Assembly (NCBI GenBank): GCA_902512065.1
Contig: CABXHU010000005.1
Location: 1-64,000 of the forward strand
DNA length: 64,000 bases
Direction: 5' to 3'
Source of the DNA: an uncultured Bacteroidota bacterium
Lineage (GTDB): Bacteria > Bacteroidota > Bacteroidia > Flavobacteriales > Flavobacteriaceae
The notes under the pieces were generated by a model. The model was not told the DNA's origin. It was given only the letters and a program-made list of their open reading frames with translations, and did no database searches. Positions 1-64,000 of the stretch are shown here, piece by piece (the stretch's first letter is position 1; each line of letters starts with the position of its first letter). The position numbers were made by a program, and so were the translations under genes.

Positions 1-187
1 TAAAAGCCTCACAGCTATTACCATATGTGTTGCCATCACATCCACACACAGGTTGAAATTCTTCAGTACAAACTGATTCTAAATCGATTAGCGTTTCATC
101 CACACACATATTAGGGACATCATCAAAATCGTCACCACAAGCAAAGACAAGTGGAATAAATAGTAATAGTAGAATTAGCTTTTTCAT
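1..187 (-). CDS. Lipoprotein with Kazal-type protease-inhibitor-like domain (partial, runs off window start)
   Basis: Manual translation of minus strand: MKKLILLLLFIPLVFACGDDFDDVPNMCVDETLIDLESVCTEEFQPVCGCDGNTYGNSCEAF...; lipobox FAC; CxxEFxPVCGCDGxTYxNxCEA is the Kazal signature. Confidence 0.75.
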   Translation of the reverse strand, partial: MKKLILLLLFIPLVFACGDDFDDVPNMCVDETLIDLESVCTEEFQPVCGCDGNTYGNSCEAF

Positions 188-191
188 ATTA

Positions 192-1733
192 TTACATAAT
201 GCTTGTAATAGACAATTTGATAATAGTATTATTATTATCAATTGATGCTTGATTAGTCAAGCCTGCATCATATAGTTGATGATTATATTGTTTGTTATAC
301 TTTTCAAAAGATAAATCAATAGTATTAGATCGGAATTTATATCCAATACCTAGAGAGAATCCTGTTCTATCACTATATTGATCAGTATTAGCATATGGGC
401 TTCCGTCAATTCTATAACCGGCTCTGTAACTTATAGTATTTGATCTTATCTCAGCACCAATTCTATATGAATTAGCTACAGTTAGATTGTTATAGATTTC
501 CCAATTTAAATCAGAAAAATGGGTATCCTCTAAACCATCAATTGTTCTAAATTCCATTGCGCCATAATCCTTTCTAGAGTAATCAAAACTTATAAGTCCA
601 AATTTCTTTATTACTAGAGCCATACTAGCAGTTAGTTTAGAAGGTGTTTGAATAGTAAATTCTTCAAATACATTAATAGCATTAGGGTCTAAAACTACTG
701 TGTTTTCTTCATCAGCTTGATCAACAAATCTTGTAGCTAAATACTGTCTTGTTTCTTCTTTAATAGTATACCATACGGGTGAATCATAAGTAACTCCTAA
801 TCTTAGCCAATCTGTTAATTTTGCTATTGCACCAAATTGTAGTGAAAATCCAGAACCAAATCCTGAAAGTCTATTTTCAAAATTAACGTCAGTAATATGT
901 AAACCACCTGCTTGACCATTAGTATTAGATTCTTCTAAAATGTTATAGTTATCATAATCTACAAAATGTCCATTTAAATTAATACCCAGATACAATTTTT
1001 CTGAATATTGAGTTCCAATATTTGCGGTAAGTTTTCCATTATAACCTCTTGAAATAGAATAATATGTCTGATTAAATGTTCCTGGTGAAACATTTGATGT
1101 ATACGAAGTATTTTCATCTTCAAAAGAATCAGGCTCAATTATAAATGATTCATATCCTAAAAAAGCTTGTTGATGAGGATATCCAAAAGTGTTTCCTATA
1201 TCCACATAGGCGTCAGTTATTGTTTCATTTTCAAAAGCAGAAATTTGATCTAATCTTAATCCTTGTGCATTAGCTAGAAAATAGCTGTCAATAGAAGTAG
1301 AGTTTGTAAAATTTTTAGCAAAAAATTCATTAAAATTATTATTGGTTTGATCATAAGATAACCCTACAACAATTTTTTTCCATTTTTTAGCAGCACCAAT
1401 ATTATTAAAAACAAATACACCACCTATTTGATTCATAGCTAGATTAGATTTGTCTTGACTATTAGCTGCATTTAAAATAGAAATATTATTTGTTTTTTTA
1501 TCACTTGCAAATGATAATGAGAAATAACTATCACTAAAAATAGCTGATGATGCAGGATTGGCACTAATTGAAGAAATTTCTCCACCTAAAGCTCCAAAAG
1601 CACCTCCCATTGAAGAAAATCTTGCAGATCCATCAATATTATTATTGGTATAATTTAATGCATCTGAAATGTTTTGAGACATTAAATTAACGGTTGATAT
1701 GTAGAAAAAAATTATTAGAAATATTCTATTCAT
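192..1733 (-). CDS. Outer membrane protein, OmpP1/FadL/TodX-like transporter family
   Basis: Signal peptide, N-terminal SARFSSMGGAFGALGGEISSISANPAS motif typical of Bacteroidetes FadL-like porins, beta-barrel-like C-terminus. Confidence 0.75.
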   Translation of the reverse strand: MNRIFLIIFFYISTVNLMSQNISDALNYTNNNIDGSARFSSMGGAFGALGGEISSISANPASSAIFSDSYFSLSFASDKKTNNISILNAANSQDKSNLAMNQIGGVFVFNNIGAAKKWKKIVVGLSYDQTNNNFNEFFAKNFTNSTSIDSYFLANAQGLRLDQISAFENETITDAYVDIGNTFGYPHQQAFLGYESFIIEPDSFEDENTSYTSNVSPGTFNQTYYSISRGYNGKLTANIGTQYSEKLYLGINLNGHFVDYDNYNILEESNTNGQAGGLHITDVNFENRLSGFGSGFSLQFGAIAKLTDWLRLGVTYDSPVWYTIKEETRQYLATRFVDQADEENTVVLDPNAINVFEEFTIQTPSKLTASMALVIKKFGLISFDYSRKDYGAMEFRTIDGLEDTHFSDLNWEIYNNLTVANSYRIGAEIRSNTISYRAGYRIDGSPYANTDQYSDRTGFSLGIGYKFRSNTIDLSFEKYNKQYNHQLYDAGLTNQASIDNNNTIIKLSITSIM

Positions 1734-1766
1734 AACTTATTGTATTTTAAATGAAATTTTATAGAA

Positions 1767-2921
1767 TTAGTAACCTCCAGATCTACCTCCAGATTTACCT
1801 CCACCACCTCTGCTTCCGCTACTACCACTGGAAGAAGGTTTTGAAATTGAAGAACCAGAACTAAAACTTGAACTAGAATTGTAGCTTGAACCAGAATTAT
1901 AGCTTGAGCCAGAATTATTGCTAGGCTTTGAGCTACCATATGAAGGTTTGCTATCACTAGAATTATAGCCACTTGGTTTATAATTGTAATTTGAAGCTGG
2001 CTTTGTATTTGATGCAGATGGTTTATATCCAGAACCATAATTAGAAACAGGTTTTGAATAATAATTAGGCTTTACTCTTGCAGCACTATTAATTCTATCT
2101 ACTCTTGAAATTCTATCTCTTAATGAAGAAGAACTTAGATTATTAACCCTGTCACCTATACTATTATTATTTGAATAACCAGATCTACTGGAAGAATTTG
2201 AATAACCAGATCTAGATGAAGTAGCATTCCTAGATCTTCTTCCTCCACTAATATATGCTATAGAAGAACTATTCCACATCCATTGATTTTGATAAAATCC
2301 GTTATTATAGTAGTGATAAGGGCTAGAGTAAAACGGGTGATAGTTATACCAACCACCATAACCCCAGCTTAAGAAAGGACTATAAAAATTATTATAGAAT
2401 CCTCCATGTGGATACATATAAGGAGCTAACCAATAATTATTATATCCATAACCCCAGTTATTCCATGCACTTCCATATCCATATCCATAATTATTTAACC
2501 ATATTGGATAATTCCACAACCTAGACCAACGAATACTAGAGTATGCAGGACCTCTATATAGATTTATTGTTAAATGATCAATATCTTCTCCCCATGGAGC
2601 ATAGTTATTGTTAATACTATCATTTTCAACTACACTTTGATAATTTTCAACGTCAGTAAATATAGAATCATTTAGAGGTTTTACCTGTTCATATTCCATT
2701 GCTTTTTCAGTAAATACTGTTTGATAATATGAATTTTTTGTTTTATCACTATAGACTGCATCTTGTACAACATCTTGTTGATATGATACATTTTTATTTT
2801 CATCATAAATACCGTCATTTATATTTCCAGAGTATTGGTATGATCCACAGGAAAATATAAAAACTGAAAACATGATCAATAAAATTGATCTTTTTACTAG
2901 AAGAAAATTGTATAATTGCAT
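1767..2921 (-). CDS. Ser/Gly/Tyr/Asn-rich lipoprotein of unknown function
   Basis: Start more likely at the internal Met MQLYNFLLVKRSILLIMFSVFIFSCGS (lipobox FSCGS); Trp/Tyr/Asn-rich middle, Ser/Gly-rich C-terminus ending SSGSRGGGGKSGGRSGGY. Confidence 0.6.
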   Translation of the reverse strand: MQLYNFLLVKRSILLIMFSVFIFSCGSYQYSGNINDGIYDENKNVSYQQDVVQDAVYSDKTKNSYYQTVFTEKAMEYEQVKPLNDSIFTDVENYQSVVENDSINNNYAPWGEDIDHLTINLYRGPAYSSIRWSRLWNYPIWLNNYGYGYGSAWNNWGYGYNNYWLAPYMYPHGGFYNNFYSPFLSWGYGGWYNYHPFYSSPYHYYNNGFYQNQWMWNSSSIAYISGGRRSRNATSSRSGYSNSSSRSGYSNNNSIGDRVNNLSSSSLRDRISRVDRINSAARVKPNYYSKPVSNYGSGYKPSASNTKPASNYNYKPSGYNSSDSKPSYGSSKPSNNSGSSYNSGSSYNSSSSFSSGSSISKPSSSGSSGSRGGGGKSGGRSGGY

Positions 2922-2959
2922 ATCTCTATAATTTAATTGTTGAACAAAACAAAAATAGT

Positions 2960-2967
2960 TAGATTTG
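2960..2967 (+). promoter_or_regulatory. Predicted -7 element (TAGATTTG, matches Bacteroidetes TAnnTTTG) for proS
   Basis: Motif TAGATTTG about 60 nt upstream of proS start; TTG-containing segment upstream. Confidence 0.4.
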
Positions 2968-3026
2968 TAAATCAACAAATGTTATCTATTAACACAACTG
3001 CAATAGTTGTGCCAATTTACAAATAA

Positions 3027-4505
3027 ATGGCAAAAAATCTTACAAGTAAACAAGAAGATTATTCAAAATGGTATAATGATCTGGTTGTTAAAGCAGGTTT
3101 AGCAGAGAATTCTTCAGTTAGAGGATGTATGGTTATTAAACCATATGGTTATGCTATTTGGGAAAAAATGCAAGCCCAATTAGATAAGATGTTTAAGGCG
3201 ACAGGACATCAAAATGCATATTTTCCTTTATTTGTGCCTAAGAGTTTATTTGAGGCTGAAGAGAAGAATGCTGAAGGTTTTGCTAAAGAATGCGCGATTG
3301 TTACACATTATAGGCTTGAGACCGATCCTGATAACCCAAAGAAGTTAAGAGTTGATCCAAAGGCCAAACTAGAGGAGGAGTTAATTATAAGACCAACTAG
3401 TGAAGCTATTATATGGAGCACTTATAAAAAATGGATTCAGTCCTATAGAGATTTGCCTATTTTGATTAATCAATGGGCAAATGTAGTAAGATGGGAGATG
3501 AGAACAAGATTGTTTTTGAGAACTGCAGAATTTTTATGGCAAGAAGGACATACAGCACATCAAACTAAAGATGAAGCAATGGAGGAAGCACTGATGATAA
3601 ACTCATTATATGCTGAATTTGCTGAAAAATACATGTCAATGCCGGTAATACAAGGTTTAAAATCTGAAAATGAACGATTTGCGGGAGCGGAAGAGACCTT
3701 TTGTATTGAGGCGCTTATGCAAGATGGTAAAGCATTACAAGCAGGAACTTCACATTTTTTAGGACAGAATTTTGCAAAAGCATTTGATGTAAAATTTGCA
3801 GATAAAGAAGGAAAACTTAATTATGTTTGGGCCACTTCATGGGGTGTGTCTTCTAGATTAATGGGAGCACTGATAATGACACATAGCGACGACAAAGGTC
3901 TTGTATTGCCTCCTAAATTAGCACCAATTCAAGTGGTAATAGTTCCAATTTATAATAGTGATAACGATCTTGAGTCAATTTCTAATATTGTTGAAGATAT
4001 TCAAGCTAAATTAACAGAGTTAGGTATTTCAGTCAAATATGATAATAGGGATACTTTAAGACCAGGAGCAAAATTTGCTCAACATGAATTACAAGGAGTG
4101 CCTATTAGAATAGCAATTGGACCTAAGGATTTAGAGAACAAGTCTGTAGAAGTATCTAGAAGAGATCTTCTTTCAAAGGAAAATGTTAAAATGGAGAATC
4201 TTGTAGAACATATATCTAAATTATTGTCTGATATCCAAGAAAACTTATTTAAAAGAGCTTTAAAATTTAGAGAAGATCATATTACTGAAGTTGATTCTTT
4301 TGATGAGTTTCAGCAGGTTTTAAAAGACAAGGGAGGTTTTATTTCTGCTCATTGGGATGGAACAAATGAAACAGAAGATAAAATTAAAGAAATTACAAAG
4401 GCTACAATTAGATGTATCCCTAATGAAGAATCTCCAGCTACTGGTAAATGTGTTTATAGTGGAAACCCGTCAAATCAACGTGTTTTATTTGCTAAAGCAT
4501 ACTAA
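3027..4505 (+). CDS. proS: Prolyl-tRNA synthetase (archaeal/eukaryotic-like type)
   Basis: Full-length 492 aa; class II aaRS motifs ([33 protein letters not shown]). Confidence 0.95.
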
Positions 4506-4557
4506 AATATATTCCTGAAAAACTTCTCGAAGAAGTTGTATCATATAAAAATAGTTG

Positions 4558-4565
4558 TATTTTTG
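4558..4565 (+). promoter_or_regulatory. Predicted -7 element TATTTTTG upstream of tRNA-Glu/rpsT
   Basis: Matches TAnnTTTG; TTG at 4536-4538 gives 19-nt spacing as in the Bacteroidetes -33/-7 promoter. Confidence 0.5.
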
Positions 4566-4592
4566 CATCCGCAACAATTAGTTGACTGTATG

Positions 4593-4664
4593 GGCCCGTT
4601 CGTCTATCGGCTAGGACGCCAGGTTTTCATCCTGGTAAGAGGGGTTCGATTCCCCTACGGGCTA
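4593..4664 (+). tRNA. tRNA-Glu (anticodon TTC)
   Basis: Cloverleaf by eye: acceptor GGCCCGT/ACGGGCT, anticodon arm CCAGG-TTTTCAT-CCTGG, T-arm GGGG-TTCGATT-CCCC. Confidence 0.95.
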
Positions 4665-4686
4665 CTAAATTAAATTGAATTAAAAT

Positions 4687-4941
4687 ATGGCAAATCATAA
4701 ATCTGCTTTAAAAAGAATTAGAAGTAACGAATTAAAGCGTGTAAGAAACAGGTACCAACATAAAAGTACCAGAAGTGCTATGAAGAAGTTTTTTGAGTTA
4801 ACAAAAAAGAAGGATGCTCAAAAAGAATTACCATCTATTATTTCTATGATAGATAAGCTAGCTAAAAACAGTATTATTCATGACAATAAAGCGTCAAATT
4901 TAAAATCTAATTTGACAAAGCATATAGCAGGATTAAAATAA
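4687..4941 (+). CDS. rpsT: 30S ribosomal protein S20
   Basis: MANHKSALKRIRSNELKRVRNRYQHKSTRSAMKKF is the typical S20 N-terminus. Confidence 0.95.
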   Translation: MANHKSALKRIRSNELKRVRNRYQHKSTRSAMKKFFELTKKKDAQKELPSIISMIDKLAKNSIIHDNKASNLKSNLTKHIAGLK

Positions 4942-5010
4942 TTTTTTAATTACTTTCTCAAACAATTAAAAATACTCTTGTAAATAATATACTTCCCAAT
5001 TCTTTCTTTG

Positions 5011-6501
5011 TTATCCGTTCATTGAAATAAGAAACTCTTCATTATTTAAAGTTTTCTTAAATCGATCATTTACAAATTCCATAGCTTCTACTGGATTCAT
5101 ATCAGCTAGGTATTTTCTCATTACCCACATTCTTTGAATAGTTTTTTCATCTAATAATAGATCATCTCTTCTAGTACTTGATGAAGTAAGGTCTATAGCA
5201 GGGAATATTCTTCTATTAGAAATGTTTCTATCCAATTGAAGTTCCATATTACCAGTTCCTTTAAATTCCTCAAAAATTACTTCATCCATTTTAGATCCTG
5301 TTTCAGTTAATGCAGTAGCAATAATAGATAAAGAGCCTCCATTTTCAATATTTCTTGCAGCACCAAAAAATCTCTTAGGTTTATGTAGTGCATTAGCATC
5401 CACACCACCACTTAATATTTTACCTGATGCTGGCTGTACAGTATTGTAAGCCCTAGCAAGCCTAGTAATAGAATCTAGAAGAATTACCACATCATACCCA
5501 CATTCAACTAATCTTTTAGCTTTTTCTAGAACTATATTTGCTATTCTAACATGTTCATGTGCCTCTTTATCAAATGTTGATGCAATGACTTCGCCTTTTA
5601 CATTCCTTTGCATATCTGTTACTTCTTCTGGTCTTTCATCAATAAGTAATATAATTTGATATACTTCTGGATGATTAGCTGCGATTGCATTAGCAATATC
5701 TTTCAATAGCATTGTTTTACCAGTTTTAGGCTGAGAAACTATCATTCCTCTTTGTCCTTTACCAATTGGTGAAAATAAATCCATTACTCTAGTAGAAATT
5801 GTATTGTTTTTGTCAGCTAAAACAAATTTTTCATTAGGAAACAATGGCGTTAAGTGTTCAAAAGACACCCTGTCCCTTACAATTTTTGGTTCTAGTCCAT
5901 TAATCTTGTTTACTTGAATCAATGGAAAATATTTTTCTCCTTCTTTTGGAGGTCTAACATTCCCTAGAATAGTATCTCCTTTTTTTAAACCAAATAATCT
6001 AATTTGTGATTGAGACACATATATATCATCTGGGGATGATAAATAATGGTAATCAGAAGATCTTAGAAAACCATATCCATCTTGCATAACATCTAACACA
6101 CCTTCACTTTCAATGATTGCATCAAATTCGTAATCAGGCTCTCTATAACGATTCCTATTATCCCTATTTCCATTTGGTTCTTTAGAATCATTTTTGCTAT
6201 TATTCCTAGGGTTATTTCTGTTTTTATTTTGTCTAGAATAATTTTCTGAATGTTTTTTGTTAGAATCATTATTCTTTGTCACTTCTTTTTTCGGCGCTTC
6301 TTTTTTCGGCGCTTCTTTTTTAGGCGCTTCTTTTTTTTGCGCTTCCTTCTTATTAGTTTCAGGATTAGAAGCTTGGTGATCTAATATTTTATATACTAAA
6401 TCAAGTTTTTTTAGAGTTTTGAATTTAGAAATTTTTAATTCTTGAGCAATTTCTTGTAATTCAGATAGTTTTTTTTCTTTTAGTTTAGAAATTTCAAACA
6501 T
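5011..6501 (-). CDS. rho: Transcription termination factor Rho with extended Lys/Asn-rich N-terminal insert
   Basis: Rho N-domain, RNA-binding domain and ATPase ([35 protein letters not shown]-loop/R-loop). Confidence 0.95.
6282..6345 (-). repeat. Short tandem repeat (about 15 bp unit, CTTCTTTTTTCGGCG) encoding KKEAP repeats in Rho linker
   Basis: Four near-identical copies; translation [19 protein letters not shown]. Confidence 0.85.
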
Positions 6502-6696
6502 TTTAATTTTTTTATTAATTATTATTTTAATCTATTATAATATCTTATGAGTAGTAAATCAGCTAGTGATTTTTAAAAATTTATTGAAGTAAAAATTCGA
6601 AGTTAATTAAGAATTATATCTGTGATCTTGAATAATTCTGGTACAATAATACAACTTTTTTTTTAAAACTCTTAAATTTGTATAAATTTATAGTTT

Positions 6697-7098
6697 ATGA
6701 TTCAAAGAATTCAATCTCTGTATTTATTTATTTGTTCAATAATTAACTTGGCGTTTTGCTATCATTTATATTTTGGAAATGAAATTGCTAAGTTTTTTTT
6801 AGTTACAGAATCAAATATTCCCTTAGAGGTTATTTTATTGTTTCCATTAAGTATTTCTGTAATTTCTTTTTATACCATATTTAAACACAAGAACAGACAG
6901 ACTCAGTTTGTATTAAATAGACTTTCAATTATTCTATGTTTTGTTTTTGTTGGAATTCTGATATTTATGTTTGATATAATCTCTAGTTTTGAATGGATAA
7001 ATCTAGTTCCATTATTTTCAATTGTATTATTAGTACTTGCAAATAGAGCTATAAAAAAAGATGAAGATTTAATAAGATCCATTGATAGGATCAGATAA
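6697..7098 (+). CDS. DUF4293 family membrane protein
   Basis: MIQRIQSLYLFICSIINLAF... 4-TM small protein beside rho, as in other Flavobacteriia. Confidence 0.75.
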   Translation: MIQRIQSLYLFICSIINLAFCYHLYFGNEIAKFFLVTESNIPLEVILLFPLSISVISFYTIFKHKNRQTQFVLNRLSIILCFVFVGILIFMFDIISSFEWINLVPLFSIVLLVLANRAIKKDEDLIRSIDRIR

Positions 7099-7590
7099 TT
7101 ATCTTTTAATCTCTATTACAGATAGATTTTCAATTTTTTCTCCACTTATTTCAAATTGAATCATTGTTCTGACACTATGAAGTCCATGTTTTCCAATAGC
7201 ACCTGGATTAATGTGTAAAAGATCTAATTCTTTGTCATTTATGACTTTTAATATGTGAGAATGACCACATATAAAAAGATCAGGAGGATTTGATTTTAGT
7301 TCTTCTAAGATCTTTGGATTATATCTTTTTGGATAACCACCAATATGGGTAATCCAAACATCAACTTTTTCACACATAAATCTATTATGCAATGGAAATT
7401 CAGTTCTAATATTATGATCATCAATATTCCCATAAACAGCTTTTAATGGTTTTATTTTTTTTAGCTTATCTGTAACTGAAATATCTCCAATATCACCAGC
7501 ATGCCAAATTTCATCTACTCTACTGGCATATTTGACGATTTTTTCATCAATATATCCGTGAGTGTCAGAAATTAAAAGAATTTTTTTCAT
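7099..7590 (-). CDS. Metallophosphoesterase (YfcE/MJ0936 family)
   Basis: SDTHG, HAGDIGD, GNIDDHN, GHSH, NPGAIG motifs. Confidence 0.9.
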   Translation of the reverse strand: MKKILLISDTHGYIDEKIVKYASRVDEIWHAGDIGDISVTDKLKKIKPLKAVYGNIDDHNIRTEFPLHNRFMCEKVDVWITHIGGYPKRYNPKILEELKSNPPDLFICGHSHILKVINDKELDLLHINPGAIGKHGLHSVRTMIQFEISGEKIENLSVIEIKR

Positions 7591-7614
7591 TTTTTAATCT
7601 AGCAAGATTAAGTA

Positions 7615-7622
7615 TATATTTG
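7615..7622 (+). promoter_or_regulatory. Predicted -7 element TATATTTG upstream of truA
   Basis: Matches TAnnTTTG about 27 nt before the TTG start. Confidence 0.4.
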
Positions 7623-7648
7623 TCATTTAAACAAATGTAGCAAATACC

Positions 7649-8392
7649 TTGAGATATTTTCTTGAAATTTCATATAACGGATCTACTTTTCATGGATGGC
7701 AAATACAACCTAACGCTATTACTGTACAGGAAACAATTGAAGATGCTTTAAAAACTCTATTAAAAGAAGAGATTAAAATAGTAGGAGCTGGCAGAACTGA
7801 TACCGGTGTTCACGCAAGACATATGTGCGCCCATTTTGATTATAAGAAGGATTTTGGATTAGTAGAATTAAAAAATAATTTAAACTCATTTTTGAATAAG
7901 GAAATTTATATTAATGATATTTATAGGGTAGAAGATGAGACTCATGCCAGATTTAGTGCAATAAGTAGGGAGTATGAATATTATATTTCCTTAAAAAAGA
8001 ATGTCTTTAATTATAAAACAACTCATTTAATTCAACAAGACTTGAATATTGAAAAAATGAAACAAGCATTACTAATAATTAAGGATTATGAAGATTTTGA
8101 AGCATTTTCTAAATCGAATACTGATGTAAAAACATATCTGTGTAATATTATGAGTTGTTCATTAGTTAAAAAAGAAAATATCATAATATTTAAGATAAAG
8201 GCTAATAGATTTTTAAGAAATATGGTAAGAGCAATTATGGGTACTATACTAGAAATAGGTTTAGAAAAAATTTCTTTAGAGGAATTACGTACTATACTTA
8301 AATCTAAAGATCGATCGAAAGCAGGGCCTTCAATGCCTGCTCATGCTTTATTTTTAACTAAAGTTGAATATCCAAGTAATATTAAATTATAA
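7649..8392 (+). CDS. truA: tRNA pseudouridine(38-40) synthase TruA (TTG start)
   Basis: FHGWQIQPNAITVQ, GAGRTDTGVHARHMCAHFD, NRFLRNMVRAIMGT. Confidence 0.95.
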   Translation: MRYFLEISYNGSTFHGWQIQPNAITVQETIEDALKTLLKEEIKIVGAGRTDTGVHARHMCAHFDYKKDFGLVELKNNLNSFLNKEIYINDIYRVEDETHARFSAISREYEYYISLKKNVFNYKTTHLIQQDLNIEKMKQALLIIKDYEDFEAFSKSNTDVKTYLCNIMSCSLVKKENIIIFKIKANRFLRNMVRAIMGTILEIGLEKISLEELRTILKSKDRSKAGPSMPAHALFLTKVEYPSNIKL

Positions 8393-10161
8393 TGAAAGAA
8401 AAAATACAAGTTTATAACATAGTTCTTTTTAAGAGATTACTAAACTATGTATCTCCTTATAAATTGTTTTTGTCAATTTGTATTTTCTCAGTTTTAGGAC
8501 TTTCAATTTTCGGTGCTTTAAGGCCCGTTGTTCTCAAAAAAGTTGTTGATGAAAACCTAACTGCTCAGATTAGTGAGGGGTTTTTATATTATATCACAAT
8601 AATTGGATTGTTATTAATTTTGGAGGTTTTCTCAAACTATCTATTTATTTATTATGCAAGTTGGCTGGGTCAATCTGTAGTAAAGGATATTAGAGTAAAG
8701 CTATTCGATCATATATTAAATTTTAAGATGAAGTATTATGATAAATCCTCGGTGGGCATATTAATTACAAGAACTGTTACTGATATGGAAAGAATTGCAG
8801 ACATATTTGGTCAAGGATTGTTTATGATTCTTAGTGATATATTAAAAATGCTTATAGTTGGAATTGTAATGATTTTAATGAATTGGGAACTAAGTATAAT
8901 AGTATTTTTTACACTCCCAATAATATTGATAGCAACTAAGATTTTTCAAAAATATATGAAGATGGCTTTTGACGAGGTTAGAACTGAGGTTGCAAATTTG
9001 AATTCTTTTGTTCAGGAAAGAGTCACAGGGATGAAAGTTTTACAGTTATTTGCAAGAGAAGAAATTGAATATTTAAAATTTAAAGAAATCAATGAGAGGC
9101 ATAAAAAAGCCTGGTTAAAAACCGTTTGGTACAATTCTATATTTTTTCCTGTTGCTGAGATTTTGTCATCTTTAACTCTAGGTCTTGTTGTATGGTATGG
9201 GGGAATGAATAATATATTGGACCAAACAACTTCACTTGGTGAATTAACAGCTTTTATTATGATGATTCCAATGATGTTTAGACCATTAAATCAAATAGCA
9301 AATAAATTCAATACACTATTAATGGGAATGGTAGCAGCTGAGAGAGTATTTAAAGTTCTTGACACAGATTCTAATATTGATGAGTCAGGGAATAAAATAG
9401 CTAATAATTTAAAAGGTGAAATTCAATTTAAAAACATTCATTTTTCTTATAATAAATCTCAAGAGGTCTTAAAAAATATTTCTTTTGATTTAAAGGCAGG
9501 AACAACTACTGCTATCGTTGGTGCGACTGGAGCTGGAAAGTCAACAATTATTAACTTAATTAATAGATTTTATGAAATAAATTCTGGAGATATACTAATT
9601 GATGGAATCAATATAAAGGAATTTACACTTTCTTCATTAAGAGATCAAATTGGATTTGTTTCTCAGGACGTGCATTTGTTTTCAGATACAATTCTCTACA
9701 ATATAACTTTAAATAACAGAAATATTTCATTTGATCAGATAAAGAAGACATCAGTAGAAATTGGAATACATGATTTTATAATGTCTCTGCCTAATGGATA
9801 TAATTATAATGTACGTGAAAGAGGTATAATGCTATCTACTGGTCAAAGACAATTAATTTCATTTTTAAGAGCATATGTTACAGACCCAAAAATATTAATA
9901 CTTGATGAAGCTACTTCATCAATAGATACTGACTCTGAAATTTTAATTCAAAAGGCAATTGAAAAAATGATTGACGATAGAACTTCTTTAGTAATTGCCC
10001 ATAGACTAAGTACAATCAGAAATGCAGATAATATTATTGTAATGAATTTAGGAGAAATTGTTGAGCAGGGCAATCATAATGATCTTCTTAAGGTTAATGG
10101 ATACTATAAAAAACTATATGATAGTCAGTTAAAAAATCAAGAAGAAAATAAAATAGATTAG
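8392..10161 (+). CDS. ABC transporter ATP-binding/permease protein (MsbA-like exporter)
   Basis: 6 TM + NBD; Walker A GATGAGKST, signature LSTGQRQL, Walker B ILILDEATSS. Confidence 0.9.
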   Translation: MKEKIQVYNIVLFKRLLNYVSPYKLFLSICIFSVLGLSIFGALRPVVLKKVVDENLTAQISEGFLYYITIIGLLLILEVFSNYLFIYYASWLGQSVVKDIRVKLFDHILNFKMKYYDKSSVGILITRTVTDMERIADIFGQGLFMILSDILKMLIVGIVMILMNWELSIIVFFTLPIILIATKIFQKYMKMAFDEVRTEVANLNSFVQERVTGMKVLQLFAREEIEYLKFKEINERHKKAWLKTVWYNSIFFPVAEILSSLTLGLVVWYGGMNNILDQTTSLGELTAFIMMIPMMFRPLNQIANKFNTLLMGMVAAERVFKVLDTDSNIDESGNKIANNLKGEIQFKNIHFSYNKSQEVLKNISFDLKAGTTTAIVGATGAGKSTIINLINRFYEINSGDILIDGINIKEFTLSSLRDQIGFVSQDVHLFSDTILYNITLNNRNISFDQIKKTSVEIGIHDFIMSLPNGYNYNVRERGIMLSTGQRQLISFLRAYVTDPKILILDEATSSIDTDSEILIQKAIEKMIDDRTSLVIAHRLSTIRNADNIIVMNLGEIVEQGNHNDLLKVNGYYKKLYDSQLKNQEENKID

Positions 10162-10958
10162 TATAAATCTTTTTTAATCATACCAGCTAGATCTTCTGAA
10201 TCTCTGAAGTTTACAAATTTACCATTTTTAATGTATGATATTTGACCTGACTCTTCTGATACTACAATTGCTAAACAATCAGTTTTTTCAGTTATACTTA
10301 CTGCCGCCCTATGACGAAGACCATATCTGTTTGGAATTACTTTTTCATTGTTAATAGGTAAAACTACTCTAGTACCTTTTACAATATTATTTGAGATAAT
10401 AATTGCTCCATCATGCAAAGGACTATTTTTGAAGAAAATACTTTCTAGAATTGGCTGGTTCACAGTTAAATTCATTTTATCTCCGCTATTTTCTAAAAAG
10501 TCTAAATTATTACTTCTTTCAATTACTATAAGTACACCAGTTTTTGAAATACTCATATTAGAACATGCTGAAATAATAGATTTAATATCAGTATTGTCCT
10601 TATTAATGTCTTGTTTTCCTCTAAGAAAATTTATCCTATCTAATATAGATCCGCTTTTTGCAAAATTAGTTGAACCAATCATCAACAAAAATTTTCTAAT
10701 TTCAGGTTGGAATACAACAATTAATGCAATAATACCTACACTAAAAAATCCTCGTGATAGTCTGTATACTATGCTCATATCCAGCAGTTCTGGACTAGAG
10801 ACCCATCGTATTAAATAAATAAAAATAATTCCAATAAAAATATTTATTGCAACTGTTCCCCTAACAAGTTTATACGCATAATATAATAATGTTGCAATAA
10901 GAATAATATCAACAAAATCAAAAATCCCAAAATCAAGTATTTCATTAAAAAACTCCAT
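10158..10958 (-). CDS. cdaA: Diadenylate cyclase (CdaA type)
   Basis: Three N-terminal TM helices, DAC motifs LHDGAIII and GLRHRAAVSITE. Confidence 0.9.
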   Translation of the reverse strand: MEFFNEILDFGIFDFVDIILIATLLYYAYKLVRGTVAINIFIGIIFIYLIRWVSSPELLDMSIVYRLSRGFFSVGIIALIVVFQPEIRKFLLMIGSTNFAKSGSILDRINFLRGKQDINKDNTDIKSIISACSNMSISKTGVLIVIERSNNLDFLENSGDKMNLTVNQPILESIFFKNSPLHDGAIIISNNIVKGTRVVLPINNEKVIPNRYGLRHRAAVSITEKTDCLAIVVSEESGQISYIKNGKFVNFRDSEDLAGMIKKDLY

Positions 10959-11018
10959 AATACGCTGTTAAAGATACATATAATTATAAAAACAATCGAA
11001 TTAAGTAAGCCCTTAGAC

Positions 11019-11852
11019 TTAGCTTTCTTGATTTAATGAATCTATTAATTTGATACATTCATTTGCTTCTTTTATATCATGAACTCTTAAAATAGAAGCA
11101 CCCTTTATTAATGAAATGGTGTTAAGCACAGTAGTGCCATTTAGGGATTTTTCAGGCTCCGTGTTTAAAGTTTTATAAATCATTGATTTTCTTGAAATAC
11201 CTACCATAACAGGTTTTTCAAGAACTTTTAACAATTCCATATGATTGAGTAAATCATAATTTTGTTTAATATCTTTAGCGAAACCAAATCCAGGATCAAT
11301 AATCAAATCATTTATTTTATAAGATATAGCTTGGTTTATTTTTTCAGAGAAATAATTTATAATCTCTTTTATCATGTCATCATAATTAGTTTTATTCATC
11401 ATATTTTGAGGATTTCCTCTCATATGCATCATTATGTATGGCACTTTATACTTCCCAATTATACTCATCATTTTTTTGTCTAATTCCCCTGCTGAAATAT
11501 CGTTAATTATTGATGCACCAGAGTTTAGGCACACTTCAGCAATTTTACTTCTAAAAGTGTCAATTGAAATTATAATTTCAGGAAATGTTTTATGTACTAA
11601 TTCTAACACAGGGACAATTCTATTTAATTCTTGATCTTCATCAATATTTTTCCCATTAGGTCTTGAGCTATAGGCACCGATATCAATAAAAAATGCACCA
11701 TCATTTATCATTTTTTCCACCTGTTTTAAGATTTTTTTATCTGAATCATACTTTCCTCCATCATAAAATGAATCTGGGGTAATATTAAGTATACCCATAA
11801 TTTTTGGTGTCGATAAATCTATTAGTTTTCCTGCGCAGTTAATGGTCATCAA
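11019..11852 (-). CDS. folP: Dihydropteroate synthase
   Basis: MGILNITPDSFYDGG, DIGAYSSRPNG, ISIDTFRS, DPGFGFAKD, GISRKS. Confidence 0.95.
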   Translation of the reverse strand: MMTINCAGKLIDLSTPKIMGILNITPDSFYDGGKYDSDKKILKQVEKMINDGAFFIDIGAYSSRPNGKNIDEDQELNRIVPVLELVHKTFPEIIISIDTFRSKIAEVCLNSGASIINDISAGELDKKMMSIIGKYKVPYIMMHMRGNPQNMMNKTNYDDMIKEIINYFSEKINQAISYKINDLIIDPGFGFAKDIKQNYDLLNHMELLKVLEKPVMVGISRKSMIYKTLNTEPEKSLNGTTVLNTISLIKGASILRVHDIKEANECIKLIDSLNQES

Positions 11853-11933
11853 TTGTAGCTCTAAAAATTTTAATCTTTATTCTTTGAACATTAAAAATAT
11901 TTAATCGAAATTTACGTAAATTTTGAATTAATA

Positions 11934-12470
11934 GTGCAAAATACAATAAAACAATATGATAGTGTAATTAATGTATGTAGAGATCTTTTTCATAAGAAAA
12001 TGAAGGATTATGGAAGTGCTTGGAGAATTTTAAGATTAGCATCTTTGACAGATCAAATTTTTATAAAGGCTCAGAGAATACGTGGATTACAAAAGAATAG
12101 TGTTAGAAAAATTGATGAAGGTCAATCGGATGAATTTATAGGGATTATTAACTATTCAATAATGGCTTTAATTCAGTTAGATAAGGGAGTTGTAGAAGAA
12201 CCTGATCTTGATCTTGATGAATCTTTAGTGCTATACAATCAAATTACTGAAAATACAAAAAACTTAATGCTTGACAAGAACCATGATTATGGAGAAGCTT
12301 GGAGAGATATGAGAGTAAGTTCTTTAACAGATTTAATAATTCAAAAATTGCTGAGAATAAAGCAAATAGAGGATAATGCAGGAAAAACCCTTGTAAGTGA
12401 AGGAATAGACGCTAACTATAGTGATATAATTAATTATGCAGTTTTTGCACTAGTACATTTAGAAAAGTAA
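11934..12470 (+). CDS. DUF1599 family protein with internal duplication
   Basis: Two copies of KMKDYGSAWRILRLASLTDQIFIKAQRIRGLQ / KNHDYGEAWRDMRVSSLTDLIIQKLLRIKQIE; next to folP. Confidence 0.8.
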   Translation: MQNTIKQYDSVINVCRDLFHKKMKDYGSAWRILRLASLTDQIFIKAQRIRGLQKNSVRKIDEGQSDEFIGIINYSIMALIQLDKGVVEEPDLDLDESLVLYNQITENTKNLMLDKNHDYGEAWRDMRVSSLTDLIIQKLLRIKQIEDNAGKTLVSEGIDANYSDIINYAVFALVHLEK

Positions 12471-12471
12471 G

Positions 12472-13569
12472 ATGAAAATTTTAGTAAACATATTGAGAGT
12501 ATTTGTAGGTTCATTATTTATTTTCTCTGGATTAGTTAAAATAAATGATCCCGTTGGTTTTTCATTTAAACTTGAAGAATATTTTGGACCAACTGTTTTT
12601 GACATTGAATTTTTGATGCCATATACTTTAGCTCTGGCTATTTTTATAGTCATTTTAGAGGTTGTTTTAGGTTTATTTTTATTAATTGGATTTAAACCAA
12701 AACTCACTATATGGACTATGTTACTAATGATAACCTGGTTTACATTTTTAACTTGGTATTCAGCATATTACAATAAGGTGACTGATTGTGGTTGTTTTGG
12801 TGATGCAATTCCATTAACTCCATGGGAGTCTTTTACTAAAGATGTTTTTCTTCTAATTTTTATCTTAATTATCTTTTATAAAATAGATCTAATTAAACCC
12901 ATAATTAATTTTAAAAATCAAATAATTATTTCTGTTATTTCTTTGATTACTTCTAGTGCTATAGTCTATAGGGTTATTGAACATTTACCTATTATTGATT
13001 TTAGACCATATAATACACAAGCAAACATAATTGATAACATGACTATTCCTGAGGATGCACCAAGAGATATATGGAAATATGACTGGAAGTTTACTGTAGA
13101 TGGATCAGAAAAAATTATTTCTACTTCAGGGGAATACCCTAGTGTTAATGGTGATTTTATTTCTGTTGAAACTAAATTAATTGAGAAGGGATATGAAGCT
13201 CCTATTCATGATTTTTCTATTGAATTAAATGATGAAGATTTTTCAAATGAGTTATTAGGTGAAGAAAAACTATTGATGTTTGTTTTATATAATTTATCTA
13301 AATCAAATTTTGAATTAAGCAGTGATATAATTAAAAAATCAAATGAGGCAGTTAAAAAGGGATATAAAGTAATAGGGATAACGGCTTCAGGAATTGATAA
13401 ACAACTTGAAGTCAAGGACCAGTTTGGTTTTGAGTTTGATTTTTATACATGTGATGAAACCGCTTTAAAGACAATAATTAGATCTAATCCTGGGGCATTA
13501 GAAATTAAGTCTGGTACTATTATCAATAAGTGGCATTACAACGATTTTAACAAAATTAAATTTGACTAA
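12472..13569 (+). CDS. DoxX-like membrane protein (BT_3928-like family) with C-terminal soluble domain
   Basis: VFVGSLFIFSGLVKINDPVGFSFKLEEYF; TDCGCFGD motif after TM region. Confidence 0.8.
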   Translation: MKILVNILRVFVGSLFIFSGLVKINDPVGFSFKLEEYFGPTVFDIEFLMPYTLALAIFIVILEVVLGLFLLIGFKPKLTIWTMLLMITWFTFLTWYSAYYNKVTDCGCFGDAIPLTPWESFTKDVFLLIFILIIFYKIDLIKPIINFKNQIIISVISLITSSAIVYRVIEHLPIIDFRPYNTQANIIDNMTIPEDAPRDIWKYDWKFTVDGSEKIISTSGEYPSVNGDFISVETKLIEKGYEAPIHDFSIELNDEDFSNELLGEEKLLMFVLYNLSKSNFELSSDIIKKSNEAVKKGYKVIGITASGIDKQLEVKDQFGFEFDFYTCDETALKTIIRSNPGALEIKSGTIINKWHYNDFNKIKFD

Positions 13570-14638
13570 TTTTCTATTTAATAGATTTATATATTCCTTG
13601 TTTACTCTATTTGGAGTAATTACATTAATTTTCTTTCTTTTTAATGTCCTCCCAGGAGATCCAGCACAGATGATGTTAGGACAGAATGAGAATTCAGAAC
13701 AATTGCTTAATATCAAAAAAAAATATGGGTTTGATCAGCCATTAGACACTCAATATTTGTACTACTTAAATGACTTGTCTCCTATTTCTTTTCACTCTAA
13801 ACAAGAAGAAAATTACACTTTTTTAAAAGAAAATAAATATTCAGCATTTGAATTGATGGATCTTAGTTCTTTTACTATAGTTTTAAAATTTCCTTACTTG
13901 AGAACCTCATTTACAATGCAGGGTAAAAAAGTTAGTGATATCATTAAAAATACTTTGCCTAACACTATTGTTTTGGCAATTTCAGCAATAATAATTGCAA
14001 TTATTTTAGGAATATTATTGGGAATAATTTCAGCTGTTCTTAAGGATAGTTATATTGATAAGGGTATTCAACTAATCAGCGTTATAGGAATGAGTTTACC
14101 ATCCTTTTTTAGCGCAATATTGTTTGCATGGTTTTTCGGTTATGTACTAAATGAATATACTAATCTAGAAATGACTGGAAGTTTATATGAATTAGATGAC
14201 TTAGGAGAAAACTATAGTATTAAGTTAAAGAACTTATTGCTCCCAGCAATTGTTCTTGGAATTAGGCCTTTAGCAGTGATTAGCCAGCTAATGAGAAATG
14301 AATTATTAGATGTTTTAAATCAGGACTATATTAGGACAGCTAGAGCAAAAGGACTTTCAGAATATAATGTAATTAAAGATCACGCAATTAAGAACTCATT
14401 AAATCCTGTTGTAACTGCCGTTTCAGGTTGGTTTGCATCATTATTAGCAGGAGCAGTATTTGTTGAATATATTTTTGGTTGGAATGGGTTAGGAAAAGAA
14501 ATTGTTAATGCTCTTAATAATTTAGATTTACCTGTAATTATGGGATCTGTAATAGTTATAGCATTCATGTTTATAATTATAAATATATTAGTAGATATTA
14601 TATATGCTTGGCTAGACCCAAGAGTTAAACTAAACTAA
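13562..14638 (+). CDS. ABC transporter permease (DppB/OppB-like)
   Basis: FLFNVLPGDPAQMMLG N-terminus and binding-protein-dependent transport EAA region RTARAKGLSEYNVIKDHAIKNSLNPVVT. Confidence 0.9.
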   Translation: MTNFLFNRFIYSLFTLFGVITLIFFLFNVLPGDPAQMMLGQNENSEQLLNIKKKYGFDQPLDTQYLYYLNDLSPISFHSKQEENYTFLKENKYSAFELMDLSSFTIVLKFPYLRTSFTMQGKKVSDIIKNTLPNTIVLAISAIIIAIILGILLGIISAVLKDSYIDKGIQLISVIGMSLPSFFSAILFAWFFGYVLNEYTNLEMTGSLYELDDLGENYSIKLKNLLLPAIVLGIRPLAVISQLMRNELLDVLNQDYIRTARAKGLSEYNVIKDHAIKNSLNPVVTAVSGWFASLLAGAVFVEYIFGWNGLGKEIVNALNNLDLPVIMGSVIVIAFMFIIINILVDIIYAWLDPRVKLN

Positions 14639-14649
14639 AAACTTTAATT

Positions 14650-15399
14650 ATGAGTAGAGAAAAAATAGTTGCTGGTAATTGGAAAATGAATAATGATTCT
14701 AATCAGACGAGGAGTCTTATAGATGAATTGATAAAATTTAACCAAGTAGACGCCACTGTTATGATTGCTCCAGCGCATACTAATTTATCTATAGCACAAG
14801 ATTTGCTGTCAAAATCAAAAATTGAAGTTATAGCTCAGAATATGCATTTTTCTGATAGTGGAGCTTATACTGGTGAGGTATCTGCTCAAATGCTAAAAAG
14901 CATAGGAATTAATACAGTTATTATAGGACATAGTGAGAGAAGAAAATATTTTAAGGAGACTGATAGTGAACTAAAATTAAAAGTTGACATGGGACTTTCT
15001 TCATCTATGAAAGTTATTTTTTGTATTGGAGAAGAAATAGAGGATAGAAGAAACAATAAGCATTTTGAAGTAATATTTAATCAAATAAATAATAGTTTGT
15101 TTCATTTAAAGAATGAGTCATGGAGAAAAATAGTATTAGCCTATGAACCAGTCTGGGCTATTGGAACTGGAGAAACAGCATCATTAGTTCAAATACAAGA
15201 AATGCATTCAATGATTAGAAAAAATATTGCGGATAGATACTCGATGGAGTTGGCTAATTCAATAAGTATCTTATATGGCGGTAGTGTAAAACCAGAAAAC
15301 TCTCAAGATATTTTTTCTTTAGAGGATGTAGACGGTGGATTAATTGGAGGAGCTTCTTTAAGTGCTAATGATTTTAATAAGATAATTAGTTCAATTTAA
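14650..15399 (+). CDS. tpiA: Triosephosphate isomerase
   Basis: VAGNWKMN, GHSERR, AYEPVWAIGTG, LYGGSVKP. Confidence 0.97.
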   Translation: MSREKIVAGNWKMNNDSNQTRSLIDELIKFNQVDATVMIAPAHTNLSIAQDLLSKSKIEVIAQNMHFSDSGAYTGEVSAQMLKSIGINTVIIGHSERRKYFKETDSELKLKVDMGLSSSMKVIFCIGEEIEDRRNNKHFEVIFNQINNSLFHLKNESWRKIVLAYEPVWAIGTGETASLVQIQEMHSMIRKNIADRYSMELANSISILYGGSVKPENSQDIFSLEDVDGGLIGGASLSANDFNKIISSI

Positions 15400-16808
15400 T
15401 CATTAATAACTAATCCAGACCTATAACAATTTTCATTCAGATCAGTTTTTTTTATTTCATCAAATCCTCCTGAAATATCTATTAAATTATCAAATCCATT
15501 TGCTTTAAGAATTGATATAGCTATAACTGATCTATATCCTCCGGCACAATGAACATGTAATCTTTCTTTTGAATTAATTTCACTAATATTCTCTTGTATT
15601 TGACCTAGTGGGTAATTAATTGAACCTTCAATATGCTGGTTCTCAAATTCAGGAACTTTTCTTACATCTAGAATATTTATTTTATTAAGTTTTAATGTCT
15701 CAATAAATTCATTTGCAGATATGGACTCTAAATTAGCTGTTGGATTTCCATTTTTTTCCCAAATTTTTATTCCTCCCTCCAAATAACCAATACAATTATC
15801 ACAACCAACTCTTGAAAGTCTAGTAATAGCTTCTTCTTCCTTTCCTTTTTCTACTATTAGAAGAATTGGTCTATGTACATCCTTGATCAATGTGCCAACC
15901 CAGGGGGCAAAACTTCCATTTAAACCAATAAATAATGAATTTGGAATGTGTTTTTTAATAAATTCTTTTTGCGTTCTAACATCTAATATTAAACTATTTT
16001 CTGAAATCATATTGTTTTTAAACTCATCAATACTTAGCGCTTTTTTAGATTTTTCAAGAACTTCCTCAAAATTATTATATCCTTTTTGATTTAAAAGTGC
16101 ATTTTGCTTAAAATAACTTGGGGGAGGAGGCATTCCTTCCAACAATTCTTTAACAAATTCTTCTTTAGTCATATCTTCTCTTAAGGCATAATTTGAATTT
16201 TTTTGTTCACCTAGTGTGCTAAATGTATCATCACTCATGTTTTTTCCACAAGCTGAACCAGCCCCATGTGCAGGATATATTATTACATTATCTTCCAAAA
16301 TCATTATTTTATTTCTTAGTGAATCATAAAGTTCTCCAGCTAAGTCTTCTTTAGTTATGCCTTTTGCTATAGCTAAATCAGGTCTACCTACGTCACCTAT
16401 AAATAATGTGTCTCCTGTGAAAATAGCATGATTATTTCCATTTTCATCAATTAAAAGATATGTAGTGGATTCAGGAGTATGACCTGGAGTATGAATTGCT
16501 TTAATTTTTATTTTACCAATTGTAAATTCTTCTTGATCTTTTGCAATATGGCATGGATAATCAGTTTCAGCACTTGGCCCATATACAATTTTAGAATTTG
16601 TTTTTCTGGCTAAATCAACATGACCAGAAACAAAATCAGCATGAAAGTGAGTCTCAAAAACATACTTTATTTGGACTTTATCACTATTAGCTTTGTCAAT
16701 GTATTGTTGGGTTTCTCTAAGAGGATCAATGATTGCTGCTTCACCCTCAGAAGAAATATAATATGCCCCTTGTGATAAACAACTTGTATATAGTTGTTGA
16801 ATATTCAT
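15396..16808 (-). CDS. MBL-fold metallohydrolase with C-terminal rhodanese domains (persulfide-dioxygenase-like)
   Basis: THFHADFVSGH, TPGHTPES, TGDTLFIGDVGRPDL; two rhodanese modules, C-terminal one with HCAGGYRS. Confidence 0.85.
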   Translation of the reverse strand: MNIQQLYTSCLSQGAYYISSEGEAAIIDPLRETQQYIDKANSDKVQIKYVFETHFHADFVSGHVDLARKTNSKIVYGPSAETDYPCHIAKDQEEFTIGKIKIKAIHTPGHTPESTTYLLIDENGNNHAIFTGDTLFIGDVGRPDLAIAKGITKEDLAGELYDSLRNKIMILEDNVIIYPAHGAGSACGKNMSDDTFSTLGEQKNSNYALREDMTKEEFVKELLEGMPPPPSYFKQNALLNQKGYNNFEEVLEKSKKALSIDEFKNNMISENSLILDVRTQKEFIKKHIPNSLFIGLNGSFAPWVGTLIKDVHRPILLIVEKGKEEEAITRLSRVGCDNCIGYLEGGIKIWEKNGNPTANLESISANEFIETLKLNKINILDVRKVPEFENQHIEGSINYPLGQIQENISEINSKERLHVHCAGGYRSVIAISILKANGFDNLIDISGGFDEIKKTDLNENCYRSGLVIND

Positions 16809-16835
16809 TTACAATAGTTTAGGCAAAGATAATTA

Positions 16836-17564
16836 CTATTTTCTATAAATTAAAAATCTATTTAATGCTATGACCTGACTTAACATAGAAAAAGTAAAAA
16901 CAATGACTATCATTTTTTGTGAAACTACCTGAAGAATTAATTGTTCTTCAGTAAAATTTGTATAAGGATTAATTTGAGGACCATAAAATATTAAATACAC
17001 ATAGAAAAGTAGGCATATAGTAAAAATTAGATATCCTACAGAGTAAATATTATTTATATTATTAGAATAATAAATTGTCAGTGTATGAAATATTGAAACA
17101 AAAAACAATAATAAAAACGCTCCATTAGCAAAAAAGACATGCCATTCAAAACTAAGATCATCAGGAACAAATCCAACTCCAGAAAACATTATTCCTGCTA
17201 TAAATCCAATATAGCTAGTAATTAATGATAATGATCTACAAGCCTTATTATCTTTTATATGATTAAAAATATTTTTAAAATTTAAATAAAATAAACTAAT
17301 AGTAAGTCCAATTAATATTAGTCCTGAATTAAAAAATAACATAGAAATTGTGTTATCAGCCTGGATAATTTCGGGATTGGCTTCGTCAGTATTAGTTTTA
17401 AGACAACCTAATTCACTTAAAAAGTTATGCGTAAAAGAATAATTATCTGACTTAAAATTAATTATTTCCTTTTCAGATCCAGGATAAAAATATGCTGCAA
17501 TAAGGCAAAATATATAGAAAATACTAATGCTAATTACTGGCAGTTTATTTAGATAAAATTTCAT
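16836..17564 (-). CDS. Multi-TM membrane protein (DUF998-like)
   Basis: Start at internal MKFYLNKLPVIS; several TM helices; HNFLSELG motif. Confidence 0.5.
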   Translation of the reverse strand: MKFYLNKLPVISISIFYIFCLIAAYFYPGSEKEIINFKSDNYSFTHNFLSELGCLKTNTDEANPEIIQADNTISMLFFNSGLILIGLTISLFYLNFKNIFNHIKDNKACRSLSLITSYIGFIAGIMFSGVGFVPDDLSFEWHVFFANGAFLLLFFVSIFHTLTIYYSNNINNIYSVGYLIFTICLLFYVYLIFYGPQINPYTNFTEEQLILQVVSQKMIVIVFTFSMLSQVIALNRFLIYRK

Positions 17565-17578
17565 TATTAATAATACTT

Positions 17579-17767
17579 TTATAAGATAAGCCAAATAGAA
17601 AACCCACCAATAATTAACCCCTCTATATACGCAAGCCACAATGCATTAAATGTGCTTATTTTAAAATTTTCAGCTAATATTTTATCAATGTTTTCTTTGT
17701 ATTGAAGACTATAAATAAAGAAAATAAATACTGCTAAGAAATATATTGTTAGAATTATTGAGCCCAT
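17579..17767 (-). CDS. Small 2-TM membrane protein, unknown
   Basis: 62 aa with hydrophobic segments at both ends. Confidence 0.5.
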   Translation of the reverse strand: MGSIILTIYFLAVFIFFIYSLQYKENIDKILAENFKISTFNALWLAYIEGLIIGGFSIWLIL

Positions 17768-17852
17768 TTTTTTATTTTATAATTATGATAATACAAAAAT
17801 ATAATTATTATTGGGATTTAAAGTTTTTTATCTTTACAGGAAAATATTAAAA

Positions 17853-18299
17853 ATGTATTCAATTGAATTTGACACGGATATAATTAAAGGGGTAGAGCTA
17901 ATGGATATTAACTTATTAAATCCTCATGAAAAAATAATTATAAAAAAGAAGACTAAATTAACTAAGTTCATAAAATCATTTGATGAATATTATATACTTT
18001 CCTCGATTTTGTGTTGTCATAAAACACATGTAATAATTGACGGTCATCATAGATATTTTGCATTAAAAGAATTAGGTTTTAAGAATGTCCCAGTTACAAA
18101 AGTTGATTATTCTTCTAACTTAATTTGTACTGGATTGAATGATAATGGTATCCCAAAAGATGAAATAATCAAAAAAGGAGTTTCTAATGATCTTTTTGAG
18201 CCAAAAAGCACTCAACATTTGATTTATTGTAGTAGATCAAAATCATGGCATCCTATTATATTGTTGTCCTCAATGTTTAAGATTGACATCAAAAATTAA
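17853..18299 (+). CDS. ParB/sulfiredoxin-fold protein (possible SerK/SbnI-like kinase)
   Basis: VIIDGHHRYFALKELGFKNVPVTKVDY, FEPKSTQHLI; start at internal Met MYSIEFDTD. Confidence 0.5.
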   Translation: MYSIEFDTDIIKGVELMDINLLNPHEKIIIKKKTKLTKFIKSFDEYYILSSILCCHKTHVIIDGHHRYFALKELGFKNVPVTKVDYSSNLICTGLNDNGIPKDEIIKKGVSNDLFEPKSTQHLIYCSRSKSWHPIILLSSMFKIDIKN

Positions 18300-18337
18300 T
18301 TTTTATAACTTTATTATTAATAACTAAAATAATTAAT

Positions 18338-18652
18338 ATGATACTATCAACTACAGAAACAATACCTAATAGAGAAATAAATCAAGTAAAAGGAATCGCT
18401 AGAGGATCTACTGTTAGGACTAGAAATGTCGGAAGAGATATACTTGCCGGTTTAAAAAATCTAGTGGGAGGTGAAATTGAAGAATACACTAAACTTCAGG
18501 CTGATGCTAGAGAACAGGCATTGGAACGAATGGTAAATGATGGAACTAAACTAGGAGCTGATGCTATAGTTAACGTTAGATTTACTACATCAGTTATAAC
18601 TCAGGCTGCTTCTGAAGTATTAGCATATGGAACGGCCGTAATACTAAAATAA
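18338..18652 (+). CDS. YbjQ/DUF74 family protein
   Basis: TTETIPNREINQVKGIARGSTVRTRNVGRDI... GADAIVNVRFTTS. Confidence 0.9.
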   Translation: MILSTTETIPNREINQVKGIARGSTVRTRNVGRDILAGLKNLVGGEIEEYTKLQADAREQALERMVNDGTKLGADAIVNVRFTTSVITQAASEVLAYGTAVILK

Positions 18653-18656
18653 TCAG

Positions 18657-18764
18657 ATGTTAAGTATTATCTTTTACGCCATTGGAGCCATACTATTAAT
18701 TGTAGTTATAATTAATAGATTTAAGCAAAAGAAAAATGAAGATTTTACAGATAGAAAAAATTAA
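18657..18764 (+). CDS. Small single-TM protein (35 aa), not in ORF track
   Basis: Manual translation MLSIIFYAIGAILLIVVIINRFKQKKNEDFTDRKN; 4 nt after ybjQ-like stop. Confidence 0.5.
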   Translation: MLSIIFYAIGAILLIVVIINRFKQKKNEDFTDRKN

Positions 18765-18851
18765 AAAATAAATTCTGGCATATATATTAAAATATAATAA
18801 TTTTCATTGGAAAATTTTAGTTAGGTAAAATTATTTTATTATAATTGTTAT

Positions 18852-21800
18852 GTGAAAAATATACTGTTAGGGTTTCTTCTTCTGCTATTTTCAATAAATG
18901 ATATTTTATCTCAGAATTTAATAGTTGATAAAAACTCAATTAATCAATATGATCAGGATAATTATGCATATTTTAATTCCTATAATTTTGACGGTGATTT
19001 TCAGGGGAATAATGCTAATAATCCACCACTTCCAGACCCAACAGATAGGATAAATTTGCCTGAAACTTTTCCAATTCTTGGAAATCAATTTACTATAGAA
19101 CTTTGGGTTTATTCAGAAGAAAGTCCTCTTATTAATCATAGAACATTTATTGGGAATGATGCAAATCCAGCAAGCAATAACTTTAATAGGCCTCCAACGA
19201 TAACATTCAATTTGACTCATCAAATTAGAGTTGGCTTTGGAACGGGTTCAGCTGGTAAGAGAAAAAAAGCTAATTATGCTATGACTGAAAATCAATGGTA
19301 TCATATTGCTTGGAGTTTTGATGGAACAATATCTAATTTATACGTAGATGGAGAATTAATAGAAAGTTCAGATTTTGCCGCTGGCGCCACCCCAGTTCAA
19401 GTCCCTATTTCTATTATTGGAAGAAAATTTATAGGCAAAATTGATGAGGTTAGAATATGGGATTTAGTTAGAGATCAAGAACAAATTCAAGCTGTGATGA
19501 ATTCATCTCTTTCTGGTGATGAATCGGGATTGGTTGCTTACTATCCGATGGAAGTTAATGAAAATTGGGAACTGATTGATCACAGTCCAAATGACAATCA
19601 CGCCTCAATTGTTGATGTTGAAATACTTCAAAAATACAGTTCACAAAATTGCGCATCTCCTGATGGCAGTGAACTTTGTCCATTTCCAACAATTCGTGAT
19701 GCTTTAGAGGTTGCTCAAGGAGGTGACAATATCTTAGTAAAGGAAGGAAGATATTCAGAAGTTTTATTTGATGAATTAGTTAATTACTCATATGAAACTG
19801 AGGCTCCCAGAATATCGATTATCGGTGAAAATGACAATGTAAGACTCGATGGAACAATTGAATTAAATGCAAACTGGGAGCTTTCAAATGGAAAATATAT
19901 AGCACAAGTAGATTTGTTTGATATTTCGAAAAGAGCTGGAATAAAAGTGGAAGATATATACGGGCTCTGGGTCAATGATAGATACATGATACCTGCAATG
20001 CCTATTAACTTCTCAAACCCAACTGATGTAACTACAAGTGTTCAAAATAATCCTGAAAGCGGCACAGTATTCGCTTTGCCTTTAACCACTCCTTACTATT
20101 ACCCAGGACCTGCAGATCTTGAACTTCAAGATCCATATATTGTTGGTGACATAAATAACTTAGATGCTGCAGAGGAGTGGTCTTTTGACAAAGAAAATAA
20201 AATTTTATATCTGATAGCTGGAGATAATATTCCTAATGATACAAATGTTAGGGTAAGGATTAGAACAAGTATCCTGAGTCTTGAATATTCAGACAATCTT
20301 ACATTCAAAAACTTAAGTTTTTTCGCAGGAACTTTTCGTTTTCATCGATCCAGTTATATTCTTTTAGAGGATTCAAGATTCTCGCACAGTTGGGATGTGG
20401 GGATGAGTTATGAAATGCCTACTGTAAGGAGTTTGGGCGAGCTTGCCAATTATTTTCACAAAGGAATTCATAACACTGTAAGAAATTCTATATTTGAATA
20501 TATAAATGATGCGTTTCCATTAAAGTTTTGGGGGATCATGTACCCCTTAGGGGAAAACCTCCTTTTTCAATATAACGATTGGTTTGAAAATACAGTGTGG
20601 GCTCCTGGAGCAGCCGATAATTTTCAAGGCGGTGATAAATGGTATTCTCCTGGAGTAACTATTGGAGGAAGTACTTTTCGTCACATAACTATGGATCAGA
20701 ATCATACTGGAGGTCTTGAGCCAGGATTACAATCCTTAGTTGAGTATGCAAGAATAGAAAATCAATATATTAACATTGATGGTGGTGGTATTCAAAGAAC
20801 TGTGGGTAATACGATAGGATCTACAACTCGTTATTGTTGGCTTTTAAACACAAACCGAAACGGGATGAGGTTTGATAGTTTTTGCGCAGGTGTTAACGGG
20901 GTTGCTCATAATGTGGTATCAGCTGGGAACAAAAGAGGGTTCAGGCTAAAGGGAGATAAACATAGAGCCTTTCATTTATTGGCTTATGACAATAATACTA
21001 ATGGGATCAGCATGGCTAAAAACAAATTTTGTGGCGAAGACTGGGGAAATTTTGGTGATAATGGAGAAGATGGGACTTTAGAAAATATGCTAGGTAACCT
21101 AAATTCAAGACTTCTTAATGTTATTGTTGAAAAAAGATTAACAGCGAATACCCCAGATGCGGGTGATCCTGCTATTACCGGCGGAAGTGGAACCACAATT
21201 TCAGAAAATATCAGTAACGAATTTTTACTGAATCAATCCGGTATTTGGTTTGGCGAGGCATTGGATGAGGATCACGCCGCTCCTTTCGTCTACCCCCATT
21301 TAGAGCTACAAGATCCCTGGTTTGAGAACAGAAGAAGATCCGTTGAATCTCTTGAATCTCAGTTTGGTGAAAATCCATATACAGATGCTAATCAAGATTA
21401 TGATTTTAGACCAAGAAAAGGGTCAACACTATTAGATGGAGGTGTAGTTATCCCCGGAATTAATGACGGACAGGATGATGATCCTGCATACCCTCTAAAT
21501 CACCCCCCTTCATATACTGGTCAACATAGACCATTTATTGGAGATGCTCCGGACATAGGTCCATACGAGTATGGAGATTCTGTGTACTGGATCCCTGGAT
21601 TTAGATATAGTTATCCTACGGTTCCAATTCCAAGTGATGGAGCAGTAGATGTGCCTATAGATTATAGTGTAATATTTAATTATCCTTGGAAAACAGATTA
21701 TTCAAATACTACGGCTATTGTCAATATTACTGGCCCTTGTGTTAATAGAACGGAAACATTAAATTATCCTGAAAATGTAGTTTTTCAGACCTTTTTGCCT

Positions 21801-23369
21801 GGTGAAACCTATACATGGACAGTAACAGTTGATGGTGTTAGTAGTGATAATTGGACTTTTACAGTATCTGATAAGATACATCCATTAAATGACAGATCTG
21901 TTCATGAAAGTGTAGTTACAGATGTAGTTCCAACACATAATAAAAGCCTTGATGTTGCAGAAGATGTAGTTTCTTTTTTACGTTTTGATATCCCATCATC
22001 AGTTGATCTTGGCGGTACAATAAATTTAAATATAACTCCTGAGCAAATTGAAAATTTAGATGGAGGTATTGTTTTATATAAATATAATTATCAAGGCTGG
22101 GGTGAAAAGTTTAATGATAATAATTTAGGTTCTATTGATCGTACCTTATTAACTACCTTAGATACTATTTCCTCTTTAGAGTCAGGCTCTCAATTATCAA
22201 TTGATGTTTCAGAACACATAGATTCAGCTGGCGAATATTCTTTTGCACTAGGGGCTTTAACAGAAACTGATCAGGTTTCTTTTTATAGTAAAGAAAAATT
22301 TGTCACGGACGGAGTAGATATTGTTGTTTCGCCTGGTGATCTTTTAGGTCCATCAGGAAATGGAAGCGGATATGCACCAATGATTGAAGTGTGGCCAAGT
22401 TTATCCTTTGAAGCAGCAGCACCTGTTATTGCACTTACAGGAGATAACCCAATAACAATTGAGGTGGGTGATAGTTTTACTGATCCAGGAGCTACCGCTA
22501 CAGATAATTACGAAACCACTATTACAGTTACCACCACAGGAAGTGTTGATGTAAATACCCTAGGCTCTTATACAATAACCTATAGTGCTGAAGATAGTTC
22601 TAGTAATACTGCTACTACGGCAACACGAACAGTTAATGTAGTAGATACAACAGCGCCTAATGTAGTTTGTCAGAATATTTCAATTGAATTAAGTAGTAAC
22701 GAAGCAGTAAGTATTTCTGCTGATGACATTAATAATGGGTCAAATGATTATTCAGGAATTTCAGAAGTATCTATTGATCAATCAACTTTTGATTGCTCTA
22801 ATTTAGGTGATAATCAAGTTGTACTATCGGTTACGGATAATTATGGAAATATAGGTCAATGTACTGGAATAGTTACGGTCATAGATGTAGTTGATCCTGT
22901 TATTGCTTGTAATAATATAACAATAACACTTGAAAATATGTTTGCAGAAATTAGTATAGAAGATATTGATAATGGAAGTTCTGATAATTGTGGAATTTCA
23001 GATATTCAAATTAGTCAAACACAATTTACTGATGAACATGTTGGAGAGAATATTATATCCCTAACTGTTACAGACAATTATGGAAATATTTCTTCATGTG
23101 ATGCTATTGTTACAGTAGACGCTGGTTTAGGAGTTGATAATATTTCTTTAAACACTATTAGGCTTCATCCAAATCCTACCTCTGATATAATAAATATTTC
23201 AGGTAATTTTTCAGGACTATCTTTTATCGTATATGATTTATTAGGTAAGAAAATTTTTAAAGGGAATACTAGTCGTATAATAGATACATCAAAGTTAGAG
23301 AAGGGAATTTATCTTATTGAATTTTCATCTAGCAATCAAAAGGCTGTACGGAAAATAATTAAAAACTAG
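18852..23369 (+). CDS. Large secreted protein: LamG/concanavalin-like domain, parallel beta-helix region, DUF5011-like Ig, two HYR-like repeats, T9SS type-A sorting domain (GTG start)
   Basis: FTIELWVYSEES...WYHIAWSFDGTISNLYVDGEL...IGKIDEVRIWD; beta-helix-like middle; ITIEVGDSFTDPGATATDNYE...; C-terminal LHPNPTSDIINISG...KGIYLIEFSSSNQKAVRKIIKN. Confidence 0.8.
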   Translation: MKNILLGFLLLLFSINDILSQNLIVDKNSINQYDQDNYAYFNSYNFDGDFQGNNANNPPLPDPTDRINLPETFPILGNQFTIELWVYSEESPLINHRTFIGNDANPASNNFNRPPTITFNLTHQIRVGFGTGSAGKRKKANYAMTENQWYHIAWSFDGTISNLYVDGELIESSDFAAGATPVQVPISIIGRKFIGKIDEVRIWDLVRDQEQIQAVMNSSLSGDESGLVAYYPMEVNENWELIDHSPNDNHASIVDVEILQKYSSQNCASPDGSELCPFPTIRDALEVAQGGDNILVKEGRYSEVLFDELVNYSYETEAPRISIIGENDNVRLDGTIELNANWELSNGKYIAQVDLFDISKRAGIKVEDIYGLWVNDRYMIPAMPINFSNPTDVTTSVQNNPESGTVFALPLTTPYYYPGPADLELQDPYIVGDINNLDAAEEWSFDKENKILYLIAGDNIPNDTNVRVRIRTSILSLEYSDNLTFKNLSFFAGTFRFHRSSYILLEDSRFSHSWDVGMSYEMPTVRSLGELANYFHKGIHNTVRNSIFEYINDAFPLKFWGIMYPLGENLLFQYNDWFENTVWAPGAADNFQGGDKWYSPGVTIGGSTFRHITMDQNHTGGLEPGLQSLVEYARIENQYINIDGGGIQRTVGNTIGSTTRYCWLLNTNRNGMRFDSFCAGVNGVAHNVVSAGNKRGFRLKGDKHRAFHLLAYDNNTNGISMAKNKFCGEDWGNFGDNGEDGTLENMLGNLNSRLLNVIVEKRLTANTPDAGDPAITGGSGTTISENISNEFLLNQSGIWFGEALDEDHAAPFVYPHLELQDPWFENRRRSVESLESQFGENPYTDANQDYDFRPRKGSTLLDGGVVIPGINDGQDDDPAYPLNHPPSYTGQHRPFIGDAPDIGPYEYGDSVYWIPGFRYSYPTVPIPSDGAVDVPIDYSVIFNYPWKTDYSNTTAIVNITGPCVNRTETLNYPENVVFQTFLPGETYTWTVTVDGVSSDNWTFTVSDKIHPLNDRSVHESVVTDVVPTHNKSLDVAEDVVSFLRFDIPSSVDLGGTINLNITPEQIENLDGGIVLYKYNYQGWGEKFNDNNLGSIDRTLLTTLDTISSLESGSQLSIDVSEHIDSAGEYSFALGALTETDQVSFYSKEKFVTDGVDIVVSPGDLLGPSGNGSGYAPMIEVWPSLSFEAAAPVIALTGDNPITIEVGDSFTDPGATATDNYETTITVTTTGSVDVNTLGSYTITYSAEDSSSNTATTATRTVNVVDTTAPNVVCQNISIELSSNEAVSISADDINNGSNDYSGISEVSIDQSTFDCSNLGDNQVVLSVTDNYGNIGQCTGIVTVIDVVDPVIACNNITITLENMFAEISIEDIDNGSSDNCGISDIQISQTQFTDEHVGENIISLTVTDNYGNISSCDAIVTVDAGLGVDNISLNTIRLHPNPTSDIINISGNFSGLSFIVYDLLGKKIFKGNTSRIIDTSKLEKGIYLIEFSSSNQKAVRKIIKN

Positions 23370-23417
23370 CTTCTTACTCAATTTAATATTATTTAAATTT
23401 GTCGGCACATTTAAAAT

Positions 23418-23491
23418 GGCCTCGTAGCATAACTGAATAGTGCATCTGATTACGGCTCAGAAGGTTGGGGGTTTGAATCCCTCCGAGGTCA
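23418..23491 (+). tRNA. tRNA-Arg (anticodon ACG)
   Basis: Acceptor GGCCTCG/CGAGGTC with discriminator A; anticodon arm TCTGA-TTACGGC-TCAGA. Confidence 0.93.
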
Positions 23492-23492
23492 C

Positions 23493-23529
23493 AAAAAGGA
23501 ATAACTCAAAAGAGTTGTTCCTTTTTTTG
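23493..23529 (+). terminator. Rho-independent terminator after tRNA-Arg
   Basis: AAAAAGGAATAACTC-AAAA-GAGTTGTTCCTTTTTTT. Confidence 0.85.
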
Positions 23530-23573
23530 TTGTTAATTCAAAAAAAATATTCACATTTGCAAAAATTTTAGAA

Positions 23574-24152
23574 ATGGGATTAAATATCAAAGAAATATTC
23601 ACTGCCTTTATGGTCTTATTTGCAGTTATTGATATAGTTGGAAACATTCCAATTATAATTGATTTGAGATCAAAAGTTGGTCATATCCAAAGTGGAAAAG
23701 CATCATTGATTGCTGGAGTAATTATGATAGCATTTTTGTTTGTTGGACAAGAAATTTTGAAATTGATTGGGATTGATGTCAACTCATTTGCTGTAGCAGG
23801 TTCATTTGTATTATTTTTTATAGCTCTTGAAATGATTTTGGGTGTCACCATATATAGGGATGACGAAACAAATAAACTTACAGCATCGGTATTCCCATTA
23901 GCATTTCCTTTAATAGCAGGTCCTGGAACTTTAACAACTATTTTATCGATTAAATCTGAGTATGCCACTGAAAATATTTTAATTGCTCTGGTAGTGAACG
24001 TATTGGTTATTTATCTTGTACTAAAGACTTCTAATAGAATTGAAAAATTCATAGGTAAGAATGGTATTAATATTGTCAGAAAGGTATTTGGAGTAATATT
24101 GTTAGCAATTGCTGTTAAATTATTTGCCTCAAATATTAAAGAGTTATTTTAA
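23574..24152 (+). CDS. MarC family membrane protein
   Basis: FTAFMVLFAVIDIVGNIPIIIDL, FPLIAGPGTLTTIL. Confidence 0.9.
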   Translation: MGLNIKEIFTAFMVLFAVIDIVGNIPIIIDLRSKVGHIQSGKASLIAGVIMIAFLFVGQEILKLIGIDVNSFAVAGSFVLFFIALEMILGVTIYRDDETNKLTASVFPLAFPLIAGPGTLTTILSIKSEYATENILIALVVNVLVIYLVLKTSNRIEKFIGKNGINIVRKVFGVILLAIAVKLFASNIKELF

Positions 24153-24250
24153 TTCTGGTTCAGAAGGTTACAGTTTTCACTAAACCATAGGTAAATCTTC
24201 TTCTTTTAAAATTATTTATATTTACATTCTAAATTATAAAAACCAAAAAC

Positions 24251-24811
24251 ATGAAAAAATTTAAATTAATTATAGCTCTTGCAGTAGTATTTGGATTCAT
24301 TTATTCCTGTAATAACTCTGCTGTACAAAAAATGAGCGATAAAATGGGGGGAGATCAATCAGATCACGTATGTGCTAGTTGTGCTAAATCGTCAGATGCA
24401 AAAGCGACTTTTGAAAATAACTCGAAAACAATGCAAATCTTATTTGATAGTTATGCAAACGAATCAGTTGACTATTCTTATTTTGCTGATGATGTAGTTT
24501 TTAGAGGAACTTTATTAGGTTCTGCAGATTCTCTAGGTCTAGATGAAATCAAAGGAATACACAAAGAGTTTTTTGCAAAATATGATGTAAAACATATGGC
24601 ACCATTTAATTATTTACAGGGTGTTAATGCTCAGACTGGTAAAGCTGATGGTTCTGTACGAATGTATTATGCAATGGAAGTAACTAATACAACTAATGAT
24701 AAATCTGTTGTTGTTCCAATTTATGAATCATTTGATTTTAATGAAGAAGGTAAAGCTACTTTTGTACAATGGTACTGTGATTGGACTGCTTCTTTAGAAT
24801 CTATAGAATAA
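24251..24811 (+). CDS. Lipoprotein with NTF2/SnoaL-like domain
   Basis: Lipobox IYSCNN; NTF2-like pattern (YFADDVVFRGTLLGSADSLGLDEIKGIHKEFF). Confidence 0.6.
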   Translation: MKKFKLIIALAVVFGFIYSCNNSAVQKMSDKMGGDQSDHVCASCAKSSDAKATFENNSKTMQILFDSYANESVDYSYFADDVVFRGTLLGSADSLGLDEIKGIHKEFFAKYDVKHMAPFNYLQGVNAQTGKADGSVRMYYAMEVTNTTNDKSVVVPIYESFDFNEEGKATFVQWYCDWTASLESIE

Positions 24812-24830
24812 ATTAAAAAATATTATTAAT

Positions 24831-24870
24831 TAAGTCAGTTATTATTAATTTAGTAACTGACTTATTTTTT
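24831..24870 (+). terminator. Rho-independent terminator between tandem genes
   Basis: 11-bp stem TAAGTCAGTTA / TAACTGACTTA followed by T6. Confidence 0.75.
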
Positions 24871-24882
24871 AACTTCAAACTT

Positions 24883-25575
24883 TTGAATATGAAAAAAATA
24901 TTTATAACAATCTTAGCTTTTAGTTCATTTACCTTATTTAGTCAAAAAAAATATATTGAATCTATGAGTTTTGAACAATCTCAGGATATTGACTTTTTTA
25001 TTAATGTAAAAAATAACACAAAGCTAGGTGAGTATATAACTGCTTCAGGAAATTCTGTAAAATTAGGAGATACGCTAATTATTGGTAATCCAACATCTTC
25101 ATCTGCAACTTCTAATACTTATGGTGGTGGAAATAAAATAGCATATGGAAGAACCAAAACAAGATTTACTAAAGAATTTGAATTCATCCAATTGGGTAGA
25201 CCAGCTGGGTTTGGCGTCGTTATGTCTGGTCAAGATACGCCAATGGCAGGTATTAATTTATCTAAAGAGGTGGTATTAGTTAAAGAAATGAAAACATATC
25301 ATAAAGGAAGCAAGAAAAAGCCTTTGAATGTTCAAATTGTTCTAGGTGAAATAAATGGAAGAGCTTTTGGGATAAATAAATATTTGAGTGTAATGAATAC
25401 TGAGCTTGCAATTGAAAGCGGAGAAATATTTTTAAAAAATAGGAAAATGACTAGAGATGAAGCTATTGCAAAATTAAAGGAAGCAAAGGAATTATTAGAT
25501 TTAGAAATGATGTCTCAGGAAGATTATGACGCACTAAGAAAGGAGCTTTCTCCTATAATAATGAATAAAGGTTAG
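24883..25575 (+). CDS. Secreted protein with C-terminal SHOCT-like domain, unknown function
   Basis: Signal peptide; C-terminal DEAIAKLKEAKELLDLEMMSQEDYDALRKELSPII. Confidence 0.55.
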   Translation: MNMKKIFITILAFSSFTLFSQKKYIESMSFEQSQDIDFFINVKNNTKLGEYITASGNSVKLGDTLIIGNPTSSSATSNTYGGGNKIAYGRTKTRFTKEFEFIQLGRPAGFGVVMSGQDTPMAGINLSKEVVLVKEMKTYHKGSKKKPLNVQIVLGEINGRAFGINKYLSVMNTELAIESGEIFLKNRKMTRDEAIAKLKEAKELLDLEMMSQEDYDALRKELSPIIMNKG

Positions 25576-25579
25576 AGAG

Positions 25580-26362
25580 TTATTTCAAATTATTTCTTAG
25601 TAATTTTTCTAATTTTTCAACCTCATATAGATAAGACTCATAGGTTAACATTAAACTAGATCTTAGAATAAAATCATAATGTCTAAATAGATTTAACATA
25701 TATTTTACCTTGTCCTTTTTATTATCTATATATAATAATTCGTTTGTATTCATAGACAAATCACCTGATTTCATTTTACTTGCCATTTCATAAAAGTTCA
25801 TGTTATTTCTCATATAATACTTATCAAAAGGTTTAAAATTAAAATTATTAATCATTACTGGCTGAATATAATTATACCAATAATGTCTTTCTCTTTCTAG
25901 CCTTAATTTTAAGATTTTAATTTGTGCTTTTACCACAGCTACCTGTTTAACAAGATCCTTATCTTCAAAATATCTTAATGATCCAGAATTCACTACTTGC
26001 TCTAGATTAGCATCAATGGGTTCATAATAGTCCCAGCTAAGCATTGCAAATGCAAAAAGAAAAAACTGATCTGGATTATCAGTAATAATTCCATGATCTT
26101 CTATGTCATCAACTAATTTTTGTATGTTAATTCTTAATTCTTTTCTTTTTTCCAGAAATGAATTAAATCCTATTGTATCGTTGATTACATCCTCATGCAT
26201 TCCTGTAATAAGTTCTTTAGCTCTAGTATTTTCAATATAATCTTCTCTAAAATTATCTACCATAAATCCAAGAGTAATTGCAGAGAATAGCAATATAAAC
26301 TCAATCAGATTACCATTGACTTTATTTTTATTACTGAATCTAAAAAATTTATGTATTTTCAT
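25580..26362 (-). CDS. DUF6090 family protein
   Basis: GNLIEFILLFSAITLGFMVDNFREDYIENTRAKELITGMHEDV pattern. Confidence 0.7.
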   Translation of the reverse strand: MKIHKFFRFSNKNKVNGNLIEFILLFSAITLGFMVDNFREDYIENTRAKELITGMHEDVINDTIGFNSFLEKRKELRINIQKLVDDIEDHGIITDNPDQFFLFAFAMLSWDYYEPIDANLEQVVNSGSLRYFEDKDLVKQVAVVKAQIKILKLRLERERHYWYNYIQPVMINNFNFKPFDKYYMRNNMNFYEMASKMKSGDLSMNTNELLYIDNKKDKVKYMLNLFRHYDFILRSSLMLTYESYLYEVEKLEKLLRNNLK

Positions 26363-26411
26363 AGAATATTATTTATGGTATATTAAGATATTAAAAATAA
26401 AAAACACAGAC

Positions 26412-26858
26412 ATGAAATATATTTTCTTTTTCTCTATTTTTTTGGTTTTCACTTCATGTAACACAAATCAATCTCATTATGGTGAAATAATTACTAACGA
26501 AAATATTATTGATTATTCTAAGGCAAAAGAGTTAGTGCTTGAAGAGGGAAAAATTTCTACAAAAATTGAAGGTACGATTCTAGAGACATGTGCAAAAAAG
26601 GGTTGTTGGATTAGGTTAAAGGCAGATAATGATACTTTATTTGTTAGATTCAAGGACTACGGTTTTTTTGTCCCTACTTCTGGGGTTGAGGGAAAGACAG
26701 CAATACTTCAAGGAGAGGCCACGTATGAAACATTAGAAGTAGAAGAAGTTAGACATTATGCTGAAGATGCTGGAAAATCAAAAGAAGAAATTGAATTAAT
26801 TACTGAGCCAGAATACATTTTTTCTTTTACTGCTACCGGAGTAATTATTGAGGATTAG
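26412..26858 (+). CDS. DUF4920 family lipoprotein
   Basis: Start at internal Met MKYIFFFSIFLVFTSCNT; CAKKGCWIRLKADNDTLFVRFKDYGFFVP. Confidence 0.75.
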   Translation: MKYIFFFSIFLVFTSCNTNQSHYGEIITNENIIDYSKAKELVLEEGKISTKIEGTILETCAKKGCWIRLKADNDTLFVRFKDYGFFVPTSGVEGKTAILQGEATYETLEVEEVRHYAEDAGKSKEEIELITEPEYIFSFTATGVIIED

Positions 26859-27402
26859 TATTATATTCAATTTTCACCATTACTTCATTTCTTCTATTAA
26901 ATACTTTATATGGGCTATTATATGAAACGAAGTATGGACTCCCAATATGCTTTATATTTAATACATTTAACTTATCATATAATATATTAGAATAATTTTT
27001 TATTTTTTTTCTGTTTCCCCAACCACCAAATCTAACTGATGCGTAGTGCCCGGCCTTTGATTCATATATTTTTATATTTTCATCATTTGGTTTAGAAATA
27101 TTATCCATCTTAAGTTTAGCAGGCATAACAAATTCTATTGAATTTATTTTATCTTCTTTACTTAGATAAACTGGAGTTGTCATAGCAATTTTTTGATTAT
27201 TACTATTATTTCCGCTTATATATTTAAACAATTTCATGAAATTGTTATTAGCTCCATTTTCAGAAATAACTTTAGCTTTAAGAACGGAAGGGTAGTATCT
27301 TATTTCAAAATTATTATCTTTTAGAACTACATCATATTTTTGGGTTTCATAATCAGCACTCATAATTAATAATGGTAATACAAATAGAATTAAGTATTTC
27401 AT
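26845..27402 (-). CDS. SOUL family heme-binding protein
   Basis: YEVVLKDNNFEIRYYPSVLKAKV-like N-terminus, KIAMTTPVYL motif. Confidence 0.85.
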   Translation of the reverse strand: MKYLILFVLPLLIMSADYETQKYDVVLKDNNFEIRYYPSVLKAKVISENGANNNFMKLFKYISGNNSNNQKIAMTTPVYLSKEDKINSIEFVMPAKLKMDNISKPNDENIKIYESKAGHYASVRFGGWGNRKKIKNYSNILYDKLNVLNIKHIGSPYFVSYNSPYKVFNRRNEVMVKIEYNTNPQ

Positions 27403-27406
27403 TTTT

Positions 27407-30187
27407 TTATTCTTTCAATATTTTAATGATTTTGTATTTATTTGATATAACATCTTTTATTTCTAGCAAATAAATTCCATAATCAAAATCAGAGAAATCA
27501 ATTGTTTTATTATTTGTTTGCAAAATTTTTCTACCATTTATGTCAAACACACTTGTATTAATGTCATTTGTGTAATTTATGTATAGTTTATCAGATACTG
27601 GATTTGGAAAATAATTTAGATCAAATTCAATTTCTTCAACATTAATACTTAATGTACTATCATTCCATTTCCATATTCCACCAGAAAGTAAACTTTGATT
27701 AAAACCGCCAGCCCATCCAATTTGTTCATTAAGAAAATCTACATGTGTACGCTGAGTGGAATCAATAGGATTCCAAGTATATCCACCATCATCGCTAAAT
27801 GATGATCCAGAACCAGTTGTATAAACTATATCAGTTCCCTCAACAAAACACAACCCACTAGTATAAATAGTACCTGAAGTTGTAATTTGTGTCCAGGAAA
27901 CACCTGAATTTGTTGATCTATATACATTCCCAGAATTATCAACTATAATACCGTTGTTTGAATCACTAAAAGAAATATCCCCATTAACTTCAGCACTCCC
28001 AAAATCAGAAATTGGTGTAGTATAGACTGACCAGTTATTTCCTCTGTCTGTAGAGTGATATAATCTACCTTTATTAGTGGAATACCAGACATTGTCTCCT
28101 ACAACTTCAATCTGTCTAACATAACCATATTCTCCCGTAAGAGGGGTTGGAATTGAGCTTCCAGGAACTTGAGTCCAGTTATTACCACCATCACTGGTCA
28201 CATAAAGTTCAAACTCTCCATTAATTGGGTCACCTTGGGCAAAACCAACATTCTCATCCCAAAAATAAACTACATTAGCAAATGAAGAACTTGTATCATA
28301 GCTAGCGCTATCCTGTCTATTCCATGTGCTACCACCATCAGTAGTTTTAAATATACCACCGGTATCTCCTGCAGCTCTTGGATATGCTACAAGCCATGCT
28401 TTATTATAATCATAGGCATGAATCATAGATATTCCTAGGTTTATATTTGATATATCAATTATACCAGAGCTCCATGTAACTCCACCATTATTAGTTCTAG
28501 TAAATTCTTGAATATTTTGATTAGACCCACTTCCATCATAAGCATTACCCCATACTATGTTCTCATCAACAATTGAAATATAGTTAATACCTCTACTCTG
28601 ATCATTAAAAGTAGTATTTTGTAATATCCATTCACCAGTTGGCTCAACAAAAACATTAATATAATCTTGTTTTGTTAACGTTTCCGAAGATGAACTATTT
28701 GAAATGGTCAACGAAACATCATATGAACCATGTGAAGAATATAAAATTTCTGGAGGATTTTCACCTTCATAAGTACTTGGTGAACCACCTTCAAATGTCC
28801 ATTCCCAATTGTCACCTCCTACTGAATAATTTGAGAAGCTTACTGATTGATCTTCATAGGTGAATTGGGGAGAAGCAGTGAATGCAGGCATAGGAGCATT
28901 AGTAGTTGGTTGAACACATATTAAAGCAGCATAAGCGTCTATTCTATTTCCAATATTTTGATTAATATCAACTCCACTACTCATTAGACAGTTTAAAATT
29001 TCAGTTGGAGTTTTAGTTGGATTGACACTAAGCATTAATCCTATCAGGCCTGCTGCAAATGGAGTTGCCATAGAAGTTCCCCCAAATCTTGCATAACTAT
29101 TTAAATCATTTGTATATACAGTACTCAATAACCCTGAATATGAAAAACCGCCTGGAGAAGCTATATTAACCCAATAAGGAAGGCCGGGAAGGCCGGAATT
29201 ATAGTTTGAAAATGGTGATTTTGTATCATCATAATCCACTGATCCAACTCCAATAACATTATTATAAGCAGCAGGATAATTAGGAGTGCTAGAATTATCA
29301 TTTCCGGCAGCAGCAACAAAAACAACTTCAGGGTAACTATAGATTAATTCTTGCATTGCATTTGATGAACTTTCAGACCCATAAGACATGCTAATTACAT
29401 TGGCACCATTTACACAAGCCCATTGAACACCTGTAAATCCATTATAAGTTATATCTGGATTTTGAGAATCTCCAGTAGCTTTAACGGCTATTAATTCTGA
29501 ATTTCCTCCCAATGATGCTATTCCAATAGCATTATCAATTTCAGCAGTTGCCAAGCCTGCACAATGTGTGCCATGCGACCATGATGAGCTTTGTTGATAT
29601 GTTTGTGGAGGGGTTGTGTCATAGTCCTCGTCTGAAATATCTATTTGTTTGTATACATTAAGATCAGCATGCTCTGTTGCTATTGCATTATCAACAATTG
29701 CTATTTTAATATTTGAGTTTCCAAGACTAAGATCCCATGCATCTTCAGAATTTACTAATGTATGATACCATTTATTAGTGCCAGAATGATAACTGTCATT
29801 AGGAGTATAAGTATTCTTATATATAGGCTCCTTTTCAGCATATGAAATAATTGAAAGGCCATTTAATTTTTCAATCAAATTATCAATAAGCTCATTTTCT
29901 AGAAAAACAATTCTATATATTTTTTGTAATTCTCTTTTGTTAGTAAAATAACTGGTCCTTTCAAATTTAAGAACTGTAATCTCACTGAAGATATTCTTTA
30001 TTTCTGGGTAATTGTCAATATTTTCAATCAAGCCTATTCCATCAAAAGTCTTTTCAGCATCATCTAAATTTACTTCAATAAACTGATTAAGTTTAAATAC
30101 AATGGTTCCATCTAAATACTCCGAATCATAATTTTGTCCCATTACAATACTTGTAAATAGAACAAAAATTAATTTTAGTTTTTTCAT
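27407..30187 (-). CDS. S8 family subtilisin-like peptidase with PKD domain, sialidase/photosystem-type repeats and T9SS sorting domain
   Basis: Catalytic AIVDNAIAxxHADL, HGTHCAG, GTSMATPFAAG; PKD; YVTSDGGNNW repeats; C-term YFPNPVSDKLYINY...KIIKILKE. Confidence 0.9.
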   Translation of the reverse strand: MKKLKLIFVLFTSIVMGQNYDSEYLDGTIVFKLNQFIEVNLDDAEKTFDGIGLIENIDNYPEIKNIFSEITVLKFERTSYFTNKRELQKIYRIVFLENELIDNLIEKLNGLSIISYAEKEPIYKNTYTPNDSYHSGTNKWYHTLVNSEDAWDLSLGNSNIKIAIVDNAIATEHADLNVYKQIDISDEDYDTTPPQTYQQSSSWSHGTHCAGLATAEIDNAIGIASLGGNSELIAVKATGDSQNPDITYNGFTGVQWACVNGANVISMSYGSESSSNAMQELIYSYPEVVFVAAAGNDNSSTPNYPAAYNNVIGVGSVDYDDTKSPFSNYNSGLPGLPYWVNIASPGGFSYSGLLSTVYTNDLNSYARFGGTSMATPFAAGLIGLMLSVNPTKTPTEILNCLMSSGVDINQNIGNRIDAYAALICVQPTTNAPMPAFTASPQFTYEDQSVSFSNYSVGGDNWEWTFEGGSPSTYEGENPPEILYSSHGSYDVSLTISNSSSSETLTKQDYINVFVEPTGEWILQNTTFNDQSRGINYISIVDENIVWGNAYDGSGSNQNIQEFTRTNNGGVTWSSGIIDISNINLGISMIHAYDYNKAWLVAYPRAAGDTGGIFKTTDGGSTWNRQDSASYDTSSSFANVVYFWDENVGFAQGDPINGEFELYVTSDGGNNWTQVPGSSIPTPLTGEYGYVRQIEVVGDNVWYSTNKGRLYHSTDRGNNWSVYTTPISDFGSAEVNGDISFSDSNNGIIVDNSGNVYRSTNSGVSWTQITTSGTIYTSGLCFVEGTDIVYTTGSGSSFSDDGGYTWNPIDSTQRTHVDFLNEQIGWAGGFNQSLLSGGIWKWNDSTLSINVEEIEFDLNYFPNPVSDKLYINYTNDINTSVFDINGRKILQTNNKTIDFSDFDYGIYLLEIKDVISNKYKIIKILKE

Positions 30188-30583
30188 TTAGTTGTTGCTT
30201 TTTAATTTAATAACAATAGCACCTCCACGGGCAACACCGCCATACCTGTTGGTGGCAGCAAGGGATCGCAATATTGTCATACTTCTAATTTGTTGTGGAT
30301 CAATGAATGTAGGGCATTCTGTATAAAGAATTCCATCAACATCATATACTGCATAAGCTTGATTATTCATAGATAAACTACCACCTCTTATCATAATTTT
30401 AGGAGATGTATTCCCCACATTATTTCCAATTACTTTTACACCAGGAAATTTACCAACAATTACATCAACTATAGTTAGTGCAGCTGGAGAAATACCAGAA
30501 TTTGATGACGATGATATAGTTCCACTAGTTGATGAACAACTAATTAAAATAAAAACAATTAATATTGAAAAGATTCTATTCAT
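30188..30583 (-). CDS. Lipoprotein consisting of an isolated TonB-receptor plug-like domain
   Basis: Lipobox ILISCSS; VIVGKFPGVKV...PKIMIRGGSLS...AVYDVDGILY...MTILRSLAATNRYGGVARGGAIVIKLK. Confidence 0.7.
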   Translation of the reverse strand: MNRIFSILIVFILISCSSTSGTISSSSNSGISPAALTIVDVIVGKFPGVKVIGNNVGNTSPKIMIRGGSLSMNNQAYAVYDVDGILYTECPTFIDPQQIRSMTILRSLAATNRYGGVARGGAIVIKLKSNN

Positions 30584-30594
30584 TTTAAAAAAAA

Positions 30595-30750
30595 TTACTG
30601 ATTTATAATTTGTTTAGTTACATACAGCTTCCATCCAAACATAATCATTTGAGTTTTTGATGCTTTGGATAAGTCTAATCTTTTTTTTGTAAAATTTGGA
30701 AGGAAGATCCTATTTAATAATGCCAAAATTTTAAATAAAAAAACTTTCAT
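30595..30750 (-). CDS. Small basic protein (51 aa), resembling the short flavobacterial family often annotated 'SsrA-binding protein'; not in ORF track
   Basis: Manual translation MKVFLFKILALLNRIFLPNFTKKRLDLSKASKTQMIMFGWKLYVTKQIINQ. Confidence 0.6.
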   Translation of the reverse strand: MKVFLFKILALLNRIFLPNFTKKRLDLSKASKTQMIMFGWKLYVTKQIINQ

Positions 30751-30803
30751 AATTAATAAAATTAAATATAATTAGTTACAATTAAATTATATTTGTAAAA
30801 AAA

Positions 30804-31940
30804 ATGATGAGGTCAGGCTTTATTATCTTCATAATTTTCTTGTTTTCTAATAGTATTTTAGGTCAAGGAAATTTTGGACCCCCTTCAAACCCAACTTATG
30901 GAAATGTTCAGATAGATATTCCGCAAGAATATTATCAAGAAGCTAATGGCATGTCTGGTGAAGATTTAAAACAGGCAATCTATCAAATTATAGGAAATCA
31001 TATAGTTTTTCCTTATACATCTTCTTCTACGGATACTTGGGATATATTACAGCAATCTGATCAAGATCCTGAAAATAACGACAATATTCTTCTTGTATAT
31101 ACTGGACGTTCACAAGACAAGGGTTATAGAGACGGGTGCAATTGTTACTCTAACTATGAAAATGGAACTCATAATAACTCATGGAATAGAGAGCATGTAT
31201 GGCCTAAATCTCATGGATTTCCTGACCAGGATGATGTTGCTTATACAGATGTTCATAATTTAAAACCCTGTGATAGATCAGTAAATACCTCAAGAGGGAC
31301 AAAAGATTTTGACAACGGTGGTAATCAACATGCAGAAGCAACTGAATGTCTTACTGATACTGACAGCTGGGAACCTAATGACTCTGTCAAGGGCGATATA
31401 GCAAGAATTATTTTTTATATGGTTGTAAGATATGATCCTGGGTATGATCATAACAATAATGCTTTTGATTTAGAAGTTGTTGACTATACAACCTCAAATA
31501 ATAGCGATCCCATTTTAGGAGTGCTATCATCACTACTTCAATGGCACATTGATGATCCAGTAGATGACTTTGAAATAAACAGAAATCAGATAATTTACAG
31601 CTATCAAGAAAACAGAAATCCATTCATTGATCATCCTAATTTAGTTTATTTCATTTGGGGTGATAGTTATGGACAAGAATGGAATGAAACTTTAGGTGTT
31701 TCTGAAAATAATGAACTGGAAAACTTTAAAATTTATCCAAATCCAACAAATGGATTAATTCGTTTTAATTATAATCTTATTAACTCTAATATTGAGATAT
31801 TTAATTTGACTGGAAAAAAAATTGAAGAGCACCGTGTTATTAATTCAAATTTTATTGATTTGAATTTACCATCAGGAATCTATTTTGTTAAAACTCAAGT
31901 TAATGGACAATTAATAAATTCTAAAATTATTATTAAATAA
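30804..31940 (+). CDS. Endonuclease I (EndA/Dns family) with T9SS sorting domain
   Basis: WNREHVWPKSHGFP, TDVHNLKPCDRSVNTSRGTKDFDNGG; C-term IYPNPTNGLIRFNYN...KIIIK. Confidence 0.9.
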   Translation: MMRSGFIIFIIFLFSNSILGQGNFGPPSNPTYGNVQIDIPQEYYQEANGMSGEDLKQAIYQIIGNHIVFPYTSSSTDTWDILQQSDQDPENNDNILLVYTGRSQDKGYRDGCNCYSNYENGTHNNSWNREHVWPKSHGFPDQDDVAYTDVHNLKPCDRSVNTSRGTKDFDNGGNQHAEATECLTDTDSWEPNDSVKGDIARIIFYMVVRYDPGYDHNNNAFDLEVVDYTTSNNSDPILGVLSSLLQWHIDDPVDDFEINRNQIIYSYQENRNPFIDHPNLVYFIWGDSYGQEWNETLGVSENNELENFKIYPNPTNGLIRFNYNLINSNIEIFNLTGKKIEEHRVINSNFIDLNLPSGIYFVKTQVNGQLINSKIIIK

Positions 31941-31941
31941 A

Positions 31942-32877
31942 ATGAACTTAACATTAATTTTTTTAGGATTTTTTCTTCTACTCATTGGTGGTGAGTTTAT
32001 TGTTCGTTCATCTGTAGCAATTTCATTTAAATTCAATATTTCTAGATTTGTAATTGGAATGACAGTCGTTGCTTTTGCAACTTCTCTTCCAGAATTAATT
32101 GTTAGCTTAAATGCAACTATTAACGGATCGCCATCAATTGCAATTAATAATGTTATTGGCTCTAATATTGCCAATATTGGTTTAGTTCTAGCACTTGTCT
32201 CAATATTAGCTTCTATTAGAGTAGATAGTACATTTTATAATAAGGATTGGCCAGTAATGTTTGCATTTTCTATTTTATTGATTTTGTTTTCAATTAATGA
32301 TTACATTTTAACTCAAATTGAAGGAGCAGTTTTACTATTTCTTTTGATTGTATTTATTATTTATTTTTTAAAAAAATCAAGTAATAAGAACATTAATGAT
32401 GATATTGACAATAAATTAAGTCTTGCTTCAAATACCAAAATTATTATTTGGCTATTGTTATCATCATTATCTCTATATTTTGGTGCAGAATTTTTAGTTG
32501 ATGGAGCAGTGAATTTTGCAAAACAAATAAATATTAGTGAAGCTGTTATTTCTGTTTCCATTGTAGCAATTGGAACAAGTATTCCTGAATTAGCTGCATC
32601 TATAATTGCGATTGTAAAAAATGAGAAAGGACTTTCAGTAGGAAATTTAATTGGTTCAAATATATTTAATATAGGATCTGTTTTAGGTATTACTGCTATA
32701 ATTAAACCCATTCAAATTGCTCAGGAAATTATTGATAGAGATATTATTTGGATGTTGTTCTTTGCAATTTTATTGTTTGTTCTTGCATTATTGCCAAAGA
32801 GAAATAAATTATCTAAGGTCAAAGGATTTATAATGCTCCTTAGCTATTTTTATTTCATTTTTCTAGTTTTTATGTAA
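31942..32877 (+). CDS. Calcium/sodium antiporter (YrbG family)
   Basis: Two alpha-repeat motifs GMTVVAFATSLPELIVSL...VIGSNIANIG and VSIVAIGTSIPELAASI...LIGSNIFNIG. Confidence 0.9.
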   Translation: MNLTLIFLGFFLLLIGGEFIVRSSVAISFKFNISRFVIGMTVVAFATSLPELIVSLNATINGSPSIAINNVIGSNIANIGLVLALVSILASIRVDSTFYNKDWPVMFAFSILLILFSINDYILTQIEGAVLLFLLIVFIIYFLKKSSNKNINDDIDNKLSLASNTKIIIWLLLSSLSLYFGAEFLVDGAVNFAKQINISEAVISVSIVAIGTSIPELAASIIAIVKNEKGLSVGNLIGSNIFNIGSVLGITAIIKPIQIAQEIIDRDIIWMLFFAILLFVLALLPKRNKLSKVKGFIMLLSYFYFIFLVFM

Positions 32878-32879
32878 AA

Positions 32880-32909
32880 AAAAAGGAACCGTTTATTCGA
32901 TTCCTTTTT
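32880..32909. terminator. Bidirectional terminator between convergent antiporter and glutamine synthetase genes
   Basis: AAAAAGGAACCG-TTTATT-CGATTCCTTTTT with one stem mismatch. Confidence 0.65.
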
Positions 32910-32931
32910 CAATTTAGAAAGTATTTTAAAT

Positions 32932-33936
32932 TTAAGCTGATTTAACAGTTTTTATAATTCTACCTGCAATTTTATATGGATCACCATTTGAGGCTGGTCG
33001 TCTATCTTCAAGCCATCCCTTGTATCCATTTTCTACTGTCATAATTGGAATTCTAATTGAGGCACCTCTATCAGAAACTCCATAGCTAAATTGATCAATT
33101 GATTGTGTTTCATGCTGTCCAGTTAGTCTTTCCTCATTATGCGCACCATAGACTGCAATATGTTCTTTAACAACAGGTCTAAAGGCTTCACAAATTTTAT
33201 CATACGTTTCTTTTGAGCCGCATGTTCTAAGTGTTGTGTTAGAAAAATTTGCATGCATTCCTGATCCATTCCAGTCACCTTTTATTGGTTTTGGATGGTA
33301 TTCAATGTAATAGCCATAATCTTCAGTAATTCTATCTAATATATATCTAGCAACCCAAAGCTCATCACCAGCTTTTTTTCCTCCTTTAGCAAATACTTGA
33401 AATTCCCACTGTCCGCATGCAACTTCTTGATTAATGCCTTCAACATTAATTCCAGCAGCCAAACAAATATCAGCATGTTCTTCTACAATATGCCTTCCAT
33501 GTGTGTTTCTTCCACCTACTGAACAATAATAAAGTCCTTGAGGCCCAGGATAACCACCAACAGGAAAGCCCAATGGCAGCTGTGTGTCATTATCCATAAT
33601 AAAATATTCTTGTTCAAATCCAAACCAAAAATCTTCATCGTCGTCATCTATAGAATCTCTTCCATTAGATTCGTGTGAACTACCATCAGAATTTAATACC
33701 TCTGTCATAACTAACCACCCATTTTCACGAGTAGGATCAGGATATATCGCTACAGGCTTTAATAGACAATCTGAAGATCCCCCTTCAGCTTGTTTGGTAG
33801 AACTTCCATCAAAAGCCCACATTGGACAGCTTTCTAGTTTTCCATCAAAATCATTTAAGATTTTAGTTTTACTTCTCATATTTTGAGTTGGCGTATAGCC
33901 ATCTAGCCAAATGTATTCTAATTTAGACTTGTTCAT
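32932..33936 (-). CDS. Glutamine synthetase, short GSII (eukaryote-like) type
   Basis: 334 aa; YIWLDG, WAFDGSSTKQA, GFEQEYF, GDWNGSGMHANFSN, DRGASIRIP. Confidence 0.9.
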   Translation of the reverse strand: MNKSKLEYIWLDGYTPTQNMRSKTKILNDFDGKLESCPMWAFDGSSTKQAEGGSSDCLLKPVAIYPDPTRENGWLVMTEVLNSDGSSHESNGRDSIDDDDEDFWFGFEQEYFIMDNDTQLPLGFPVGGYPGPQGLYYCSVGGRNTHGRHIVEEHADICLAAGINVEGINQEVACGQWEFQVFAKGGKKAGDELWVARYILDRITEDYGYYIEYHPKPIKGDWNGSGMHANFSNTTLRTCGSKETYDKICEAFRPVVKEHIAVYGAHNEERLTGQHETQSIDQFSYGVSDRGASIRIPIMTVENGYKGWLEDRRPASNGDPYKIAGRIIKTVKSA

Positions 33937-34212
33937 TTTACTTCTTTTTATTAATTATATTTTGTTGTTAAAAGATTTAATAATATATCAAATAATTTAA
34001 TTATTCTTAAATTTTTTATTTGTGTTTCCAGATTTTTTATAAACATCTATTAAATAATATCCTTTAGATATAATTCTTTGTGCAAATTCAATAATTTTAT
34101 TTAAATGTTAATAACGAAAGTATGGTATATCTAGTTTTATAAAATCTTATCACTAATTCACAATGAACTTAGGCATTTCTTTAATACTTTTGTTAGCACA
34201 TTTTAAAATAAA

Positions 34213-35397
34213 ATGGATAGTAAAGATTTAAATGAAAGATATTCTAGAAGAGGTGTTTCAGCTTCAAAAGAGGATGTGCATAAGGCAATAAAAAAAATTG
34301 ATAGAGGTCTATTCCCAAAAGCTTTTTGTAAAGTTGTACCTGACTATTTAACCAATGATGAAAATTATTGCTTAGTGATGCATGCTGATGGGGCTGGAAC
34401 AAAAAGTTCTTTAGCCTATATGTATTGGAAAGAAACTGGAGATATTTCCGTTTGGAAAGGTATTGCTCAAGATGCATTAATAATGAATATAGATGATTTA
34501 ATTTGTGTTGGAGTTACTGATAATATATTGCTCTCATCAACTATAGGTAGAAATAAAAACCTAATAGATGGAGAAGTTATCTCATCTATTATTAATGGAA
34601 CAGAAGAGTTGGTAAATGATTTAAGCTCACATGGAATAAACATTAAATTAACTGGTGGAGAAACTGCTGATGTTGGAGATTTAGTTCGTACAATTATTGT
34701 TGACTCTACAGTAATTGGAAGAATTAAAAGGTCTGAAGTAATCGATAATTCTAATATAGCTGAAGGAAATGTTATTGTTGGGCTTTCATCATTTGGTCAG
34801 TCAACATATGAGGATCAATATAATAGTGGTATTGGAAGCAACGGCCTAACTTCCGCAAGGCATGATGTATTCAATAAGATTTTAGCAGAAAAATACCCTG
34901 AAAGCTATGATCCTATGGTTCCAGATGATTTAGTATATTCAGGCTCTATAAGTTTAGATCAAGTTTTTGACGATATTGATTTAGATGCAGGAAAATTAGT
35001 TTTATCACCTACAAGAACTTATGCTCCTATTATTAAATCTATTCTATCAGAATGCAATAAGGAACTAATTAAAGGAATTGTTCATTGTAGTGGAGGAGCA
35101 CAAACAAAAATATTACATTTTATTTCAGATGATTTACATGTAATTAAAGATAACATGTTTGATCCACCAATGCTTTTTAAATTAATTCAGAAAGAATCAA
35201 GAACAAGTTGGCATGAAATGTATAAAGTTTTTAATTGCGGCCATAGAATGGAATTATATGTAGATCCAATAGTAGCTGATAAAATAATAAGTATTTCTAG
35301 CAGATTTAATGTTGATGCTAGAATTATTGGAAAAGTTGAAAAATCAAATTCAAAGAAGCTTACAATCATCTCTCAATTCGGTGAATTTCAATATTAA
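34213..35397 (+). CDS. purM: AIR synthase / phosphoribosylformylglycinamidine cyclo-ligase-like protein
   Basis: HADGAGTKSSLAYMYWKETGD, GGETADVGDLVRT, VHCSGGAQTK. Confidence 0.8.
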   Translation: MDSKDLNERYSRRGVSASKEDVHKAIKKIDRGLFPKAFCKVVPDYLTNDENYCLVMHADGAGTKSSLAYMYWKETGDISVWKGIAQDALIMNIDDLICVGVTDNILLSSTIGRNKNLIDGEVISSIINGTEELVNDLSSHGINIKLTGGETADVGDLVRTIIVDSTVIGRIKRSEVIDNSNIAEGNVIVGLSSFGQSTYEDQYNSGIGSNGLTSARHDVFNKILAEKYPESYDPMVPDDLVYSGSISLDQVFDDIDLDAGKLVLSPTRTYAPIIKSILSECNKELIKGIVHCSGGAQTKILHFISDDLHVIKDNMFDPPMLFKLIQKESRTSWHEMYKVFNCGHRMELYVDPIVADKIISISSRFNVDARIIGKVEKSNSKKLTIISQFGEFQY

Positions 35398-35455
35398 TTG
35401 ATTCACTAATTTCTCTCCATAATTTATTGTATTTTTACAATTCAAGAATATTGAT

Positions 35456-36526
35456 GTGTTAGAAAAATTAGAAAATCTTGAAAATCGATTTAAAGAATTA
35501 AATGATTTGATGATTAAGCCAGAAATTATTTCTGATCAAAAACAGTACATTCAGCTTTCCAAAGAGTATAAAGATTTAAAAAAAATTATAGATAAAGGAA
35601 AAATCTATAAATCCATTCTCTCCAATATTTCAGAAGCTCAGGAATTAATTTCAAATGAGAAGGATGATGAAATGCTTGAAATAGCAAGGCTTCAATTAGA
35701 TGAATCAAATGAGCAACTACCGACATTAGAAGAAGAATTAAAGGTTATGCTAATTCCTAAGGATCCCGATGACTCGAAGAATGTAGTTATGGAAATTAGA
35801 GCTGGAGCTGGTGGAGATGAAGCAAGTATATTTGCAGGAGATTTATATAGAATGTATACAAAATACAGTGAGGGTAAAGGATGGAAAGTAAATTTAGTAG
35901 ATTTTAATGAGGGAACTTCTGGAGGTTATAAAGAAATAATTTTTGACATAAGTGGAGAAGATGTTTATGCTAACTTAAAATTTGAAGCAGGCGTGCATAG
36001 GGTGCAAAGAGTCCCTCAAACTGAGACTCAAGGAAGAGTGCATACCAGTGCTGCTACGGTTATAGTTTTGCCAGAAGCAGAAGAATTTGATGTCGACTTA
36101 AATATGCAGGATGTAAGAATTGAAAGAACTACATCTACAGGTCCTGGAGGTCAATCTGTGAATACGACATATTCTGCCATAAGACTTCATCACGAACCAT
36201 CAGGAATTACTGTTAGTTGTCAAGATCAAAAATCGCAACATAAAAATTTAGACAAAGCTTTAAAAGTTTTAAGGACAAGATTATACGAATTGGAAGTAGA
36301 GAAAAGACGTTCTGAAGAATCTTTAAAAAGAAAAAGTATGGTATCTTCTGGTGATAGAAGTGCAAAAATTAGAACATATAATTATCCGCAAGGAAGGATT
36401 ACTGAGCATAGAATAGGAATGACTTTGTATGATTTACCAAAAGTAATAAATGGAGATATTCAAAAAATCATAGATGAATTAATGTTAGCTGAAAATTCAG
36501 AAATATTAAATGCAAATAACAGTTAA
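35456..36526 (+). CDS. prfA: Peptide chain release factor 1
   Basis: [42 protein letters not shown] (GGQ motif). Confidence 0.96.
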
Positions 36527-36532
36527 TATATA

Positions 36533-37360
36533 ATGAAAGAACTGGAAATAATTAATCAAATTAAATCTAAAAAGTCCTTTTTGTGTATTGGTCTTGATGT
36601 TGATCAGGAAAAAATCCCAAAATTTTTACTTAATGAATCTGATCCTATTTTTTCATTTAATAAATCAGTTATTGACAATACACATATGTATTGTATTGCA
36701 TATAAGCTTAATATAGCTTTTTATGAGGCATATGGTATTAAGGGATGGAAATCTTTAGAAAAAACTATTAATTATATAAATACAAATTACCCAAATATTT
36801 TCACAATTGCTGATGCAAAAAGAGGAGACATTGGTAACACTAGCAGAATGTATGCTAAGTCCTTTTTTGAAGAATTAAATTTTGATAGTATTACTATAAA
36901 CCCATATATGGGCAGGGATTCAGTTGAGCCATTTTTAGAATATAATGATAAGAATACAATTATATTAGGACTTACTTCAAATCAAGGTTCTAAAGATTTA
37001 CAATTATTAAAAACTAATGAAGATTATGTTTTTATGGAATTAATCAAATCTTCAAAAACTTGGACTAATTCAAAAAACTTAATGTATGTCATTGGGGCAA
37101 CAAAGACAGAATATATAGAAGAAGTCAGAAAAATAATTCCAAATAATTTTCTTTTAATTCCTGGAGTTGGTGCTCAAGGAGGAGACTTGAATGAAGTATG
37201 TAAAAAATCAATGAACAGTAATATTGGGATTATTATAAACTCATCAAGAGGAATTATATATTCAAGTAATGACGTTGATTTTGCTGAAGCTGCTAAAAAA
37301 CAGGCTATTTCTATACAAAAACAAATGGAACAAATATTAATTGATTCTAAACTAATATAG
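36533..37360 (+). CDS. pyrF: Orotidine 5'-phosphate decarboxylase (long form)
   Basis: FLCIGLDVD, DAKRGDIGNTS, TINPYMGRDSVEPF, IPGVGAQGGD. Confidence 0.95.
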   Translation: MKELEIINQIKSKKSFLCIGLDVDQEKIPKFLLNESDPIFSFNKSVIDNTHMYCIAYKLNIAFYEAYGIKGWKSLEKTINYINTNYPNIFTIADAKRGDIGNTSRMYAKSFFEELNFDSITINPYMGRDSVEPFLEYNDKNTIILGLTSNQGSKDLQLLKTNEDYVFMELIKSSKTWTNSKNLMYVIGATKTEYIEEVRKIIPNNFLLIPGVGAQGGDLNEVCKKSMNSNIGIIINSSRGIIYSSNDVDFAEAAKKQAISIQKQMEQILIDSKLI

Positions 37361-37364
37361 AATA

Positions 37365-38252
37365 ATGGGGTACCACCACGATCATCACCATCATCATTCT
37401 TCAAATAACATAAAAGTTGCATTTTTTTTAAATTTTGGTTTTACTATTTTAGAAATAATTGGGGGTCTTTATGTAAATAGTATTGCAATTATTTCTGATG
37501 CTATCCATGATCTAGGGGATACAATAGCTCTTGGCACTTCATGGTATCTAGAAGAGAAATCTCACAAGAAATCTAATAAGAAGTTTTCTTTTGGGTATAA
37601 AAGATTTTCATTGTTAGGAGCCCTTATCAATAGCGTTATACTAATAATAGGCTCTTTATATGTGATAACTGAAGCTGTAGGAAGAATTCTGGAACCTGAG
37701 CACACTGATGCAAAAGGAATGTTCTTTTTTGCAATAATTGGTGTGCTAGTCAATGGGTATGCTGCATGGAAATTAAGCAGTGGTAAAACCATGAATGAAA
37801 AAGTAGCATCTTGGCATTTAGTTGAGGATGTATTAGGATGGGTTGCTGTTTTAGTTGTGGCAATAATTTTAAATTTTAAAGACATCCATTACTTAGATCC
37901 AGCATTATCTCTTTTAATAACAATTTATATTTTATGGAATGTATTCATTAGACTTAAACAGACCCTTTTTATTTTTTTACAAGGTGTCCCAGAAGATATT
38001 GATATAAATGAAATAGAATTAAAAATTTTAAAAATAGACTTTGTAGAATCAATTCACCATATGCACGTCTGGTCCTTAGAAGGAGAACACAACGTTTTTA
38101 CTGCTCATATTAAGATAAATGATAACTCAAATTTAAATAATTTTAAAGCTGTAAAATATGACGTAAAAGAAATTTTAAAGCAATATAAATTTGAACACTA
38201 TACAGTTGAAGTTGAGTTTAACGATGAAAAATGTGATTTAAGCGATGAATAA
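37365..38252 (+). CDS. Cation diffusion facilitator (CzcD/ZitB-like) with His-rich N-terminus
   Basis: MGYHHDHHHHHSSNN; SDAIHDLGDTIALG; C-term HHMHVWSLEGEHNVFTAHI. Confidence 0.93.
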   Translation: MGYHHDHHHHHSSNNIKVAFFLNFGFTILEIIGGLYVNSIAIISDAIHDLGDTIALGTSWYLEEKSHKKSNKKFSFGYKRFSLLGALINSVILIIGSLYVITEAVGRILEPEHTDAKGMFFFAIIGVLVNGYAAWKLSSGKTMNEKVASWHLVEDVLGWVAVLVVAIILNFKDIHYLDPALSLLITIYILWNVFIRLKQTLFIFLQGVPEDIDINEIELKILKIDFVESIHHMHVWSLEGEHNVFTAHIKINDNSNLNNFKAVKYDVKEILKQYKFEHYTVEVEFNDEKCDLSDE

Positions 38253-39192
38253 TTTTATTGAAATTTTATTGAAATACAAATTAACAGCTTTAATTCTTAT
38301 ATCTATTAATTTTTCTTGTGTTGAACATAAGCCATCTTATAATGAAAATTTTTTAACGGTTTTAGGAATAGCTCAGGATGCAGGATATCCCCATATTGGG
38401 TGTAATAAAGATTGTTGTAATAAAAACATTGGAGATAATAAATACTATGTAACAAGTATTGGACTTACAGATATTGAAAATGACAAAAATTATTTATTTG
38501 AAGCTACACCTGATATAGGTGAACAAATTAAATATTTAAAAGTTAGTAGAGAAAATAATAAATTGATTGATGGAATATTTTTAACTCATGCTCACATTGG
38601 TCATTATAGCGGATTAATGTATTTAGGAAGAGAGGCATTAGGTGCTAAAAATGTTCCAATATATACTATGCCAAGAATGAAATATTTTTTACAACAAAAT
38701 GGACCTTGGAGTCAACTAGTTTCACTAGAAAATATAAAGTTAGAAGAAATAAATCATAACCAAAACATTAGACTATCTAGTGATTTAAAAGTAATTCCTT
38801 TTAATGTTCCTCATCGTGATGAATTTTCTGAAACTGTTGGTTATAAAATAATAGGAAAGAATAAATCTGCACTCTTTATTCCAGATATTGATAAATGGGA
38901 ATTATGGAATAAAAGTATTGTTGATGAAGTTAAATCTGTTGATTATGCCTTTTTGGATGCCACTTTTTTTAGTGGAGAAGAAATCAACAGATCTATGTCT
39001 GAAATTCCTCATCCTTTTATTTCAGAAACAATAAATCTTTTCAAAGATGAATTATTAGAAATAAAAAATAAAATTTATTTTATTCATTTTAATCATACAA
39101 ACCCAGTACTAAATAATAAATTACATCTTAAGGATAGTATATTAAAATTAGGTTTTAATTTTGCTAAGTTTGGAAATAAGTATGAGTTATAA
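38245..39192 (+). CDS. MBL-fold metallohydrolase, PqqB-like, predicted lipoprotein
   Basis: Lipobox INFSC; VLGIAQDAGYPHIGCNKDCC; LTHAHIGHYSG; NVPHRDEFSETVGYKI. Confidence 0.8.
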   Translation: MNNFIEILLKYKLTALILISINFSCVEHKPSYNENFLTVLGIAQDAGYPHIGCNKDCCNKNIGDNKYYVTSIGLTDIENDKNYLFEATPDIGEQIKYLKVSRENNKLIDGIFLTHAHIGHYSGLMYLGREALGAKNVPIYTMPRMKYFLQQNGPWSQLVSLENIKLEEINHNQNIRLSSDLKVIPFNVPHRDEFSETVGYKIIGKNKSALFIPDIDKWELWNKSIVDEVKSVDYAFLDATFFSGEEINRSMSEIPHPFISETINLFKDELLEIKNKIYFIHFNHTNPVLNNKLHLKDSILKLGFNFAKFGNKYEL

Positions 39193-39234
39193 ATTAAAAT
39201 TAACTAACTTTAATACTATATAAATTATTTTACT

Positions 39235-39336
39235 ATGGAAGCTCAATGCACCTGTTCTTGTGAAGCTTGCACAAACGGTGATTGCAAAAACTGTTCTTGT
39301 GAAGAATGTTCTTGCAATGATTGTTGTTGTAAGTAA
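39235..39336 (+). CDS. 33-aa Cys-rich metallothionein-like peptide (not in ORF track)
   Basis: Manual translation MEAQCTCSCEACTNGDCKNCSCEECSCNDCCCK; 12 Cys of 33, no in-frame disruption, clean ATG and TAA. Confidence 0.7.
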   Translation: MEAQCTCSCEACTNGDCKNCSCEECSCNDCCCK

Positions 39337-39371
39337 ACAAATATTTTACCGGTTTATCATCAAAAGTATTA

Positions 39372-40061
39372 CTATTTTCTATAAATATATCTTATATCAG
39401 GGAGCTCTGTAAAATAGTAGTGGACCCAAATATACAGATGATGGAATAAAGCTAATAATATTCCTGCTTGTGATTCAAAAATTATACCAGGTAACCAAAT
39501 TAAAAAAAAAGCATAGACATACATCCCATTTGATGTGTATTTAAAGATTCCTTCATTTACGAGGGGAATTTTATTATATATTTCTGGCTCAAAATGATCT
39601 ATTCCAAAGGCCCTATCATAACCAAAATATTTGGCAACAGAATATTGTGCATAAATTCCAGGAATGAGTAGTAATATTATTATTGTCCAATAAAATACTG
39701 GCCCTATATATAATGAATTGGAGTTTGATATGGATAATAGTAATATGAAAATAGGTCTAGATAATATTAGAACAGTAAATATTTTTTTGTAGTACGAAAA
39801 AGCGTTCTTTCCATAATTTTTTGACAGGTATTTATAGTATAGCTCTAATCTCCAACAAAAAAGTACATACAGCTGATGAACAATTGCTGATAGTAAAGAA
39901 ATTATTAACCAAGTATATGTGCTATACCCAAAAAAAGAGCCATCTAATATAGAAGGATAATTTTCAATTGATTTACTAACAACAATAAATAGTATTAATA
40001 AACATAATGCATGCCAAATTTGATAGCTAAAAATCTTAATAGGTTTATTTTTTAATTTAAT
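39372..40061 (-). CDS. Phospholipid/isoprenylcysteine methyltransferase-like membrane protein with no canonical start codon (putative ATT start), not in ORF track
   Basis: Open frame of 229 codons: (I)KLKNKPIKIFSYQIWHALCLLILFIVV...NEGIFKYTSNGMYVYAFFLIWLPGIIFESQAGILLALFHHLYIWVHYYFTELPDIRYIYRK*. Confidence 0.65.
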   Translation of the reverse strand: MKLKNKPIKIFSYQIWHALCLLILFIVVSKSIENYPSILDGSFFGYSTYTWLIISLLSAIVHQLYVLFCWRLELYYKYLSKNYGKNAFSYYKKIFTVLILSRPIFILLLSISNSNSLYIGPVFYWTIIILLLIPGIYAQYSVAKYFGYDRAFGIDHFEPEIYNKIPLVNEGIFKYTSNGMYVYAFFLIWLPGIIFESQAGILLALFHHLYIWVHYYFTELPDIRYIYRK

Positions 40062-41664
40062 CTCTCTTTATTTCATCCATTAAATACTTTTCCCATCCTG
40101 GAGTGGAAGCTTTTTCTTCATCAACAATTTTTTTGGCATCATCGAGTAGCTGTCTAGCATCAAAAATTATTCCATCCTTTATGGTATATTTAATTCCTCC
40201 AACTCTTACCGCTTCATTATTTTCATCAATTTTTATGTCACCTGTTGCGTATAAGTATTTCAGGTTTTTAAGAGGGTTTTCTTCCATAATTATCATATCA
40301 GCATATTTTCCAACTTCAATAGTTCCTATTTCTTTTTCCATACCAATTGCTTCAGCAGCATGAAGAGTTGCAGCCCTTATAACTTCCATAGGATGGAAGC
40401 CTGATTCTCTAATAAGTTCAAGTTCTTGGATGTATCCAAAACCATAAAGATTATACATATAACCAGAGTCAGCACCAGCAGTAACTCTACCACCTCTATT
40501 TTTATATTCATTAATAAATGTCATCCAAAGTTTATAATTTTCTTTCCATTCCATTTCCATTTCAGTTCCCCAGTCAAAGTATGCAGCACCATGGTTGTCT
40601 CTTCCAGGAAGAAAAAATTTAAGTAGTGTTGGGGTGGTGTAATCTTTATGCCATTCTAATCTACTTCCTCTACCTACATCTCTAAAAATACTATAAGGGA
40701 CAAAAGTTACATCTATAGTAAAATCTAATTCAATAAGCTCATCCATAACTTCATTCCATTTTTTAGAATAGGGTTCAGCTGCTTGTTTCCATAATCTTCC
40801 TGCTTCACCAAATCTATGTTGTTCGTTATTATAATTATAGTCAAGAGGATAATTTTGAACTGTTCTGTCATCAAATAGTGCTTCTGGTAAACCATACCAA
40901 TGTTCCATTGTGGTAAGACCTAATCTAGCAGTTTCTAGAACATCCATCCATGCTACATCCATTTGAGCATGATGACATGCAGATCCAAGCCCATGTTTAT
41001 TATTTTCTTTTAGCGCAGCTTCAAAAATATCTGGTCTAGCTCCTCCAAATTTTATTCCATCAGCACCATTTTCTGCATTTTTTTTAACCCATGCTGTAGC
41101 CTCTTCTGGAGAATTTATTCCATCTGAGCCAAATCCGTTTTCTGCACCTTGCCCAAACCATGTATAAGCAAGTATTCTTGGAGCTGTAATTTTATTTTTT
41201 CTACTATCTTCTTTTTGTTTAAGCACCCATTTTAAACCGTTTCCACATCCAGGATCACGAATAGTTGTTATTCCATGAGCCATCCATAGTTTATAAACAT
41301 AATCTGCTCTTCCCTGGGTTGTTTCTCCAATATGTCCATGCATATCAATAAATCCAGGCAATAAATACATGCCATGAGCATTAATTTCTTTTGCACCTTT
41401 TATTGCTTTAGGCCTTCTGTTTTCATTAATTTCAAGTCCTGGAAATCCAACACTTCTTATATTTACTATTTTATTGTCTTCAACAACAACATCTACTGGT
41501 CCTATAGGAGGCGCCCCATTTCCATTGATTAGTGTAGCCCCCCTTATAATTAATTGTTGAAAAGGACCTTCTCCTCTAAAACGTTCAGGAGCTTCCGCTA
41601 TCTGGCTAATAGATAAGTTGTAATAAAATAAATTGATTAGGGTAATTAATAATATCTTTTTCAT
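40057..41664 (-). CDS. Secreted amidohydrolase family protein
   Basis: YLLPGFIDMHGHIGE, TTIRDPGCGNGLKW, HAAEAIGMEKEIGTIEVGKYADMIIME. Confidence 0.9.
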   Translation of the reverse strand: MKKILLITLINLFYYNLSISQIAEAPERFRGEGPFQQLIIRGATLINGNGAPPIGPVDVVVEDNKIVNIRSVGFPGLEINENRRPKAIKGAKEINAHGMYLLPGFIDMHGHIGETTQGRADYVYKLWMAHGITTIRDPGCGNGLKWVLKQKEDSRKNKITAPRILAYTWFGQGAENGFGSDGINSPEEATAWVKKNAENGADGIKFGGARPDIFEAALKENNKHGLGSACHHAQMDVAWMDVLETARLGLTTMEHWYGLPEALFDDRTVQNYPLDYNYNNEQHRFGEAGRLWKQAAEPYSKKWNEVMDELIELDFTIDVTFVPYSIFRDVGRGSRLEWHKDYTTPTLLKFFLPGRDNHGAAYFDWGTEMEMEWKENYKLWMTFINEYKNRGGRVTAGADSGYMYNLYGFGYIQELELIRESGFHPMEVIRAATLHAAEAIGMEKEIGTIEVGKYADMIIMEENPLKNLKYLYATGDIKIDENNEAVRVGGIKYTIKDGIIFDARQLLDDAKKIVDEEKASTPGWEKYLMDEIKRD

Positions 41665-41688
41665 TTTGTTAAATAATTTATTAGGTTA

Positions 41689-44214
41689 TTATTCTCCAGG
41701 AACACTTATGTTACTTCCTAGAAATAGTGCATTTAAGAACAATTTATTGGTTCCATACCAAGATCCTCTAAAATTAGGATTATCTGCAAACATAACAACT
41801 CTACCACTTCCTATTTTTGAAATGATTAATGATGCAGATGATTTTAAATAGTTATCCATATTATTCTTTGATATATATCCATCAATATGTGGGTCTTTTG
41901 TATAGACAGCAACATTAGAATAAGCATTTTTTGAAGGTTTTATAAATACATTATTGTTCTTATATACAGGAATTTGACTGTCTCTATATCCAAAGGCAAG
42001 TGGGTGAGTTCTATCAAGATTTACCTTAAATATTGCTCCACCTAGTCTCTCTCTACCAATATGTTCACTAGCATCTACATACCTTTTTCTTTCATTTTTT
42101 GAAGAATCTTCATGTTTGACTAAAGTTTCATCAACTAATTTCTTGCTAATTGCCCACTTAGATGCATTTGCTATAGTTATAAGAGTATTGCCTTTAGATA
42201 CCCAGTTTTTTATTCTCTTTATACTTGTTGAGTCAAGTTGATTATAATATCCAGAGACAACAACCAAAGAATTGTACTTATATAAATTTGCTCTTTCAAA
42301 TTGACTCATTCTAATTTTAGTTATTGGTACATTAACTCTTGTATCTAAAAGATGCCAAACTTCTCCAGCTTCATATGAATTAACACCTTCACCAACTAAT
42401 AGTGCTGCTTTTAAATTTTTTACAACCCTAAAATTATTACTTCCTAAATCAATTCCTTTAATGCTAAATCCAGTTGAGGTCTGATAAATAGGCACATTGT
42501 ATTTTCTTTGAGCATTTAATACAATTGAATATAATTTATCAGATGCAATCTTTTGTTTGCTTACAGGAATAAGGATTGTCCCATAATTAAATGATTTAAT
42601 AGACTCATTTGTTTTAACAGTTAGAGGTTTAAATGCAGAATATGTTATAACTCCATTTGATTGTAAATATGCCAATGCAGCAGGAGAATTATAGTCATCC
42701 CAATCCATCAAATAAGCATAATTTGATTTGCTAACCCATTTGTTTTTAACAATATCTTTTGAATCAAGAATTTCAGCACCCAGATTATATGATTTTAAAC
42801 CTTTATGCTTCATATTATAGAAATTAGAAACACTCCAGGCTGAAGCATCATAAAAAACACTGTCTCGATATTTGTTGTATGTTTCAAAAACATTTTTAAC
42901 CATTCTTGACTGGGTTTGATCTACGGGAACTATGTATCTGTCTCCTTTTTCATAAACCTTTATTCTATGTATTAACAAGTTCTCTATAAAAGCTTTGTTT
43001 CTGTTTTGATCATACAGGTCACCAAACTCATAGGCTTTGATCTTGTCTTTCTCTACGTCAGTAAGGGCTGACTCAAAAAAGTCCTTTTGGTAGTCTCTTA
43101 ATGTGCTTTTATTTTCAACGGCTGCTTTTACTGTTGCAATACTTGAGAGATATTGATTTCTTATTGTAAATCCAAATGAAATTGTACCATAATTAGTCTC
43201 TTGTAAATGGCCTCTTGAACTTGCTTGCTCAAAGAGTATCCCAAGTCCACCATGTAAGTCTAAGTATGAAGAGCCATATCCAGGATATGTTCCATCAAAT
43301 GATTCTTTTGTGTAGTAAAAAGAACCAATACTATCTAGAGTTTTAGCAAAATAGGTAGCAAAAAGTGAATTTAAATCCTCGTAGTTTTCTTTTGGCATTA
43401 ATGGTTTGTCAGAAGCATTATCTTTCATAGGCTCAAAGAAATAATTACTGTTTGTCCCCATTTCATGGAAATCTGTTACCACATTGGGATACCAAGAATG
43501 AAACCAATTTAATTTCCCTTTACTTTCAGGATTTACAGCTAACAGCCAATCACGATTTAAATCAAACCAATAATGATTTGTTCTACCCCTTGGCCATGAT
43601 TCGTTGTGTTCGGCATCAGCACCATCTGAAACTAGATTTATAGATTTAAATTGATTAGCCCATTGCGTATGCCTATCCCTTCCGTCTGGATTAATTGTAG
43701 GATCAATAAAAGTAACTGCATGATTTCTAAATTTTTCAATTGATCTATTTTTTGATGCCACTAGAGTATATGCAGTTAACATAGCTGCCTCTGAACTTGA
43801 AGGCTCATTTCCATGAACATTATATCCTAGATTAATTACTATAGGTAGGCTATCATCAGTTGTAACTTCAGCATTAGGATCAGTATATTTTAGATGTTTT
43901 CCCCTTATAGATTCTATGTCATTCATATTATCTTCAGATGAAATACAAAGCAAAACTAATTTTCTTCCTTCATGAGTTTTTCCATAAGTCACCAATTTAG
44001 CTCTAGCAGAGGTGTTTGAAAGATAGTTTAGATAGGCTACAATTAGGTCATGTCTTGTGTGCTGAAACCCAATTTCATATCCTAAGAATTCTTCAGGACT
44101 ATTAATTGAAGTATCATATGGTCCATTATTTTCTAAAAAATAATCTTGACTATTTATAGTATTAGTAAAAAGAAAAACTAATAATATGTATTGAATAAAT
44201 ATTCTTAATTGCAT
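41689..44214 (-). CDS. M14 family zinc carboxypeptidase (secreted)
   Basis: NLGYNVHGNEPSSSEAAML, FIDPTINPDGRDRH, TDFHEMGTNSNYFF. Confidence 0.9.
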   Translation of the reverse strand: MQLRIFIQYILLVFLFTNTINSQDYFLENNGPYDTSINSPEEFLGYEIGFQHTRHDLIVAYLNYLSNTSARAKLVTYGKTHEGRKLVLLCISSEDNMNDIESIRGKHLKYTDPNAEVTTDDSLPIVINLGYNVHGNEPSSSEAAMLTAYTLVASKNRSIEKFRNHAVTFIDPTINPDGRDRHTQWANQFKSINLVSDGADAEHNESWPRGRTNHYWFDLNRDWLLAVNPESKGKLNWFHSWYPNVVTDFHEMGTNSNYFFEPMKDNASDKPLMPKENYEDLNSLFATYFAKTLDSIGSFYYTKESFDGTYPGYGSSYLDLHGGLGILFEQASSRGHLQETNYGTISFGFTIRNQYLSSIATVKAAVENKSTLRDYQKDFFESALTDVEKDKIKAYEFGDLYDQNRNKAFIENLLIHRIKVYEKGDRYIVPVDQTQSRMVKNVFETYNKYRDSVFYDASAWSVSNFYNMKHKGLKSYNLGAEILDSKDIVKNKWVSKSNYAYLMDWDDYNSPAALAYLQSNGVITYSAFKPLTVKTNESIKSFNYGTILIPVSKQKIASDKLYSIVLNAQRKYNVPIYQTSTGFSIKGIDLGSNNFRVVKNLKAALLVGEGVNSYEAGEVWHLLDTRVNVPITKIRMSQFERANLYKYNSLVVVSGYYNQLDSTSIKRIKNWVSKGNTLITIANASKWAISKKLVDETLVKHEDSSKNERKRYVDASEHIGRERLGGAIFKVNLDRTHPLAFGYRDSQIPVYKNNNVFIKPSKNAYSNVAVYTKDPHIDGYISKNNMDNYLKSSASLIISKIGSGRVVMFADNPNFRGSWYGTNKLFLNALFLGSNISVPGE

Positions 44215-44305
44215 AAATTTAAATTTTAGGGGGTAATGATAAAAATACTAATTAAATTTAATTGAAAATTGAAAACTGTAGTATTTTTGAAATATATATT
44301 GTAAA

Positions 44306-44911
44306 ATGAACAGATCTATTCTTCTTTTATTTAGTTTTTTTCTTCTGTTAAATTGTGGAGATAAGAAAAGATATTACAATGATTTAACTCCTTTTCAAAA
44401 AGAAATAAATGATTTTTTTAAGGATGCATCTATTTCTCCACTTAAGGCAAAGGATTTAAAAGATTTCAAGGGATTAGATTTTTTTGCCTTTGATTCTACT
44501 TACGTAGTTATAGCTAAATTGATAAAAACTCCTAATGAGAAACCTTTTAAAATGAAGACTACAACTGATAGATTACCAGAACATATCAAACATGGGGTTG
44601 TGTCTTTTGAATTATTTGGTATTAGCTATAATTTAAATATTTATAGAAATTTAGAAAATATAGATGAACAAGGGTATAGGGATTATTTATTTCTTCCATT
44701 TTTAGATGACACAAATGGTAATGAATCTTATGGAGGTGGAAGGTATATTAATTTAGATATTCCTGAAGGTAATAGTTTAGTAATTGATTTTAATAGCGCC
44801 TATAATCCATACTGCGTATATGATGAAAAATATTCCTGTCCAATTGTCCCTAGAGAAAACTATTTACCAATAGAAATCAAGGCAGGTGTTAAAAACTTTA
44901 ATAAAAAGTAA
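44306..44911 (+). CDS. DUF1684 family lipoprotein
   Basis: Lipobox LLNCG; LPFLDDTNGNESYGGGRYINLDIPEGNSLVIDFNSAYNPYCVYDEKYSCPIVPRENYLPIEIKAG. Confidence 0.85.
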   Translation: MNRSILLLFSFFLLLNCGDKKRYYNDLTPFQKEINDFFKDASISPLKAKDLKDFKGLDFFAFDSTYVVIAKLIKTPNEKPFKMKTTTDRLPEHIKHGVVSFELFGISYNLNIYRNLENIDEQGYRDYLFLPFLDDTNGNESYGGGRYINLDIPEGNSLVIDFNSAYNPYCVYDEKYSCPIVPRENYLPIEIKAGVKNFNKK

Positions 44912-44999
44912 TTTTATAATCCCCGACATTATAATAACTTGAAGTAATATTAAACTTCAGGCTTTTAATATTTATCTTATATTTTATTAGCTAACTAGT

Positions 45000-45479
45000 A
45001 TGAGAAGTGTTTTATTTATTTTATTCTCTTTGACCTCTTTATTGGGGTTCTCTCAATTGCATCATCAAATGATTTCTTCTCAGGGATCTACAAGCACCAC
45101 TTCTGAAGGTATTGTAGTTACTCAATCTATAGGCCAGCAGTCAATTACGGGAAATAGTGAAGTTGCTGGATTGGTTTATGGTCAGGGGTTTCAACAAAGT
45201 ATTTGGACAAGATTAGTTAATAGTAATGATCAGAATTTTATGGCAGAATACTATCCGAATCCTTTTTTTGATCAAGTAACATTTAAATTTACTAATATGT
45301 CTGATGAAATAATTACAATTGACATTTTTGATGTGGCAGGAAAACAAGTATTTAGTAAAAGAAAAAATGTAGTTGAGGATAAATTAATTTTACAACTTGG
45401 TAGTCTTTCAGGCGGAGCTTATCTAGTTAGACTATATAACGAAAAGAAAACATTCTATACAAAACTTATAAAAAAATGA
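45000..45479 (+). CDS. Short secreted protein with T9SS type-A sorting domain
   Basis: TTSEGIVVTQSIGQQSITGNSEVAGLVYGQGFQQ; C-term YYPNPFFDQVTFKFTN...[22 protein letters not shown]. Confidence 0.8.
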   Translation: MRSVLFILFSLTSLLGFSQLHHQMISSQGSTSTTSEGIVVTQSIGQQSITGNSEVAGLVYGQGFQQSIWTRLVNSNDQNFMAEYYPNPFFDQVTFKFTNMSDEIITIDIFDVAGKQVFSKRKNVVEDKLILQLGSLSGGAYLVRLYNEKKTFYTKLIKK

Positions 45480-46099
45480 AAAAAATAATACTACTTTTTT
45501 GTGTGCTTGCTTTTATTTTTGAATCTCATGCACAAGATTTAGATTTAATTGTTGGAAGAAATTTTACTGTGTATGATTACACAAACTCACAGGGTGAAGA
45601 AAATCCAAATTTAAGTGGAGCTAGTGGAAGCTATTATTCAATAACCTATAGTGTTCCTTTTAATAATAAAAGTGAAGATTTATATTATTTTGTTGGATTA
45701 GCAGTTAATCAGTTTAATGCCACAGGAGGTGATTATGCTAGTAGTTATCGTTGGGATACAAATTATTTTGGTATTAGAAGTGGTATTAAATATATGTTTA
45801 CTTCTCCACGGTCCTTTATAAGAGCGGGTGTTAAAACAGGTTTTGGATTAAGCAAAATAATAAATGGGCAACAGAAAATTAATGGGACAACTTTTGATCT
45901 AACTAATGAAGATGAATTTACAGCCATTAGCGTGGAGCCTTTTATTGGTTTAGAAGCTAGGTATTTTGTATCTGACAAAATTGGATTGGGATTAGGTTAT
46001 GTTTACTCTAAAAGTTTTGGTGTTGCTAACGGAGATACAGAAAAATTAAACTTTAATAATTCTAGACTTGAATTTGGTATAACAGTTCAAGTGTATTAA
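45476..46099 (+). CDS. Outer membrane beta-barrel protein
   Basis: Signal peptide, alternating beta strands, C-terminal [13 protein letters not shown]. Confidence 0.7.
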
Positions 46100-46109
46100 A
46101 AAAATAGTT

Positions 46110-48017
46110 ATGAAAAAATATTTATTTATTATAGGGTTTTTACTGTCGGGAGTATTATTCTCTCAAACAAATTCTGGTATAACCTATCAAGCGGTAATTT
46201 ATAATCCAGGAGGTGAGGAATTACCAGGAGCTGATAATATGTACGCTCCACTTACCGAGCATCCCGTATGTCTTAGATTTAACTTTATTGATAGCTCAAA
46301 CGCCTTAGAGTATCAGGAGGTTATTCAAGTCACTACAGATGTTTTTGGTATGGTAAATGTTATTATTGGAAATGATGTGCAGACAGGAGGATATGCTCAG
46401 GGTTTTGATGGTATTTTATGGGATGGGACAACAAAATTTTTAATGGTTGAGGCAGATACTAAAACACCATGTGATGAGTATACTCAGATTAGTAACCAGC
46501 CTTTTACTTATGTTCCTTTTGCTTATTATTCAGCAAATCCGGGAAATCCTGGTCCAACAGGTCCAGCAGGTCCAGCAGGTGCAGATGGTGCAACAGGTCC
46601 AACAGGTCCAGCAGGGTCAACAGGTCCAATGGGACCACAGGGTGAAACAGGCCCTACAGGTCCACAAGGAGAACAAGGACTTCCAGGAGATTCTGGAGGT
46701 GAAGGAGGCACCGGATTGAATTCGCTTGTTAACACAAGTGATGAGCCAGCAGGAGCCAACTGTGAAAATGGAGGGATTAAAATAGAAGTTGGATTGGATG
46801 CTAATAGTAATGGAACCTTAGATACAGATGAAGTAGATGCTTCACAGACTCAGTATATATGTGATGGTAATGATGGAGAAGATGGAGAGGATGGACAGGA
46901 TGGTAGTGGTAGTTCTGGAAACCTACTGACAGGGGAGGGTTCAAATGTAATCCAATACTATGAAGAAGTAAATAATCCACACTATGATTTGAGTGATGAT
47001 GGTACAACTCTAATTTATGGTGATGCACCTGTAGGTGGAACTGCTTTTGCTAAAGTTCTAAAAATTAGTTCTGATGGAATTGCTCAAATAGGCCAAACAA
47101 TAAATTCCCCTTCATCTTCTTGGGAGACAGTAGGAATTAATCATGATGGTTCTAAGATTTATATACAAGAAGATTCTGAAGCAGTATTTTATAATCTCAT
47201 TAATAATCAGTGGGTTATACAATCTACAATTCAAGGTGATTTTGTTTCATATTCAAAGATAAGTGATGATTGGAGCACATTTATAACTTTCCATCCTAGT
47301 GGAGGAATTAATGTATATACGCCTAATGGAAATAATTGGACAATGACCTCAACTATTTCTCCAGGAATTTCTTGGGGTGATTTGGTAGATATTAATTACG
47401 ATGGGTCTATTGTTTCAGTAGCTAATCATGGATATAATAGCGGCTTAGGTCCTTACCAAGGAATTATAAAGGTTTTCAGATTTGAAAATGGAAATTGGAA
47501 TCAAATGGGCTCTGACTTAGTAGGGACATCTGCTTATGATAATTTTGGAGGAGCTAATAGTCTTTCTAATGATGGCCTTACAATTGCAACAAGTGATAAG
47601 AATGAAGATATTGTAGATGGAGAAAGGGGTGTATCGGTGTATAAATTTATTGAAAATCAGGCAGGTCTATTCGATTGGGAGCGTTATAGTAATCGTTTGT
47701 TATATACAACTGGAAGTGGAGATGGTGGTCGAAATGTATCGCTTTCAAATAACGGAGATTATTTTAGTTTAGGTACAAATCATTATACCTCAAGTAGTAC
47801 TCAATTTCTAAATGATAGAATTATGACTTTTACCCTTATAAATAGTGGATATAGTCAGATTAGCAATATTCAAGTAAATAATCATATATATACTGGTTGG
47901 CGAGGGATTCTTGAGCAGTCTGGCACATTAGTTTTTATTGAAAGGCTTGCTTATGTAAATTCAAGTGGTTGGACAGTGTCTAGTAATCATCTTTCCTTTA
48001 TCTTTTTATCAAACTAA
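46110..48017 (+). CDS. Secreted collagen-like protein with C-terminal beta-propeller-like region
   Basis: Signal peptide; about 19 consecutive G-X-Y triplets ([25 protein letters not shown]...); [11 protein letters not shown] linker; kelch/WD-like repeats. Confidence 0.8.
46542..46712 (+). repeat. Collagen-type 9-bp-phased repeat (GGTCCAACAGGTCCAGCA...)
   Basis: Degenerate tandem GGTCCWRCA units encoding G-P-T/A triplets. Confidence 0.85.
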
Positions 48018-48050
48018 TACAAAATTAGCCTGTATGCAATAATTTTAAAT

Positions 48051-49127
48051 ATGAAAAAACTATTACTTTTTCTAATTCCAATAATTGGATTTTCACAAAC
48101 ACCAATTACAGATAGCAACATACATTCAGCAACTGATCTTTGGGATTCAGATCAAGCTGCTTGTATAGACACTTATGGAAACATTTCTAATTGGGATACA
48201 TCAGCGGTTACAAATATGGCAGAGGTGTTTTATGGTCATTATTACTTTGATGACGACATAAGTCAATGGGATACTTCTAATGTAACAACAATGCATTCTA
48301 TGTTTCATAATGCACACGGATTTAACCAAGATTTAAGCCAGTGGAATACTTCCTATGTGACTACTATGGAAAATATGTTTTACAATGCACATAATTTTGG
48401 TGGTGGACAAAATTTAAATTCTTGGAATGTTAGCAGTGTCACAAATATGGAAAATATGTTTAGAGGAACTATGGATAGCGGAGATTTAGGAGATTTAGAC
48501 AATTGGAATGTAAGCAATGTTGTTACTATGAAAAGCATGTTTCAAGCTGCAGGTAATTTTAGTGGTGATGTGACAACTTGGGATGTTAGTAATGTCACCA
48601 ATATGGATTCAATGTTTGCTGGAGCGTATCAATTTAATCAGGATATTGGCAATTGGAATGTAAGTAATGTATCAAGTATGCAGGAGATGTTTCAAAGCAC
48701 ATCATTATCGACCTATAATTACGATTTGCTCTTAATAGGGTGGTCAGAATTAAGCCTGCAGAGCAATGTTACTTTTGATGTTGGAAATGTAACATATTGT
48801 AATGGTTATAATTCCAGAGAATATATAATTGACAATTACAGTTGGACAATTACAGATGCTGGATATGAAGGAGAAGATTGTTCACTTTCAATTGGTAATA
48901 ATCCTGAATTTAGCCTCACTTTATACCCAAATCCAACAAGAGATATAGTTTTTATAGATGGAGCCAACACAGAGTTAAAGGCTATAATTTATGACATACT
49001 AGGAAAAGAAGTAATGATAGAATATATTTTAGATAAAATTGATATTAGCTGCTTAGTAAGAGGAACATATTTTATAAATATTTCAGACGGAGAATCCTAT
49101 ACAACTCAAAAAATAATTAAGAACTAG
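48051..49127 (+). CDS. BspA-like (DUF285) leucine-rich repeat surface protein with T9SS sorting domain
   Basis: Repeats ISQWDTSNVTTMHSMFHNAHGFNQDLSQWNTSYVTTMENMF; C-term LYPNPTRDIVFIDG...KIIKN. Confidence 0.9.
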   Translation: MKKLLLFLIPIIGFSQTPITDSNIHSATDLWDSDQAACIDTYGNISNWDTSAVTNMAEVFYGHYYFDDDISQWDTSNVTTMHSMFHNAHGFNQDLSQWNTSYVTTMENMFYNAHNFGGGQNLNSWNVSSVTNMENMFRGTMDSGDLGDLDNWNVSNVVTMKSMFQAAGNFSGDVTTWDVSNVTNMDSMFAGAYQFNQDIGNWNVSNVSSMQEMFQSTSLSTYNYDLLLIGWSELSLQSNVTFDVGNVTYCNGYNSREYIIDNYSWTITDAGYEGEDCSLSIGNNPEFSLTLYPNPTRDIVFIDGANTELKAIIYDILGKEVMIEYILDKIDISCLVRGTYFINISDGESYTTQKIIKN

Positions 49128-49590
49128 CCTTTTTTCTTCTATATATAAACAGCAGAAATATAAGAAGCACATTTGTAAAGAAGATGATTGGGTTAGACCA
49201 AGGTATTCCGTCAAATTTAAAGTCTGATATAGGCCAAAGTATTGGTGTTGGAAAAAACTCAATGCTGTGGGTGAAAAAATCTAATATTATGTGGGCAGGC
49301 CAAGCAAGCATTGGAAAAGCAAACTCCTTATGGATCTTATAAACAATAAAAATAATAATTGAAGCTATAACCAGACTATGTGAAATGTCATACAGGCTAT
49401 AGACCCATTCAGGTATTTCAGATCTTGTGGGTCTTTCCATTAGTGGAGAGGAGGAAAATAAAATGATATAGCAGAAATAAATACCAAAAGAAAATAAATC
49501 TGGTAGTGCTCCAAACAAAAAAGAATACCACCTGTATTTTCTATATCCAAAAAGGCCTTTGCCCCATAGTGCATGACTTAGTGTATCCAT
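49117..49590 (-). CDS. Membrane protein, possibly YdjM-like metal-dependent hydrolase family
   Basis: MDTLSHALWGKGLF...FGALPDLFSF...WPAHIILDFFTHS; His/Asp-containing TM protein. Confidence 0.45.
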   Translation of the reverse strand: MDTLSHALWGKGLFGYRKYRWYSFLFGALPDLFSFGIYFCYIILFSSSPLMERPTRSEIPEWVYSLYDISHSLVIASIIIFIVYKIHKEFAFPMLAWPAHIILDFFTHSIEFFPTPILWPISDFKFDGIPWSNPIIFFTNVLLIFLLFIYRRKKASS

Positions 49591-49593
49591 TTA

Positions 49594-49968
49594 TTATAGA
49601 TTTTTAGCAATGTATATTCCAATAAATACTGCAATTAATCCCACCACAATACTTCCAATTGTATAAATTGAAAATTGCATTATATCTCCGGTTTTTAACA
49701 TTTGAAAATTCTCTTGTGCAAATGCTGAAAATGTGGTGAATCCACCACAAAATCCTGTAGCAAGTAAAAGGACTTGATTTTGACTCAATGAATTTTCTTT
49801 AGCAGCATATCCAAGGATTAAACCAATAAGTAAACTCCCTATAATATTAACTGTGAATGTGCCAATAGGAAAACTGCCCAAACTGGAGTTTAAAAACTTG
49901 CCTATAAGATAACGAAGACCACTTCCAAAACCCCCACCAATAAATACCAAAAGAAAGTTTTTCATCAT
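49594..49968 (-). CDS. crcB: Fluoride ion channel CrcB
   Basis: GGGFGSGLRYLIGK, GTFTVNIIGSLLIG, GFCGGFTTFSAF. Confidence 0.95.
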   Translation of the reverse strand: MMKNFLLVFIGGGFGSGLRYLIGKFLNSSLGSFPIGTFTVNIIGSLLIGLILGYAAKENSLSQNQVLLLATGFCGGFTTFSAFAQENFQMLKTGDIMQFSIYTIGSIVVGLIAVFIGIYIAKNL

Positions 49969-50070
49969 AGAATTGTAGATTACTAAAATAGTGTTAATAC
50001 TTTAAATAAAATTATTTTCTATTGAGAAAAATTTATACATTAGAAATCCAATTTTAAAAACTAAAAACTC

Positions 50071-52095
50071 ATGAGAATTAAATCGTTATTAATTGCAATT
50101 TTTATTTCAGCTATTCTGTTTAACTGTAATACTGATTCAGGCAACTATTATGTGCCTACTAGTGAAAGTGAATTTGAATATAAAGTAGATGAATTTGCTG
50201 ATTTAAAAGTGATAAGATATCAAATACCAGGTTGGGAGGAATTAACATTAAAAGAAAAGAAGCTTGTATATTATTTAACTCAGGCAGGTCTATCAGGTAG
50301 AGACATTATGTATGATCAAAACTACAGACATAATCTCGCTATTAGGTCAGCTCTAGAGAATATATACACTAACTATACTGGAGATAAATCCTCTGATAAT
50401 TGGATGGAATTTGAAACTTATTTAAAAAGAATTTGGTTTAGCAATGGCATCCATCATCATTATTCAAATGATAAATTAAAGCCTGGATTTAGTTATGAAT
50501 ATTTAAAAGAATTAATGGAATCAACATCCACTGATTTAGCTTATGAAGCTATGGATGTAATTTTTAATGATAAGGATTCTAAAAAAGTAAACTTATCTAA
50601 AGATGCTGATAATGTACTGCTTTCCGCAGTAAATTTTTATGGGCCTGATGTTACTTCTAGTGATGTAGAATCATTTTATTCAAAAATCAAGTCACCTGAT
50701 CCAACAAGACCACTTTCTCACGGGTTGAATTCAAAATTGGTTAAAGAAGATGGTTTATTAAAGGAGTTGGTATATAAATCTGGAGGGCTTTATGGGGAGG
50801 CGATAGATGAAATTACTAAATGGTTAAGTCTAGCAGCAGATGTTGCTGAAAATAAACCTCAAGAGGATGCTCTTAGATTATTAATAGAGTATTATAATAC
50901 TGGGGACTTGCAAACATGGGATGACTATAATGTGGCTTGGACTGGAGCAACGGATGGAAATATAGATTACATTAATAGTTTTATAGAAGTTTACAATGAT
51001 CCTTTAGGATATCGTGGTTCTTATGAGAATATAGTACAAATCAACGATTTTGATATGTCTAGAAAGATGTCAGTTCTTTCTGAAAATGCTCAGTGGTTTG
51101 AAGATAATTCACCGCTAATAGAAGAGCATAAAAAGAAAGAGGTAGTAGGGGTTACTTACAAAACAGTTAATGTTGCTGGGGAATCAGGAGATGCATCTCC
51201 TAGTACTCCAATAGGAGTAAATCTTCCAAATGCAAACTGGATTAGAGCTTCTGTTGGAAGTAAGTCTGTTTCTCTTGGTAATATAATTAATGCGTACAAT
51301 AACTCAGGATCTTCAGGTAGATTAAAAGAATTCGCTAATGATGATCAGGAGTATGATTTAGAAGTTAAGCATGGACAACTTGGAGATAAATTACATACGG
51401 CGTTACATGAGGTTGTTGGGCACGCTTCAGGACAAATAAATCCTGGTGTGGGAACTCCAAAAGAAACATTAAAAAGCTATAGTTCTACTATGGAAGAAGG
51501 TAGAGCAGATTTAATTGGATTATATTATCTATATCATCCAAAACTTCAAGAGTTAGGTTTAGTTGAAGATTGGAAAGCACTTGGTACTGCAGCTTTTGAT
51601 GGATACATAAGAAATGGTTTGTTAACTCAGCTTATTAGACTTGAATTGGGGGCTGATGTGGAGGAATCACATATGAGAAATAGACAATGGGTTAGTGCAT
51701 GGGCTTATGAAAAAGGAAAATCAGAAAATGTTATTGAGCAAGTTAAAAGAGATGGGAAGACATATTATAATATAAATGATTATGATAGATTAAGAGAGAT
51801 TTTTGGAGATCTTTTAAGGGAAACACAAAGGATTAAATCTGAAGGAGACTATAAAGCGGCGCAGGATCTTGTAGAAGGATATGGAGTTAAGGTAGATCAA
51901 GAAATTCATGCTGAAATTCTAGAGCGAAATAAGCAATTTAAAGGGGCTGCGTATGGTGGCTTTGTTAATCCAGAATTAATCCCTGTAACTGATAGTGAAG
52001 GAAATATAACTGATATTCAGGTAAGGTATGTAAATTCTTTCGATTATCAGATGATGAAGTATGCTAAGGATTTTGGTTTTTTAGTAAATAAGTAG
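50071..52095 (+). CDS. Dipeptidyl-peptidase III-like (M49) lipoprotein
   Basis: Lipobox LFNCN; zinc motif HEVVGH (HExxxH) and EEGRAD. Confidence 0.85.
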   Translation: MRIKSLLIAIFISAILFNCNTDSGNYYVPTSESEFEYKVDEFADLKVIRYQIPGWEELTLKEKKLVYYLTQAGLSGRDIMYDQNYRHNLAIRSALENIYTNYTGDKSSDNWMEFETYLKRIWFSNGIHHHYSNDKLKPGFSYEYLKELMESTSTDLAYEAMDVIFNDKDSKKVNLSKDADNVLLSAVNFYGPDVTSSDVESFYSKIKSPDPTRPLSHGLNSKLVKEDGLLKELVYKSGGLYGEAIDEITKWLSLAADVAENKPQEDALRLLIEYYNTGDLQTWDDYNVAWTGATDGNIDYINSFIEVYNDPLGYRGSYENIVQINDFDMSRKMSVLSENAQWFEDNSPLIEEHKKKEVVGVTYKTVNVAGESGDASPSTPIGVNLPNANWIRASVGSKSVSLGNIINAYNNSGSSGRLKEFANDDQEYDLEVKHGQLGDKLHTALHEVVGHASGQINPGVGTPKETLKSYSSTMEEGRADLIGLYYLYHPKLQELGLVEDWKALGTAAFDGYIRNGLLTQLIRLELGADVEESHMRNRQWVSAWAYEKGKSENVIEQVKRDGKTYYNINDYDRLREIFGDLLRETQRIKSEGDYKAAQDLVEGYGVKVDQEIHAEILERNKQFKGAAYGGFVNPELIPVTDSEGNITDIQVRYVNSFDYQMMKYAKDFGFLVNK

Positions 52096-52098
52096 TAC

Positions 52099-52284
52099 TT
52101 AAATAAAATAATATTTTATTGCAGCAATTAGCCCAATAAAGCATATAAAAGCTAATAAAACCCAAATACTTCCTTTATAGTATTGTTGATGGAGTTTATA
52201 GTCTTTTTTATAGGCTATAGCTAGTAATATAGAAAAACCAATTATAAATAAAATTGCAAATGTTATTTGACCTTCGCTAAACAT
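52099..52284 (-). CDS. Small 2-TM membrane protein
   Basis: 61 aa, two hydrophobic segments. Confidence 0.6.
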   Translation of the reverse strand: MFSEGQITFAILFIIGFSILLAIAYKKDYKLHQQYYKGSIWVLLAFICFIGLIAAIKYYFI

Positions 52285-52331
52285 ATTTCTTTTTAGCGAA
52301 ACTAATAAATTAATACATAAAATATTTAAAA

Positions 52332-52718
52332 ATGAAAGATAAAATTTTAGCTGTAAAAAAATTTCATGAGGCTTTTAAAATAGGGTACTTAAATTCACCA
52401 AAAGCTGATTTAGGAATTGAAAAAAATACCCTTAGATATAATCTTATGAAGGAAGAAAATGATGAATATTTTGAAGCTGCAAATAATGGAGATATGATTG
52501 AGGTGGCAGATGCCCTGGGTGATATGCTTTATATTCTATGTGGCACTATTTTAGAGCATGGAATGGAGCATAAGATTGAAGAAGTATTTGAAGAGATTCA
52601 AAGAAGCAATATGAGTAAATTATCCGAGGATGGAACGCCGATATATCGCCAGGATGGTAAGGTGTTAAAAGGGCCTAATTATTTTAAGCCAAATATTGCA
52701 GGAATATTAAATAAATAG
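52332..52718 (+). CDS. MazG-like nucleoside triphosphate pyrophosphohydrolase family protein
   Basis: LMKEENDEYFEAANNGDMIEVADALGDMLYILCGT (ExxE...D metal-binding pattern). Confidence 0.85.
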   Translation: MKDKILAVKKFHEAFKIGYLNSPKADLGIEKNTLRYNLMKEENDEYFEAANNGDMIEVADALGDMLYILCGTILEHGMEHKIEEVFEEIQRSNMSKLSEDGTPIYRQDGKVLKGPNYFKPNIAGILNK

Positions 52719-53774
52719 TTAGATTTTATATCTCCAGGAGTGTGGATCTTCACACTTATTGGTCTGAATACTTACTAAGCGTTCTTTAAGTTTTTTAGCA
52801 TAGGAATCATCAACTTCAGGTAGGACAAAAAGCTCATCTTTATGTTCAAATTCAGAGATTTCACTAACCACTGCAGCAGTTCCTGTACCAAAGATTTCTT
52901 TTAATTCGTTATTTCTAGAGGCTTCTTTTATTTCATCTACTGTGATTCTTCTCACATCAACATCAATACCAAGGTCTTTTGCAATTTGTATTATACTTTT
53001 TCTAGTTACTCCATCAAGGATTGTATCTGTAACGGGAGCAGTAACCAGTTTGTCACCAATTCTAAAGAATACATTCATTGTTCCAGCTTCTTCTAAATAT
53101 TTATGCTCATTTGAATCAGTCCATATAATTTGTTGAAAGCCTTTTTCTTTTGCTAGATTAGTTGGGTAAAATTGCCCTGCATAATTTCCTGCTGCTTTTG
53201 CATAGCCAACTCCGCCACTTGCTGCTCTGCTAAATTTATCTGCAACTAGAACTTTTACTTTTCCAACATAATATGGGGTAGCAGGGGCACATATTATCAT
53301 AAATTTGTAATTCTTAGAAGGTGATGCTTGTATTGCAAACTCATTCCCTATGACAAACGGTCTAACATATAAAGCACTTCCTTCATCTTTTTTTACCCAA
53401 TCTTTTTCAAGAGTTAAGAGCTTTTTTAGCGCATCAAAAAAGAGTTCCTCTGGAAATTCAGGAATTGCTAATCTGACAGATGATTTATTAAATCTAGCAA
53501 CGTTTTCTTTTGGTCTAAAAAGCCATACTTCATCATTAGAATCTTTATAGGCTTTCATTCCTTCAAAAATAGCTTGACCATAATGAAACACACTAGCTGA
53601 AGGCTCAATTGAAATTGATTGGTAAGGTGCTATTTTTGGATTTTGCCACCTTCCATCGACATAATCACACTCAAACATATGATCAGTGAATACTGATCCA
53701 AATGAAAAATTACCAAAATCAACTTGATCAATTTTACTTTTGCTTGCCCGAGAAATTTGTATATCTAAGTCCAT
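52719..53774 (-). CDS. ilvE: Branched-chain amino acid aminotransferase
   Basis: FHYGQAIFEGMKAY, RPFVIGNE, EAGTMNVFF, LDGVTRKSI. Confidence 0.95.
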   Translation of the reverse strand: MDLDIQISRASKSKIDQVDFGNFSFGSVFTDHMFECDYVDGRWQNPKIAPYQSISIEPSASVFHYGQAIFEGMKAYKDSNDEVWLFRPKENVARFNKSSVRLAIPEFPEELFFDALKKLLTLEKDWVKKDEGSALYVRPFVIGNEFAIQASPSKNYKFMIICAPATPYYVGKVKVLVADKFSRAASGGVGYAKAAGNYAGQFYPTNLAKEKGFQQIIWTDSNEHKYLEEAGTMNVFFRIGDKLVTAPVTDTILDGVTRKSIIQIAKDLGIDVDVRRITVDEIKEASRNNELKEIFGTGTAAVVSEISEFEHKDELFVLPEVDDSYAKKLKERLVSIQTNKCEDPHSWRYKI

Positions 53775-53886
53775 TTTTTGAAATAAAAAACTTTTGCAAA
53801 ATTACATATTTATATTTAAAAAAATGACTTAATTTATTAAGAAACAATTTTTGAAATTATATATTTACCTACTTTATTTTTGATTG

Positions 53887-54792
53887 ATGAAAGTACTCAT
53901 TACTGGAGCGACAGGTCTTATTGGTTCTCAAATAGTTAAAGACTGCATTAAATCCAATATAAGCGTTAATTTTTTAACTACTTCAAAGAAAAAAATAACC
54001 AGATCAAAAATGGTTAATGGATTTTATTGGAATCCTAAAAATAAAATTATTGATTTGGATTGTTTTAAAGGTGTTGATTCTATAATTGCATTGTCTGGAT
54101 CGTCTATTTCCAAGCTATGGACTAAGTCAAACAAAAGAAAAATAATTAACAGCAGGGTAGAAGCTCTAGAATTCTTAAAAGAATCAATTAATAAGAATAA
54201 TATACCCGTAAAAAGATTAGTTTCAGCAAGTGGGGTTAGTCTTTACCCTGACTCATTAGAAAAAGAATTTTCTGAAAATCAAACAAATTCTGATGATTCC
54301 TTTTTGGCTGAGGTAATAAATAGATGGGAGAATGCAGCAAAGTCTTTTAAAACAATTGGGGTAGATGTTGCTATTATTAGAATAGGATTGGTTTTATCTT
54401 TAGAATCAGGAGTTTTAAAAGAAACTATTAAACCAATGAACTTTGGTTTTGGAGTTATTTTTGGATCAGGAAATCAATATCAATCATGGATTCATATAGA
54501 AGATATCTCTAAGCTTTTCATATTTGTTTTAGAAAAAAAATTAAAAGGTATATATAATGGAGTATCTCCTAATTTTATAAAAAATTCAGAGTTTACTAAA
54601 ATAATTTCATCCGTGCATTCAATAGCAATGTTTAACATTAAAATTCCAAGGATATTTTTTAGTATTATTTTTGGAGAAATGCATGTTCTTTTATTTAAAA
54701 GTCATAAAATTTCTTCAAGAAAAATTCAAGATGAAGGATTTAGTTTTAAATTTGACAATCTAAAAGATGCTGTTGAAAATTTAATAGGGTGA
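53887..54792 (+). CDS. TIGR01777-type SDR epimerase
   Basis: VLITGATGLIGSQIVKDC, SRVEAL, SASGVSLYP, SWIHIEDISKL. Confidence 0.85.
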   Translation: MKVLITGATGLIGSQIVKDCIKSNISVNFLTTSKKKITRSKMVNGFYWNPKNKIIDLDCFKGVDSIIALSGSSISKLWTKSNKRKIINSRVEALEFLKESINKNNIPVKRLVSASGVSLYPDSLEKEFSENQTNSDDSFLAEVINRWENAAKSFKTIGVDVAIIRIGLVLSLESGVLKETIKPMNFGFGVIFGSGNQYQSWIHIEDISKLFIFVLEKKLKGIYNGVSPNFIKNSEFTKIISSVHSIAMFNIKIPRIFFSIIFGEMHVLLFKSHKISSRKIQDEGFSFKFDNLKDAVENLIG

Positions 54793-54865
54793 CAATTTGA
54801 CATTTATTTAACATTGGCAGTACTTTTGTAGTGTCTATATCACATAAGTATAATTTATTTATAAG

Positions 54866-55390
54866 ATGAGTAAGAAAAAATCAAAAACAATTGAAGATCC
54901 AAAAGATGAAGAACATTTAAAGGATCAAGCAAATCATAAGCAGGAGGACAATTCTGAAGTAGATGAGTTGCAATTGGAAAAAGAGAAATATCTAAGACTC
55001 TTTGCAGAATTTGAAAATTATAAGAAAAGGACTGCAAGAGAAAGAATTGAACTTTTTTCTACGGCAAGTGAAGAGGTTATGATTTCACTTTTGCCAGTTC
55101 TTGATGATTTTGATAGAGCTAATGCAGAAATTGAAAAAAATAAGGATAATGAAATATTTAAGGGTATTATTTTAATTCAGAATAAATTTACAGAAGCTCT
55201 AAAATCAAAAGGATTAAGTTTAATTGAAGTTAAAAAGGGTGATGAATTTTCTGCAGATAATCATGAAGCAGTAACTCAAATAGAAGCTCCAAATGCTAAA
55301 CTAAAGGGGAAAATTATTGATGTAATTGAAAAGGGATACAAATTGGGTGAAAAAGTTATAAGATACCCTAAAGTAGTTATAGGTAAATAA
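54866..55390 (+). CDS. grpE: Nucleotide exchange factor GrpE
   Basis: [21 protein letters not shown], adjacent to dnaJ. Confidence 0.95.
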
Positions 55391-55391
55391 A

Positions 55392-56501
55392 ATGAAAGAA
55401 GATTATTATAAAATATTAGGAGTTAGTAAGGGTGCAAGTCAAGGAGAGATTAAAAAAGCTTATCGAAAGATGGCTATTAAATATCATCCTGATAAGAATC
55501 CAGATGATAAAGCTGCTGAAGATAAGTTTAAAGACGCGGCTGAGGCATACGAAGTCTTAAGTAACTCAGATAAAAAGGCAAAATATGATCAATTTGGTCA
55601 TCAGGCTTTTCAAAATGGCGGAGCAGGCTTTAGTGGAGGAATGAATATGGACGATATATTTAGCCAATTCGGAGATATTTTTGGAGGTGCTTTTGGTGGT
55701 GGCTTTGGAGGTTTTGGAGGTCAAAGACAACGAGTTGTAAAGGGAAGTAATTTACGCGTTAGAGTTAATCTAACTCTAGAAGAAATCTCTAAAGGAGTAG
55801 ACAAAAAAATTAAGGTAAAAAGAAAGATTAAAGCTCCAGGAGCAACCTTTAAAACATGTTCTACCTGTAATGGAAATGGACAAGTAACTAGAATTACTAG
55901 TACAATTCTAGGAAGAATGCAGACCTCTGCAACATGTCAATCATGTGGTGGGGCTGGACAAATGATTGATAATAGACCTAAGGGAGCAGATGCCAATGGT
56001 CTTGTAGTAGCTGAAGAGACAGTTAAAATCCCTATTCCTCCAGGAGTGGTAGATGAAATGCAATTGAAAGTAAGCGGCAAAGGAAATGAAGCTCCAGGCA
56101 ATGGTATTAATGGCGATCTTTTAGTAGTTATTAATGAAGTTCCGCATGAAAAGCTTCAAAGAGAAGGTGATAATCTACATTATGAATTGTATGTGAGCAT
56201 GCCAGATGCAATTTTAGGAACAGGTATGGAAATAAAGACAGTCACAGGAAAGGTTAGAATCAAAATTGACCCAGGAATGCAATCTGGAAAAATATTAAGA
56301 CTAAGAGGTAAAGGCATCCCTAATATTAATGGCTATGCTACAGGAGATCTTTTAGTACATGTAAATGTTTGGACTCCAAAAACATTAAACAAAAAACAAA
56401 AACAATTCTTTGAATCTATGAAAGATGATGAACATTTTGATCCCAAACCAGAAAGTTCTGATAAATCCTTTTTTGATAGAGTAAAAGATATGTTTTCATA
56501 A
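55392..56501 (+). CDS. dnaJ: Molecular chaperone DnaJ (two CxxCxGxG motifs only)
   Basis: J-domain with HPD, G/F region, CSTCNGNG and CQSCGGAG. Confidence 0.93.
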
Positions 56502-56586
56502 TCATAATATTTTCATAATTCTTTCTTATAATTATCTAATTTCAGTTAGAGACTATTATCTTTATTAAGAAGATTTTTAATTAATT

Positions 56587-57513
56587 ATGGATAATTTATT
56601 AGTAGTTGACTCAGTATCAAAGACTTTTGCCGAACACAAGGCTCTAAACAGTGTTTCTATTAATATTCCTAAAGGAAGTATTTTTGGTTTATTAGGTCCT
56701 AATGGTGCAGGTAAAACAACCCTTATTAGGATTATTAATCAAATAACGATGCCTGATTCTGGAAGTGTATTTCTAGACAACGAGCCGCTTAAGCAATCTC
56801 ATATAAGGGATATTGGATATTTGCCAGAAGAAAGAGGTTTATATCCTAAAATGAAAGTTGGTGAACAAGCACTTTATTTGGCTCAGCTAAAAGGAATGAC
56901 AAAATCAGATGCAAAAAAGCAATTAAAACATTGGTTTGAAAAATTTGATATAGGAGAATGGTGGGGTAAAAAAGTAGTGGAATTATCAAAAGGAATGGCA
57001 CAGAAAGTACAATTTATAGTAACTGTTCTTCATCAACCAAAATTACTGATATTTGATGAACCATTCTCTGGGTTTGACCCTATAAATGCAAATTTAATAA
57101 AAGATGAAATACTAAATCTTAGGGATCAAGGCGCTACTGTTATTTTTTCAACTCACAGAATGGAGTCAGTAGAAGAGCTTTGCGACTATATTGCTCTACT
57201 TAATAAGTCAAATAAAATATTAGATGGAAAGTTAGATGAGATAAAAACAGAATATAAAACAAACACATTCGAGATTGGTTTGACTACCAGCAATAAACTC
57301 AATATAGAAAATGAAATAAAAAAGAGTTTTAATACTTCAGAAGCAACCTTTAAAGGATTAGGAAATAATCTAAAAATGAACATCAAATTAAAAGAAGCTC
57401 AGACTTCTGAAGAGTTACTAAGTTTTTTACTTAACAAAGGACAAGTTCAACATTTTAAGGAAGTTATTCCTAGTGCAAATGACATTTTTATTAAATCTGT
57501 TAAAGAGAATTGA
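56587..57513 (+). CDS. ABC transporter ATP-binding protein (NatA-like)
   Basis: GPNGAGKTT, LSKGMAQKVQF, LLIFDEPFSGFDP. Confidence 0.92.
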   Translation: MDNLLVVDSVSKTFAEHKALNSVSINIPKGSIFGLLGPNGAGKTTLIRIINQITMPDSGSVFLDNEPLKQSHIRDIGYLPEERGLYPKMKVGEQALYLAQLKGMTKSDAKKQLKHWFEKFDIGEWWGKKVVELSKGMAQKVQFIVTVLHQPKLLIFDEPFSGFDPINANLIKDEILNLRDQGATVIFSTHRMESVEELCDYIALLNKSNKILDGKLDEIKTEYKTNTFEIGLTTSNKLNIENEIKKSFNTSEATFKGLGNNLKMNIKLKEAQTSEELLSFLLNKGQVQHFKEVIPSANDIFIKSVKEN

Positions 57514-57515
57514 TT

Positions 57516-58820
57516 ATGGGGCATCTTAGATTGATTACTGAAAGAGAATATTTAAATAAGGTTACAAACAAATCTTTTATTCTTGCTACATTTTTAACTC
57601 CTTTAATAATTACGGGTTTTATAATGTTTCTTGGATATCTAACAAGTGTTAATAATGATGCAGTTAAGGTTATTTCAGTAGTTGATAACACAGGTTATTT
57701 TACTAATTCATTAATTAGTTCAGATGATTTAAAATTTGAATTTATTAATGATTTTGACTTGGAAGAAGCAAAGTTAATTTCAAAAACTAAAGCTGATTAT
57801 GGATTGTTGTATATACCAAATTATCGAGACTTAAATCAGATTGCAGATTCTACTATGTTTATTTCTGAAGATTCACCTTCACTAAGTATAATTTCAAAAA
57901 TTGAGGACAGAATAGAGAAAGTCTTAACTAACAAAAACTTTGAAAATGCAGGGCTAGATATTGAAAAGATCAATAAATCAAAGATCTATATAAATTTATA
58001 TCAAGAGAGTTTTGAAGGTGAAGAAACGACAAAGATGGACGGGCTTGTAAAAGTTATGTTTGGTATGATTTTAGGTGTGCTTTTATATATCTTTATTTTT
58101 GCATATGGCAGTATGATTATGATGAGCGTTATAGAAGAGAAGACTAGTAGAATTGTAGAAATAATGATTTCTTCTGTAAAACCATTTCAATTGATGATGG
58201 GAAAAATATTAGGCACATCATTAGCTGGACTAACTCAGTTTTTAGTTTGGGGCTTGCTTATAATGATGTTCTCATACCTTATGGCATCAGTTTTTGGTAT
58301 AGAATCAACTACTCAAAACAATGAGCTATTGCTGAATTCATCAGGAAATATGACAATGAATCAAGAAGCATTAGATGTGATTTCCGCATTTATTAGTCTT
58401 CCCATACTAAATATATTAATCGCTTTTTTATTATATTTTCTTGGAGGGTATTTATTATATGCTTCATTGTTCGCAGCAATTGGAGCAGCAGTTGATAATC
58501 AAACGGATGCCCAACAATTTGTAATGCCTCTTACTATTATTTTAATTCTTGCTCTTTATGCCGGAATATTAACTGTTCCAGAAGATCCAAATGGTACAGT
58601 TGCAATCCTTTTGTCACATATTCCTTTTACCTCTCCAGTTGTTATGCTTATGAGAATTCCATACGGTGTTCCAGTTTATGAGCAAATTATTTCAATAATA
58701 ATTTTATATTTAACTTTTATATTATGTATATGGCTTGCTGCTAAGATATATAGGGTTGGAATCCTTATGTATGGAAAAAAACCTAGCTATAAAGAGTTAA
58801 TTAAGTGGCTTAAATATTAA
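57516..58820 (+). CDS. ABC-2 type permease (NatB-like)
   Basis: VIEEKTSRIVEIMISSVKPFQLMMGKILG; 6 TM. Confidence 0.92.
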   Translation: MGHLRLITEREYLNKVTNKSFILATFLTPLIITGFIMFLGYLTSVNNDAVKVISVVDNTGYFTNSLISSDDLKFEFINDFDLEEAKLISKTKADYGLLYIPNYRDLNQIADSTMFISEDSPSLSIISKIEDRIEKVLTNKNFENAGLDIEKINKSKIYINLYQESFEGEETTKMDGLVKVMFGMILGVLLYIFIFAYGSMIMMSVIEEKTSRIVEIMISSVKPFQLMMGKILGTSLAGLTQFLVWGLLIMMFSYLMASVFGIESTTQNNELLLNSSGNMTMNQEALDVISAFISLPILNILIAFLLYFLGGYLLYASLFAAIGAAVDNQTDAQQFVMPLTIILILALYAGILTVPEDPNGTVAILLSHIPFTSPVVMLMRIPYGVPVYEQIISIIILYLTFILCIWLAAKIYRVGILMYGKKPSYKELIKWLKY

Positions 58821-58828
58821 TTTTCGTT

Positions 58829-59992
58829 ATGTCAAAAATATTAATAGTAGAGGATGAGGCTTCAATAAGAAGGGTATTAGTGAAAATTCTTTCAGAAGAA
58901 GATAAATCTCATCAGATATCTGAAGCTGAAGATGGTTTAGCTGCTTTAGATAAGATTAAAAAAGAAAATTTTGATCTTATACTTTGTGACATAAAAATGC
59001 CAAAAGTTGATGGAATAGAAGTTTTAGAGTTTTCTAAAAAAATTAGACCAGAAATTCCTGTAGTGATGATCTCTGGCCATGGCGATTTAGATACAGCAGT
59101 TGATTCAATGAAAAAAGGCGCCTATGATTATATATCCAAACCCCCTGATTTAAATAGACTTTTAAATACCGTTAGAAACGCTATTGATAAGAAAAATTTG
59201 ACTACTCAAAATACTCTTTTGAAAAGAAAGATCATTAATTCATTTGAGATGGTTGGGGAGAGTAAAGAATTAAATAATATTAAAGAGCTTATAAAAAAAG
59301 TTTCTCCAACAGATGCAAAAATATTAATTACTGGACCTAATGGATCTGGTAAGGAGCTTGTGGCTAAATCAATTCATAGTTCAAGTAATAGAGCTCATAG
59401 CCCTTTAATTGAGGTTAATTGCGCTGCTATTCCTAGTGAATTAATTGAAAGTGAGCTGTTTGGTCATGTAAAAGGATCTTTTACTGGAGCAGTTAAAGAT
59501 AAGACAGGAAAGTTTGAAGTGGCTAATAGTGGAACAATTTTTCTTGATGAAGTTGGAGACATGAGTCTTTCGGCACAGGCAAAGGTCTTAAGAGTTCTTG
59601 AAGACAACTGCATACAGAAAGTAGGTGGTGGAAAAGATATTAAGATTGATGTTAGAGTAATTGCAGCTACTAATAAAGATTTAAAAAATGAGATAGAAAA
59701 AGGTAAGTTTAGAGAGGATTTATTCCATAGACTTGCCGTAATAATTGTAAAGGTCCCTTCTTTAAATAAAAGAAGAGATGATATTCCATTATTGATAAGC
59801 CATTTTTCAGATAATATATCAAGATCTCAAGGGTCTGATATTAAGAAATTTTCTAAATCAGCAATTAAATTATTAAAATCAATGGATTGGACTGGTAATG
59901 TTAGAGAGTTAAGGAATGTAGTTGAGAGATTAATAATATTAGGTGATGAAAATGAAATAACTGACAAAAATGTTAAAGAATTTGCTAAATAA
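58829..59992 (+). CDS. NtrC-like sigma-54-type response regulator lacking a recognisable C-terminal Fis HTH
   Basis: Receiver domain; AAA+ with GPNGSGKE, ESELFGHVKGSFTGA, GTIFLDEVGDM; ends soon after VRELRNVVERLIIL. Confidence 0.92.
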   Translation: MSKILIVEDEASIRRVLVKILSEEDKSHQISEAEDGLAALDKIKKENFDLILCDIKMPKVDGIEVLEFSKKIRPEIPVVMISGHGDLDTAVDSMKKGAYDYISKPPDLNRLLNTVRNAIDKKNLTTQNTLLKRKIINSFEMVGESKELNNIKELIKKVSPTDAKILITGPNGSGKELVAKSIHSSSNRAHSPLIEVNCAAIPSELIESELFGHVKGSFTGAVKDKTGKFEVANSGTIFLDEVGDMSLSAQAKVLRVLEDNCIQKVGGGKDIKIDVRVIAATNKDLKNEIEKGKFREDLFHRLAVIIVKVPSLNKRRDDIPLLISHFSDNISRSQGSDIKKFSKSAIKLLKSMDWTGNVRELRNVVERLIILGDENEITDKNVKEFAK

Positions 59993-60003
59993 TTATCTAT
60001 AAA

Positions 60004-61386
60004 ATGAAAAAACTTCTTTTTATCTTTTTTATATCAATTAATATTTTTTCTCAAGAAGATGCAAATACTATTAGAACTATATATGATTCTTCTCTTACCA
60101 ATGGGAAAAGCTATCAATGGCTAGATTACCTTTCAAATCAAATTGGTGGACGTTTATCAGGGTCATTAAATGCAGAAAAGGCAGTTTACTGGACTAAGTC
60201 AGAACTTGAAAAAATAGGATTAGATAAAGTCTGGTTACAACCAGTAATGGTTCCAAAATGGGTAAGGGGTAATCCTGAATTTGCGTTTATAGAAACTGCT
60301 CCTGGAAAAACAACTAATGTTAATATTTGTGCTCTAGGAGGATCAATTGCTACGCCTGCTAGTGGATTAAAAGCAAATATTGTTGAAGTAATAGATTTTG
60401 ATGATTTAGAAAGACTTGGCAGATCAAATATTGAAGGTAAAATAGTATTCTATAATAGACCAATGGAAAAAACATTAATAGATACATTTAGATCATATGG
60501 AGGATGTGTTAATCAAAGATATGAAGGGGCTGTACATGCAAGTAAATATGGAGCTGTTGGTGTAATTGTTAGATCTATGAATCTGGTACTTGATGATTTA
60601 CCTCATACTGGAAGTATGACTTATGGTGATATCCCCGTTGATAATAGAATTCCTTCTGCTGCAATTAGTACAAATGATGCGGAACTATTGAGTACAATGT
60701 TAAAATTAGATAATGATATTAAATTTTATTTTAAGCAGAATTGTAAACAATTTAAAGATGTTTTGTCCTATAATGTTATTGGTGAATTAACCGGAAGTGA
60801 ATTTCCTGATGAATATATTGTAGTTGGAGGTCATTTAGATTCATGGGATCTAGGTGATGGTTCTCATGACGATGGTGCAGGATGCGTTCAGTCTATGGAC
60901 GTGATTAGATTATTAAAATTATCAGGTATTACTCCAAAAAGAACTATTCGTGTAGTTTTATTTATGAATGAAGAGAACGGTACTAGAGGAGCTAAAAAAT
61001 ATGCTGAAGAATCATTTGCTAAGGGTGAAAATCACATTTTTGCATTAGAAAGTGATGCAGGAGGATTTTCTCCAAGAGGTTTCTATTTTGATACTGATCA
61101 GAAGAATTTTAATCAGGTATTAACCTGGAAAGACTTATTTAAGCCATATTTAATACACTTTTTTGAACTAGGAGGCAGTGGAGCAGATGTAGGACCTTTA
61201 AAAACGCCAAACAATGTGCTTAGCGGTCTAAAACCTGATTCTCAGAGATACTTTGATCATCATCATTCATCTAGTGACACTTTTGATGCAATAAATAAAA
61301 GAGAATTAGAATTAGGCGCTGCAGCTATTACTTCCTTAGTATATCTAATTGATAAATATGGAATTGTAAATAAAATAAAATTGTAA
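60004..61386 (+). CDS. Secreted M28/M20-like zinc peptidase
   Basis: VVGGHLDSWDLGDGSHDDGAGC, MNEENGTRGAKKYAEE, HHHSSSDT. Confidence 0.9.
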   Translation: MKKLLFIFFISINIFSQEDANTIRTIYDSSLTNGKSYQWLDYLSNQIGGRLSGSLNAEKAVYWTKSELEKIGLDKVWLQPVMVPKWVRGNPEFAFIETAPGKTTNVNICALGGSIATPASGLKANIVEVIDFDDLERLGRSNIEGKIVFYNRPMEKTLIDTFRSYGGCVNQRYEGAVHASKYGAVGVIVRSMNLVLDDLPHTGSMTYGDIPVDNRIPSAAISTNDAELLSTMLKLDNDIKFYFKQNCKQFKDVLSYNVIGELTGSEFPDEYIVVGGHLDSWDLGDGSHDDGAGCVQSMDVIRLLKLSGITPKRTIRVVLFMNEENGTRGAKKYAEESFAKGENHIFALESDAGGFSPRGFYFDTDQKNFNQVLTWKDLFKPYLIHFFELGGSGADVGPLKTPNNVLSGLKPDSQRYFDHHHSSSDTFDAINKRELELGAAAITSLVYLIDKYGIVNKIKL

Positions 61387-61533
61387 TTAGATATTTTTTC
61401 CCATTTAGGAATCAATTAAATAGTTTAATTGAATATTCAGTACCTCACTGTAGACAAGTAGTTGTATTTAGAAGGATAAGAAGCAATCCAATAAGTCTAT
61501 AATAAGTGCTTTTACAGGTAAGATAAATGAGGA

Positions 61534-62355
61534 TTAGTCAAATTTATTTATTGTTCTCCTGATTTCAATCAAATTTGTTAATAACTTTTCAAGATTGTCT
61601 AGATTTAGCATGTTTGCACCATCACTTTTAGCATTTTTAGGATCAAAATGTGTTTCTAAAAAGATTCCATCTACATTATTTACTACTCCTGCTCTTGCTA
61701 TTGTTTCAATCATTTTAGGTAATCCACCTGTTACACCAGATAATTGATTTGGTTTTTGTAGAGAATGCGTTACATCTAAAACTGTAGTTGCAAATTCTTT
61801 CATTGATGGGATTCCTCTGAAATCTACAATCATATCTTGATAGCCAAACATTGTTCCTCTATCTGTTATCATTACATTATTATTCCCAGAATCTACAATT
61901 TTTTTAACTGCATGCTGCATAGTTTCAGGACTCATAAATTGACCTTTTTTTATGTTTACAGTTTTACCTGTTTTTGCAGCAGCTACAAGCAAATCAGTTT
62001 GTCTTGCTAAAAAAGCAGGAATTTGTAGAACATCAACATATTTTGAGGCTAATGCAGCATCAGATATTTCATGGATATCAGTTAATGTTGGAATATTAAA
62101 TTTATCTGATATATTTTTTAGAATATTTAGAGCTTTTTCATCTCCAATACCTGTAAAACTATCTAATTTGCTTCTGTTAGCCTTTTTAAAACTTCCTTTG
62201 AAAATAAAGGGTATTTCCAGTTTATTTGTAATAGCTAATATTTCTTTAGCAATCCTGTTAGCCATTTCATCTCCTTCTATTGCACAGGGGCCTGCTATTA
62301 GGAAAAAACTGTTTGATTTACTGTGTTTTAGTTTAGGTATATTCTTTAATTCCAT
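61534..62355 (-). CDS. kdsA: 3-deoxy-8-phosphooctulonate synthase
   Basis: LIAGPCAIE, FKGSFKKANRSKLDSFTG, NIKKGQFMSP, DVTHSLQKP. Confidence 0.95.
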   Translation of the reverse strand: MELKNIPKLKHSKSNSFFLIAGPCAIEGDEMANRIAKEILAITNKLEIPFIFKGSFKKANRSKLDSFTGIGDEKALNILKNISDKFNIPTLTDIHEISDAALASKYVDVLQIPAFLARQTDLLVAAAKTGKTVNIKKGQFMSPETMQHAVKKIVDSGNNNVMITDRGTMFGYQDMIVDFRGIPSMKEFATTVLDVTHSLQKPNQLSGVTGGLPKMIETIARAGVVNNVDGIFLETHFDPKNAKSDGANMLNLDNLEKLLTNLIEIRRTINKFD

Positions 62356-62493
62356 GAGATTCTTAAATATTTGAGCAAAGTTATTATTATTTACATAATT
62401 ACTGCTTTTTTTAACCTTATTTTAAGACAATGAATTGAAATACAATTACTTATTGTTTATAAATTTTACCCATATAAACTAGCAAATTTCTCT

Positions 62494-62515
62494 AAATACA
62501 AATTAATTTGTATTT
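62494..62515. promoter_or_regulatory. 22-bp perfect palindrome AAATACAAATTAATTTGTATTT (putative operator)
   Basis: Exact self-reverse-complement; overlaps predicted -7 box at 62511-62518. Confidence 0.7.
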
Positions 62516-62518
62516 TTG
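62511..62518 (+). promoter_or_regulatory. Predicted -7 element TATTTTTG
   Basis: Matches TAnnTTTG, 33 nt before the ATG of the next gene. Confidence 0.5.
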
Positions 62519-62551
62519 TGCCTTAACTAACTAATTAATTAATTAAGTATT

Positions 62552-63328
62552 ATGGAAAAATTATTAAATCGCTTAATTGATCTCCCTAGTGAGGTCAACG
62601 GATATTTACCTTGGAATTGTTGGAACGGCTGTATGAACGATTCAGAAGGTAACCTAGCAAGTTGGGCAGGAGACTTTTTTAGAGTCGGTGCCTTTGTAAC
62701 TTGGGTTTGTTCTGTTGTTGCATCTGTTTCTATCCTTTGGGAAGGTGGAATGGGTGAAGGTACAGCAATGGTTGGAAGCCTTCTAGGTATGGTTTTATGG
62801 GTATACGCTGCATTTCCTATCGCAATGGTGGTAAGAGGTGTTGGTGAAGAAGTTGCAGGATCAAAAGGTGACACAGTCACTCTTTTATTCCACGACTTGC
62901 CAATGGCTACAATCAAAGCAGTTGGATATATTACAGCTCTAGTAGCTACATTTGCTGCAGTTGCAGCAGCTGTTTCTGCAGTTTCTGCAGGATTTGTTGA
63001 TATGACAGGTGGCGTAGATACTGGTTGGATGTCGAACTTTGATTATGCTTATGCTCTTCCAGGTTCAGCTATGGATGCATTTACTAACATGGTAGGTCTA
63101 GAATGGGTAGGCGGAGTGCTTAACGATTTCTGGGGCTGGGATGTTTCTAGAGCAGGAGATGGTTCTTGGGCTGGAGATGTTGTTGCATCTGCTTGGGGAT
63201 TTGTTCAAGTAGCTGTTATTCTAGCTAAGTTATATGTTGTAATGGCATTATATACTTTCTTCTGGAATGTATTAAATACTTTATTTAACTGGGTTAAGTC
63301 ACCTTACTTACCAATGAGAACAAAGTAA
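62552..63328 (+). CDS. Trp/Ala/Val-rich multi-TM protein of unknown function, probably highly expressed
   Basis: 258 aa, about 4 hydrophobic helices; visibly richer in G/C-containing codons than neighbours; own promoter and strong terminator. Confidence 0.85.
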   Translation: MEKLLNRLIDLPSEVNGYLPWNCWNGCMNDSEGNLASWAGDFFRVGAFVTWVCSVVASVSILWEGGMGEGTAMVGSLLGMVLWVYAAFPIAMVVRGVGEEVAGSKGDTVTLLFHDLPMATIKAVGYITALVATFAAVAAAVSAVSAGFVDMTGGVDTGWMSNFDYAYALPGSAMDAFTNMVGLEWVGGVLNDFWGWDVSRAGDGSWAGDVVASAWGFVQVAVILAKLYVVMALYTFFWNVLNTLFNWVKSPYLPMRTK

Positions 63329-63346
63329 TTTAAACAATAAATTAAT

Positions 63347-63380
63347 AAAAAAAGGCCCTGTGATCAAGGGCCTTTTTTTT
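63347..63380 (+). terminator. Strong Rho-independent terminator
   Basis: AAAAGGCCCT-GTGATCA-AGGGCCTTTTTTTT, 10-bp stem then T-run. Confidence 0.9.
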
Positions 63381-63453
63381 ATGCTTTTTTTTAAAAAAAC
63401 AGTATAGTAATACTAAATAGCCATACCTTCCGTTTTTTATTTAATCTTAAAAT

Positions 63454-64000
63454 ATGTTTTCTCTTTCTATATATCATTCGAAATTAAAATCTCAGTGGGA
63501 TAATTTTATTGATAAATCTAAGAATGGAACATTTTTATTTCTAAGAGACTTTTTAGAATACCATAAAGATCAATATGAAGATTATTCTATTCTATTTTAT
63601 AAAGACAATGATGTTGTTGCTGTTTTTCCTGCAAATAAGATTAATAGCAGCATATATTCTCATCAAGGGTTAACCTATGGAGGATTAATTATTGGAAGTC
63701 ATATTAAATTTTCTAATGTATTAGAAATATTTAGGTTACTACTATCTCATTTACATTCAAATAATTATACGTCCTTAACTATTAAGGAAATCCCTGAAAT
63801 ATATAGGATATTACCTAGTAGTGAAGTAAAATATTTATTGCATATAGTGGATTCTAAATTAATTAGAAGAGATGTTTTATCAGTAGTTAAAATTGGAAGA
63901 AATTCCTATTCTAGAGATAGAATGCAAGGGAATAAGAGGGGTAAAAAATTTAAACTTAATGTAAAGGAGGACTCAAATTTTGATGATTTCTGGAATACCA
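63454..64000 (+). CDS. FemAB/GNAT-like acyltransferase (partial, runs off window end)
   Basis: Manual translation MFSLSIYHSKLKSQWDNFIDKSKNGTFLFLRDFLEYHKDQYEDYSILFYKDNDVVAVFPANKINSSIYSHQGLTYGGLIIG... Confidence 0.6.
   Translation, partial: MFSLSIYHSKLKSQWDNFIDKSKNGTFLFLRDFLEYHKDQYEDYSILFYKDNDVVAVFPANKINSSIYSHQGLTYGGLIIGSHIKFSNVLEIFRLLLSHLHSNNYTSLTIKEIPEIYRILPSSEVKYLLHIVDSKLIRRDVLSVVKIGRNSYSRDRMQGNKRGKKFKLNVKEDSNFDDFWNT

Follow-up and report, generated by a model that had tools for sequence, protein, structure and literature searches.

The window analysed here, a stretch of 64,000 nucleotides from an uncultured member of the Flavobacteriaceae, contains an unannotated reading frame for a cysteine-rich peptide of 33 residues, which raises the question whether so short a sequence is a gene and, if so, what its product does in the cell. 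The reading frame and the features on its 5' side are as follows.

37365 to 38252, forward strand: CDF family (ZitB-like) cation efflux gene with a His-rich N-terminus, overlapping the hydrolase gene by 8 nt
38245 to 39192, forward strand: PqqB-like metallo-beta-lactamase-fold protein (the hydrolase) with a lipoprotein-like N-terminus, directly 5' of the peptide gene
39193 to 39234, forward strand: 42-nt gap from hydrolase stop to peptide start, without the SigZ promoter carried by relatives
39235 to 39336, forward strand: gene for the 33-residue cysteine-rich peptide, assigned to a metallothionein-like family (type A) from its reading frame, homologues, alignment and codon distances

The cysteine-rich peptide family

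The peptide, which translates as MEAQCTCSCEACTNGDCKNCSCEECSCNDCCCK, carries 12 cysteines (36% of its residues) and neither histidine nor aromatic residues. The initial annotation had put it forward as a candidate new metallothionein family, and its reading frame, coordinates, translation, cysteine count and pattern, and lack of histidine and aromatic residues were all re-derived identically; the internal near-duplication that it described is the five-residue CxCxx periodicity of type A. The aligned homologues share a core of 11 cysteines, CxCxCx2Cx4Cx2CxCx2CxCx2CxC, and the twelfth cysteine of the window peptide (C31, in its CCC end) is not common to them. The peptide fits the type A spacing CxCxCx2Cx4Cx2CxCx2CxCx2C in a short reading frame that starts a few residues before the first cysteine, and in composition it combines the marks of a metallothionein, namely small size, cysteine above roughly 20-30%, CxC and CxxC motifs and few or no aromatic residues. 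The ten-cysteine spacing has a single match in the window, even with three mismatches permitted, and none in 100 dinucleotide-preserving shuffles.

Searching 201 genomes from the window's taxonomic family in tblastn style gave peptide matches in 37, mostly spanning residues 3-32, and a profile built from 29 members placed the peptide in 35 of the 201. These matches align gap-free across the cysteine core, and the roughly 60 distinct homologues, of about 33 residues each, hold ten or eleven cysteines at fixed spacing. In a 399-genome sample of the phylum, no matches fell outside the window's own taxonomic family. A scan of GTDB species genomes with the exact cysteine-codon pattern, most raw matches of which were repeats reading as poly-cysteine and were removed by script and by eye, added named members, for example from Gelidibacter, Tenacibaculum, Polaribacter, Winogradskyella, Lutibacter and Oceanihabitans. 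Plasmid and phage collections searched by tblastn gave no peptide matches, for which the low-complexity filter is possibly responsible. Separately, six IMG/VR contigs (L237, L254, L257, L258, L260 and L302) carry short reading frames with the same ten-cysteine spacing, some of them extended. Other genes on these contigs include tail collar genes (L237), a primase and an exonuclease (L254) and a thymidylate synthase (L257), and the short reading frames are possibly virus-borne metallothionein-like peptides.

The comparison of silent and replacement change across homologues that the initial annotation had proposed separates the cysteines sharply from their spacers. Specifically, pN is 0.004 against a pS of 0.83 in the cysteine columns of 64 unique peptide cores, and 0.43 against 0.66 in their non-cysteine columns; these are uncorrected distances whose silent component lies close to saturation, with the contrast still plain. 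The cysteine codons themselves alternate freely between TGT and TGC. Two outcomes had been named that would count against the proposal, a lack of conserved homologues and frame-disrupting substitutions; the profile matches in 35 of 201 genomes speak against the first, and conservation of the reading frame across homologues against the second. With its homologues, gap-free cysteine core and selection on cysteine codons, the unannotated reading frame therefore belongs to a real conserved family, and on this evidence it is a genuine gene, conserved among marine flavobacteria.

None of the 29 type A members matched Pfam at E-values up to 10, PHROGs and the PDB held no relative of the peptide, and the single NCBIfam match, at E 0.044, was judged to be chance; since the HMMER bias filter for composition can mask weak matches of cysteine-rich sequences, the result describes a family without a model and not one without distant kin. 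The open-access literature searched, outside which most subscription journals lie, contained no mention of the peptide family or of its tie to the sigma factor SigZ, and nothing relevant on SigZ with metallothionein or arsenic or on ECF sigma factors with metallothionein. Type A is best read as a new metallothionein-like, presumably metal-binding, peptide family. The initial proposal is supported in part: the family is real, conserved, unannotated and metallothionein-like in composition, with no counterpart in Pfam, NCBIfam, PHROGs or the PDB, and its metal binding is a prediction. The proposal missed the operon with SigZ in which the gene usually stands, which tells more about the peptide.

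SigZ as the usual partner

Across 62 peptide neighbourhoods the dominant partner is an ECF sigma factor gene that starts just 3' of the peptide stop, found at 45 loci (46 in the raw count, from which L048 was left out because its sigma gene is a different ECF, 3.3 kb distant and in the opposite orientation). This partner belongs to the SigZ family (NF007215, TIGR02959), with the reservation that only one of two members tested exceeded the TIGR02959 cut-off and most others in the family fell below it. The scores split cleanly, at 113 bits or more against 91 bits or less, which yields 53 SigZ loci in 48 of the 201 genomes. The peptide occurs in 35 of these genomes, SigZ in 48 and both in 26, and the two genes are adjacent in all 26 (odds ratio 19, Fisher p = 1.7e-12, a value that overstates independence because the genomes are mutually related). 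Other genes conserved near the peptide and named by eye, among them an Lrp-like regulator, an MFS transporter and a methylmalonyl-CoA-mutase-like gene, were judged to be background synteny. The usual context of the peptide gene is first place in a predicted two-gene operon with sigZ, a rule from which the window's genus departs.

The promoter pattern follows the same partnership. The sequence TGCATCTTTT-N13-GTCTA lies upstream of the peptide at 50 loci, with a single fixed spacing, mostly 25-27 nt ahead of the ATG, and a few of these loci show small departures from the sequence. It is present at 45 of 45 loci with SigZ in view, the other five ending before sigZ would appear, and at none of the 11 loci that lack SigZ and are long enough to score, L048 and the window included (Fisher p = 7e-12). 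Among 16 genomes searched, the exact motif occurred in 10, once each and at the peptide, and a reversed control gave no matches. This pattern is characteristic of an ECF sigma factor that regulates its own gene and controls a very small regulon. The SigZ-type promoter of relatives bears only indirectly on induction by metal, which would be expected of a metallothionein. One extra SigZ-type match away from a peptide locus (G133:C1:2224861-2224888, reverse strand) marks a possible further regulon member.

Two genomes record the decay of the pair. The sigZ gene is missing from G089, where the promoter has degenerated to TACATC and CTTCTT and three cysteines have disappeared from the peptide; G135 carries a frameshift in the peptide gene and a stop inside sigZ. 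In both, to judge from these lesions, peptide and sigZ are kept or lost as a pair.

The SigZ proteins paired with type A carry five cysteines that are invariant in 24 of 24 complete proteins, one in the linker between sigma2 and sigma4 and the others as CC and CxxC in the C-terminal tail. SigZ also has other partners, among them a second peptide, type B (MNNCKCTNCQCKNCNCGNCLEKNCSCSKCECSECSCC, 37 residues, 14 cysteines), which stands next to sigZ in eight of eight genomes.

Type B loci: L369, L370, L372 and L374-L378, in genomes G031, G062, G077, G157, G064, G101, G164 and G054

The type B promoter, TGTATCTTTT-N13-GTCTA, is near-identical to that of type A. Both peptides are cysteine-rich, with two clusters flanking a four-residue hinge and sigZ as neighbour, whereas type B has a larger first cluster, and the two types never share a genome in this sample. 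Further cysteine-rich peptides accompany SigZ in G033 and G110, and other SigZ genes without a type A peptide neighbour ArsI/CadI or ArsM. Elsewhere in the class, outside this taxonomic family, SigZ loci hold an aquaporin gene, ArsM, an arsenate reductase of ArsC-like type and cysteine-rich reading frames of 21, 32 and 42 residues. The operon shared with the peptide in most relatives suggests that SigZ is a sensor of metal or arsenic. Besides types A and B, unrelated cysteine-rich mini-reading frames (21-59 residues), such as MENNCCGSTCCCCGTSGSGCC and MNQSCCNENCNCNCGCNCKCSCNCECCKGKCC, were seen beside SigZ at L366, L352, L358, L385, L392 and L393. Five SigZ copies without the tail cysteines (L359, L361, L363, L364 and L371) precede a PhzF-like isomerase, one confirmed by HMM and the rest assigned by eye, and their loss of C-terminal cysteines suggests a changed signal.

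The locus in the window's genus

Directly 3' sigZ and a 5' SigZ promoter, which are usual in type A and not universal, are both absent from the window locus. The promoter is likewise absent at the sister locus L031, and its exact motif occurs nowhere in the window genome. No SigZ-level match was found in the genus, where the ECF sigma factors of sister genomes are only generic (at most 79 bits) and the genomes are 65-84% complete; in the window genome, sigZ is absent from the locus and was not found elsewhere in the assembly of 1.27 Mb in 44 contigs, which is 77% complete.

The peptide is present in all six genomes of the genus, with the PqqB-like hydrolase directly 5' of it in each and also in a Flavobacteriaceae MAG (L144). 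In the window genome, the peptide gene stands two genes 3' of the CDF zinc-efflux gene, and a CDF gene lies 5' of the hydrolase in four of the six. In the remaining two, G201 and G202, the CDF gene is missing at the locus, the hydrolase comes straight after pyrF, and the peptides have an altered second cluster with one cysteine lost. The idea of a conserved zinc operon of CDF gene and peptide was for that reason dropped, and with the two genes not kept together even inside the genus, the link to zinc is weak. The hydrolase that is kept next to the peptide contains a GCNKDCCN cysteine motif in addition to its lipoprotein-like N-terminus.

A simple scan of this stretch found no terminators, and promoter-like matches there were at chance level. 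We infer that the peptide and the hydrolase, together with the CDF exporter in four of six genomes, are probably co-transcribed in this genus. The window lineage would have lost its sensor and gained a new, probably constitutive or read-through, mode of expression, or these events may have taken place in the reverse order.

Proposed function and relation to known systems

In the best-supported model, to which we assign a rough probability of 75%, the peptide is metallothionein-like and originally belonged to a self-contained operon by which SigZ answers metal(loid)s, with binding and sensing both predicted from sequence. A small cytosolic peptide would use two clusters, of four and seven cysteines (eight in the second cluster of the window peptide) with a hinge of four residues between them, to bind thiophilic ions of Zn, Cd, Cu or As. 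SigZ, whose C-terminus is rich in cysteine, would probably sense the ion and, once activated, drive its own promoter to yield the peptide and additional SigZ. In turn, the peptide would clear the ion signal, making the operon autoregulated. In the window's genus, where neither sigZ nor its promoter was detected, an intact peptide would be expressed from behind the hydrolase, which in turn follows the CDF gene in four of six genomes. That the peptide traps metal ions is very probable; as to their identity, the CDF neighbour suggests zinc in the window genome and the other partners of SigZ suggest arsenic. A broader proposal, towards which we lean only slightly, is that SigZ senses metal(loid)s directly and that arsenic enzymes or unrelated peptides of metallothionein type have become almost its sole targets time and again. 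One-promoter, two-gene detoxification devices would have formed in this way, and the window peptide would be one that has been freed from its sensor.

An unlikely alternative, though one of some weight, is that the peptide serves to buffer thiols or redox state, or to trap arsenic or electrophiles, and is not a transition-metal protein. SigZ paralogues do adjoin arsenic genes, and a peptide with 36% cysteine would react with As(III) and oxidants too; however, fixed CxC/CxxC spacing in two clusters is typical of metal-thiolate clusters, and no recurring thioredoxin- or glutaredoxin-like neighbour was noted. It is rather improbable that the peptide is mainly a regulator, that is, a metal- or redox-loaded cofactor or an anti-sigma peptide that controls SigZ instead of buffering metal in bulk. 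Its strict adjacency to sigZ, its decay along with it and the lack of a recurrent anti-sigma gene next to SigZ would agree with such a role, whereas the peptide is intact in the window's genus, where SigZ was not found, its non-cysteine positions vary far more freely, and the pairing of SigZ elsewhere with unrelated cysteine peptides or arsenic enzymes is more in keeping with a regulon than with one dedicated protein partner. A precursor of a RiPP-type bacteriocin might also be short, cysteine-rich and unannotated, but this origin is very hard to credit for a peptide without a leader (1-6 residues precede the first core cysteine in aligned members) and with neither a modification enzyme nor an exporter recurring beside it. 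Finally, a chance reading frame or composition artefact, conceivable for so short a sequence missing from annotation tracks, has a negligible probability and is refuted by the conserved frame, purifying selection on cysteine codons, synteny and promoter.

If the metallothionein-like reading is true, Bacteroidota gain a very short metallothionein family, none having turned up in the databases and open-access papers searched, and SigZ, a poorly understood ECF sigma factor, gains a testable signal and target. It would also mean that metal-response operons can hide among reading frames under annotation cut-offs, and the SigZ promoter motif offers a handle for finding such operons easily.

Among known metallothioneins, SmtA/BmtA (PF02069) resemble type A in being small, cysteine-rich, built on CxC/CxxC and probably metal-sequestering, whereas type A is shorter, differs in cysteine spacing, has no conserved histidine and does not lie beside an ArsR/SmtB-type repressor, being placed under SigZ in most relatives instead. 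The initial annotation had likewise judged the pattern unlike these proteins and unlike MymT, in line with the PF02069 model being unmatched by all 29 members and with the lack of any detected sequence relation to MymT. The latter, a mycobacterial copper metallothionein of the RicR regulon (PMC10141476), is also a small cysteine-rich peptide under the usual annotation length, but type A has a different regulator and was detected, in the samples searched, only in Flavobacteriaceae or close Bacteroidota.

On the regulatory side, the closest layout is that of CorE and CorE2 of Myxococcus xanthus (ECF44/ECF238), which respond to copper and to cadmium/zinc and combine a linker CXC with a cysteine-rich tail (PMC8999054). 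SigZ shares a linker cysteine, metal-handling gene neighbours and the cysteine-rich C-terminal extension (24 of 24 proteins), although it forms a separate family (TIGR02959); the likeness is one of layout, with homology unproven. In place of the CXC of CorE, the SigZ linker has a single cysteine (type A) or CC (type B), and in place of the copper oxidase or ATPase of the CorE systems, SigZ apparently targets arsenic genes or a peptide of metallothionein type.
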